From: Tubulanus polymorphus
Lineage: Eukaryota > Nemertea > Palaeonemertea > Tubulaniformes > Tubulanidae
DNA: 64,000 nucleotides
Reading direction: 5' to 3'
Assembly: GCF_964204645.1 (NCBI RefSeq)
Contig: NC_134027.1
Coordinates: 5,940,485-6,004,484 of the forward strand
The notes beneath the pieces are model-generated. The model worked only from the letters and a program-made list of their open reading frames with translations. It was not told the DNA's origin and made no database searches. Positions 1 to 64,000 of the stretch are shown piece after piece. The number at the start of each line of letters is the position of its first letter. Within the stretch, counting starts at the first letter, position 1. The position numbers were made by a program, and so were the translations under genes.

Positions 1-189
1 CAGATACAAATATTCGTAATTATATGGCGGTGTGTTTAACCTATCCATTGGGAAGTGGGTTTTATTCTAGAGCAGGATCACTGCTGCTCGGCAACGATTT
101 GGGCGAACTGAGATATCAAGCATTACTCAAAATGTACTTATTGTTGGTTTTTCAGGTAAACGTTTTGTACTGGTTCCGATGCTACATAT

Positions 190-2184
190 ATGATGGCAGC
201 GGCGGACGTGGAAATACAACTTCTTCACAACATCCCTGCAGCTCCTGAAGATGCCCGACAATGTCGGGAGGTATACCCGAGGTGCGAATCGGAGATGTCC
301 GACTTAGGTTTAGAATGGCTGTTTAGCCCGGATAATTACGACCACCTTACTGTCGAAGAGCAGCTTAAACTGTATAAACAACGCGATCTAACTAAAACTA
401 AGATATTTAAATTCGCGACAAAAATATTTTGGGAACCGCGCAGTCGAAAACGAGTCATTACCGCCACAAGTAAAGAACAGCTCAGAGGTGATCCTAATCT
501 GAATGATAAAACACCATGGACAGCTGACATCAGAAAACAAGTACCGAAACCAGTGCCACCGACAAAAGAAGAACTGATCGCCCGGGTGGAGGCCGATAAA
601 CGCGCGGAGTTCAAAAATTGGTTAGATGGCCGTAAGGAATTGCGAAGTAAAATAGATAGTCTCGGTCTGACGGAGGAATTACTGCAGAAGAAGAAGGATC
701 GTACCCCAATGGAGCAAAGACTTCTATCACGTATGATTGAAGAGAGGCAGCCGAAAGTCCCAACTCCAGAACCTGAGCCGGAAAAGCCAATAGTTACCAG
801 AGTCGGTGAGGCTCAGATACGTAGACCGTGTCCGGAGTCATTGATAATACTAGAAAAATATCTAAAAGAAAAGAAGCTACGCTTGTTGGACTTGTTTGCT
901 TTTGCTGATAAAGACAAATCGTGGACAATTACGATGGATGAATTCAGAGATGCGATCAAAAAAGCAGAAATCCCACTCAGCGGTCAATTGCTCGAAGATC
1001 TAATCATGTCTCTGGATTCGGACATGAATAATGAGTTGGATTATCGAGAACTAGCAAAGGGCATCAGTCAGTTCAAACAAGAGCAAAGACAAACCCGCAG
1101 AAAGCAGGCCGCCTTGGAAAAAATGCAAGGCAAGAGATCGCGCTCACACATGGAAAGATCAGCTCCGGTTCCTCTCGAAACAGATTTCATTCATAAAAGC
1201 AACACATATCCGGAAATGGAGAAACGGAGCGACGTTCAACAGGGCATCGATCTAATCGAAGAGAAGCGAAAAGTTGAAAAGGCAAATGTTCTATCAACAC
1301 CTCCGAAAGACACGACAATGAAAGAGCGGTTCGTTATGAAAACCGAAGAGGAAATGGTGGATATAAGGAAACAAACAAGAACGGTGCTGAGTAAAACAAA
1401 ACCTGCACCGTCGTCAACTGGTGCAATGAAAACCGATTTCCTACACGACCGCAGTATGATCAAAATTGGACACAAAGGTATAGATGATCACTGTAGACCA
1501 TCGACGCTAGACGGTGAAGTTGGTATACAAATTGATAAGTTTCGGCAGGCGCGTCTACTGGAGTACCATAATGTCATCGCTTTATGCAAAGAACGCAATG
1601 TTAAGTTAAACGAAAAACTTCTCGGAAAAGTATTGCTTTATCCCCCTGAAAAACCGCGAGCTGTGCTCCGTAAGAAATTACGGCAGCCTGGCACGGGACT
1701 TTTTTCGTCAACATTTCTCATGCCACCTAAGCGCCCACCGACACCCCAGCAATGTAAACGGTCCAAAACTGGAAAACTGTTGATCGATGGTCGGTACTTG
1801 TACCCGCCGTATAAACAAGTTAAACCAGTCGGGCGCCGAGTGCAACTACCGACGGGTAAAGCAGTAATCAAACGGCAAGTAGACTGTTGGATGACTTTCG
1901 AGGAATACTGCAAGTTAACAGAAACGTTAACTACACATTACAAAGACAAGTACGGTTCGCAAAACGAAAATGCGTTCTGGCCGGGTCATTTAGAAAACAA
2001 AATCAAACTTGTTATAGATGGCCCAGTGGATAGTGCATCGCGGGTGGCTGCAGCGTTCCAGCCTATAACTAGTGGGGTACGCTCGAATTATGGGTATGAT
2101 AATGACTTGAATACATGGCCAGTTGGTGCCAACGGTTATGTTCAATATGGAACCTTAGAACCATTCACTATATATAAAAGATAA
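190..2184 (+). CDS. EF-hand protein, EFCAB12-like
   Basis: Intronless 664-residue reading frame. Two adjacent EF-hand loops are visible: residues about 240-251 (DKDKSWTITMDE) and 276-287 (DSDMNNELDYRE). Both have acidic residues at positions 1, 3 and 12, so calcium binding is plausible. The rest is charged and low in hydrophobic residues, with no signal peptide or membrane segment. The N-terminal half is rich in Lys/Glu helices and the C-terminal third is basic and Pro-rich. The layout (long N-terminal region, central EF-hand pair, basic tail) recalls EFCAB12, a poorly characterised protein of ciliated animals; this name is inference. The start is the first of two adjacent ATGs, and an in-frame stop lies at 157-159. 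A pyrimidine-rich AG at 154-155 suggests a 5' UTR intron acceptor. A poly(A) signal follows at 2592. Confidence 0.8.
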   Translation: MMAAADVEIQLLHNIPAAPEDARQCREVYPRCESEMSDLGLEWLFSPDNYDHLTVEEQLKLYKQRDLTKTKIFKFATKIFWEPRSRKRVITATSKEQLRGDPNLNDKTPWTADIRKQVPKPVPPTKEELIARVEADKRAEFKNWLDGRKELRSKIDSLGLTEELLQKKKDRTPMEQRLLSRMIEERQPKVPTPEPEPEKPIVTRVGEAQIRRPCPESLIILEKYLKEKKLRLLDLFAFADKDKSWTITMDEFRDAIKKAEIPLSGQLLEDLIMSLDSDMNNELDYRELAKGISQFKQEQRQTRRKQAALEKMQGKRSRSHMERSAPVPLETDFIHKSNTYPEMEKRSDVQQGIDLIEEKRKVEKANVLSTPPKDTTMKERFVMKTEEEMVDIRKQTRTVLSKTKPAPSSTGAMKTDFLHDRSMIKIGHKGIDDHCRPSTLDGEVGIQIDKFRQARLLEYHNVIALCKERNVKLNEKLLGKVLLYPPEKPRAVLRKKLRQPGTGLFSSTFLMPPKRPPTPQQCKRSKTGKLLIDGRYLYPPYKQVKPVGRRVQLPTGKAVIKRQVDCWMTFEEYCKLTETLTTHYKDKYGSQNENAFWPGHLENKIKLVIDGPVDSASRVAAAFQPITSGVRSNYGYDNDLNTWPVGANGYVQYGTLEPFTIYKR

Positions 2185-2591
2185 GTACAAACGAACTGTG
2201 CGAGGTTATACGGAGCTGGCCCGATATTCAGGGAGACTGTTATTTTGCGGTACCGGTACAAACATTTCTTTCATAAGAAATGTGCAGCAGATTTCCACGT
2301 TAATGCAATTTTTCCTTCAGTGTAAGACAAAGTTATAATATAATACCAGCTCCCCTAAAACTTGACAACCAAAGACCTATTTTGAATGGAATTACATGTA
2401 CACTCTATTTGTAAAATTTTGCCCTTTTTTAAAATACTGATCAAAAGCTACTTGTTCCTGACAATTGTCACGGCAGAGCCTGTATTCTAGTCGATATAGG
2501 TTATTTTTAATATTCGAGGGTATACTCATTCTACGCTGCTAGTCTATTATTCCGAACGATATTTCTAGGCCAAAAATGCAATTGTGAAAGA

Positions 2592-2597
2592 AATAAA
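2592..2597 (+). promoter_or_regulatory. Poly(A) signal of the EF-hand gene
   Basis: AATAAA about 400 bases after the stop codon, in an AT-rich 3' region with no open frame. Plausible cleavage signal for the upstream gene. Confidence 0.5.
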
Positions 2598-3593
2598 CTC
2601 GTTTGTAAAAGCCAAAAAGGATCTATTTTGTATACATGGATATACATTGACTTTGCTGATATGACCTTAGATTTGTCCCTGCTTGATGATCGTTTTAGCT
2701 CAAAATCAACAAAATTTTAACTTATCACCAGTCTTCCAGTTTTTGATCGATCGGGCTTCACGTGTTCAGGATCTCACATCAAGCATAATATTACCTAATA
2801 GATGACTTACTAACAAATACATGACATTTTCTCACTCACCAGCCAAGAATTCACTTTCGCGGTAGAATTGCAGATCGACATATAACAACTATATGCCAAA
2901 AATGGATAGAAACGGCTATGAAGAAAAAACAAAATATATTGGGTCTTTAATCGTTTTATTTGTCCTACTCTTTATCTTATAATAGGTATTGCTTATAGAA
3001 GCTACTACGAAAAACTTAACTTATAAATTAAACTAGTTTACGTAGGAATAACAGAAAAACACGAAAAGCATTCATTTCTCTATTACACCAGAGAAATAAC
3101 CTGTAAATCAGGGATATACGTGTATTCAAAAGCTTATAAAGCCTCGTTTTCCGAAGTTTTTCTTGTATATGTTGGTGATGAATTTGCCTCAAATAAAATT
3201 TAGCATTATTTTTCCTTTTATAAAGGTAATTAATTACATACATTTTATAGTAATTCATGTTTTCGGACGAAAATTATAATGCCTTCAAAAAATACAATAT
3301 TGGCTGTTTTTCAAAAAAGTAATAAAACATTTAAGAAAATTTAATGAATACATAGCACATATCTTTTTTATATATGAAGCACAATATTAATGAACCAGCA
3401 TTTACTTTTCTTATCAAGAGAAGTACCATGATCTGGAATGACTCCAATAGGGCAAGATGCAATTGAACAGACCTTGAATGTAGTTGTTTCACACTGAAAG
3501 CACCAGTTTAAACTAGGCTGATCTTCACCAAATCCAAAACCACTACTAGGAAGGTAGTATCGCATGTGTAATTTTCTAAGTATTTGCAAAGCA

Positions 3594-3599
3594 TTTATT
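3594..3599 (-). promoter_or_regulatory. Poly(A) signal of GOT2
   Basis: AATAAA on the minus strand, about 365 bases downstream of the GOT2 stop codon. It is the nearest good match. Confidence 0.45.
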
Positions 3600-3740
3600 G
3601 CTCTTTACCGGTAACAGAAAGCGTCTTACATTCTCTGAATACAGATAATTCAGTGATTATTATACTCTAAATATATAAAGATAATTAAAATGAAAGATTT
3701 TTTTTTGTTATGCAAACGTGAGCGCGTGTTAATGAGATCT

Positions 3741-3777
3741 TCTTGGAGTAATCATTTGACAAATGATTACTCCAAGA
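3741..3777. repeat. Perfect 18-bp-arm palindrome
   Basis: TCTTGGAGTAATCATTTG is followed by a single A and then its exact reverse complement. The predicted stem has 18 perfect pairs and could form a cruciform in DNA, or a hairpin in the GOT2 3' UTR if transcribed. No terminal repeat of a known element is recognisable. Confidence 0.85.
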
Positions 3778-3962
3778 TGAGATATACACGTTTAAATATT
3801 TTCTGATATAATGAATATTGTCGTTGGTACAAATATAAACTACATGAACTAAATCTACACCTTCGAAAGTTGAAATTTACTAGACATATCAAAAGCGGTG
3901 AAACAATTCTCAACTTGACGTGTGAAACAAATAACACTGCGGTATTCTATGAGCGATTGTCT

Positions 3963-6588
3963 CTATTTGGAAACTTGATGCATGGCATGTGCCAGGTATT
4001 CAACATTGGTCGAGGCGACACCAGCAACCGATATGCGACCATCTTTCGTCAAATAGACCGAAAAATCATTGATCATACGTTCGACCTGAAATGATAAACC
4101 ATGCGACGTCGTATAAAACTTCGAAACCCAACATTAAAATGGATCGTGAATAACGAAAGGATGAACTACGAACCTGCTCCGGTTTCAATCCAGTAAAGCA
4201 AAACATGCCGATCTGATCGGTGATGTGTTGCCAGTTGTGACTCGATCCTTCTTTCTTCAAGTTATCGACGAGTTGTTGTCTCATTGAGATGATACGATCT
4301 GCCATACCTTTAACATCTTTTAACCTAAATACACAAATTATCCAGTTAAATTCTCAGTTGAGCCGATACAGGGTTCCAACGAATCCGGCAAGTTAGAATT
4401 TTTTCAAAACTTTAGCGGTCCATTTTCGTGTAATTTTGAATGATGCCACTCCGATTACAGATAATAAACAGAAGAATCTCAACATGAAAAAAAAATTTTC
4501 TTTCGGCTTCTTGAAATATCTTGTTTATACACTTTTCAGGGGTAGATCCGAGATTTTAGAATAGAGGTATAGTATATTCTATTACTACACAGGTGAGTGT
4601 AGCATTTTGTTTCAGAATGGCAGGTGATCTCAATCACAGAGATCTAGTGTTCGCTTACATACCATTGCTGTTTCAGATCCGGGCTACCAAGAATTGTTGT
4701 GACAAGACGCGCTCCATACATCGGCGGGTTCGAATACATTGGTCGGATAAGAATCTTCAATTGAGATAAAACCCGAGCAGCTTCATCTTTATCTTTACAT
4801 ATGACAGTGAAAGCACCAACTCTCTCACCTAGGAGAATAGAATGAGAAATATTTGCCAAAAAAATAGACTTCTCAGATAAACTACCTTCATCAATCATGC
4901 GGACACATACCATAAAGTCCCATGTTCTTTGCATATGATTGGCAAAGAGAAACATTCAAGCCTTCTTTGACGAAATGCCTTACTGCAAAAGCATCTTTAA
5001 CAGTGTCCCCACTGGCAAAGCCTTGATATGCCATATCAAAGAATGGGTAGAGATTCTTCTTTTTGAACAACGCAGCCATTTCTTTCCATTGTTCAGCCTA
5101 AAGAGTAATAAATAAACATTGTCCATTCAAATGATACTTCACATCACAAAGATTGTATTGGTAATCATCCCATATTTTTGATAAGAGCAACAAAATCAAG
5201 AGGCATCAACAAACCTTTGGGTCAACACCAGTTGGATTGTGGGCACAAGCATGAAGACAGACAACTGATCCTTCTGGCATATTCTACAAATATATTACAA
5301 TAAACAAATACACAAATTCATCAACAAATGTTCATCAGTTTTCAAAAAGTATTCAAAATGTATGGTTACTAAAATCATCCGGCACATACCTTGAAGTCCT
5401 CCATGGCTCCGTTGAAATCGAATCCAATTGTCTTGGGATCATAGTATCTATACTGCTTGACGCCAAGACCAGCGTGCCTGGAAAACATCAGCAGCCAATC
5501 AAATGAAATCATCTTAAATGATGATTTTAAGTTTTAAACTTAAATTTTAAACTCACGTGAATACAGCCCTGTGATTTCCCCATGATGGATTTGGTATGTA
5601 GAAGTCTTTTGAATCTGTACAAAACTTTTGCTGTGAAAAAACGAATGCCACTACTTGCAGTTAACGTCAGGAATATCTACAAGTGAAAGACCGTCGGAGC
5701 AGTCCCCACTAAATTGATGATGTGAAGTCCAGTACTTACAAAGAAAGCGGCTCCAACTCTCAGAGCACCAGTTCCAGAAAGTGTTTGGGTAGTTACATTC
5801 TGGAAAAAAGTAATCAGGCGCATTAAATGCGTTTACACCAACACGGCATTAAGGTATTTACATGTAATTTACACATAGTTTTTACATGTGTAAATATCAC
5901 TTACTCTTCCTTCTTTTAAGGGAGCGCTATCCTCACCAAACGCTAGTTCAGCTGAATATTTGCAGAGTTCTGGCATTCCAGTGATACCCAAGTACTCGTG
6001 GTCAAGCTTCTTATCCATAACGACCTTTTCTGCCTGTATCGGATTACAATGGATCAAATGAAACCGTTGAATTGCTTATCAAGATTTGAATTGAAACATT
6101 AATGGAACATGAAAAAACTACATACTGCTCTAACACTGGGGAGAACGAATGGTTTTCCAGCATCATCTCTGTATGCGCCAACACCGAGATTGATCTTTTT
6201 CGGATTTGTGTCTTTCTTGAACGCTTCCGTTACACCCAAAATAGGGTCAGGAGGACCCATCTCAACATTGTCCCATCCACAACTTCAGATAAAAAGATAC
6301 AAAATATTTGTCTTAAGCCTACAATTCGATATCCCTGTCTAAAAATCAAATTCATCGACAATGAGATTAATGAATGATTGAATGACAGACACACACACAC
6401 ACACAGATTAGAATATCTTAATATTAGGTTAGGTTAAACTTTTTTCGTATCAATTTCGGAATACGTATGGAGTAAATATGTAATTCTCACCAATTTCTTG
6501 TTTGCACAGTTCCACTGATGGGCAGTGACCGGCGAGCTAATGCTGTCACAGCACAGATCATTTGTCTGGAAGATTTTTGGAGAGCCAT
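3963..6588 (-). CDS. GOT2: Aspartate aminotransferase, mitochondrial
   Basis: PLP enzyme exchanging the amino group between aspartate and 2-oxoglutarate in the mitochondrial matrix (malate-aspartate shuttle). Minus-strand exons: 6588-6491, 6282-6126, 6033-5905, 5799-5740, 5630-5557, 5477-5390, 5283-5215, 5097-4911, 4828-4663, 4324-4174, 4085-3963. They total 1302 bases, or 433 residues, close to vertebrate GOT2 (430). Residues 1 to about 35 form a basic, acid-free presequence ([10 protein letters not shown]..., ALARRS) typical of matrix import. The mature start [11 protein letters not shown] is the mitochondrial-type signature. The PLP-lysine motif [10 protein letters not shown] places the Schiff-base lysine at about K282. 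IRPMYSNPP and the C-terminal SVAGV-type segment ([16 protein letters not shown]) are intact. All introns are GT-AG. The gene is head-to-head with the Tudor gene. Confidence 0.96.
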
Positions 6589-8258
6589 TTTTGGAGTTCA
6601 GGTCACCTTCCTCTACGTCGGTCAGGTAAAACTACCGACTGTTTTCAACTCAGCAGCGACTGATCATCAAAATGTCATCGATCGAGTTCGAATCCCACAA
6701 TATTATATCAGCTATTCTAATATTAGGTGCTATTTTGAATATAATATGCAGACAAACTCGAATCTATAGATTCAAAGACATTGTCCTTATAGATAGCTAA
6801 GATGACATTTATCTTTGGCAACAAAACATTTTTCTCGCGTTGTTCTCAGCCCGCGAGTATTGGCTCGCTCGATCGATGCCTCGATCGATTGATTTCACCG
6901 TGACTCAGTGGCCTTTCCCGATCTGTTTGGCTGCCTCTCGATATCCTCCTGAGTCTGGGTTGAAGTAGACATCGTCATTTGAAATAACCGCTATGTTGAC
7001 CTGTATATATAGATTATGTAGATTCCAACCGGCAAGTCATTTAAAAAGTAACCGGCAGGGGAGCGGTGTTCTTTGTAAATAGCTCTAATTTTGCTCTATC
7101 CTATTATGTTATGTTATCATTTGTCGGTGTCTCTTTCTTTGTATTAATATTTTATTGCCGTGTCTGTCTATGTCCTTTTGTCATTAAAAGGATGCAATAA
7201 ATTTTGAATTCAATTGAATTGATGCCGTCTCGTGGCGCCACTCTCATCCCAACATTTCGCGGGTAGAATTTAGTGACCGCTAAGCACGTGGCCCTTGCAG
7301 GACTTCAGAAAACCTTGAAGGTAAACTGCTTATAGCCTTTTGACGAATTTATGTCACGTGATTTATGTATGCACTTTACATCCAAAAGTATTTGGAGTTA
7401 CTGGTAGCTGATGTCATGATTTTATTAAGTCAGTAGAAGGGAATATTCCTTTATTCAGTTGGACAACAATCATTCGTATTCACCCCACTCACTCCTCGTC
7501 GTAGTTGTTGTGGACGATAGGTGGCGTCACTACCCTGTCCCTAACTGACTAGAAAGCTTCGTCTAGCCTTCTGTAGTCTGTAATAGAAATGGTGGTCACT
7601 TACTTTTGACGTGTGTTATTAATTCAATATCCGCTAAGATATAAGGTGAATTTTGGTAAAAAAAAGTGAACCATTATGAAATGTCTGTACTGAGTGTTAG
7701 TGGGTGGGAGTATGCTCCACATAACGAGAGAAATCCCACAATAAATTCAGCCAAAACGAGAAACTTGAATAGATGAGTATATATATATATTGCGCAACGT
7801 TTCGGCTAAAGACTATTAGCCATCATCAGGCGTACTGACAACAGGAGAATATTACAAAATATTTATACAAGACCAAAACAATAGAAACTGAGTGACTGAA
7901 TATTCGTTCTGGCTGAATTTATTGTGGGATTTCTCTAGTTATCATCTTACACGGATATTGTGTATCTTCTCGTCTCATGCTCCGCATAGTTTCCTAGTCC
8001 TATAAAGATTAGTTTTTATAAGTGTCAGAAAGCAAGTCTCATCTTCAACCAATATAATTTCTGCCCTTTAAACCTGTTTCATAACAAATGGTCCATTGCG
8101 GGAAAAAGACCGAAAAACGTCATTTATTTAATTTTTTCAAAAACATAACTCTGATTTATAGAATGCCTTTTCGAAACAGGACAATTTTATTCCAGAAATT
8201 ATTTTATTTTAGGTCAAGTGTTGATTAAGTTTTGAATAACTGATGAAACGTGTGGATC
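6589..8258. other. Divergent spacer between GOT2 and the Tudor gene
   Basis: 1.67 kb separating two divergently transcribed genes, so it should hold both promoters. No TATA box is clear. At about 7180-7220 a string ending in AATAAATTTTGAATTCAATTG resembles the 3' tail of a non-LTR retroposon. An inverted-repeat element occupies 7721-7942. No supported reading frame. Confidence 0.5.
7721..7942. mobile_element. MITE-like element with about 39-bp terminal inverted repeats
   Basis: The left end (7721-7759, starting ATAACGAGAGAAATCCCAC) matches the reverse complement of the right end (about 7904-7942) with only a couple of mismatches over about 39 bases. The internal part holds CGTTTCGGCTAAAG and AGCCATCATCAGGC, two halves of a short palindromic motif seen in many invertebrate repeats. 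There is no coding capacity, so it would be non-autonomous. I could not define a target-site duplication. Confidence 0.8.
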
Positions 8259-11200
8259 ATGGATCCTCGTAATTCCAGGTATTTTATTGTGTCGACACTA
8301 AAATGTGTTATGATTTTTGTATATCCAATTTTTTCCATGATTAAACCATACACTAGTAGAAAAGTGATTTTCGTATCTAGATGTTAGTTTTTGTGTTTGT
8401 AGTTTGGCTGCATGGGATCCAATGGCTGAAGATTATGAATCGAGAGAATTCAATTCGTATGACAGAGGTCCCGGTCGTGATCTGCCACGTCAGATTCATT
8501 CGTAAGTTAACTATTATTGTCACTGATGCTCCGCAGAGTGAAAGGGGATTCCATCCATCCTTCCATTGCGTTTTTACGACACACTCTTAGATGGAATTGG
8601 GGTTACCCTGGTTTTTCCATCCCGCCAGGGGAAATCCATCCTCCCCTGGCAGGGATTCGAACCTGATGGCATCGAGACTGCCACGGTACGATACCCTGCC
8701 ACACGAGACCGAGTGCGCAGCTACATGCGCAGCTTTGATGTCATTATTAGCCAATCAGATATCCTGTTTCATTTTAGCCGAGGTTTTTCCATTTATAGTT
8801 CTTCCGTGAAATTTACCTCAGCGATTATACAACGAGCAATCTGATTGGCGCTGCAAGTTTTCATGCGACAAAGCTGCACATGTACCTGCGCACTCGGTCT
8901 ACTGTGGCAGGGGTTCGTGCCATGTCTGAGTGTAGCCATGCCATCCGGTTCGAATCCCTGTCGAGGGAGGATGGGGAATTCATTTTATTGAATTGATAAA
9001 CAATTTGTCATCTATTCATATTGGTACCTACGAGTTTCAAGGTCATCGGTTTCTGCATATTTTCATTGGGGGCATTGAAGATTGAAATTGTCAAGCATCA
9101 CAAAGTGGACATCGTGTCCCTGGATATCCCTATATTTATGCCGTAGCTACAGGGGATACTAGGCCTTTTGCATTTTAAAGTGTAGAAGTTATTTGATTCT
9201 TGTCTTGTCTTAAACAGGGACAGCAATAGTACGTTAATCCATATTCTTAATTCTTTAGAGTTGGTCAAGAAAATCCAACATTACGAAATGGTGAGATTAA
9301 GCTGTTTATTGGCAATGTACCCGATGAACTTGCTGAAGATGGTATGCGAAATTTATTTGGTAAATTTGGAAGAGTGACAAGCTGTTTTATTACAAAAGGC
9401 AAAGACTCGAGAAAGATTGGGTAAGACTGAATCAAATTTTGAGAACCACTAGTTGGTATTGATTAAATGTGTATTGCTTGGCAGTTCCCCTTTTACTCAT
9501 GACAAATTATAGCTCTATTGCCTGGCAGAAAATTCTACAGTGTCTGACATTATTTAATGTGTAGGTTTCTGACTTATGGAACGTTAGTGGAAGCAGAAAA
9601 AGCGATCGTCGGATTAAACGGTAAAGTGATCAGAGACTTCAAATTATCTGTGAAAGTTGCCTACAGTCCTGAAGAACGTGAAAGACGCCGTAAGAAGGCC
9701 GAGGTCAGGAACTAATTTATCATTTACTGGCCATCGCTTATATTTGGAGCAAAGCCATTGCGTTCACATTCACTTGGTATTTAGGTTTCTGTATGTTTAC
9801 TAGGGGATATTGAATTATGAATGTTTGATCAATTGTGGCCCTGCAGCCTTCTGATCCCCCGTGCCTTGTGACTGATGATTTAAATCGCCCTAGTACCTAC
9901 CTCATCATGAACATTTTTCACTCTATTTTGTACACAGGACGAGAAAAGGTTCAGGGAAGGGTTGTATTGCACAAAATCAGGTGTGGATAATATGAATGAT
10001 TTGAAAGCCGACCTTTCGGATGACGCAGGCAGTGCTAAAGAAAATTTGATTCCATTTGTAAGTTGGCAATTATTGAGAGCTCAATAATTGATTCTTGATT
10101 ATTCATCCGTTGAACTTTCAATTCTTTTTATTTTTAGAATTCTGGTATTCGAACAAACACAAATTATTCTAACTCTGTTCCAAGAAACAGGTACTACAGT
10201 ATTTATAATTATATTTCGATTTGTAGAGATCAATTTTCCCAGATATTTTTGGCAGGCCTTGTTTAAAAAGTAGCTAAGAATCCAGTGAACAATGTATTTA
10301 AAAAGAGATTTGTCCAATATTGAATTCTTGAAGTGACAAATATTACTTCTGATCCAGTTAGGTTTTCAATGGCACCTATTCAACTTAATAATCAAAGGCT
10401 CTTAATTTAATTTTCAAGGTACGGTTCTTCAAATTCTAACCTGACAGTAACCCTTAACACCAAGCCAAAACCAGAAACTACCTCACCGCGTCAAGTCGGC
10501 ATAGGACAAGGATTCGGAAATGTAGCTATCGGACGAGGTATCTCGCCATTCCAACAACCTGGACCATGTATTAACAGAAGGCTACTGGATCGTTCGATGC
10601 AAAATAAAAGTGAGTTTTTAATGGTTGATGGAGCTTGATTAATTAAGGATGGTGTCAAGAGACCGTATGTGTTATATTAGTAGACGCCTAATGCATAAAA
10701 ATAGTAGATTTTATATCTTATTAACCTACCGACGGTCAAATGACATTACTTATTGTCTCCACGACACTGTCCTCAGTTTCAGTTCACACATGATGCGTAA
10801 TGAAAACTAAGCAATTTAGGTCATGAGTGTGCAGTAGCATTTCACATAGGACCTGATACTTGTCACCTACAGAGATAGAAAATCATATGATATATATTGT
10901 ATGATACATGACTGTAGGCGAAAAAACGTAACCGCTTACTGGTTTAGGCGTGGAATGAACGGAAATGAAGTGAAAAGAATTACCGAGTAGACCAGAGCGA
11001 TACCGGACTAGGCAAAATTATTATTATCATTATTATTATTATTATTATTATTAGGCCAGCCGTAGGCTGAGCCTATTACTATACAAATGGAGCGAATTTA
11101 AATGACATGGTTTCCACACAAAAGGCTCTTTTGCTTGCCAAGTGAGGGCATATTCGAACAAATCACGTATTTAAGCGTAATCCATCCTCGGAATCGTAGC

Positions 11201-13665
11201 GAGCAGAATTTTGAAATAGGGTCTCATAAAAATGTTTTCTGCATTTTTCACGAAAGTTAAATCGGGAAAATTTCAATTTTTATCAGCCAATCAGGAAGTT
11301 GTGTCTTCCCTGTGATTGGTTTATCTGAAAATATCAGCAGCTGTTCACGTGAATTATCGCGATTTCATTACTGGCGCTTTTGCGCATGACGTCATGTATC
11401 AACACGCGACAATACTTCCGCGTTCGCTACGTGTTCGCTGATTGGCCCATTTACTGGGAAATTCCACAGAAGCCTAATGTGGTTTGTAACAAGCGCTGTG
11501 ATTGGCCCGACCCGATTCTGGCATGGCTTTAGCTTAGTGGGTTCGAATCCCTTGACGCGTGAAGATGATGGATCCTATCAATATCTATTGAAACAAATAA
11601 GTTTCCCGGTTGGGCAGCCGCGGATATCTACCGGAAGTGTTCCGGTTCGATATTTCGAGGTTTCTTTGAATTTTGGAGTGATATTGAAATCCGGTAAATA
11701 CCAGCGGTAGATTGTGAAAACCCATTGCATGATATTTGTATTACTTAATCCACAAAAAGCGTCGGGGCCGCGCCAGGAGTTTTCGTGATTCAAGTAGCGC
11801 AATAGCCTACTTCTTCGTGTTCGTCCACCTCAATTTTCATTCCGCCGATCTCTGACACGGCTCTGTCCCCGTCGGCGCTGTGATTGCACTTTCGTACCAC
11901 CAAAATTTTTTATTTCTATATCAGGGAGGTCTGGAGAATAAAAAAGTCAAAATTTGGATATCACATAGGCCTGATTTCATCGAATAAGTCGACCATGGTC
12001 GTTACGTTTCCGTACTTATTACCACCTAAAACCGTCTGAACAATTTTGTCACAACCAACATTTCGTTTACAGAAATCAGGTTTTCACGTGAACCCGCGGT
12101 ATCGTCTACTGTTTTACTTCCGGGTTTTATTTTAAGATTTAAAATTGTATTTCAAGATCGATTTCTATGAAATCTTTAGTTGATTTGGTGTTTGGGAGGA
12201 ATTTTTATTTGCTCTACAGAAAATTCATCCTTGACAATTGCGCAAGGTTCGCGAAAAAAATGGTTTTACCAAATCGGGTGTATGACCTTGATATGCTAAT
12301 TAGCCATGTGCCCATATTGCAAATTCAATCAAATTTTATTCTGCCAAAAAAATGTTAAATACAATTCGCTTTCCGAGAGTTAATGGTATGCTGCATGGAG
12401 CAAAGTTGTTTTGAGATGGGTCTTGAAGCTATTGAGGTCGAGAGATAACCATCTAGATAGTTCGTGAGAGTTCCAAAGTTTTGAAGAGGCTTCAAGGTAA
12501 TGTCTTGATATTTGGTTTATACGTGTATCTACCCTAGACACATCTTCAGGCCAAAAACTGGCCCTGTCAGATTCAAGATGGCCGACTGGCAGCCATTGTT
12601 GTTCGCCAAAATCAGCACTTTTTACACATTTTTGAAGTTTTCGAGGGAAATTTTGAAGACACTTTTATCAATAACCTTGATAATTCGTATATATTTGTTT
12701 CCCCCGTGGGCCCATCGGCATGAGAAAAATTGGGTCGATCGGACTCAAGATGGCTGTACTGTGACCTTTTTTGTTCCCAAAAATGTCAATTTTGGCCTGA
12801 ATTCTGAGTACTGTAGCTTTCTAATGGTGTGCCATGTTTCATTGCAATTTGTAATGGGTATTCTTTGGAAAGGGATCTTTATATCCGAGAGGGTATTTTT
12901 GACCAGGCAATTACGACGCACTTGGCGGCCATCTTGGAGTCATCAGTACTCATTCGTAGGTGGAAAAAAGTTTTTCCACAGCATATTTGATACTTAAGCA
13001 TATTTTGCTACTATAATCAATTGGAAAGTTGTAGCTCATGACGTTCTATGATCGAGGTGAGTTTCAAGCTCATTGGTTTTTGTTTATGGCCACCAGGGGG
13101 CGTTGAACAATACAATAACTTAGTATTTCTATATTACATTCGTACCTATGCATATTTTGCTACCACAATCAATTGGAAAGTTGTAGCTCATGACATGGTC
13201 TATGATGAGTTTCAAGTGGTGAGTTATGGTGAGTTTCAAGCTCATTGGTTTTTGTATATGGCCACCAGGGGGCGTTGAACAATACAATAACTTCGTATTT
13301 CTATATTACATTCGTTCCTGCTGTCTGTGTTAACACACGATTTTACTATGTAAATGATATTGAGCAGGGAGTGTATATTGATAAATATAACCAACAGATT
13401 ACATCATTTATAAAAAGCAAATCTGACAGGCTGGCCATTGTGCCCCTTGGGGCTCTTGTTACTATTATTATTATTATCATTATGAGTATCTTTACCTAAA
13501 TTACTGAAATATTAATGGTTATAGTAAATTGTCGTAATTATGATTATCATTGTATTTGTATTTGTATAAGTTATTGTTGTCATCATTATTAGAATTGTTA
13601 TTATTATTATTAGTATTAGTATTATTATTATTATTGATTAGCATTACATGTATTATTATTGTTAG

Positions 13666-13699
<34 letters not shown>

Positions 13700-16600
13700 G
13701 ATTAGCATAATTATTATTGTTAGCATTAAGATTATTAATAGCATTATTTATAAGTATCACTGCACATTCCCCTGCACTCTGCACAAGGTTCCAGCGCCTT
13801 AATTTTATGTACAGCCTGTTGGCTTGCACTGGACACCTTGAACCGGTTTACGAAAATAAATTATTATTAAATGTATTAAGAAACTGTAGCAACAGTATTG
13901 AACAGATTACTGGATAGAAATAGCCGGTTAAGGCCAAGTCTCCTGATGTCACATGTTACGATTATCGTTCAAGCTAATGTTTCGATCGCATCTTGATATT
14001 TCTTCAACTCAACTGTTCAAAGGATTTATGGAAATCATTATTTTCATGGTGACTTGTTATGACATTTTATTTCTATTTATTTCAGGGCCTGCTAGTTCAA
14101 GTCAAATATCAGTCGATGGCAATAGTACAGGCTCACTGTGTCATAAGTGTGGAGAGATAGGTAAAATCTTCCTGCTGTTTTTCTTGCGATAGGAAATTGA
14201 GAGGCAATTTTCAACATTCACCTGTTTTCCGAGGTTCAAAAAATTTCTCATAGCTTTCTATGTCCGTATATTGGTTGTAGGCACGAAGAAATGTAAACGT
14301 TGTAAGACTCCATACTGTAGTCCCGTATGTCAAACTGCTGATTGGCCTAGTCACAAATCAGAATGTCAACTCATCAAGTAGGTTCTTATTTCAATATTTA
14401 TTGGTGACATATTTTTAGTGTATGTTATTAATTTATATTACTTATTACTTCCTTAAATTTAACAGAAATAATAATGAGTTTGCTGAGAACTTTGCGCAAC
14501 GATTTGACATAACAGCGGATGAAAGTATACTATCTGTAAGCTGGACTTTTTAGCCTAATCTATTGTGATATTCGATTCATGCTTTCATATCATATTATCA
14601 ACATCATTTTGTGCAAATCTTTGTTGTAGAGTTTCGGGCTTCCGGTTGAATCACCGGGCCCAAAGATCTCGGGTAATCGGTGTGAGCAATCAACAGCAAC
14701 TAATAAGGTGTGACCATCAGAATTTTGGGGGCTGTCACTTGTCATTGATTTCATTGTTATCTTAGATAGGTAAACAATAAGATTCGGTATTTGTTTTTTA
14801 GGGTCGAATAATGGCATCAAAATTAACGAAATCAACAATGCTGAATGATTTTCAATCTCGAGTGGTCGGCTTTGATAATGTGAGACGGTTTTATCTGAGT
14901 ACTCCAGAGCAGTGTGAGAAATTAGATAGATTAACTCGAGAAATGAATGAGGTGAGATTTATTTCTACTTGAATGAAAATAATTGGGTATTTGGTCAAGG
15001 TTCAATCATTGTGGTCCTTGAAAGTCATTGAAATTGTTCGTGGAAAATATGTACCCTGTAATGTATGGCTCTTGGCGATGTTGATGTCAAGGTTTGACAC
15101 GAGCCATATAACAAACATGGGAATATTCTTGAGAAGCATAATCTGTACTGCAATATGCAACATTTCATGTCCTGTTTGACCATCTGACATCTCCTTGAAT
15201 GATAAATTACAGTCATCTTCAATTCATAGGCTTATCGTGGTTCAAAAAAATTAGTCGGAGCTGGCATCTATGTTCCTGAGAGTAAAGAATTGGTTGCTGC
15301 ATCTTACTGCAACGTTTGGTTGCGTGCAGAGGTTATCCGTGTAAATCTAAATGGCACTTTCTCTGTTCGGTTTATTGATACTGGAAGAAAACACGAGTTA
15401 GCTGCTAAAGATATCATGCGTATGCAGCCTCAATTTACACATCTGCCGATTCTTGTAAGTTTTAATGGTCTTATTCTATTTGAATTAAATTGTTTCGGAA
15501 AATGATTGAAATGATTTATTCCATTTCAGACATTTACATGTGGTTTATCGGATGTACGTCCTGTCCTGGAAATGAATTCTCAAGTTGAGAAATTCCTCTT
15601 TAATCAAGAATTCATGTGTAATTTGTTGAGTGAACTATCCGAAATTTACGTCGTTAAGTTATCAGGACGGGATGGGACTGATGTGCGTTTACATTTGGAA
15701 AAAAATGGCATGGTATCTCATTCGAGCAATCGGGAAGAAAATAGGTAAGCTTTTTCTCTCAGATTCGATGCTCTTTGACCTGTGACCAGACTTGAAAGTG
15801 TCATTCGATACTTACGATGTCGATACTTACAATGAAAATTTTCTATAGAAAAAGTGGTGTTGCGAGTTCCCACCAGTACGACAGAAGACAGACCGGTCAG
15901 AACCAACACACGACGAACCTAAGAGAAAATCGTAGGAGCGCAGTGGCAGATAGTTCAAATCAAAATGAGCATTTTTCGGTTGGTTCTTCCATCAAACAAA
16001 GGGCTGTGAATGATCGAGTTGAAATGGCAATATTCGAGCGTAGAGATGTAGGTAATAATGGAACTCTAGGGGAGAAAAAAACTATGAAATACCTAACGGA
16101 ACGTATGCAAAGAGGAGAGGATGTCGTGTTGCTTGTTGTTTACATAAAAGGCAAACAGATATATGCACATTGGGATTGTGAGTATGTGAAAACAGAACTG
16201 GTACCTAAAGTTATCGGAAATATGCAGCAGAAGTATATAATGTCCCATCAAGCACCTGGAGCAAGGTAATCTATACTTTTCTAAGTGGATATTATGTTCC
16301 AAATTGACATCTTTTAAAGAATTTCTGATCAGAGTTTTGCAGAATACGCTAGAATTTTACTTTTAAGATTTCTGACTCAGGTTTCAGACAAATTAATCCG
16401 TGCCTGTTTGGCACGGGCCAAATTAAGCGCAACCAAAAGCGAACGCTGGACCTAATTTTAAAATGTGAAAGCTAAATTCTTTCTTGAAGTGACTCACTCG
16501 ACTCAACCTACCACAGCATCGTTTTATGTGCTCTTTGGTTACGAGTGTGTGAGGACACACGCTGATTAAGCACTGACCAACTTTGGTTGGGGCTGACTTT

Positions 16601-19600
16601 CCAAGTGTCAATTATGGACATAGATGTTGTCTCTGTACATGTATATGTGTGTGCCATATGGTCGGATGCACTGCACGCTAATTGTCGCGGATAAGCTTAC
16701 ATTTCTTTGTATATATTTTGTGGATTTAGGTAGTTAATTGACTGTGTTGTTGGGTTTTAAGGTTTGCTGTTAGTGATTTGGTGGCTGCTAAATCATCTGA
16801 TGGTACTTGGTATCGAGGACAAGTAAAAGCAATCAATAACAATCAGTTTGTTGTGGAATTTATTGATTTTGGAAATTCTGAACTGATTTCCGGTGAACAA
16901 ATCAGACCATTGGATGATGAAGACACAAGTCTCCCCATAATGGCTGTACTTGTTGAAGTGAAAGGATTGAAAGATGGAGCTAATTTAGAATCTCTTAATG
17001 ATCAAACGCTTGTTGGAAAATTGCATGAAAAGCGAAACGATTGTGTTATATTTGATGATTTGATGATTGTCGAGTCAAAACGAACAGTCAAACAGCAATT
17101 TGGAGTAGCACCAGCGGCTGTGAAAGAATTCAAGACTTGCGTTGCTGATTTGATGCTTGGATCTGAAATAACATTAGTCGTAGCTCATATTGAAGATCAA
17201 AAGATTTATGCACAATTGCCAACTAGTGACAATATTGCACGATATTCAATAATTCAAGAAAACTTGAATAAACTAAATGACCTCCCCTCATCGAATCAGG
17301 ACAGGTAATATCTTATTTGTTGTGTTCATTTCTTTACACTAAATGTGCTTGCTTGGTTCATAGTTTGTATCTATTTTGTTAATGCTATGTAAAGCTTTTC
17401 ATGTGCCTGAATTTTCCCTTTGTAACCAATGCCTTATAGGTATACTGTTGGAGATTTGGTGGCCGCTAAATCGTCAGACGGGTCTTGGTATCGAGGACAA
17501 GTAAAAGCGGTCAATAAGAATGCGCTTATCGTGGAATTTGTTGATTTTGGAAATTCTGAACAGGTTTCTTGTGAACTGGTCAGACCTTTGGATGCTGAAG
17601 ATGCAAGTGTCCCTAAAATGGCAGTACTTGTTGAAGTGAAAGGTTTGAAAGATGGAGCTAATTTAGCGTCTCTAAACAATCAAAAACTGTTCGGGAAATT
17701 ACTTGAAAAGCGTGATAATTGTATGATATTTGATGATTTGATGATTGAAGACTCAAATAGAACAGTCAAACAGCAATTTGGAGCAGCAGCACTGCCAGCA
17801 GTGAAATCGTCCCCTCCTATACCACTGACAGTTGTCAAGAAAGAATTCATGAGTTTTGTTGATGATATGGAACTTGGATCAGAATTAACCGTAGTTGTAG
17901 TCTATGTTGAAGGACAGAAGATGTTTGCTCAGTATTTTGAGGAAAATGTTGTTTATCAGTATATGATGCTTCAAGAATCTCTTATTCAGTTTGAAACTAC
18001 CCCTCCCCCAGCTACTCATATCAGGTATATTCTCTATTGCATGGTTTATCTTCGCATTTTTTTTCCTGGGGTTATCTTACAAAAAATATCTTTATTGAAC
18101 GTAGTGTACTTAGAACAGTCCATAAAGGTGGACACATAGAGTCCTCAAACTGAGACTTGTGTAGAATCTCCTGTGCGGTATATACGGTAGATTCAAACTT
18201 GAACAACGAATCTTGTGGGCAACAGTGAAATCACATTACAAAATGGATTTCAAATATTGCTGAGTTGCATTAGCAAGGTTCGATTATAGATGATTGATTA
18301 TGCAGTTCCTTGCTGCAGGGTGCACAGTTTGCTCTAAGTGGACCAGCAATCATAAATCATGCCATATATATATATAATCAGATTAATTTATTAGAATAAA
18401 GATATTTTTACAGGATAAGCCCGAAGTTGAGCATTCAATTCTTTGTGTATCATACACTACGTTCATAATATCGGGGATGTGGATTTTCTGCTTTGTGGCA
18501 GTTCCAGCTTTTTCGAAAGTCCTGCATTATGCTCCCTGGTTCTCATCCTTGAATATTTTTGTGAAATATTTTCCTAATCCTCAAAAAGATATGTACATGT
18601 ACCGTAACTGACTTCTTCTGAATTTTAAGGTTTACTGTTGGAGATTTGGTAGCTGCTAAATCATCAGATGGTGTTTGGTATCGCGGCCAAGTAAAGGCAG
18701 TTGATAATAATCAATTTGTTGTGGAATTTATTGATTTTGGAAATTCTGAACTGATTTCTCGTGAACTGATCAGACCTTTGGATGATGAAGATGCAAGTTT
18801 CCCAAAACTGGCTGTACTTGTTGAAGTGAAAGGTCTGAAAGCTGGAGCTAATTTAGATTGTCTTAAAGATCAAACGCTGGTCGGGAAATTACTTGAAAAG
18901 CGAGACAATTGTGTTATATTTGATGATTTGACAATTGCCGAGTCAAATAGAACGGTCAAACAGCAATTTGGAGTAGCGCTGAAACCGTCCTCCCCTATAC
19001 CAGTGACAGTTGTCAAAAAAGAATTCAAGAGTTTGGTCGATGATATGGAACCTGGATCAGAATTAAACGTAGTTGTAGTCTATGTCGAAGGACAGAAGAT
19101 TTTTGCTCAGTGGATTCAGGAAAACGTTGTTCATCAATATATGAAGCTTCAAGAATCTCTATATCAGTTTGAGTCTACTCCTCCGTCGGCTAATCACATC
19201 AGGTACATTTTTCATTGCATGGGAAAGTCATATAATTCCAATCTATGAATAGGAAATTAATGGCATTCTTCAAAGCTCCTGTTATGTGTATATTTCATAT
19301 TCATAAGCTGAGGTGTTGTAGAATACTGCAGCATATTTCAAATGTTAGGAATATTTGAAGTGCCGGGCACTTAGCTGGCAGTTTGTTTCTTGATAGTACA
19401 GATTTTCCTTGGGGATTATCCCATGAAAATTCCCTATGCAACCTAGTACACTTAATAAAGAATCAAACCCTGTTATTACAAATCTTGTGGCAACAGTGAA
19501 ATCATCTCATTATGATGAATATCAAATAATGCCAAATCAATTGTATAAACAAGGTTCGAGTATAGCATGGTTATGCAGTCGCTCACTGAGTAATTCATTG

Positions 19601-22600
19601 CTTTGCTCTTAGTGGACCAGGAACCCCCAATCATGCAATAATTTCAAATAAGAATATTTTAACAGGATAACACCTGAGTAAGGTAATAATACGCTCATTG
19701 TTATCATGACATGATATACTTTACTTTTTTACCAAGTACATGTACCATAACTGATTTTATTTGAATTTTAAGGTTTACTGTTGGAGATTTGGTTGCTGCT
19801 AAATCATCAGATGGTGGTTGGTATCGAGGACAAGTAAAAGCCGTTGATAACAATCAGTTTGTCATAGAATTTGTTGATTTTGGAAATTCTGAACAGATTT
19901 CTCGTGACCTGATCAGACCTTTGGATGATGAAGATGCAAGTCTCCCTAAAATGGCTGTACTCATTGAAGTGAAAGGTTTGACAGGTGGAGCTAATTTAGA
20001 TTGTCTTAAAGATCAAACACTGGTCGGGAAATTACTTGAAAAGCGAGACAATTGTGTTATATTTGATGATTTGACAATCGCCGAGTCAAATAGAACGGTC
20101 AAACAGCAATTTGGAGCAGCGCCAGCATCTGTGAAATCGTACCCTCCTCTACCACTGACAGTTGTCAAGAAAGAATTCAAGAGTTTTGTTGACGATATGG
20201 AACTTGGATCAGAATTAACCGTAGTTGTTGCGTATATTGAAGGACAAAAGATTTTTGCTCAGTACTATGAGAACAACATTGTTACTCAATATATAAAGCT
20301 TCGGGAATCTCTTGCGCAGTTTGAAACTACCCCTCCACCAGCTAATCACATCAGGTATATTCTCATTGCATTCTTTCTCTTGACTCTTACACTCTCCTTT
20401 CGCTGTGGTTTGCACTGGATGATATGTAAGTCTTCATTAAGTATTTTTCTAATTATAATGATATGGTACACTAACCATGATGGTTTCTTTTGAATTTTTA
20501 GGTTTACTGTTGGAGATTTAGTGGCTGCTAAATCATCAGATGGTGCTTGGTGTCGAGGACAAGTAAAAGAAATCGGTAACAATCAGTTTGTTGTGGAGTT
20601 TGTTGATTTTGGAAATTCTGAACAGGTTTCTTGTGAACTGATCAGACCTTTGGATGATGAAGACGCAAGTCTCCCCAAAATGGCTGTACTTGTTGAAGTA
20701 AAAGGTCTGAAAGATGGAGTTCATTTAGAATGTCTTAACGAACAAGTACTCATCGGAACATTACTTGAAAAACGAGACAATTGTGTTATATTTGATGATT
20801 TGGCCATTTCACAACAAGAGCTCACTGTCAAACAGTTAGTTGAAAACATTCCTGTGGTTGAAAGTCCACCAGTAGCGGAATCATCGACTAATAAGAGGTA
20901 ATTTATCATTTACTGTTTTGTTCATTTTGACATGCAGTTGACATTTTTCATTCCATCAGGTGTTGTGTTGTGTAAGCAATGTATCTATTTTTCCAGTATA
21001 GTGTTAAATATCCACTCAAAAATCCATTTTAGATGAATGTACTCGCAGCTTGATCCCCCAAATGCTAATCTACTCGCTGAGTAACACTAACATCCAATAC
21101 ATCATTTACCGTAGGTCAAAATTGAAGTATTATTGTGATGAACTTGAAATAGGTGATAAAATCGAAGGTGTGCTTTTGTCATTTGTAAATCCTGATGACT
21201 TCTACGTGTTCAATGTCAACGCACAGTTTTTAAAGGAAATGGGAGAATATACTGAGGAACTCACTCAATACTGTAACCAATTAAAAACTGACCCTCAATT
21301 CAGGTAACATACACTTCATTCTACAAAGCCATAGTTAATTCTTGATAGATATCCAAATAGTTAATTCTTAATCACGTAGATATCCAAATACGTCAAAAGT
21401 TGCATCATGATGGTCATAAACAAAACACAATACAATAACTTTGACATCTGAAGTACCACATATAGACTTCAGTTGATTAAGAAAGGGGTAAATAGGTAAT
21501 ATTATTATTATCATTATATCTAGACCTAGTGTAGGGACACTTGTAGCAGCTCGTGACGTGGGATCAAATACTGATGACTGGTACAGAGTGGTTGTTCAGG
21601 AGATCACGAGAGACGGATTTGTGGTGTTTTTCATAGATTTCTGCTGGAAGAAACCGGTTCTGTTAGCTGATATACGCCCGCTTTCAGATAAGTTGCACGA
21701 TTCGAGGTGTTTCGCGATTCCTTGTCAGTTAGTAGGTGTTAAACCGAATAATGCTGAAAGTTGGGATGGTGTCAACTTTCTCGATGTAAACATAGCAGCC
21801 GAAAATGGACTTGATGTTACAGTAGCCGCTAGGCAACCTGATGGGCGATTACTAGTTGATTGTCCTGGGATGAAAAAGTTGATACTCGATCAAAAGTTGG
21901 CGATTTCGTGTGATCGAGGCAATGAACTGAAGGCACCCCCTTATGTTCGGTGTCAGGAGGGAAATAATGAGTCGGAAGGACAACATACTGGGTATGTGTG
22001 CATTCGGTAATCTACCACAACACTTCACCTGATGATGCTGAGCAGGATATTTGGTTTTTCAGACGTTATTTTTATATGATGCAGGGTGATTATTAGATGA
22101 TAATCATTATTAATGATTTTTTCAGGATACAACAGTATACAGAAGTTTATGCAGTATCTGGAGCTCATACGTTAGCAGCTGTTATATGGGTTGAATATCC
22201 ACCTTTATTTGGTCCGCATTATATTGTCATTCAACCTGAAAACAGTCAGCTGAATACCGAATTTGTGGAACAACAGAGAAAATTGTCAGAGATGTATGGC
22301 AACCTGCCACAAAATACTGAATATCAGTGAGTAATTTGTATTTTTTTCTAATTAGTCATGAAGTCTGTATAGTTTACTCTAGCTAACTAGTTTCATGCCT
22401 GGCAATAAATCCAGGATTTGGAAAAAATGTACTCTCAACGACCATCTTACTTATGATTACTGTTTATAAATTTCAGTCCAAATATCGGTGACTATGTGGC
22501 AGTTCAGTATGGACAGCTATCCGAAATCACTTGGAATCGCGGGGTCGTGAAAGAAATCACTGAAAATACAATGAATGTACATTTCATCGATTTTGGAAAT

Positions 22601-25476
22601 TATAAGGAAGTGGACGTTAGTATGTTACATCCTCTGGCGCCATCATTTTACAAACTGCCAATGCGTTCAGCTAGATTAGGGATTCGGGATACAAAACCTG
22701 TCTCGCAGTGGACGGCTGAAATGCATGGTCGACTTGTTGAGATTCTGGCAGGTACATGTGAGACATTCACTATTGAACGAGCCTCTCAGGAGCCAGACGT
22801 GTGCTGGGTAGATTTCATATATGACGGCAATAAATCGCTTCGTCAGAAGTTGATCGACGAAGGTATTGTTGCCGCTTCAGTAGATGGTTCACTTGAAAAT
22901 CTGAAAGAAACAGACCGATTGAAAGCCAACCAAGGCCAAGAAATGAAACTCCCACCAGGCCTGAATGAAGTTGTGGTGATCGATTGTAAAAATCCAGATG
23001 AATTCTATATTCAGTTAAACAATCAGACTCTGATAGATAGATTCAGAGGTATTAATACTAGTATTTTTGAACACTGCACATCAACTGCTGGTCCTTATAC
23101 TCCTGTCATCGGCGAACTAGTGGGTGCAATGTTTATGGAAGATTGGTGTCGTGCCATTGTTCTTGCTGGTGCTCCGGAACCGGGATATTTTAATGTGAAA
23201 TACTTAGATTTTGGAAATGAGAGCATTGTATCTGAGAAAAATATTCGTCCTGCGAGTAGAGCGTTTTTAGATGAACCATATTTTGGAATCAGGTGTAGTC
23301 TAGCTGGTATACATGAACAGGCACAACCTTGGCCAAAGGAGATCATTGATTCGTTCCGTGAAATGCTTTTGGGCAATTTAAACGAGAAAATTACTGTTGA
23401 GTCAGTGACCGGAAACAATGTAACTGTTTATCATGGAAATGATTCGGTTAACTTGAAGTTACAACTTGCACTTGGTGTCGAAAATGCACCGGCACTTATT
23501 CCGAGTAGAGTAACCCTGAAAGATATCGCGAAACCACCAGTGCCGACAGTAATGCCTTTCGAAGTGAGAATCATTAATATTGAATCCCCAGCTACAATTT
23601 ATGTCACAACTGAGGGTAAGTTCAATGTGAACAATGAATAATTGTCCATAGCTTATGGAACAACAGCTTGATGCTTCTTGTTACCTCCTAGCATTGTTTA
23701 TACAGAAGACTCCGCCTAAACCGGAACCAGTCTATCCGGTAATCCATTCAATCCAGTAAAAAGATTTCGGTTATCTACTGTTTTTCAATGCCTGGTACAT
23801 AAATGTCGCCAAATATTCATAAAGACAAGTCTCCATGAACTATTGATATCGCCTAGTCCGGTATCGCTCTATTTGGTAGAATTTGGACTTCGTTTCTGTT
23901 CATTCTGCGTCTAAACCGCTAGACGTAACAGCTTTTTTCCTACAATATTGAATCATACTACAATACTATTGATCTTCCATCTCTGTTGGTAATTCATATT
24001 AAGTCCTATGTTAAGTACTACTGCACGCTCATGATTTAAATTGGCAATAGTTCTCTTTATGCAAGTTCATCATGTGTGAACAAGTACTGAGGAAAGTGTT
24101 GCAGAGAATCATGAAATGTCAAGTTTGTGTCCGGTATATTAAATAAGGAAGCAAACCATCGGTGGTTGGCTACAGTCTGATCTTACGAGGCTCAATAATG
24201 AGCCTCAAGAATCACTGAGTGGCTCAATAGTTTCCTATCTTTGTTCATTGATTTTCGCACTTTTTTAAACCAATAACTGCCTAATTCGGTAGAAAAGTTA
24301 AGCTCCCAACTGTACCAGTTTAGGCTGAGTCTACTGCAGTATCATAGTCTACATTATGAAATGTCATATTTTAGCTTTGGTATCAAACAGTAATCAGATT
24401 GTTGAACATTTGACTGAAAGGATTACCAAGATGCCATCCACAAGATCATATAAACCCATGGTGGGTGATATGTGTGCTGCGTTAAACACTGGTGAGCCTT
24501 CACTCAATAATGTCTTTATTCTGAAATACTCTTGATAGCTCCATAAATTTTAAGTTGGCTGTTCTGTTCAGGTGCCGAGACATTATGGAATCGTGCTGAA
24601 TTACAGGACATTTCACCCGATGGAGAGTACACCGTGTTCTATATTGATTACGCTTATCAAGAGAAATTACCATTAACTCACCTTAAGCCATTACCAAATG
24701 AGTTTCTCAAACAACCACTTGGTTATTACCAAGTAAAACTCTCAGGTGAGTGAAATGTAGGGTAATCTATGAAGTCCTTTACAATTGTCTTTTTCCTCTT
24801 TAATTCATTTCACATTGGTATTAGGATTCTATTTTCTATTTAAAATCCTGAATTTACCTCGACTTTCTAGATATATTTATAAACATAATGATATTATAAA
24901 GTTAAAGTTTGTTTTTTTTTTGTTTCTTTTTTTTTCGTAGGAATAGAAGCACCGACAGGAGGCTGGAATTCAGATGCAGTCTTGTTAATTCTTAAACACA
25001 GTCAAGAAGCATCACTCAAAGTGACTTGTATTGTGGAGACAGAGGCAGCCAATTCACTCGATGTTACCATGACAGTCAATGGCCAGTCACTTAGTACGTA
25101 TGGAAATAAAGTAAAAATACAAATGACACAATTTAGAAATCCAACATTTGAACTGTTGCAATCAGTTTTTGTCTCTTTATTTGTCTATGCAAAAGTGGTT
25201 ATCTTTGGAAATTTGATCGTTCAATGTAGTAGATGAGTTTTTCCAGGGAATTCTACACCATGATATGTTATCAGAATATTTAATGATTTTAGATACTACT
25301 GAGTCAATATTATTGTTTTTTCTTTCTTGTGAAAAGGTGACTTATTGGTACAGAAAGATTTAGCTACACCTTCTGTTCTGTCTGATGAGGAAGATGATAT
25401 TGATAGACAAATTGCTGTTCGTATGGCGCAATTGGAGGAACTCAAGCAGCGCAAATTGAGAAAACTGGCAAACTGA
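8259..25476 (+). CDS. RRM-MYND-multi-Tudor protein, TDRD1-like
   Basis: Germline-type scaffold. TDRD1/Vreteno-class proteins read symmetric dimethylarginine on Piwi proteins in nuage; that role is inferred here. Exons: 8259-8278, 8403-8501, 9259-9420, 9565-9703, 9938-10057, 10138-10190, 10419-10609, 14086-14160, 14281-14377, 14466-14535, 14630-14707, 14802-14951, 15230-15454, 15530-15744, 15849-16265, 16762-17304, 17440-18024, 18630-19202, 19773-20354, 20502-20897, 21115-21303, 21524-21991, 22126-22326, 22477-23615, 24375-24491, 24572-24745, 24941-25093, 25337-25476. The sum is 7371 bases, 2456 residues, with phases agreeing throughout. Domains: RRM about 54-130 (LFIGNV, KIGFLTY); MYND finger 280-315 with all Cys/His ligands; ten Tudors, in exons 13-14, 16, 17, 18, 19, 20, 22, 24 (two) and 25-26; a charged C-terminal helix. 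ATG 8259 was chosen because exons 1 and 2 join in frame (MDPRNSSLAAWDP). Confidence 0.92.
8634..8978. mobile_element. Foldback element with tRNA-like B boxes, intron 2 of the Tudor gene
   Basis: The left arm (about 8634-8765) is largely the reverse complement of the right arm (about 8840-8978). Shared pieces include GACCGAGTGCGCAG, GCAGGGATTCGAACC and CCAATCAGAT. Each arm holds GGTTCGAATCCCTG (right arm) or its complement, which looks like a tRNA T-loop / Pol III B box. The structure is either a foldback MITE or two tRNA-derived SINE pieces in head-to-head orientation. Confidence 0.75.
12998..13317. repeat. Tandem direct repeat, about 150-bp unit, two copies
   Basis: Copy 1 starts near 12998 and copy 2 near 13150. 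Both run from CATATTTTGCTAC through AATTGGAAAGTTGTAGCTCA and GGCCACCAGGGGGCGTTGAA to ATTACATTCGT. Copy 2 has a small internal insertion. A diverged relative (GAGTTTCAAGGTCATCGG) occurs at about 9029 in intron 2, so the unit belongs to a dispersed repeat family. Confidence 0.8.
13455..13740. repeat. (ATT)n / (TTA)n microsatellite tract
   Basis: Several imperfect runs of ATT/TTA triplets interrupted by GTTAGCATTA-type units, inside Tudor-gene intron 7. Confidence 0.85.
16762..20897 (+). repeat. Five-unit tandem Tudor exon array (Tudors 2-6)
   Basis: Five consecutive exons (16762-17304, 17440-18024, 18630-19202, 19773-20354, 20502-20897) encode nearly the same Tudor domain. Each has GDLVAAKSSDG (SDLVAAKSSDG in the first), a W-Y/C-R-G-Q-V-K stretch, a DFGNSE core and a RPLDDEDAS-like tail. 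Every exon begins with G completing an AG|G codon and all share phase 2 at both ends, so copies add without frameshift. The first four also carry a second segment (V-E-G-Q-K-I-F-A-Q-like) of about 55 residues. In the fifth copy that segment sits in a separate exon (21115-21303). Neighbouring Tudors in the protein are far more diverged, so the array is young. Confidence 0.95.
23640..24374 (+). other. Intron 24 of the Tudor gene with dispersed repeat
   Basis: The intron after the large double-Tudor exon. Part of it (about 23860-24130, including GCCTAGTCCGGTATCGC and AGTCCTATGTTAAGTACTAC) is an inverted, diverged copy of sequence in intron 7 (about 10730-11020). No coding signal. Confidence 0.6.
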
Positions 25477-25733
25477 AATACACAACCATTATTAGTCTAC
25501 ACTTATTGCAATATGTAAATACATGTACCAATGTTTCCGATGTTTTTAGTTTTATGTGAATTAGTTTACCTAGTATGTGCGCATAAGTTCATGCACATCT
25601 ATATACATACAATTCCACTTTGAATGTAGCAGGCAATTAGTAATACATAGAGCAGTTATTCCATTAGCACATGAAACTGCTGTATTTGATCATTTTTCAC
25701 CTTATATATATATACTTTTGAGGAGACCTGCAT

Positions 25734-26144
25734 CAGGCGCGGATCTAGGGAGGGGGCCTCCCTCCTTTAAGTGAAGATCGTTTTTTTTTCGACCGACCTC
25801 CCGCCACTTGCTTAATATTCACGCTGCGCTGGGAAAGGGGAAAGTATTTGTCATGAATTCTTGCCTCAGAATGCAGGAAATGGCCCCAAAACAGTTAAAT
25901 TTCCAAAATTTTCCGCCACTTGCTTAATATTCACGCTGCGCTGGGAAAGGGGAAAGTATTTGTCATGAATTCTTGCCTCAGAATGCAGGAAATGGCCCCA
26001 AAACAGTTAAATTTCCAAAATTTTGGGGCGGTGTGAAGCGTAGGAACGTCTCGCGCCTACGCCACTCGGTGTCAATACAGTATCATCATAGCTACATTAA
26101 TTAGGTGTCCCCCCCCCCTAAATTTTGCTCTAGATCCGCCCCTG
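25734..26144. mobile_element. MITE with 15-bp TIRs and TGCAT target duplication
   Basis: The left end CAGGCGCGGATCTAG and the inverted right end CAGGGGCGGATCTAG differ at one position. TGCAT flanks both sides (25729-25733 and 26145-26149), consistent with a 5-bp target-site duplication. CAGGGGCGGATC-type ends are common among non-autonomous DNA transposons of invertebrates. The interior contains two tandem copies of a 112-bp unit. Confidence 0.85.
25801..26024. repeat. 112-bp tandem duplication inside the MITE
   Basis: The unit beginning CCGCCACTTGCTTAATATTC at 25801 is repeated essentially without change from 25913. It includes GGGAAAGTATTTGTCATGAA and ends in CCAAAATTTT. Confidence 0.95.
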
Positions 26145-26212
26145 TGCATGATGGATGATTGGTTGCTAATGTAATATAATTGCCAAAGCACTTAGATCTG
26201 TCTTGGATTATG

Positions 26213-26218
26213 AATAAA
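26213..26218 (+). promoter_or_regulatory. Candidate poly(A) signal of the Tudor gene
   Basis: AATAAA about 740 bases after the Tudor stop codon, just beyond the MITE. If used, the MITE would be part of the 3' UTR. Confidence 0.35.
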
Positions 26219-26520
26219 CCATTTAGTTATTAGTTAATTGCTTTTGTTAAGTCCAGTTAAGGACAATTATACTTAGTTCATACATTTATCATGATGCTCT
26301 TTTGTAATTTGAATGCACCACGCATTATTTTTGATATAGAAATATCATGTCTTGTGTTTTGAAATACTATCTATGCTCTAGGAGCACAAAAATTCATATG
26401 TTAATTAAGTTACGTGTTATATGAATATAGATTTAAAAGATTCATTTGATTTTGTGGGAGACTAAACCCAAAGTTATTTTGCCCTATTCATGTGTTATTT
26501 GCATTTATTATACTGATATG

Positions 26521-26606
26521 GGCCCAGTTTCACAGCTGATTATAATTCATAGTTGAGATTATAGAAAATGAGTATGATGTCATTATTTTTTGTGAAACCT
26601 GGCCCT
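26521..26606. mobile_element. Small palindromic MITE, GGCCCAGTTTCACA ends
   Basis: GGCCCAGTTTCACA at the left is matched by the inverted TGTGAAACCTGGCCC at the right, about 86 bases in total. Related elements with GGGCCAG ends lie at 35273-35376 and 56612-56735. Confidence 0.7.
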
Positions 26607-26999
26607 AAGTAAGTGAAAACGTACGGTATATGAAATTCGTTCATACCCTTTGCTTTTGCATGGTCAAATTTTTGATATAAGACCCTTTTGTTATTTTCAT
26701 TTTCTTGTGATAAGGTAACAACTGGCTATTGATGGTAACTGTAAATGAAGCCCTGAACCATTTCAGTTTTCACTATCCTATCAATACCGACAATATTGAA
26801 TTCTAGTTTCCATACACAAGCACTTTCTCACTGGTAATTTAGTGCAGTTCCAGGAATTGTACTATGTACTTTGAAAAAAGAAAAGCTATTGCAAAATAGC
26901 CATAACTTATTGATTTTAATTGTTCAAAATTAATAATTCATGCACAATGTATGGCCATGAGATGCCATTTCATTTTGGAGTTCACATGAAGTTGGACTT

Positions 27000-27680
27000 G
27001 AATCTCTTCTCTCTTAGTATGGGTATTTGCTCCCACCCCGGTAATAAAGTCATTCCTGACATTTCCATAAGCCTCCAGTTTGATTTAAAAGCAAGGCAAA
27101 CAGGCCTACAAATAATGAAGTTGGAATTGTTCCAAGTCACTGAGCTGCATAAAGGTGGCTTCACTCTTAAGGATGAATGGTACGCATACCATTATGCATG
27201 CTCTTACCCTGGTGCACTAAGTCCTTATTATTGCTGCAATTGTTCTAAACTACAATCAGAACACTAACAACTAGCCTTCTGTTGATATCAACCACATCCT
27301 TGCATCATTGTGTATACACATGTAATAGTAAACTAAGAAAATAGAGACTCTGTACTTAAATACTTAGGGGTTTGATATCCAATGGGCCCCACAGGTTTAA
27401 ATTCGAAATAAAGACTACCGGTTACAAATGCCGAAGTTGGAGTTCACAAGTGGTTGAGCTGCATAAATGTGGATTCATTCTTAATGTAAATGGTATGCTT
27501 CGAAGCATATCATTATGCATACTCTTCCCCTGGTGCACTAAGTCTTGTTATTGCCGCAATTGTTCTACAATCAGAACACTAACAACTAGCCTTTGGTTTA
27601 TATCAACCTCATCCTTGTATATCATTGTGTGTACACATGTAAAAGTAAACCCTGTACTTGTCAGTAAGGGGTTGGATATC
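27000..27680. repeat. Diverged tandem duplication, about 315-bp period
   Basis: Copy A (about 27117-27380) and copy B (about 27430-27680) share GAGCTGCATAAA, CCTGGTGCACTAAGTC, CAGAACACTAACAACTAGCC and CATCATTGTGT. A third fragment with CAGAACAGTAACAACTAGCC occurs at about 28164. The function is unknown. Confidence 0.75.
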
Positions 27681-30672
27681 CTATAATTTCCTTGAAAATT
27701 GTCATTTTGTTTCTTGCTGTATGTTAAAAGTTCAGTATGTTAAATCATGTTCATGTTTTCAACAGGATAATGTAAACGCTTAAGTCATTCTTCAGATAAT
27801 GTTGCCTTCATGTACATTTAAGTTGTTCCATGAAAATGTAAGATTATTATTGCAAAAATTTACATGTAATTTGTTGCTTGAAGCTTGAATTATAAATAGA
27901 GCAACTTATTGTTTTTCTAGCCATAAGTTTTGGATTTTAGATTTCAATTCTTCAAGCAATTTCCATGGTTTTGACAAGTACATTGTATTCCTTATATAAT
28001 TATCAAGTTTGTGAAATATGTATTTCCTATTGTCATCCATTCTGGGCTGTCCTCGAATAAAGTAATAGTGCATTCAATGCACGATGCCATTGTGCAGTAT
28101 TAGGTTGCAGCTGCTCAGCCAACTCTGACCACTTCTTGTACAACAAAAATTATCTCACATCAATCAGAACAGTAACAACTAGCCTTCGGTTTATATCATT
28201 CAAACCCAATCTTTTTTAAACCTATGTATCTTGCTCTGCTGACCACAGATGACGTTGTCCCTCATTTATATCGACCATACTGTAAAATAAAAGTTCAGAA
28301 TTAAATTATCCATACAAAAAATGATTACCGGTATCTTAGAACATCTTCTGGTTTTGACCATAGTCAATTGGACTGACCTTACTTAACTGGGATTAGCTCG
28401 CAGTGTTGACTTAGATTTACAGTTGCAAACTCTTTCGATTACTTAGTATCTGGTTTGATGGCAGAGATTTACTCAATTCAGCACCAGGGTAAAAACATCC
28501 CTTCACTCTATACTGATGGCACCAAGGTTTCAAACCACATCTAGTTAACATTAATCTTAAAATGATAAGATAGGTTTTTGGTGGTGATATAAGAAGATTT
28601 ATTTGAAGTTTGACATATTCTTTACTACCACAACGGTAACAACTACCTGTCTAGTGACTGAATGATTTTCCTAACGGTCAATCCCATTGTATGTGATATG
28701 CATTGATGTGTAACCAAACTTAAACAGTAAATTTGTCAATAAATTGAAAACGAAGTTTATGTTACATCTTTAACCAAACTTGTTTGTTGATTCGATTTCA
28801 CAATTACAATTACAATTAGTTTATTTACTCCACAATTATACAATTGCACAGAGCACAAAATTAATTTACAATAGACATTGCAACATTTAACATTAGAAAT
28901 GCATTAAACATTTGTGTATATACAACGCCAGTTTTTTAAGGGTTTAGCAATTTGAGTTGAACAAATCATACAACTTTACGTTATTGGGGAATCTCCAATA
29001 ACGCTCCGGGATGTATCTAGCTCTGGATTCCTGGAAGGGCAAGGGCAAGGCTCTGCTGGCTCTTAGTTGATGGTTGATTGGTGGCGCTCTTGCTGGCCTT
29101 TGACAAGAAATGTAGTCAACTCGTATAAGGATTAACTAAACCTTTGGCATGGTCAAGATACTATCGATGATGCAGAGTTTCAATACTCGTGGCTTAGGAC
29201 TAGTAAAACTTTTTTATACAGATTAAATCTCTAAAAAGCTCTCAGACCTGTCCTCTGTTCGATAGAATCACAAACACGCCACAAATGAGGACAAATGCGT
29301 GATTAGATTTGGGTTAAACTTTATTTCTCTATAAAAAAGTGATATTATAATAATCTTAAGATGGTCACTTTTCGCCGAAAGGACTCTATGAGCAAATTAG
29401 GTAATCGTGAAAAATCAACAGAAATATGATTATCTCAGAGTTGGGTCCTTTCGGTAATTAGCAGGTCAAAACTTCTCCACACGACCTTCGGTATTGGCTC
29501 CGAATTCAAGATGTTTATCGTTATTTTCTCTCTGCTGGTAAATCAGTTTATCGCCGTATATCTCGTTATCTACAAAATTATTGCTATTTTGAGTAGTTTA
29601 GTTAGGCCTACCACTCTTTTTAACGGCTAGATTACTAATCAGAATACCCACAACATAATAAATAACATCAGTTCAGAATGATTTCTCCACTCCAACCAAA
29701 AAAAAACGTCAATCAATATCGACTTCTCGTTTTTTGACATTACCAAAAACGGGCCCTCGTTACTTCTAATTCCTGATGTAAAACCCTGTCGTCTGTGCTG
29801 ATAATTGGCCTACTATTACCACAAAAACGACACCAAGGAACCAGGTCTATAATTGGGGCATCAATCAGTTGTTGAAAAAGATGTTGGCCCGTGGCGGTGG
29901 GTGGGATCGGAAACAATAATGTCGAAGCTGCTGCTGCTACTGATTGATTTCGCTACATCGAACTTCAGTAGGGGGCTGAAATATGCCTTTTATAACCGAT
30001 AGATATTTCATCGTTCATTATTAGGCCTATACAAAACCTGTAAGTTGTCCTATCTTTTATTTGGGGTGAAATCTAGGTTTGTAATAACAATAGATATCTG
30101 TTATATCCGTTGTTATAAGGTTTCACTGTATCACGCAATATCATCACGCACAACTCGATACTGAACTGATTTGCCTATAGTTTAATAACTGTAGCCATCG
30201 TTCCCAAGCAACAGTATTCAGACTAATTAACCTACTATTCCTACCTATTCTGGATTAGCGTAAATACTTATCACTACAGATATCGGCACTGGTTATTGGT
30301 TTGCATGATATTAAGATTGTCTTGAACCCCACACCTGCCTCGGAATTGAACGTTTTCAAGCTTCTATTGAACAGCGAAATCTGAATTTGTATTTTCAAGA
30401 TTAAAGAGATTCAAAATTGAGGCCAAGGGTTGCAGACTGAACATCATAAGGGCCACATTAGGTATTATTACAGTTAACCTTGTGTAATTCAGCTGGGCGA
30501 AAGTCTGATAATCACTTGTTGATTTAATTTTTCTGTTTACAGGAATTAATTCTAAAGTTGTAGTTTTAAAAAAAGGCTTGAAATCCGACTTATTCAAAGT
30601 CGGAGGCTCATCTTGGTCCCATAAGATCTGACTTTTGCAAGGCTAACTGTTATTCTTTCTGTTTCAATGATT

Positions 30673-30703
<31 letters not shown>

Positions 30704-30979
30704 ACGTAGTATTTCTTTATTTATCTCCTTTGATAAAAGTTAGGAGCTGATTAATTTTTGCCAATGTGAATGATGTCCTGAAACTGAAAACCACTGATTC
30801 AAAACGTGCTCCTCTTAATGCAATGAACGAATGATATTATATGCTATAATTTTATTGATTTTACAGATTGCATGCTGATTGAGTCGATGAAAATTCAATA
30901 GACATTTTTCGTTGTCATGGAAAATCCATTTTCGCCAGTTGGTGCCATTTCTTTTTCTGGTTTTGTGCTACAATGATCA

Positions 30980-33900
30980 ATGCAAAAAGTCTGTGTGATG
31001 CATCCCGTACGTGGACTATTAACTGCTGTAATTATGTCAATTTACTGCTCATTCCTGATACGTAATTCAGCCGTGTTTGCCGAAAAGGATATATTTGAAT
31101 TATTGAGGCGAGGACGTGATGAAAATCACCAAGATTTCATCAACAGGAAACCGATTTATATGCGTGTGACAGCTGAAGTCGGAAAGCTATTTGAATTTCA
31201 TTTGCCGATATGTAGAGACAGTCAACATATACTTGTGAAGGTAAAGATAATTTGTTTCTTTTCTTATTCCTGAAATAGGGATTGACCCTGTTATTTATTT
31301 GATCGGGAAGCTAAATTTTTAATCTAATGACTATACAGGCTACTGTTACACTAACTTTGGCTAAAAGCTGTAATCACACAGAGATTATTTGTCCTGGGTC
31401 AAACTGGTACAAAATTTCAAATTTTGCTCGTGTTAATTAAGAGAATCTTAGGTAGAGAGTCTAGATAATTCAAGATCCATAGAAGCAAAAACAGTGCAAA
31501 TCTCATTTTCTAATGAGTAATATATATTTATTAAGCAAACGTTTTCAGGACCTGTAACTCCCGAAAACGTTCGCTTAATAAATATATATTACTCATTAGA
31601 AGATGATATTTGTACTGTTTTTGCTTCTATGGATCTTGAATTATCTAGACTCTCTACCTAAGATTATTAAGAGAATCTATTTAAGAAAATGTGTGAACAC
31701 TGTCCGGTTCTAATTGGAACGGGTCAAATTTAAACCGGTCTCAATAACGACATGTGAGTGCGCCTCTTGTATTGAAAATGGATTTTGAAATTAAAACGTT
31801 ACAACAAACTTTTCTTCCAGGAAGGCTACGTCAATTTTGCGATCATACTGGGTATGATTTAGCCTGAGAACTGAGTTAGTCTTGGCAAATTGCTAAACTC
31901 GTGAAATTTTGATGTAGAGAGAAAGGTTTTTAAACCTTCATTATTATATAACATAACTGTACACAGTATGAATGAAACTTTAATGAAATTCTAAATTTGT
32001 ATAATTACATAATAATATTATTAAGATTATAATTATCACATTGCTGCCTTGTTCATGCAAGGATACCCTCCATGACAAGTAATTAAAGATACAACATATG
32101 ATACTTTACTTAAGCCTATATAAAATCCAGTAATTTATTTACAAAGTTGGAGTGCGTGACACTTGCCATTGTGCATTCAGATGCAATGCATTGTCAATGC
32201 TGAAAGACATTGGTTTTGAATAGCCTCGACTAGCCATTCTAGTGTATGACCTGACACTGTCATGTGGTCCGAGCTATTGCTGATAGTAGTGTGAGAAATA
32301 TTTCTGGCGTTTACGGATTAAGCGGCATTCCAAGATTATGATTTAGACTAAGAATGCGCATATTTCTGATTATGCATGGAAATCATTATGTTTATGGAAT
32401 AAAAATGATTATCAATCTTTCCTGATGGACATTATGGCAACTAAGATAAGGTAGGCCTAAAGATTATGGTTTTATACTTTCAAAATCCTTTAAATCCTTG
32501 CCTTTGATCGAATGTAATAATCATGCCTTCAGCATACTATCTAATTTTTGATATGTTTATACTAAAAAGCTTTATTCATAATTGATTGACATGAAAATTG
32601 TTCAAATCCAGTTGACTATCTCAGGGCGTGAAATGCCTTTACTATGTGTGCATTAAGTACAAGCCTATTTGTCAGACTTTGTTTTTGTATTATTCCTAAT
32701 TCATGTCCTGCCACGTTCAAATTGGCCTAAACCGTGGACTTATAAACTAAATTATTGTCTACTGTAATAAATGCTGTGTAACACCAGTTGGCCTATAGGT
32801 AGGTCTTTGTAAAATCTGATGCCATAAACATCAAACAAATTCACTTCATACAATTTTCCAAACATTTATAATCTTCTTTTTTTTCAGACAAGAGGATATG
32901 GTGAATAATAGGATTATATGGATTCCCACCAGTGCAATTAAATCTGGGTTCCTGATTCTGGTCGCTTTATGGATTATGTTGGCTCTTGGATACATATATC
33001 ATACATATACGATGCATCAGTTAGCGATCTGTCCATCATCGAATCCCGTTCCCGTTGTTGAGACACGATTCAGCGGTACCTATACCCTGAATTATCCTGT
33101 ATACCGCTACGACGTAGCAGCCATCATCGAGCAATTAAAGCGCGTGAACCACCATCCGCATCGGCGTAAATGTCCGTGGCAGATTCCAAAGATCATTCAC
33201 CAAACATGGAAGGATGAAATGATTCCGATACAATTTAACAAAACGATAAGTTCTATGGTTGCCAACCATCCTGACTGGGAATACTGGTTCTGGTCGGATG
33301 CTCTTGCCGAAGAATTTGTGCGAAAACGATTTCCGAATTATCTTCACATGTACAAAAATTACCCGAAAGCGATTAATCGCGCCGATGCAATTCGCTATTT
33401 TATCTTGTACGAGTTCGGCGGAGTCTACGCCGATATAGATATGCAGTCGCTGCGTCCCTTGGACGAACTTCTAGATTTTCACACATTTCTTATTCCCGAA
33501 GACCATCCCGTTCACACAAACGTCGTTTTTCATCTGAATCGAATTCCTCTGAATGCTCTAATGATGTCGGTTCCAAAACACCCGATAATCAAATCAGTTA
33601 TACTTCATTTGGCAGAATTTGCGAAACAGAAAAACGTACTGTGGGTGGCTGGGCCGATGATGTTCGAAAATGTGTTAACGAAATACGAGAAAACTCTGGC
33701 GAGTAGAACTAATGTTTCACTGTGTGATTCCATATATTTGGCCGATTGGCAACAATTCATTCCGCAGCATTCCAAAAATCCACCCGATATAAAATTCTTC
33801 AGAAATAAATGTAAACGTATTCATACCCCGAAGCACCGGGAACAGTGTGTTATTCTAAAACAGCGGAAGTTTATACCGAAACCAATTCCGCCTTCAGCGT

Positions 33901-36900
33901 ACACGACGCACATGTTTGCCCATGTACACATCAGTAAGGTTAAGAAAAAGATTCCACTAAAAAACATTGTTGGTAATTTGTTGACAAATGTTACACATAA
34001 GATAGTGAATCTCAAGGCACGTGATTTATAGATTATTATTGTATAGGATTTTACCAGGGCGTCATTGGGGATGTGAACCTTTCACTGAATGAATTGAAAT
34101 TGTGGAAACAACATTAGTATATGTATTCCTATTCCAAAGTATTCCTATAATCCGTCATTCGATTATTAGCAGTTATGTTTTTGTTTAAGGGAAATCTTAT
34201 TTGTATTTTCTAAGGGAATTTGAATGAGGCAACATTTTCAAACAATTTCTGGTTATGTCTTTAATATTAACCCAATAGGATAATCATGGATGTATAAACT
34301 AGAGCTATAGTTTATACAGCCGTGATCCATTGTAGGGAGACATCAATGAAATTATTCTATAGCCAGGTGTATATGATGTTAGCATGTTCGGATTCACTGT
34401 TTGATAGTACAGCAGGGTATTAGCATTGTCTCCACTGGTCAATATATGAATCATTAATCAGGCAATACTACAGCTTACTTTCATCATGGACGTATCTAGT
34501 TTATACGTCCATGCTTTCATGCATAATGAAGCAATGTATTATTTCAACTCTGGACTCAGTGATATACAACACTGTATGGTAGCCACGGTAACATACATTA
34601 CATTCAGATGTGATGATAGATGGAGCAATTTGAAAGTTTAAAACGAGATTTATTAAGTTTCAAAAATTGTTAAAATGATGTTTCGGACTCTCACAAGAAA
34701 CCAACTATGATATCAACCGATGAAGACAATGCTACCTGTATGCCCTAGCTAGCCTATATGGGATATAGATATATTTTCAGAAGTATATGTGTGATTTTTT
34801 AAAGGACAAGGAATTTTTGATAATATTTATTTCATATGTGTATGTTTAAATGAATAAAATCCAATGTATACATAGGAGGTCCCCTTAATCAGCCTGTCTA
34901 CCAATAGCAATTGCCCATATAACAGGATGCCAAATTCATGTCTCCTAGGTTTAATTCCGGTATCACGTACTTATCTGTATTTTGACGGAATATGTTCTAT
35001 TATTGATGTGAGTGTGCACTTTATATATTCCAAAAAAAATCAAAACCAGAATAAAGCTGTAATGAAAACTTGTATTCATATTTTTCTCTTCCATCTAAGA
35101 TTGCATCTAAGATTCCATCTATTTTTCTCTTCCATCTGAGACTTCTCAGTTTCAGTCATCTGAACGTTTTCCCAACAAGATTTTCCTAGGAAGTTACCTA
35201 GGGTAAATGGCCTTAAGCAAATTTCAGTGAGTTTCATGGCATGAAAATTCAGGACCATGATTTAAAGACCAGGGGCCAGCTCACAGTTGTGAGTGAAGAT
35301 TTAACTCATGAGTAAACTCAATGAAAATGAACTGATTTTAGCTCTGAGTTAACTCACAACTGTGAAACTGTGGGCAGGATTTGTTCATCAGAACTAAATA
35401 TTCTTTCATTTATCCAAGAACTTTCCGTCTATCAGCTGAAATAATTGTGGGATTTTTAACATTCTACTGTTTCTAGTATTTATGTCTCAGGGTCTGGGCC
35501 TTGCTTTTCTATAATAAATAAAAGTAATAATAAAGTAAGTTTTATTTTTCCAGGTAACAGAACCGATGAATAATCCATTATCAGCTTGGTTGTTGATGAA
35601 CTCGACTAACTGCATTCTGACTGGTATTCCATCTACAATTGATCTCGGTGCTACCATATTACACTTTCGGACATGCTTCAATCAGAGTGCAGAGATCTGT
35701 CAAATGTCAGTAAAACTTACTGTGTCCATTGTGGCAGAAAAATCAAGCGAGAAGAATGATGAATCTGAAAACTGTTTTCAACATACACCTTTACTCATGG
35801 CAGAATTGATTCTGGTTGCTTCATACTATGAAGTCGATGTCTCTCATTGGATCCGTGTTTTGAAGCGAATGGCTCAATTTCTCCAGATACCCGTGAATCG
35901 TATGTCAATAAGGCCTGTGAAACATTACAAAATTAAAACGAATATAGAATATACAGTGCTTGCAATGGGTCCTGGAAACTCTTTGAGATACTCGAGTACA
36001 CAAGGAGTTGAACTTTTGTGGTACCTGCCGTGTGGTGTCATCAGTGAAATGAATAGCTTTACAAAAATATTGCAGCATAATGTAATTGAAGGCAGGATTC
36101 CATCCATAATTGGACATGATATTTCAAAATGGTTCGTTATATCGATCAGAAGAGAGCATGTATCCTTCCAAAAGAAAGTTAGGCGCTATCGGAGAGCAGT
36201 AACACAAACCATGTCATCATCAACACCAACCAGATTTACATCCAATGTTACGATGAGTCAGACATCAACTGGTGTGCATGCATCGAGCTCAATGGCTGGA
36301 ATAATACCTACGTCTTCACTTAATATCACAAATTCAGTGTCAAGCACTACAAACAATGTGAACCTGCCAAGTAACAGTATGCGTATTACTCCACCACTTC
36401 CACAAGAAAAGACCACAATATTCGCATCAAACTCCTCAACAGTTTTGAAAACTGCGTCTGTCACAATTTCAGCAACATGTAAGCATACAATTTTTCCAAC
36501 ACAAGTTTATCCTTCAAAAATTCCAACAAGTATTACCCTAACTGAAACGATACTCAGTAGTCTAAATACATCCTCGGTGGTGGGCCAAATTCATCCTTCA
36601 ACTCTTGCTTTTCAAGGGATTAGTTCACTGTCTAGTAGTATGGTTGATACATCCATTCAATATACCAAAACAACTTCATTACTATACTCGAGCAATTTAA
36701 CTGCAATGATGAATAGTGCAATGGAAGCAAGTTCTGATACCAGTAAATCAAATCAACTTGAAACCTTGAGTAATAGAATAAGAACATATTCATTGTCAGA
36801 TTCCTTACAAATGACTACACCAGTCTCCCATTCTGTATCAGTTTCCCCTTTATCATCAATAGCTCTCTTTGAATCAAGTTCTCTGCTGATAAGATCAGTT

Positions 36901-39460
36901 GCAATGTCAAGTGTAAATAGGGTATCTGTACCTTCTGCTGTAAGCCAGTCCTCCACGACGCCGTCCTTCACGATACCGTCCTCCACGACGCCATCCTCTA
37001 CAACACCATCCGCCATTACAGATTTATTGTCAATGATGACTTCATTTAAAGAAACAGAATCCATTATCGCAGTTTCTTCTAAATATACATCAGCTGTAAC
37101 TCAGTCAAATTCTATCATCTCCGATTGGGATAGTAGTGGTATATCCCTAATCTCAAATGTCTTCCAGACATCACCTATGGAATCAGGTGTCAGTAATTCG
37201 AGGACTGGTACCTCCAAAGTTTCCCCTAATTCGATATCATTTATGGAAACTTTCACTTTACTTGAAAGTTCATTGCACAGTATTATCCAGGCTTCGATAT
37301 CCACCCTGTCGATTGAATCAAGTGCATATTCATTCGATATGAATTCGACGTCAAGTTCATCGGTTCCATCATTGTCATTTAGTTATCCGTCCATCATAAG
37401 TTCTAATGAATTTATTCTATCATCCACTGCAAGCAAGGAAATGTTGACAACTCATGAATCAAATGTTAGTTATACATCAGCGACATCCACAAAATATTCA
37501 AGGTCTTATTCAATGAATCTGTCAACCTCAATATTTACTGCTTTTTCATCTGAACAGTGGAGAAGTTTCTCTTTCTCAGATAGCAGTAGAATGCTAACAA
37601 CTCAGGAAAAACATCAATCTAATTCATCTCATACTTTCAACCCTACATTTTCTGAGATTTTCACTGCTACATCTGTGAATAATTCATTGAAATCAACATT
37701 TTCCCCAACATTGGTAAAGCCATCAGAGTCGGTCTTTACTGAATCCACCTCATATTACGTGAAACCTTCAATTTTAGTATCAAGTTATTCAACATCGCAG
37801 TTGGATGCGTCACACTTTTCTCGCCCATCGTTTTCAACGCCATTACAATCAACACCATATATACCAGAAGAATTAACATCATTCTCAATGAAAGATTCTT
37901 CTACGTTTTCATCTGTTTCATCTACATTTTCATCAGTGGTTTCTTCCCCTATATTCAACGAATCGGTCATGTCTCATTCAACGACTAAAATCTTTCATAA
38001 TGTTAGCGCTATTGAAATGTCTTCATTGCCAATTGCTAAATCTAGCCAGCCTTTATTTACTAGTAGAGGTACAATTTCTTCATCACCCACTACTTCTAGC
38101 CACTCTATCAGCCCGTCTCTGGAAAAGGGATCATTATTAAGTAACAGTTACTCTACAAGCTTGATTACTTTCCAAAGCATGGTTCCTACCTCCAGCAGCA
38201 TTACTAATGAAATTATATGTAAGTATTAACTCATTCTTTAGAGCAGCAGCTACTTTTTCACAATACAAAAATAGAATATTCTTTAATATTTCTGAATTTT
38301 CAGCACCTTCAAATATACGGAGACCTTCTCTTGATAATCCTCTGAAGAAGCTACACGCCAGGATCGGGCATTATTTTCATTATATTGTCCCTGAAAATAC
38401 GTTCAGTGACACAACAGATGGTGGTACAAGACGTTTAACCTTGCTGTTGAAAGATGGAAATTATCGAAATTTAACAAAACAGTCGTGGATACAGTTCAAC
38501 GAATCATCTCAAACAATGATTGGACTTCCTTTAGACTCTGTGCTCATAAACGAAGTGCAACAATTCATCTTGATCGCTACAAATAGTCAACGATTAACCG
38601 TCGCAGATGCTTTCGTTATATCAATCAATGCTTCCAATTTTCGTGATTTTAATCACAAGTTTTCAGTGAAATTCAACACCACATATGATTTATTTGTACG
38701 AAGGCAAGTGAATTTACTGCGTCTGATCTCTCGATTAGCGTTGTACTTCGGCGACAGTGATCCATCAGCACTGGTAGTTAACTCATTGAAACGCGGTTCT
38801 GTGGAGTTGAACTTTAGTAATGGTTCAGTTTCGACAAATACCTGCGATCAAGTGGCGCTCGATAACTTGATTTCATTGTTAATATATAAAAATGGGACTG
38901 TTAACAAAAAGTTCATTTCAGAAATGGCACCTGAATATCCCGTGATGGGTGTAAAAGTGATAAAACTTGGGAATTGTGTCGCTAGTACCGCCTCTCCTAT
39001 AATTAATCCGGAAGACAGTGATAACCCAACTGTTGCCATAATCGTGCCCATTATAATTGTAATACTTGTCATAGTAATGATCGTTATTCTAATGATATGC
39101 TTGCACCGTCGTCGTGAACAGAAAGGTCGGTTATTGTTCGGGTATGAAGAGCGTCGTACGTACAATCCTGATCGTAAACCGGTGTTAATGCCGTACGATT
39201 GTGACCCCGCTAGTGTCGGCGGCGCCCCGTACAAACCACGACGACCGCTTACTTTTGACAACGAAGTATTCGAAGCTGAAATGGCTCCGCGTATTACATC
39301 ACAAACTCAGCCTCCTTCGCGACCAGACCCTCCGTCGTATAATATACCCTTGGATGATTTAGATGGCGGTAGAACATCAGCTGTCCCTCCTGGTAGTTTT
39401 AGTGATCTTCCACCTCCGTACAGAATTCCACCACCATACATCGAAAATACAAATGCTTAG
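30980..39460 (+). CDS. DAG1: Dystroglycan (alpha/beta precursor)
   Basis: Laminin/matrix receptor linking to dystrophin. Exons 30980-31240, 35554-38218 and 38304-39460 give 1360 residues. Residues 1 to about 32 are a signal peptide. A cadherin-like N-terminal region follows (LVK|VTEPM joins across intron 1 in phase 0), then an alpha-DGN-like region ending in a furin-type site KKVRRYRR at about 294. A Ser/Thr-rich mucin segment covers about 304-975, and a second cadherin-like domain has SWIQFNESSQ and GLPLDSV. The SEA-type region has the alpha/beta autocleavage sequence KRGSVELNFSNGS (cut G|S at about 1137-1138), matching the vertebrate RGSIVVEW-type site. Two cysteines (NTCDQ, GNCVA) match the beta-subunit disulfide. 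The membrane helix is about 1219-1243. The tail ends with PPPYRIPPPYIENTNA, two PPxY motifs for the dystrophin WW/EF region. The mucin segment is much longer than in human DAG1 (895 residues total). Confidence 0.93.
31444..31666. repeat. Long foldback palindrome in dystroglycan intron 1
   Basis: Two arms of about 100 bases, 31444 to about 31546 and about 31563-31666, are near-perfect reverse complements with a loop of about 16 bases (AGGACCTGTAACTCCC). Matching pieces include GTAGAGAGTCTAGATAATTC, ATCCATAGAAGCAAAAACAG and TAATGAGTAATATATATTTA. Only a handful of mismatches are visible, so the structure looks young. It could be a foldback transposon or an inverted duplication. Confidence 0.9.
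32898..34031 (+). CDS. DXD-motif glycosyltransferase nested in dystroglycan intron 1
   Basis: Intronless 377-residue type II membrane protein. A short cytoplasmic N-terminus is followed by one hydrophobic segment (about residues 17-36) and a lumenal catalytic domain. Hallmarks of the Gly_transf_sug/GT32 family (Och1, A4GALT and relatives) are visible: PKIIHQTWKDE at about 97-107, NRADAIRYFILYEFGG, and the nucleotide-sugar/metal motif YADID (DXD). A late GPMMFENV segment also fits. Donor and acceptor sugars cannot be read from sequence. It acts most likely in the Golgi. The ATG lies 10 bases after a strong acceptor (TTTTTTTTCAG, exon start 32888), so the 5' UTR is spliced. It has its own poly(A) signal at 34853. 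The whole gene sits within dystroglycan intron 1 on the same strand. Confidence 0.88.
   Translation: MVNNRIIWIPTSAIKSGFLILVALWIMLALGYIYHTYTMHQLAICPSSNPVPVVETRFSGTYTLNYPVYRYDVAAIIEQLKRVNHHPHRRKCPWQIPKIIHQTWKDEMIPIQFNKTISSMVANHPDWEYWFWSDALAEEFVRKRFPNYLHMYKNYPKAINRADAIRYFILYEFGGVYADIDMQSLRPLDELLDFHTFLIPEDHPVHTNVVFHLNRIPLNALMMSVPKHPIIKSVILHLAEFAKQKNVLWVAGPMMFENVLTKYEKTLASRTNVSLCDSIYLADWQQFIPQHSKNPPDIKFFRNKCKRIHTPKHREQCVILKQRKFIPKPIPPSAYTTHMFAHVHISKVKKKIPLKNIVGNLLTNVTHKIVNLKARDL
34032..35272 (+). other. 3' UTR of the nested gene and rest of dystroglycan intron 1
   Basis: No coding signal. Two related hairpins occur at about 34285-34330 and 34486-34514 (CATGGACGTAT, 7-base loop, ATACGTCCATG). AATAAA at 34853-34858 follows. 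Confidence 0.55.
34853..34858 (+). promoter_or_regulatory. Poly(A) signal of the nested glycosyltransferase
   Basis: AATAAA about 820 bases after the glycosyltransferase stop and inside dystroglycan intron 1. It would also be a potential premature cleavage site for dystroglycan pre-mRNA. Confidence 0.5.
35273..35376. mobile_element. Small palindromic MITE, GGGCCAGCTCACAGTTGTGAG ends
   Basis: GCTCACAGTTGTGAGT at the left pairs with ACTCACAACTGTGAAACTG at the right. It belongs to the same loose class as the elements at 26521 and 56612. It lies about 180 bases upstream of dystroglycan exon 2. Confidence 0.65.
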
Positions 39461-40374
39461 ATATATGTACATGTATATATTGTCAACGACTATTCATAAC
39501 GAATAACGATTTTAATTTGTTAATAATTGACGATAATCATGTTTTAACATCTGTAAAAATCATCTTTTATTTACCAATATTTTATTTACTTTCCATCTTC
39601 AATATTGCTCATAAAAAGTTAACTGAAATGTACATAATTGTTTATAACGGTATTCTAATGAAATGTTATAAAATAGAAACTAATAATGTACATAGATGAT
39701 TTATTGTGATTTGTGGATGTTTTTAAACTGGCTTCAGCTCCGCTATGTTCCAATAGGGTTGTATTAAAACGAATGGCACTTTTTCAATCCAGGTTCATAG
39801 GTTCGAATGTATGGTTTAAGTATTAGCCTTGTTATATATGTCCAGTGCCCGTTCCACTCGGGCATGTTGTATTTTTGTCGTATATTTCCTAAATCTTTGA
39901 GACAATGTTTTACGAACTGAAAATAAACTTTGAAAAATAATTATCTTTGTTTTGTATGTCTCTTGGAATTTACATTTAATGCGTTCTGTTACATCAACGC
40001 TGAATATTTTTTTTCGAGGATTTCCTGCAGCAGAGTACCATTAGACGCATGTATTCCGGCATTTTCGAAACGGTTTAGGTTTTCATAAAAATACGGGTAG
40101 TTCTTGAGATTTATCATTAACGATCTGAATGACATTTATCTGATTTTTTGTTTTCATTTGTATATATAGAGCACATGATTTTGTCCTCGCGTCATATAGA
40201 ACCGGTACAGATAAAACAAACAGGTCGACAAAATTAATTCCACGATGCTATGTTAAACGTATGCGACCTCGTCTATTGATATACAACGATTAACTCTATA
40301 CTACCAACTGTTCTGGTTTCTGTTTCGCACATGACACTCGTCAACTCTTTCGGATTACTTATCGATATTTGAAT
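39461..40374. other. Dystroglycan 3' UTR and spacer
   Basis: AT-rich. A poly(A) signal AATAAA lies at 39922-39927. No promoter motif is recognisable before the pantothenate-kinase-like gene and no open frame is convincing. Confidence 0.55.
39922..39927 (+). promoter_or_regulatory. Poly(A) signal of dystroglycan
   Basis: AATAAA about 460 bases after the dystroglycan stop codon. Confidence 0.5.
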
Positions 40375-41472
40375 ATGGCAGACTGTAACCAGAAATTCTT
40401 CAATGTTGATGAACTAATTCTTCCAATTCAAATGTCCGATAAAAAGACAATATTTTCTTTCGACATGGGAGGCTCATTGTGTAAAATTGCATATGCTGTG
40501 CCTTCGGAGGAAGATAACAAGCGGACGAAGATATGTATGCTGACTTTTGAGAACCACGATTTCCGAGAAGCCGCGGAATTCATGAAGGCTGAAATTATCG
40601 AAAAGGGAAGAAAAGACACTGAAATTCAAGCAATCGGCTTGGGCATAGGTAGTCGCACAGATAAGCAAACGTTTCGCGAGGTTGTCAAAGTTGAAGCGGA
40701 GCTTTCAGATGAGTTTCAAGCATTTTCGACCGCATTTTCGTACATGCTGAAAAACATGAAAGAGGAAGATTATCTTCACCCGTATACTGATGTTCAGCTA
40801 CCACCGAGAGATGCAATGGGATACCCGCCTTTATCCCAGAGACTTCTTAGAATTTCGGAGGAAATCAAAAGTCGAAAGAGTATTTACCCGGCGCTTCTTG
40901 GATTTTGTGGCTCTGGACTTGGTTTCTTGGCTGTTGATGAAAATGGTGAATTTGAAATATGTGGTGGCAGCATGAAAGCGGGTTTGTTTTACCTGGCAAT
41001 GGGGTGTCAGTTAACTGGTGTAAAATCTTACGACGAGTTATACGAATTAGCAGAAAAAGGAGATGCTACGGTAATCAACACAACCATACTTGATTTCCAG
41101 AACGTCGAAGATTACGGCGAACACAACATCAGCAAGATGACCGATTCGATGCCGTTTGTTTTCGAAGCGGTGCCGTTTGGCAATATCATCCGTAAGAAAG
41201 TTTCCAATCCGAAAAAAGAAGACCTTGCTCGAGCTCTGCTGCACGCGACGTGTGAAGAGATAGTCACGTGGAGTACCGTAATTGCGCGTGAATTCAGAAC
41301 CAATACTATTTATCTGGCTGGGAGTTTCCTAAAGAATAATGAATTAGCCAAGAAGTATCTCGAACGTTTACCGATGATAAGTGCATACTTCGGAGAACCC
41401 ATTCGTATTCGATATATCAAATTCGAACCCTACATGGGTGTCTTGGGTGCTTTAATATCGAAACTTATCTAG
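40375..41472 (+). CDS. Pantothenate-kinase-family protein, divergent
   Basis: Intronless, 365 residues from the ATG at 40375; the same frame reads six bases further upstream but without an ATG. Eukaryotic type II pantothenate kinases phosphorylate pantothenate in the first step of CoA synthesis. Family features seen: the ATP phosphate loop FSFDMGGSLCKIAYA near residue 30, a GFCGSGLGFLAVDENGEFE strand pair, a GGSMKAGLFYLAMG stretch where typical PanKs have a longer glycine-rich GGG motif, LTGVKSYDELYELAEKGD, and a C-terminal YLAGSFLKNN...YMGVLGAL. The usual glycine-rich segment and DIYGGDY block are degenerate, so catalysis is uncertain. Human PANK4 is a known case of a PanK-like domain without kinase activity. 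The lack of introns among intron-rich neighbours suggests a retrocopy origin. Confidence 0.82.
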   Translation: MADCNQKFFNVDELILPIQMSDKKTIFSFDMGGSLCKIAYAVPSEEDNKRTKICMLTFENHDFREAAEFMKAEIIEKGRKDTEIQAIGLGIGSRTDKQTFREVVKVEAELSDEFQAFSTAFSYMLKNMKEEDYLHPYTDVQLPPRDAMGYPPLSQRLLRISEEIKSRKSIYPALLGFCGSGLGFLAVDENGEFEICGGSMKAGLFYLAMGCQLTGVKSYDELYELAEKGDATVINTTILDFQNVEDYGEHNISKMTDSMPFVFEAVPFGNIIRKKVSNPKKEDLARALLHATCEEIVTWSTVIAREFRTNTIYLAGSFLKNNELAKKYLERLPMISAYFGEPIRIRYIKFEPYMGVLGALISKLI

Positions 41473-42208
41473 GGTTTATGTTATTCAGTAACTTGTCTGT
41501 GGTTTAGTTTCACGACTTCGGATATTTTCACAAAGCCCATCCGATTGTAAAAAAGCTCACCACCAACGATTAGGTAACTAATAGGGTTTACGGCTGCTAC
41601 TCTGTTGGGACAGTCTTTCATGTAGTAATTTAGTAAGTAATAGACATGGAAACTGAGAAAAACTCCAAATTATTGTATATACATGTATCATTAAATTTGT
41701 CTCAACGTGTAATCACAGTTGAAGAGTAATTATTACTCAGCTCCTTAATAAATCCTAGTGAAAGACGTACTCGAAAGGCTTTAGTAAATTGCTTCTTACA
41801 ATCATAAAGCTTATTGACAGTCACAAAGCAGTCGTCGATACTCATTCCTTGCACCTACCCTCCGCTCCGTCTGAAAGTCTGAAGTTGGCGCCCTGCCGCC
41901 TTTTGGCCATGCACCGATCCGCCTCCTCGCGCGGGGAAGAATGAGCATCTCGAAGTGCGGTGGTCGAGGAGACTTTGAGGTACGATTGCAAAGAAAGCTC
42001 GGACCACACCTGTACTCTGTATAACGGTTGAATACTACGCAGTCCAATGAACATTTTTTGCCAAAAATATCCAAGAAAATACAGCGTGCCACTAGCGGTG
42101 GATGTCGTAAATTGTTAGAGATTGAATTGAATTTATATACTGTAGTATGCTCTGGCAGTTGAATATTAGACTGGTACCGGTGGGCACGCTACGAGCACTA
42201 AATTCAAG
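41473..42208. other. Spacer with GC-rich island before Acinus
   Basis: A poly(A) signal AATAAA at 41747-41752 closes the kinase-like gene. From about 41840 to 42060 the sequence becomes distinctly GC-rich (for example CCGCCTCCTCGCGCGGGG), against an AT-rich background. It lies 150-370 bases upstream of the Acinus ATG, so a promoter is the simplest reading. Antisense open frames of 70-93 codons in it show no domain. I compared it from memory with U1-U6, 7SK, SRP, RNase P and MRP RNAs and saw no match. Confidence 0.5.
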
Positions 42209-45200
42209 ATGGCGGACTGGCAGAACGATGCCTTGTTAATCGATGGCCGGCCTATAAGCGAACTTCGAGTGGTTGATCTCAAAAAAGAACTCGAAAAACG
42301 GGGTTTGAATAAAAGTGGTACCAAGAAAGACCTGTTAGAACGACTTACACAGGTACTGCTAAAAATAGTCGATATTCGCTTGTACAAAGTCAGACAATTG
42401 TGTGGACTGGAAACCGAGCGAGGCTAAATCTCGGATTCGGAAGTGGATTTGCCAATAATTTGGCTCTAGTTAACGCTGTATTTTGGCTTATACATAATTT
42501 GCAAAATTAGTTTTTGGATCTTCTGCAATTTAGTGTCCCTTGTTCATAGCTAGTTTGAACCCGAACAATAAACTGTCCATAATTACACTGAAGCAGAAAT
42601 GGCAAAAGGTGACCTCAAATACGCAGTTTGAGTATGGGCTAGACCCCTCAATCCCCTATTCACTAATTATCTAGTCAATTCAAACGCTGGGTTCGGACAG
42701 GTTTATGAGACATTGGTTACGCTACATCCTACATGCTACAGCTAATTTCCTTGGGCATAGCAAACTCAACTCAAACTCTTTCGACTTCCTAATTTTAATA
42801 CTTTACTCAGAAGTGGTAATCTTCTTTTTTGCAGTTTCTGAAAACTCAAGCTGATGATGAAGACACAGATATTGAGGAAGATGCAGAAAATGGTGATGAT
42901 AATGGAGATGATGATAAAACTGAAGAAGTAAAGAGACCTGGTAGTTCATCATCTAGATCATCTTCGAAATCATCTTCCTCTCATTCAAGGTATATGTCTA
43001 TAATCAAGGGTCACTTCTGAGTGTGTTTCGAGGATTGAATACGATGACATTGTGTTGGTCAGAAGTAATTGTTTTTCCTGGAAACCTATACGGTTTGGCA
43101 TAAAATAAAATTTAAGTTATGCAAAAATTTATCACGTTATTCATCTAAGATCAACAAGATTCTAAGAAATATATTGCTGATGATATTTCATGATCTATTT
43201 CCTTACAAAAGTCTGATTGATTTTTTTGTTGTATTCATTCATAGATCATCAGGGAAATCTCGATCTGCCTCAAGATCTCCTTCTCCAAAACAAATTACGA
43301 GTATACAACCGAAGATGACTAAAGAGAAGTCCAGGTAGGAATCGGCAAAATAATGATAATCAACAGAAAAAATTTCCCTTCTGTGTTATCGATTTTATCT
43401 TGTATCTAGGTCAAGATCACCGAGCTCTGATGGGTCGTCCGGATCGGAATCAGATTCAGGATCATCGCGTTCTCCCTCCCCGAAACGATCAGTTGTCAGT
43501 AGTGTCAAGAAGCCTACTTTACAAATGAAAAAAGATGAGGTATAAACCAACAACAAATAAAATACGAAACTGCTGAGAAATTTCATTTTTACATTCACAA
43601 ATATTGTTTTGAAAATTTGATTTCCTCTGAAAAGAAATGTGTGGCCATTTATAGATGATAATTGAAATTTCATTTCTTGTATAGCTCGATGATGCAGCTG
43701 AAGACAGCTTCCATTCAGCTCTAAATGAAAGCACAGAAAAACCAAGGTAAAAGAAAATATCCCACATTGAAAGTGTTGTGAATATCAGGGATGATATACA
43801 TGTGAGAAATGTGAAAATTTCTGAAAAGTATTATTTTGTGAGAAGGATGTGAAAAAAATGTGAAAACTTCTACAGGAAATCATGTTAATTTTTTTGAAAA
43901 TTCTTGCCAGAAAATCTTTTTTTGAAAATGGCAATGTAAACATTTCAGAATCTTGTATCTCATCCCTGTAATATTCTAAATTGAGCCAGAGAAAAGTTTT
44001 TATGATCATCATTATTTTACGCATATCATCATTTCTTTCTTAGACATCTGGATATTGAAATAGATGAAGAAACACCGGTTGAAAAAGTGGATAAGAATCA
44101 AGAGGAGGCGAATGTAGAGGCAGCAGCGGAAGAGAAAGAAGATGGTGATATAAATGAAGAAGAAACGCCGACAACGAATCCGGAAGAGAGCGGCGAAAAT
44201 GAGATAGCAAAGATCAAAACTGAGGATGATATGGAAGAAGGGGAGATAAAAGATAGTCAGTCATCTAGTAATTTACTGAAGATTAAACAGGTAAATATCA
44301 TTGCAGGCTCGTTTTCCGTTTTCATTAATCATGAGGGAAGGAGTCAAAAGAACTTCAATTACGATTTAGAAAGCCATTTATCAATAGGTTGTTATTCATT
44401 TGTATTAAACTGGTATCTTATTATCTATTCTAGTGGTCCATTTAGATAATGATGAGGGTATTTTCATGGGAATGTATTTAATTTAGATTTGTGTCTATCT
44501 AGATTTCCATTTTATTCGCGTATGAAAATCTTAATTTATAACGAAGTGAACATTTTTGATCGCTAATGTAATTAAATAGTTCATTTATGAAAGAAAACTC
44601 CTTCCCTCAAACATTGTACTCAATTCACTATTTCCGGTATTGTATAGTTGACTGCAAGCACTGGGGGTTGATTCATACCAAGCAATCGTTCGAGCTACAT
44701 ATATTGTGGATGACACGCCAGTCTGCCCTTGTCCCCTCCCGACGCCTGTTTAGTAGTGTCCGCCTGATCTTTCGTCAGCCGTCTCGCCGATGCCATCATC
44801 AATCCGATGATCGCAGTAGATGTACAACGCTCGTACTTCACTGCGCATGTTTTGAAGTCACGACGAGGACTATTTGAGAGAATGCATCATTGCCAGTCGT
44901 ACGAACTATTTTCATCAAGAAAGTTGCCGTTGGTTGATTTATTGCGTTAGACCAGAACAGAAGATATTGTCGCTGATCAACCGAAGTTGTGAACTTAAAA
45001 GATCTGGAAAATGTTGGATACGTGTCTTGTTAACTGTTTGCGAATTCAGTTGGTTTTCTGATTGTGTTATAAGTGACTTGTTAAGCAAGGACAGTAAGCT
45101 GCCTCAGAATAAATTGCGCATCGTTAACTTACAACGTCATACTGTGGTTCAGGATTCAGATGATACATCCATCGCGCATCAATAAGAACTGTGAATTGCG

Positions 45201-48200
45201 TCGATCTGTTTTGTGACTAGTTTATAAGTGAATCGTCTGGGAAAAAACTTAATTGTTATGCCAGTTATTTTGTTCATTTGACTTCAGTGGTGTCGATATC
45301 GTTTCGTATCCGTAAGTTGTTTTAAATGACCGAGAAGCAGATATTTGAGAACTCGTTTAGTGAAGTTATAAAGACAATGTTAATCAATACACTTCATCAA
45401 GATGCAGAATATCGTGCTAAAACCTCAATACTGTACGAGAGAAGCCATTTTGCGTATGTGGATATTTTCTAGCGTTTGATTCCTGCGTTAATGAATGTAA
45501 AGAACTCTGTTGTTTATGCAATGAGGATCGATTAATCGCTATTGGACATGAGAAAGTGCGAAGTATTCTGAAATGAACAGTTTTCGTAGATTGGATTTCG
45601 AATTCCCGCATTTCGTCACGTTTGTTTATGACATTTTAATTGGGCGTTGATGGTGTTATTGCGCGCTAATGCATATAAAAGGACCAACTCGCTATTAATT
45701 GACACTGATGTATGTACTCCGTTCGGTGAATTGTTAAGCTTTTCCGACCAATTCTGAAATGTTGGTTTGTCTGTACAAGAGAGTGATAATCATTGTGGAA
45801 ATGAAAGAAGACGACAACCGTTCGTTATCCCAGGCAATTGTGTTTCGGTCCCCTTGCCCTTTCACTGACGACTACCACTTGCATTGTCTATTAGGAGATG
45901 AAGTTACTCTATCGAGAGTATGGTGGCTTGAACGGAACGCACACGCAACAGCATCTGAAGAAAAGTAGCTTGAAAATGAATTACTAATCTCAATGATTCA
46001 TTAATGTTGAAGTACTGGTACTGATATATATTAAATTTCCTATGGATTGTTTATTTATATAATTAAGACATATTTTCCCTTTATGAACATCATGGATTTC
46101 AAGCTTAAGAAAGAATTTGCCACAACTTTCCGTGAAACTTGGTTCATTCAACTGCACTTGAAATGTTCTAGTTTCTAGAATCTTTGGTTTTGCTCTACAT
46201 GCTTTAACATTTTGGTTTGGGAATTTCGTTTGTATATTTAAGCTATTGATGATTCTGGAAAATATTATCAGTTAACCATTCTTTGAAATTTAGTCTTCAT
46301 TCAGAAACTTGATTTGTAACTTTTGTAATAATTTCATCTAATATATGACCTTGATTTGTGATTTAACTTTACTTCTGCGAATATTTTAGGAAATCCTGAG
46401 CCCAGCTGTATCGGTTGTCACTGGAATTGGTATGTATATCTCGCCCTCACAGTTTATCTTCATCCAACAAAAAGAAGTCTTCATTGTTTGTATTGCTCTT
46501 TTCTTGGCTCCAGCGCTGATCTATTCTTTGACAGATCTGCCTACTCTTCCTGAAATAAACGGATTTTAAACAGAACTCAGAATACTTACTCATTTAACTT
46601 TCGATCATAATGCTCTTGAAAAGTTTCAAATTGTTACTAAAAAGCACTTTTCACAAGTTGGAAGCTCTGGTTTGAGCAGTGTAACTTTTTATTCTGAATT
46701 AATGTATATACTATACTTAAGACAAATACATATTTAGTTTTATGGTAATGCTTTATTAACGTAGCTATGAAAGAAGAAAAGGAGACACCTAAACCAGTGA
46801 GAAAAAGAAGATGGGGTTCAACGAAACAGACAACTCTACGAAAACAGCCAATAGCCATTTCTTCAGATTCTTTGAAGGTGTTTAGGGATTCAAATAGTTT
46901 TAACACTTGAATTAATTTGATATGTGGCTTCACAATCTGTTCAATGTGTAAGGAATTAACCTTCTGGTGTTATATTTTATATTTGTGTTCATTAGACTCT
47001 AATACCAGACATCAAAGCAGTGCTTACCACAGAATCGAATGCTGAACAATCAAAACTAGCAGAATCAGAGGAGGAAGAAGAGGGCCGAAAAATTGTTAAA
47101 ATTAGGCGAACGGTAAGATTTGGAGTCGCTGCACTGTTCCTAGCAGGTATATTGATTATCAATTGAGTATTTTGGCTCTTTACTGGTATACTGATTACTG
47201 TACTTAAAGGTTCTATGCGAAGGTGATGAGAGTGGTGAAAATGAAAATAATAAAGAGAATGAAGCAATGGATACAAAGGAAGAAGAGGCAGCTGAGGAGG
47301 AAAAATCAGGAGGTAAAAGATCGGAGGGCTATTTTACCAAGAAAAAGATTTTAGATAACAGGTAAATGTAAAAAATATAAAAATATTACAAATCTAATTC
47401 TTTGCAGGTGTTTTAGAGAAAGTAGGAATCAAAAAGTTAATCGTTGATGACAATGAGCAGAACGTCAAACCGAAAGTGTACCGAACAATCAGCACGCAAG
47501 GATCGCGACCTTACTTCGATGCACCGAAACCAGCACCGAGATCGCCGTCACCCGCTCATCACGACGTAACAGCGTTCGTTCACGTGATGAATCTCGTTCG
47601 TCCTTTTACATTGAATCAACTGAAAGAATTACTCGGTACATACGGGCAACTAGTCGATGACGGTTTCTGGATTGATAAGATCAAATCTCATTGTTTTGCT
47701 ACGGTACGTTTCAATTACGTTGATTACTACCTTCTATCCTACAACGCTCATCTTAAATTCCGTAAAGGAATATGCCTAGATTGTGAATATAATTCACATT
47801 ATTTGTATCGTGATTTGACAGTTTGAAAGTGAAGAGGATGCGAAGAAATGTCGGGAAGCGTTACACGGTGCTACGTGGCCATTATCGAACCCAAAACAAC
47901 TGAAAGTCGACTTCGCTACTGAGGAAGAGGTAGGATTTGATTAAATCAGGGTTAAGCACTGTAACATACAGTCCTTTTCCAGTTCCTTCAGGCTGGCCAC
48001 TGACCTTGAAAACTTGGGGAATCAGAAAAATCTAGAAAAAATCAGGGAATTCAACAAATGTAACCAAAAACCTGGGAAACTTGATGAATTTGGATAATGC
48101 TATTCACCACATGTTTCTTAATCAGTGCGTGCATGATTCAATGTGAAATTTCTCTACTTTTACTCAGGGAATTTTGCATAATCACATGGAAATGTCAGGG

Positions 48201-49446
48201 AAAACCCGAGGGGGGATTTGTAAATGGGTGGAAAGTGGTCACCCTGTCTTTGTCGGATCTATATTGAAAGCATGAATAACAATATCATTTGCGTGTTTTG
48301 TTGTTACAGTTGAAATTTCACAAATCAGATGGTCAACTACCGAAACCCAGCAAACCGGAGAATTCACAATTGCACGAGAGAGCTGAATTCGGTGGCAGTG
48401 AAAGGGCTCGCGGTGAAAGGGAAGCTACTTCAAAAGGCGACCGCAGTGCAGGTGAAAACGATTCCCGCCGGTCGCGAAATCGCAGCAGTCCCAGGCGAAC
48501 TGGTGCCGACAGATCGCGATCCGATGATCGTGAAAGGCGTAGAGAGAGAAGTCGCGAACGTAAACTGAAAAAACGTATGTTTGCCATCATATCTGTGGAG
48601 TTCTGATTTTCCTTAACAAATTGTCCAAAAAAAAAATCATATTCAGTTCTGTTTGTCATTTGTTTCAGCTGTAAAGAAAACGGAAGAACAGCCCGCGAAG
48701 TTGTTGGATGATCTATTTAGGAAAACGAAAGCAGTTCCGAGTATATACTGGTTACCACTTACAGATCAGCAGGTGAATATAACCTTGATTTCAGAAAAAA
48801 AGCTACCACAATTGATTTAATGTTTTCTAAATTTTTTAGTCATCGCTATTGTTGTATTTGTAGGCGGCTGAGCGAGATGCTAAGAGGGAAAAATATGAAG
48901 AGGAACGAAATAAAAGAATAATGTTGCGTCGCCAGCAAGAAGAGGAGGCAGAGAATGCACGCAGACGCCACCTGGAGGAGAGAGATCGACGAACTAGTCG
49001 GGACAGAAGTCGACGAACCCAGCCGGTAAATAATTGAGATTTCACTACAGGGTCCCTACGACTTCGATTCCTTGAAAACTCTTATACAGAAAATTCTTTT
49101 AAAGGTGCTTGACAACACTTAAATTTGAGAAAAATGCTCAGAATAGACACAAAGTTTAGATAGTGTATAGGATAAAATTGGCTTAGTAATTGGGATATGA
49201 ATGTGATGCAGACACTTCCTTGAAATTTTCTCCTTAAAATCTCCTTGAAAACTCCTTACATCTAGGAATAACCAATCTCTGTAGGCTCCCTGCCGGTATA
49301 CTGACAGAACTTCATGATTCATTGGCTCAACTCTTCTAATAATTTCATGTATTTTCCAGGAGAAAAAGAAACGTTCAGAAAGTCGAGAGAAGCCGACGAA
49401 ACGAGAACGCACTCGATCTCACAGTGGCAGTCGTAAAAAACGTTGA
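42209..49446 (+). CDS. ACIN1: Acinus, SAP/RRM splicing factor
   Basis: Component of the ASAP complex (Acinus, RNPS1, SAP18) associated with the exon junction complex; nuclear. Exons: 42209-42352, 42835-42989, 43245-43334, 43410-43539, 43685-43746, 44044-44290, 46390-46429, 46765-46877, 46996-47112, 47210-47312, 47408-47703, 47822-47929, 48310-48574, 48669-48772, 48864-49025, 49360-49446. Total 2223 bases, 740 residues. The N-terminal SAP domain (about 13-48: [26 protein letters not shown]) binds DNA. Ser/Arg and acidic segments follow. [11 protein letters not shown]...SLKTLIPDIK is an Acinus-specific block. The RRM starts near 455 ([28 protein letters not shown]). The RNPS1-SAP18 binding motif [20 protein letters not shown] is nearly the vertebrate sequence, and an Arg/Ser-rich tail ends the protein. 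ATG in AAGATGGCGGAC. Poly(A) signal at 49848. Shorter than the human long isoform (1341 residues). Confidence 0.95.
44291..46389 (+). other. Acinus intron 6, possible internal promoter
   Basis: This 2.1-kb intron is the longest of the gene and separates the SAP/acidic half from the RRM half. It contains TATAAAAG at 45674-45681 in a context (GCATATAAAAGGACC) resembling a real TATA box. Short frames on both sides of it encode nothing recognisable. An internal start here would make a SAP-less short Acinus, a kind of isoform known in vertebrates; this is inference. Confidence 0.4.
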
Positions 49447-50792
49447 AACTTAAAATGAGTTCATGTTAGATCATATTAGTGAGAAAACAACTTTAATTGC
49501 GTTCTTATGTCCAGTCTATATGGCAATAGAACATCATACCAGTATATGTATGTACAAACAAATATGTTTTATTATGAAGGTTATTTATGAATTGTCCGAT
49601 GGGCAGTAAGAATGAATTTTACCACAACTTTGTACAGCGAATATGTATAGAGCGGTCATTAGAAATAACGTTTCTACGATACTGAAATTTAACGCTTTAT
49701 CACGAATTATTTCTTATGTCTGAATGAGACATTTTATCATTAGGAATTTTAAGTTATCTTATTCATGTGTGGCATAAGAATCTTTGTACATAAGTCTTGC
49801 AGTTAATGTAAAATACATCGCATTTTAAAAGAAAGGTAGAAATGTGTAATAAATGGATGGATTTCTTGTCATATTGAATACGAGTTTGTTGTCTTGTTGT
49901 GCCTTGGATTTTGATTAAGGACACTTCGCCGATACTTAACTGACTGCATGAGGATAAAAGCGGACCTTGGAATGCTTGAATTGTCAAAAAGAAATTCAAA
50001 GGCTTGAAAAAGCCTTAAATTCAGCACTTTGACCTTGAAAATTGATTTTGGGGCCTTCAATTTTTTGTTGCCAATCTTTTATTATCTTCGATTAATGCTT
50101 GCTCATGAATGGACGAGAGGATATATTACAGAAAAACAAAATGTACTGAGGCATTAATAAGGATGGCTACGTAGTATCATCAAAGTAAAAAGTTGCTTCC
50201 CTAAATGCATTCCGCTCCCAATATACGTATATATGATTTATATGTCAGCAGTACTTGTGTTTTTAAATACAATGTTATTTAGGTTTGAAACTAGTCCATG
50301 AATATATCGTCGAGTCGAATTCACAGGTCTGTACATAAATCGCATATATGGCTTTCATTTTTAATGGATTGCCTAATTTGAGGCCCGGTTTGCTTAGTTG
50401 ATTGACCCCTTATGTTAGTGCCCGCTATCAGTAGTCCATTTCGTATGCATAAATTTGGTGACGCAATTTCTCTAATCGGGCGGGCACAGAGTTATTTGAT
50501 TATCATTATCAATACCGTACCAAGGCTATTAGGTGTGATGACATTGATGTTGTGGGTCCATATTTTATTTTCTCGGCAAAGTTGAGTCCCTGGTTCGACG
50601 TACCCGGTTGGCTCTAGATATTTACATGCAGTATTTGGGTTAGATCTGATCAGACGTCGATTTATTGACCGATATTTCTTACTGTTAGTCATGTATATAT
50701 TATCAAACTATAGTATCAATGCATATATTTCGTATCATTCCTGTTCTCAGTCTATAATCCATGGATCCCTGAATCGAGTTTAAAAAGGAAAT
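49447..50792. other. Acinus 3' UTR and spacer
   Basis: Poly(A) signal AATAAA at 49848-49853. The stretch at 49970-50050 (CTTGAAAAAGCC, GACCTTGAAAATTG) resembles a diffuse repeat also suggested at about 48000 and 49200. No gene is supported. Confidence 0.5.
49848..49853 (+). promoter_or_regulatory. Poly(A) signal of Acinus
   Basis: AATAAA about 400 bases downstream of the Acinus stop codon. Confidence 0.5.
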
Positions 50793-52032
50793 ATGGCTTC
50801 GCAGATTTACGAAGGATCCAGTTGCTCGAACACTTATGTGACGTCAGCTCACGTTCTCGGATTCGAGGAGAAAACTTCTTATTTTCATAGCGAATATTAC
50901 TTTATCATCGAAGTGACGTGGAACTATGGTAGAACGGATCGAATACGAAGAAGATATTTAGACTTCTTTTATATGCAATGTGCCATACTTGATAGGTTTC
51001 CAGAGCAGAACAATCCAGTCACCAGAACGTTACCGTATTTACCCGGTAGGTCATCAGTGAAGTTTGCTTCATCTCTCGAAAAAACAGCTACCCGGTAATT
51101 GTGTAAATATTTGTATTTTTGGAATACCATGGATTTGTTGAACTGTTCTAAATATGTAGACACTTACGATTCGCACTTATAAATACGAGCGTATTTTTTC
51201 GCCCGATCGCGACGATTAAATTCGCCAGCAAATTCGCAGACGAAATTATACGCCCGATACGAGCGGGCACGCGTAGCGATAAAACCAGACCGAAATTCGC
51301 TCAGCGACTGGCACTTAGAGGGAGAGAGTTAACGAATCACATGATATCAATAATGCATCCTAGGTTGAGAAAAATGGATCGCTCGGCGAAATTCGCTGAG
51401 TGCGGGCAGACGAGCGAATTTGCGGGCGATCCGATCGCCGGCGTAAATAATCGGCCGAAAATATTGAACATGTTTGATACGGGCGATTCGCCGGGCGATC
51501 GAGTTGGCGTCGACGAAATCGTCGTCGCCGTGAGTGGCCACGCGAGCGAATTTTTCGGGCGATTTATAAGTTCGCCGCGATCGAGCGAAAAAATACGCTC
51601 GTGTGCCCCTTTTCCCTTATCTTTGCCTTTTATATTTCATTCATTCGCTTTTAGGCCGGAAAATGTTTACTTTCAACACGAGGAAAGTGGCCGAGTCCAG
51701 AGTGAAGCAATTGAACGCCTACCTAGAACAACTCATACACCAGGACCATTCGGTAGAGAACAGATTCGCCTTTATTCGAATTTACGAAGCTTTTCCTCGA
51801 CAAATAATCTGCATCGTTACTTTTATCAACAATACACATTTTTGCTCTTACTCACGTTTAGTTATGTTATTTGTTGTTTTAGATCAGTCAGAGTAACATG
51901 GTGCTGAACTTTTTCGAATTTTTATCAAGCGATGACGATATATCTACAAGCGAATTTTCGCAGCAGATGAGCATCAATAACTGCACTGACCGCCAATTCG
52001 GCTCCAAATCCGACCTACTTAACGATCCATGA
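50793..52032 (+). CDS. PX-domain-only protein (p47phox/SH3PXD2-type PX)
   Basis: Three exons: 50793-51045, 51655-51752, 51883-52032, 501 bases, 166 residues. Almost the whole protein is a PX domain, a phosphoinositide-binding module of endosomal and NADPH-oxidase proteins. Seen: an N-terminal beta sheet (SAHVLGFEEK, YYFIIEVTW), the RRRYLDFFYMQ helix start with the phosphate-contacting arginines, the proline turn LPYLPG, a membrane-loop/basic segment (KMFTFNTRKVAESR), and ISQSNMVLNFFEFL, which matches the end of PX domains in NCF1 and SH3PXD2. The exon joins are in phase at diagnostic places (LPG|RKM, HS|ISQ). A stop follows about 40 residues later with no SH3 domain, whereas NCF1 and SH3PXD2 carry two to five. 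An unrecognised 3' exon using a different splice could restore SH3 domains, but none is seen before 53359. The sub-family is inferred. Confidence 0.8.
51184..51602. mobile_element. GC-rich MITE in intron 1 of the PX gene
   Basis: The left end TACGAGCGTATTTTTTCGCC (from 51184) is matched by the inverted right end (51577-51602: CGATCGAGCGAAAAAATACG). That gives about 26-bp TIRs with one or two differences. The interior repeats GCGAGCGAATTT / GCGGGCGAT motifs in both orientations and is much GC-richer than the host intron. No coding capacity. Confidence 0.8.
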
Positions 52033-53358
52033 CAGCCGGCGCTACTTGCTGAAATTGTTTTCTTAAATACTTACATTATATGTAGGCCCTCCTATATTAC
52101 ATTGAATGGGCTGTAAAGATTTGATAAATGAAAATATTAAAGATCAAAAACAGAATCAAACCGTATCTTTAATTTTTTCGGTCAATTCGATCGGGTGCGC
52201 TTTTTAGGATTTCCGAGGTAGAAACGTTTTACTCGATCAATCTAAACCAGTGTGGAAGATCAACTGGGATAGAAGCCAAATGAGGCCCTTGATTAAGATA
52301 ATAGAACAGGTTTTGATATTTTCCAAGTATGTCACAACTCATTTTGTTTGTGCAAATTCTATATATAGCAAATTGCCACCCATCTAATCATGTTTGTAGT
52401 AAAAGGGCAAATATACGCAGTTGTTTAAACAGTAGTGATGGAGATGAGCAGAACGGCGAACGCGGAAACTGAGGCTTCGTGCTGCTGTGCGAGCAAATCT
52501 CGGGTACCTATAACTCTTTTTTGTGAATGTTCATATTCGATTTTGGGTAGCACTACGGATTTTTCAATAGTTTTAAAAACGATAAGAACAACTACCGGTA
52601 TTCATATAATCTATGTTAAGAACAAATGAAAAAAAAACGCCGCAGTAATCACCTAAACATTCAACACTCTAATTGCATGTTGTTTTTAGTTATGATACGC
52701 ATTATGTATATATTTTTACAACACCAGGTAAAAATTATAGCTAAATTTCATTATGTAACGGTAAACCTTTCAATAAAGCAGCTCAACAAATTTGTTGCCC
52801 TTGTTTGGTCAGAATTTGGTGAAATGTTCTCTCATAATTGAAATGGTGGTATTAGAAATTGAGCACGCATTTTGTACTACGGCAGACTGAAATTTTTTGC
52901 GGATAACTTTTCCCGAAAAAAAATCTCTGTTAGATCATAAGTGGATTTTGGAACATTTGTTGAAGTGGAATACAGACTACATATTTAGTGATCGAAAGGA
53001 CCACGAGTTATTTTACATACAATATACATATACGGCGACGATGAGGTTTCCCGCATAGCTTTACGTTAATTGATGTTGGAAACAGTGGTTATAATTGATA
53101 CGATGATTGCGAATTCACAATTATCATATCAATCATCGTCGAAATAATGATCGTCCCATGAATTAATTTATTCGTGGCATGTACCCGAGCGATTCATTTA
53201 TCACTCAAAGTGCTCATATTACAACATTCTCGGGTTCGTGAACATCTTGAAATCAATTCTTGTTGATTACAACGAATATTCTACTCAATCCACCATGAAA
53301 TCTTTAGAAACGTTACGGAATAAGAACCGGCCACGATGGGACAGCGGAAGAGAGTGAA
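52033..53358. other. Spacer between PX gene and SLC6 gene
   Basis: AT-rich, no domain-bearing frame. GTTATAATTGATACGATGAT at 53088 and the partly complementary ATCATATCAATCATCGTCG near 53124 form a loose inverted pair. I see nothing else. Confidence 0.5.
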
Positions 53359-56300
53359 ATGCTGACAGCGGCGAAACAGCGCGAAAATGACCGCGGTGTT
53401 TGGAGCAACCAGGTGGAAGCCTTCCTCGCGTTACTTGCTTACAGCACAGACGTCAGTTGTTTTACGAGATTTCCGCATATGGTCTACGTAAACGGTGGAT
53501 TGCGTAAGTGTCTATATGAGAAAAAAGGAAATCTCACGTAGATTAAGCCCGCCGCACATGGCATAACAAGTTTAAGCCCGCCGCACATGGCATAACATTT
53601 GTTTCACCAAAACAGAAAACACGTTTTTCATAAAATTTTTTGAGTGAATGTTTTTAAAAAAAACGTTCAACGCACACGGCATAACAAAACACATCGAAAA
53701 CGTTGGAAGAAGAAGAAACGTTTTTTTTTTGGTGCTATGTGCGGCGGGCTTAAATCCTAACAACATCGCTGAATACTATTCTTCAATGGAATCTTTCTTA
53801 CAGTCGTGTTTCTCATACCGTATCTATTCTTTATGATCGTATTCGCCATGCCGATGCTGTATTTGGAGTTGGTTCTTGGTCAAATATCAGGATTGAGTGC
53901 AGCGACCATTTGGAAGATGTGCCCAATGTTTAAAGGTATGCCTATACAGTTTATGTCAAAATTGATAGTATTACTGCATCAAATAAGATCTTTTGCAATT
54001 TTGTAATGAATACGTAAATACCTGATCTAATATTTTGGGATTTTTTTTCCGATAGGCATTGGCACCAGTATCTTCACACTGTGTATGATAGGCTTGTCGG
54101 TATACCAAATCATGATATCTTGGATTCTGTACTATATGACGGTGTCTTTCCGATCACTGCCTTGGCTCACTTGTGATAACCATTGGAATACTGAGAAATG
54201 TCGTATGCTATACAACGATACGTCCAACCCGTCGTATTCTAGTATATCCACATCACCGGCCGAGGAATACTGGACGTAAGACTAAATGCCATCAAACTTC
54301 CAAAGTTCACCGTAGAATAATAAGGACAAATATCAAAATGAACTTACAATGAAATTTCTTTTCTGCTGCACTAATATTAGTTCTTTGTTGCTCAAAATAA
54401 TTTCTGGATTTTCTAATTTCTGCTCTCATTTCAGAAATGTAGTCATTCAATCCGAAGGTTTAGTAGTCGGAAATCTGCATGGAATCAACTATTCAGTTCT
54501 TGGCTGTTTGGTTGTTGCTTGGATTTTCTTATTTCTATGCACTATTCTGGGTCCAAGATCTATCGGGAAGGTAAAAATCTCACTTGAGGTCATTAGATGT
54601 TATTTTAAGTAATCTTCCATTATTCTTGTGTATTGACAAGCAGCAACTATATATAGGTTTTTCATTCCGTCGTTATTACAGGTTCTCTACGTGACAACTG
54701 CTCTGCCATTTATACTTTTGATAGTTCTAGCCGTACGAGGGTTCACTTTACCAGGATTTTATGGCGGAGTTCAATACTTTTTCATACCAGATTTCTCGAA
54801 ACTTCTAAATTTGCGAGTAAGCGAAAAATGTAAAACGAAAATGGAAAAATGAGAATAGAAAATAATAAAAAATAACGAAAAAAAAGTATTACTTTACGTA
54901 TCCTATCCATGACTATATTGACATTTTGGCTTCACTATACAGTGAAATTGAAAATCGAAGTAAAGAATTTTTTTTCGTTTTAAGACATGGCAAAATGCTT
55001 TCAGCGAGGCTTTCTATTCGTTTGGTTTTTGCCTCGGTGGATATATCACAATCGCTAGTTATAACCGATACGATGATAGACGCACACCAATCAGGTAAAA
55101 TCGAAAACAGAATCACGAATCAAGAATAGAATTATAAATGAACAATGAATATTTCTTTTAGTTCATTATGAGTGTTGACCGACCCCATTTTTTCTAGGAA
55201 CGCCATCGTGATTCCGATTTTACACACCATTGCGCGTATATTCATTGGATTCGTTGTGTTTGCATTATCCGCTTTCTTCGCCTATGAAAAGAACACCAAC
55301 ATAGAGATAGGAAGTGGTAAGCTGTATCGATGATATAAATAAAAGAAATATACCCGTTCAATCTAAAAAAGACATTTCTGTTTTGGTGTTAAGTAAGAGA
55401 CTTGTGTAACAATCCGCTTTTTTTTGTTTTGTTTTAAGGTGTCTATTTCATTTTCGAATTAGCGTCTTTTGTTTCTCGTTTACCTGCCCCAAATGTTTGG
55501 TGTGTAATTACACTTATCATTGTCTTCATGAATGTTTTCAATACTCAGGTAAAAAAACAAACAAACAAAAACCAATATTCAGCAGTGATGTAACCTGAAT
55601 TTTCGTTCATGATTACCCAAGGTTTCGAGTAATCTTAAATGGTATGGTTTATCTTCTCACTACTATAGATGCCAATGTTTGAGTTACTTGTAAGCAGTAT
55701 TCTGGATACATTTCCTGGTTTTATGAAAACACGGAGGATCTTAGCTCGAATTGTTATTTCGGCAGCGATGACGTTAGTTTGTTTCCTGATAGGTATAGTC
55801 TTCACTGGATACGTGAGTATTGGTTGGCCATTCATAAAAAGGGATTCAATATAACCCAATTCAATCTTTATTAGTTCGTCTTCTGTTGTATGTATTTTCA
55901 GGGTGCATTAAGTTGGTTTTATTTAGTGGACCAGGCGCTTGGTCTGGCATATCTATGTATTGGATTTTTACAGATAATCGTTGTATCCTACTTCTACGGT
56001 ACATTTATTTCAATCGAATATTTCTCGTTTTCTTTCTAAGACGGTCACTCTCCTCTCGCTCATTTATTTCTGATGGCTGCACTTCTTCCAGATCCTAAAA
56101 GACAATTCTCATTTATGCGTCCTGTCATGTTGACATAGTGCTTGGCGATGGAAAAGCTTTTAATGTAATTTCATTTATTTCAAGGATTAGGAAGGTTGTA
56201 CACGGATATGAAATTTATGATGAAACGAATGCCTAGTGTTGTTTGGAAAATATCCTGGTATGCCACATGTCCTCTTTTGATAGCTGTAAGTTATTATTGT

Positions 56301-57214
56301 TTTCATTTGTATACGATTTTGGAGTTATTGAATAATCGAGAACTATTTGAATGTTATCAGGATTCTTAACTTTTTTCAGTTGTTTTTTGTATTGTCTGTC
56401 CTGGGAAGTGGTGGTCAATTTTTTATTTCACCTTGGTGGACAACGGTTGTTGGTTGGTGCATAGTCATGTTAACGATGCTTCCAGTTCCTGTTATGGTGG
56501 TCGTTTCTTTGATAAGGACAAATTGTAACTGGTGCCTGGTACGTATATTTTACTCACGCTTCGTCTGAAAATAGCTTAATAGTACAGACCGGAACAGAAA
56601 TTTACAATTCTAGGGCCAGTTGCTCAAAAGTTGGTTAGAGTTAAGCAGTGGATAGTTGACATAGTTACAATTGAAATTTCATCGTTACTATGGTATTTAT
56701 CCACCCTTTAACCAACTTTTGAGCAACTGGCCTCTGTGCTTCAATTAGAACAAAAATTCTGTAAATTCGACCGATATCTATAGCTATGCTTCGATTACCG
56801 ATCACGATCAAACCCCGTTCCTCTCGTGGCAGGTGTTGTGGGGTTTGGGTTTGTTGCTTTTTGCGGTTCATCTGACGTAGGAAATGTCATCGTTGAATTT
56901 TCTCTTTATCACATATTTTGTGTTTATTTAGATCAATGTATTTTATATATTCTATATTGATAAATCATTTTCAGCGCGATCCAAGCTGGAGCCGCGTAGG
57001 GGCTGTTAGCAACAGACCAACATCGACCGCGATGGAAAGACCCATGTATCCAACTGCGCCAGCTAGCTGGCTCGCACCTGTAACTCACAATAATCCAGTT
57101 TACGTTACTACAGAAGCCGCTCCATCGATTAACCCAACTATTCCGGCTACCTGGCAAACTGGTGTCTATGCTTCAGCAAATATTGAATCAATGGCTGAAT
57201 CTACAAAAAAATAA
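53359..57214 (+). CDS. SLC6-family neurotransmitter/amino-acid transporter, divergent
   Basis: Na+/Cl- coupled transporter family (LeuT fold, 12 membrane helices). Exons: 53359-53503, 53804-53935, 54056-54275, 54435-54570, 54682-54816, 54985-55094, 55198-55316, 55439-55548, 55669-55812, 55902-55998, 56191-56285, 56380-56538, 56975-57214. Sum 1842 bases, 613 residues, within the family range. Hallmarks: TM1 RFPHMVYVNGG, PMLYLELVLGQ, the TM3-4 loop CDNHWNT with paired cysteines, TM6 FYSFGFCLGGYITIASYN, and C-terminal PVMVVVSLIR. TM1 has Asp at the position where monoamine carriers have Asp (YSTD). Departures: the usual GNVWRFP is SCFTRFP and the TM8 LDSQF-type motif is FNTQM, so residues that coordinate sodium in LeuT/SERT are changed. 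The C-terminal tail is Pro/Thr-rich. ATG 53359 is the first in frame after an upstream stop. Substrate unknown. Confidence 0.9.
53543..53753. mobile_element. piggyBac-like MITE with TTAA ends, intron 1 of SLC6 gene
   Basis: TTAAGCCCGCCGCACATGGC (53572) is mirrored by the inverted right end GTGCGGCGGGCTTAA (ending about 53752). TTAA at both outer edges suits the target duplication of piggyBac-type elements. The left end is present twice in tandem (53543 and 53572), suggesting a second nested or partial insertion. No coding capacity. Confidence 0.75.
56612..56735. mobile_element. Small palindromic MITE, intron 12 of SLC6 gene
   Basis: GGGCCAGTTGCTCAAAAGTTGGTTA at the left (56613-56637) pairs with the inverted TAACCAACTTTTGAGCAACTGGCC at the right, an essentially perfect TIR of about 24 bases. 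Related in its outer bases to the elements at 26521 and 35273. Confidence 0.85.
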
Positions 57215-58118
57215 CGTCAATGATAAAATTAGCCCAATCAGATCGGATATTTCATAGTGTTCATCGAGTTTAAACCATTATCGAATATTCTCGCTTTATG
57301 ATGAGGCCGCGGGAAGAATAAACGCTTGACGAAGACGATATATAATTTGACATTGAACTTCAGATAGGACAATTCTATAACGCAAATATCGATGATAACC
57401 ATTATTTCTATTCTGCATGTGTCTAAAGAAACATACAGCTTTGTACATTTACTTCAGAATAAAAGCATTATGTCGTGACTTATAATCCATGTCATTCAGT
57501 TTTTTCATGCTATTACGAGTAACACCTGTACAACAGACTCTACAGCAAAAACTGATGCATCAGAAATAGCTTTACCTCCAACAACGCAGGATGCAGTTAG
57601 GGACACAGGATATAAAAATCACACTTCAGCTTTCAATGTAACGAGTGAAGCAACCTTTGTAAATTTCGTACATCAAAAATATTGCCAAAAAATATCTTTT
57701 CAACGCATACGCCTATATCTGAACAATTAAATGTATATACTACAATGTGCATGTATTTATAGCATCATAGCTTTTAAGGCGAGACATTTTAGCAGGGTTT
57801 GTGGAGTATAATTGTCGTATCGCGCAATTACACCAACCTACTTTCATTTGGAACTGGTTTTACTATCAGAAGCCTATGTAGCATGGCTGTGTGACGTTGA
57901 AGATCGGCGTTTGGAAAATACACATACATGCATATTGTGTACTATTTCTAAACGATTACTGTCGCTTCGTTTGCTTTTCTGTTTGTCAAAGAGGTTAGTA
58001 TCTATATCTGCTGTGAAATATATGTTATATGCGATAGGATGTTACAAGTAGCTGTATTTCTTCTATACAGTTTGCCTCATTATTTTGTGTATCGGTTTTT
58101 GTCGGAACTTACAAAGAA
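57215..58118. other. SLC6 3' UTR and spacer
   Basis: Poly(A) signal AATAAA at 57458-57463. Downstream, about 57490-57730 is open in one frame and reads as a Thr-rich peptide (DSTAKTDASEIALPPTTQD) with no ATG. It could be an alternative tail exon or chance. No other gene before 58119. Confidence 0.45.
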
Positions 58119-61100
58119 ATGTGTTGCTGGACAAGTGTCTCATTATGTATTGGGATTGTATTGCTGTCTTCCATTCACTCAACCCCTATTTACATCGGTA
58201 AGGTTTTGTGACGTTGAGAATAAACTTTTAGGTAAACCAATAATCATTATCAAAATTATTTTTACACAGTATTACGTATTCCGCAGGATATGTAATAACG
58301 AAGGAGAATCAGCTCGTCGAAGCGACCGAGTTCTCGACAATTCTCAATACTTTTTCCAACTCGACACTGGTGAAGTATTCACATATAAGCTACGAATATA
58401 TACTAATTGACGCCAGGCAGCAGATTGTAAATGCACAGGGGCTTTACCCATGGCGTAAGCTGCACAAGTTTAATCATAGTAGAGTATAAGATGCGATGAG
58501 TAGTAGATACCAAAATTCATTTTCAATGATGATTTTATATGATATATGGTTTGAAAGGTTTGTTTGTATGTTTTATTCCAGTTGAACATCAATTAATCAC
58601 TTCAAATGTGAGCTTTCTAATAGGACGATATGACGAGGCAGTGGCAGAAGTGACGCCAGTGCCGTTCTATTTAGTTTCTGATGGAATGGTAGCCGCTGAT
58701 ACGACATGTAACTCCAATAGTAGTCTAGTGACGTCACTAATTCCATCGTTAGACGTTGGAATCATGGCGCTGGCGGGATTTATTGAATATCCAAAATCCT
58801 ACTGTAAGGAGTTCGTCATAATAGTACAAAGTTCGGGTAAGGTTTCGGACCATCCATATGTTTATCAGCATGTATTTCTTCAATTATTTGAAAAATATTA
58901 ATCTATCAATATACAAGCGATTGGTTGGGAACATAGTAATAGAAATTAAAAGCTTTACTATTTTATGAATATATTACAGGATGTTGAATTATGAATTAAA
59001 CATTATCAATATCGAATTATTATATTTCAGATGATTTGCGGTCGTTTCTCATATCGTGGCGAAAGCTGGTGTCGAACCTAGCACTACCCTGTGTCGTAGA
59101 ATTCCCCGTTGTAATCCCTATGTCTAACGGCTCGTTACACTCGACGGCTAGAAGGTTGCTGGCTGACATAAGAACTACGGGAATCCCAATGACTGTCTTA
59201 CATAGTTACAACATCGACTTCATTACTGAAATCATTAAATTGGTAAACTATACCATTTTACGTCGTGCAAACATGAACATTATTCCGATATTCCAATTAT
59301 TTTCGAAAAGAAATGATGTAGATCGGCACATTGCTTTAATGTACGTAATTTATTCTTTCTTTCAGGCTGGAAGAGAACTTGATATGATGAATCGATATAA
59401 TAAATGGTTCCTTACTTACATGGTAAATGAACCTGTATATATAATGCTAAAACGATACCATAGAGAAATGAGATGCGGCGTAGTAAAACACTCCTGGAAA
59501 CTTAAATTCTGGACCCTTTTGTAGGTGAAGGGTGCATTGCCGAAAGAATTATTACAAAACTTTAAACAAGACGCATCGACTGTCAACATTCTAAATACCA
59601 TCATAGACAGCAACGTTTTCGCCGAGTACAACATTGCGGAGCCAGTACCTACTGACGTTCTACGCTATGCTAACATCCTTGATAGCCTCATAGTTATTCA
59701 TAGACTGGTACAGGGCAATATGTCTACAAGTGATCTGTCTAATCAGGTAATTTACAAAATTGATAACATTAAAATAAGAAAAAAATGTTTCGCTTTTTAC
59801 CAAAAAGCGTTCGCCGTTTCTGGTTATCACGTACGTAAAAACTATGAACACCTGGCACGCAGATGGCAGAATGGTTTTCATTCCCAAATTCCTATTTTCC
59901 ATGATATGTGAAAAGTGATTTGAAATGTGTATATTTTTTCGTTCAACATTTTTTTAGATCGCATTGTCAGGGGTCAATGGTGCTACCGGTGACCTGTCTA
60001 CTTACATCGATGGATGCCGAACCCGAATTCCAATGGAGGTTTACGTTGTTCAGCATTCTCAGCCGATTAAGATGGTGAGGATATTTCTGTCGTCAGAAAT
60101 AATCAAAGCAATCATTAATGATTTTAGCTGCAACAACGTATTTAATATCATCGGAATGTGCGCATATTGCAGGTTTCTTCGGCACTGATTGGCAATACGA
60201 CCTATTTCACCACATCCGAACTTGGATATGAAAGTCCCCCGAAAAATATGCCTCTACTATCAAAAAAGATGTTTAGAATTGGTGTACCAAATGTACGTAG
60301 GGGCCTATAATAGCTTATCATCGATTTGTCGGGTTATCGGATTGTGATTGACTAATAGTTAAATGCGTATAGTTGAGATCGCTTCATTCAATTTTGCAGG
60401 TGAAACCGATGTTCATGAATGATACGGGAACAACAGGGGGCGTTATTAGCGATTTGCTTGACATGTACTCGAAGGAACTTGATGTGAGATTTACACTTGT
60501 ACCGATCAGTGGCCCACATATTCACGAAGAGATGAGTCGGGTCCTTAAATCAGGTGTAAGTTTAAGTAACAATGTACTATCAAATTGATTTCACGTTCTT
60601 GTATCTTTCTAAGACAGAGTTCCGAAGTTTGACGACAAAAGGAAATTGAAAACATATTTTGTTGTCGCAAAGTTTTGAACAAGAAACAATCGTCTACATT
60701 TGTCATTGGTTATTAGCTAATCACCTCGTCTTAATTGATTATACAGGTCGTGGATGGCATCCTTGAATCTGATCAGGTGGATACTCTTTCCATAGAAATG
60801 ACGGACCCAATTATTACCAACGAAATGTCCATACTAATGAGGAGAGCGGATGTCCAGGTTTTCGGCAAATCGCAACCATTACATATTCTAATCTTTAAGC
60901 CATTCACTATGTATTCGTGGATTGTCCTGCTCGTAACTTGTTTGATAATCGGGTTGTTACTTGTTCTTATCACCGGCGTTGATCAGACTACGAAAATGCT
61001 TTACCCAACCGAAACAATTTACGTAGTAATAGCTGTAATAACGCTAGGAAATGCCGACAAAGTTGCCTCTACCATTCCATCGCGCGTGCTCGTTGCATTT

Positions 61101-61995
61101 TTCTTATTCTTCGCATTCACTATTGTGGCCGCATATCTAGCCAATCTTACGCGATTTTTCGTTTGGTCTGCAAGTGATAGTGGCCGAGGAGCCGAGTTGA
61201 CTTCACTCTCGCAGCTAGTCACTCAAGGTAATCTCAAATTCGGCGTTATCAGAGAAAGCCAGACGATGCTAGTTTTGGAGCATTCAACTTCTTATCCGGA
61301 AAACCTTCTTTGGAGCACAATAGAACGCGATCGTAGACGGTCTATATTGATGACGTATGACCAGGCCATTAGAGAAATAAAGCAAGGATCGTTCGTGCTT
61401 TTAGGGGAATCAATTATTCTACAGAATCTAGCTAAAGACGATTGTGAGCTGCAAACAATGACGCCTATTGGCTTAAAGATACGTTACAGAATAGGATTTG
61501 GGACTGGGCTACCCTATACCAGAGCCTTCAATAAGGCAATATCAGCAACTAATTCCAATGGTACAAGTGCCGTCATCATATCGAAGTAAGTAATGTTCTT
61601 GTGTTTTCAGGAAAGTGTGATGAGTAATGTCTGACTGGTCATAAACCTGTGAGAAGGACGATGGAAAATTGGGAGGTGGTGCTAAAATTTATGACACATA
61701 TCTGAGCGAACTGGGTGCAATTGATATCCACATTATATCCGATCAGTGTTTTGTTAACTTAGTGGTTCTTTAAAATGCTAATAATCTTGTGAACATTTTC
61801 AGGTATACTAAAAATGAATGCGTTTCACTCGATGCAACAACGTCAAGAGATGGCCACGAACTTCATCCTGAACAAATGTTGCCGATATTTTGTATATTTT
61901 TACTGGCGATAGTTATATCGTTTATAAGCTCTATGTTCGCTTGTATAATAGTGAGGTTTAATCGCGATAGAGCTTGGAGAAAATACAAAAAGTAG
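58119..61995 (+). CDS. Ionotropic glutamate receptor-like channel, divergent
   Basis: Ligand-gated ion channel subunit of the iGluR superfamily. Exons: 58119-58197, 58287-58454, 58582-58836, 59031-59242, 59366-59422, 59525-59746, 59958-60074, 60173-60292, 60400-60555, 60747-61585, 61803-61995. Sum 2418 bases, 805 residues, all phases consistent. Signal peptide MCCWTSVSLCIGIVLLSS. An LIVBP-like N-terminal domain ends in the ITALSGxxG-like region (IALSGVNGATGDL). Ligand-binding half S1 spans exons 8-10. M1 (FTMYSWIVLLVTCLIIG) starts near 515, then a re-entrant loop. M3 reads AAYLANLTRFF, where classical subunits have SYTANLAAFL. S2 follows (LSQLVTQGNLKFGVI), then M4 and a very short basic tail RFNRDRAWRKYKK. 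The S1 arginine that binds glutamate's alpha-carboxylate (PLTITxxR) is not found. Ligand unknown; an IR-type or orphan iGluR is possible. ATG 58119 was chosen for the signal peptide and phase-1 join. Confidence 0.88.
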
Positions 61996-62947
61996 AATAA
62001 CTTGGAAGCATAACGCGGCCATTTTGTACAAAGATTTTGAAACCTCAAAAAATTCATTCCTTCTGTATCACCATTGAACGAAGAGTCAATGCTACCGTTA
62101 CGTTCATTACAGTAAAAATACTTGTGCAAGTAGAATATCTAATTATGATAATGATATATGTATTTATTGCCAAAAGTTACAAAGTTTTATGACAAAAATC
62201 GATATATAAGCATAAGTGGCGGGAAAAAATAGAACAAACATTGATATATATATATCGGTTGCCTCAGTTAATAGACTTTTTGAAGGAATTTGAAAAGATT
62301 TGAAAGATCGCTAAACGCATTAGAATAGAGAATCTAATAGACTGTGTAGTATTTGCATTTCATATTGACACGCATTGTATCGTTAGGCAGAATTATTTAT
62401 CAAGACACGCAATATGTATTTTTCTATGAGTTTCGTCACTCACAGTTTTAAGAGATAACTCGCAGAAGATTTGATTAAAGAAATCATCATTCAAAAATGA
62501 TTTATGTTATATTATAGTAGAGTAATATTACAGACTCTGTAGACCACTAAAATCGGTGAATGAAATAACATAACTTGAGCCTACGTAGGGCTTCTCTGAT
62601 TCTCAATTCGGTATCCTGTCAGTTTGTCGGATCTCTTTCCCTTCCACTTTAATGGCTTACGGGTACTGTGAATTTTTAATATGATTTATTTCAGTCAATT
62701 GATGGTTTTTTGGTTTTTTATTTGAATAATTCACTGCATCAGATACGATAGGAACTCAGTAAAACTAAATGATTTCTGAGAGATGATAAACAGAGCTACT
62801 CAAAATTGAATTCTAAAAATTTAGATCCAGGGGTCGTATCAGGGACCCTTCTAAAGAGGTCAACCAGAGGTCAAACCACGCAGCTATCTTGTTAGGCTAA
62901 ATTATTTCCAAAATATCATCTAGTTAATTTGTAATGATAAGAAAACC
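61996..62947. other. Convergent spacer, iGluR and FkbM 3' regions
   Basis: AT-rich. TTTATT at 62718 reads AATAAA on the minus strand and fits the end of the methyltransferase transcript. Nothing else recognised. Confidence 0.5.
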
Positions 62948-63859
62948 TCAGCAATCATTTTGTTTAGGTCTCGGGTGTCGGAGATCAATGTACTGCCATT
63001 CCATAAACACATACGGAATATCAATGGTCGAAAAGTACTTCGCACTATGCGATAAGGCTTTGTCTTCAGATGCTTCGACGTCGATTTTCATCACGGCTCG
63101 ATTGAAATTTATAACTTCGAGTAAATCGTCCATATAAATCGATTTTACGGCTAATTCGTCGGATTTATTCGCCTCATAAACGTGGGCGCCGCCTATGTTC
63201 TTTTCGCGGCTTATTATACCATCTAACTTGACTTTCATGTAACCGTAACTATCAGATATCGCATTAATTACGAGGGTTATCATATTTTCGAATTCTCCGA
63301 GTTTCACGGAATGCCGGACGTGCTTTGCATTGTTTGGATTCGCATCTACAGCAACCACACGACGGTTGTGCTTCAAGGCCGTTAAGCTGTAAACTCCTAT
63401 GTTAGCGCCTATGTCTATGAAATTCAAACTCCGGTCATTTTCCAAAATGGATTCGAATAGCTTTGTTATGTGAGGCTCCCATGTACCAGTTCTCTTCAAC
63501 GAACCGGATATAAAACGATCGCTTTTCACCGGATCGTAGATACAAATGGGGGTATTACCTTTTATCGTTATGAACGGAACACACTCGTATTTTTCCTCTT
63601 CTGCACTAGTCGCAAACACATTCAATACAGAAACAACGGAATCATTTGACAGACGCGCAGAATTCATTTTTGTTATGCCCATATATTGGTTTCCTTTTTT
63701 CGGGGATTGTGCCATGGTTGTGCTTGGATTCGCCTGATTCCGCTTGATGAACATGATTTTATCATACATCGGGCAATAAGGATGAAATAAGACAGTGAAC
63801 ATCATAGATAATGCGATGACGGCAATATTTGAAACGAGCAGCTGCTTTCCTGAATACAT
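62948..63859 (-). CDS. FkbM-family methyltransferase, membrane-anchored
   Basis: SAM-dependent methyltransferase-like protein of 303 residues from the ATG at 63859. N-terminal type II anchor (LLVSNIAVIALSMMFTVLF), a lumenal stem, then a FkbM (Methyltransf_21) domain. The SAM-binding motif I is FIDIGANIGVYSL, followed by acidic VVAVDANPNNAKHV. Later come MKIDVEASEDKAL and the terminal VFMEWQ, all typical of the family. These proteins are numerous in spiralians; substrates are mostly unknown (bacterial FkbM is an O-methyltransferase). The frame continues upstream to a GTG at 63880, immediately after an acceptor TTTTTCAG, so the 5' UTR is interrupted by an intron and upstream exon(s) lie toward or past the window edge. 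The last residues (LRHPRPKQNDC) are atypically short for the family; see findings. Confidence 0.85.
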   Translation of the reverse strand: MYSGKQLLVSNIAVIALSMMFTVLFHPYCPMYDKIMFIKRNQANPSTTMAQSPKKGNQYMGITKMNSARLSNDSVVSVLNVFATSAEEEKYECVPFITIKGNTPICIYDPVKSDRFISGSLKRTGTWEPHITKLFESILENDRSLNFIDIGANIGVYSLTALKHNRRVVAVDANPNNAKHVRHSVKLGEFENMITLVINAISDSYGYMKVKLDGIISREKNIGGAHVYEANKSDELAVKSIYMDDLLEVINFNRAVMKIDVEASEDKALSHSAKYFSTIDIPYVFMEWQYIDLRHPRPKQNDC

Positions 63860-64000
63860 ACCGGTACTTGTGGCCGACACCTGAAAAATACTCCGGGATT
63901 AATCAAAATTATTTGGCCAAAACACCTTATCACCTAAGCAAGAAAAGCCTCTTTGATTACTTGTTATGCGGATACCGCCCAAATTTCTACCGAAATACAT

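Follow-up and report, generated by a model that had tools for sequence, protein, structure and literature searches.

How did a protein with ten Tudor domains come to contain five that are much alike, and does their number serve the binding of a partner? The question is raised by a gene of the nemertean Tubulanus polymorphus, which lies within the 64,000-nucleotide stretch of contig NC_134027.1 analysed here (the window, whose positions are used below unless a genome coordinate is given). Taken as a whole, the locus is best explained as an exon expansion in a TDRD1-type scaffold, which would have produced a multivalent PIWI-binding stretch, and we regard this explanation as probable.

Gene Structure and Domain Organization

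The splice model of the gene was built by hand and is free of internal stops, while the 5' end of the gene was not found. According to PF00567 matches and the model, the protein comprises ten Tudor domains, namely TD1, the array TD2-TD6, and TD7-TD10, with a MYND finger in frame on their N-terminal side. The features are as follows.

14086..14377 (14086-14160, 14281-14377), + strand: zf-MYND, two exons; Pfam PF01753 (E 1.2e-9) and splice model
14466..15744, + strand: exons up to and encoding TD1, with a degenerate cage (WLR, FIDTGR); gene model and alignment
15849..16265, + strand: linker and N-terminal half of TD2, one exon; gene model and alignment
16762..17304, + strand: u1, core of TD2 and N-terminal half of TD3; Tudor PF00567, E 2.1e-14
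17440..18024, + strand: u2, core of TD3 and N-terminal half of TD4
18630..19202, + strand: u3, core of TD4 and N-terminal half of TD5
19773..20354, + strand: u4, core of TD5 and N-terminal half of TD6; evidence includes an AlphaFold model of the exon
20502..20897, + strand: u5, core of TD6 only, followed by an unrelated linker; WCR, second cage aromatic lost
21115..21991, + strand: TD7, two exons; phase-2 intron before the core, placed as in the array
22126..23615, + strand: TD8 and TD9; phase-2 intron before the core in TD8, none in TD9
24361..25476, + strand: TD10 and C-terminus; Tudor match; exon borders approximate, stop codon at ~25474-25476

Several extended (T3) Tudors thus stand C-terminal to a MYND finger, which is the layout of TDRD1 (PMC12147562; PMC9002060). 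Judged by its zf-MYND and ten Tudors, the array gene is a predicted TDRD1-type germline gene, encoding a putative scaffold of the piRNA pathway.

The original prediction of five consecutive exons at 16762-20897 was confirmed exactly, with AG/GT borders on each exon and phase 2-2 in all five in the splice model, and it is likewise supported that one symmetric exon was multiplied in tandem without loss of the frame. These exons were described as coding for Tudor domains, which is correct for one core each; however, u1 to u4 additionally carry the N-terminal half of the next Tudor, which u5 does not. The array exons are therefore offset from the domains, starting just 5' of a Tudor core whose N-terminal half is encoded by the preceding exon. 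Since a phase-2 intron is identically placed before the cores of TD7 and TD8, the symmetric exon appears to be older than the array, and this older phase-2 intron, lying just before the cores of TD2-TD8, made duplication of a whole exon possible without a frame shift. When the 267.8-Mb assembly was searched at the DNA level with one exon as query, no copies beyond the five places of the array were retrieved.

By sequence, the array units are nearest to the extended Tudors of TDRD1 and TDRKH, and the TDRD1 extended Tudors are among their best relatives in both sequence and fold. An AlphaFold model made from the translation of exon u4 (mean pLDDT 72) superimposes on single Tudor cores with an rmsd of ~1 and on mouse TDRD1 TD3 with a Z of 9.5 and an rmsd of 7.6 over 114 aligned residues; so high an rmsd is in keeping with a fragment comprising less than a whole extended Tudor. 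These matches support the core fold of a Tudor flanked by SN-like halves, of which the u4 exon supplies the core and the C-terminal half.

Divergence among the Array Copies

Self-alignment of the region matches the copies to one another with E-values of 1e-94 to 0, the alignments being 300-640 bases long and 83-87% identical. At the protein level, the array cores are 74-90% identical (mean 79% over ~102 aligned residues; 71-91% over 117 codons), while the protein's remaining five Tudors are strongly diverged, as had been predicted (23-31% alike, mean 27%). As a comparison set, twelve Tudors from a paralogous gene on C2 have a mean protein identity of 32% (range 24-42%). This multi-Tudor gene (G000:C2:2662309-2673192) encodes at least 13 Tudors, most of them in one open frame of 3,029 residues, and is probably a TDRD6/Tudor-like paralogue.

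The copies had been called nearly identical, which overstates their likeness, as the nucleotide identity of the cores is 79-93%, with core dS at 0.19 between u3 and u4 and at 0.27-0.46 in the remaining pairs. The dN/dS of the cores, 0.23-0.49, indicates purifying selection on the array protein. Among u2-u4, dS over the whole exon is 0.26-0.35. Between introns u2-u3 and u3-u4, ~200 of 600 bases are alignable, at 70% identity including gaps, and a further 37 bases at the 3' end match at 86%; the alignable part has a mismatch-only distance of ~0.28, and most of the intron sequence no longer aligns. The homologous part is the following.

18206..18399, + strand: part of intron u2-u3 homologous to part of intron u3-u4 (19478-19670), 70% identical

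A dispersed repeat within the introns was ruled out, because the shared ~200-bp part has just one further match in the genome, of 46 bp, so that it represents duplicated intron. Judged from the divergence between copies alone, the expansion is not very recent, since the silent divergence of u2-u4 is near the intron distance, and the claim of recency is unsupported. For the same reason, silent sites in the exons show no greater homogenisation than the introns do. The array is a real and moderately old domain expansion, whose apparent near identity is due largely to common descent and purifying selection.

Origin of the Array and Exchange between Copies

Exons u2, u3, and u4 have their tails in common, whereas u1 and u5 have outer flanks of their own; the tail of u1 is strongly diverged from those of u2-u4 beyond approximately codon 150 (dS >1, against ~0.4 in its core), and the 3' ends of the introns preceding u3, u4, and u5 are similar (0.61-0.69). 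These patterns suggest that u3 and u4 arose as copies of a u2 unit of exon plus downstream intron, with u1 and u5 as older neighbours on either side, and unequal crossing-over between homologous cores would be the simplest mechanism. Afterwards, silent sites and introns diverged at similar rates with the protein under purifying selection, as dS, intron divergence, and dN/dS show. The hybrid exons expected from a single crossover between u2-type and u5-type cores were also sought, and the direction fits but is non-significant for u3 and u4 against u2 and u5 (p 0.30-0.54).

Alternatively, the copies might be kept alike by active concerted evolution, in which unequal crossing-over or gene conversion continues and copy number varies between individuals. 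Several patterns point to exchange: u4 is nearer to u3 in the core and to u2 in the tail (permutation p of the maximum chi-square test 0.0005, or ~0.007 when corrected for 14 tests; p 0.02-0.10 on third positions), core and tail trees conflict with bootstrap values of 74-75 versus 92, matches between copies are clustered over all sites (SSQ p 0.003-0.008), and the contrast of core and tail dS in u1 can be counted in the same direction. However, the run test on silent sites alone is non-significant (p 0.11), and the same mosaic could be obtained from unequal core and tail rates in u2 and u3. Moreover, no sign of recent exon-specific homogenisation is seen, as dS among u2-u4 is near the intron divergence, and no pair of cores is more than 93% identical, which argues against active homogenisation. 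The mosaic patterns suggest past exchange between copies, while ongoing homogenisation, as originally proposed, is not supported, given this agreement of silent and intron divergence and the weak signals at silent and third sites (p 0.02-0.11); as a standing process it is possible but unlikely. In the literature searched, we found no case of concerted evolution or exon duplication in a Tudor gene.

Aromatic Cage and PIWI Partners

Cage residues were judged by aligning the sequences with TDRD1 extended Tudors from mouse and human. All five array copies have lost the first cage aromatic and read AAK-SSDG where relatives have F or Y before S-E/G-D-D/G. The second is kept in u1-u4 (WYR) and lost in u5, while the third and fourth aromatics and the Asn are retained in the array (EF-I/V-DFGN). 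None of u1-u5 therefore has, by alignment, the four cage aromatics plus Asn of an sDMA reader. All twelve of the C2 Tudors compared have the first aromatic; for the second aromatic they give no independent information, since they were chosen by a WYR/YYR motif. Most Tudors in the C2 gene retain a complete cage.

The genome contains three PIWI genes whose N-termini are RG-rich, with 8 RG in one and ~6 in each of the others, as counted from exon pieces read off raw frames.

G000:C2:393000-403636: PIWI gene, RG-rich N-terminus
G000:C2:20257261-20268800: PIWI gene, RG-rich N-terminus
G000:C4:24722076-24732800: PIWI gene, RG-rich N-terminus

Besides these, two AGO-type genes on C8 and one AGO-like gene on C1 were observed. 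PRMT5 is also present in the genome, and together with the three RG-rich PIWI genes it makes scaffolding of PIWI plausible. The suggestion that the array serves avidity for a PIWI protein with multiple arginine motifs thus has candidate ligands, but the cage is incomplete in every copy, and the absence of the first aromatic throughout weakens the sDMA version of it, in which more copies mean tighter binding. In our preferred explanation, the five similar extended Tudors would form a multivalent stretch in germ granules, binding PIWI proteins at their arginine-rich N-termini, and given the missing first aromatic, binding by each domain may be weak or not strictly dependent on arginine methylation.

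A more specific version would make the array a multivalent, methylation-independent arginine reader, in which a TDRKH-like founder already without the first aromatic was multiplied to five, RG-rich PIWI N-termini are held before or without methylation, and copy number sets the affinity within the germ granule. Binding of unmethylated PIWI has been proposed for Tudors whose cage is not intact (PMC10711660), and mouse TDRKH does not depend on arginine methylation for its binding to MIWI (PMC10681313). In the alignment, human TDRKH (APLP) is without the first cage aromatic, as is the array. We nevertheless hold this specific version to be doubtful.

Comparison with Known Tudor Proteins

TDRD1 (Tdrd1/MTR-1; fly Kotsubu, CG9925) shares with the array gene a MYND finger at the N-terminus and, after it, extended Tudors in tandem. 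However, four Tudors are found in vertebrate Tdrd1 and in fly Kotsubu (PMC9002060), compared with ten in the array gene, five of which form an amplified set without the first cage aromatic. The published TDRD1 family cluster itself lacks phylogenetic resolution (PMC12147562). TDRKH/TDRD2 (Papi) differs from the array gene in possessing a single Tudor with KH domains and no MYND finger. The TDRD6/Tudor-like scaffolds, including cnidarian proteins and the C2 gene, are similar to the array gene in carrying many extended Tudors per chain; animal proteins have from one to 19 T3 Tudors, the latter number being reached in cnidarians, and duplication and exon shuffling were presumed as the source (PMC12147562). 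In the C2 gene, the low identities given above belong to domains encoded mostly in one long exon, whereas the five much more similar Tudors of the array occupy separate exons.

Tudor multiplication is thus already known in animals, and the array adds an ordinary exon-based domain expansion; its sole unusual part is the set of five similar Tudors with a common cage loss. As such, it offers a clean natural case for the role of repeated similar Tudor copies in a piRNA scaffold, with a built-in control in the same genome, as the C2 gene has diverged domains with mostly complete cages. Should the incomplete cage read arginine that is unmethylated, valency and methylation reading would be uncoupled in the array.

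Alternative Splicing and Assembly

The five exons might instead be alternative cassettes, spliced alternatively or mutually exclusively and never all present in one protein. Duplicated symmetric exons commonly underlie mutually exclusive splicing, and here any array exon could be skipped in frame, as all five are phase 2-2 and have lengths that are multiples of three. However, any of u1-u4 used without u5 would leave an orphan N-terminal half beside that of TD7, and complete extended Tudors arise only from chains ending in u5, although u1-u4 could still be skipped in frame with u5 kept. Mutually exclusive use is disfavoured because serial splicing ending in u5 is the sole order without a leftover half-domain, and we consider cassettes improbable.

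Assembly errors are common in tandem repeats, but false duplication of a single exon was rejected as very unlikely, because the cores differ by 7-21% and the introns are unlike in length and content, and each copy has preserved its open frame and splice sites.

Two other repeats were observed in the window. Just 3' of its stop codon, a 112-bp unit is present as a perfect tandem duplication (100% identity, 25801-26024), which is much younger than the array of exons. A stretch of ~160 bp lying 5' of the MYND exons can be recognized by eye twice in similar form (13000-13330).
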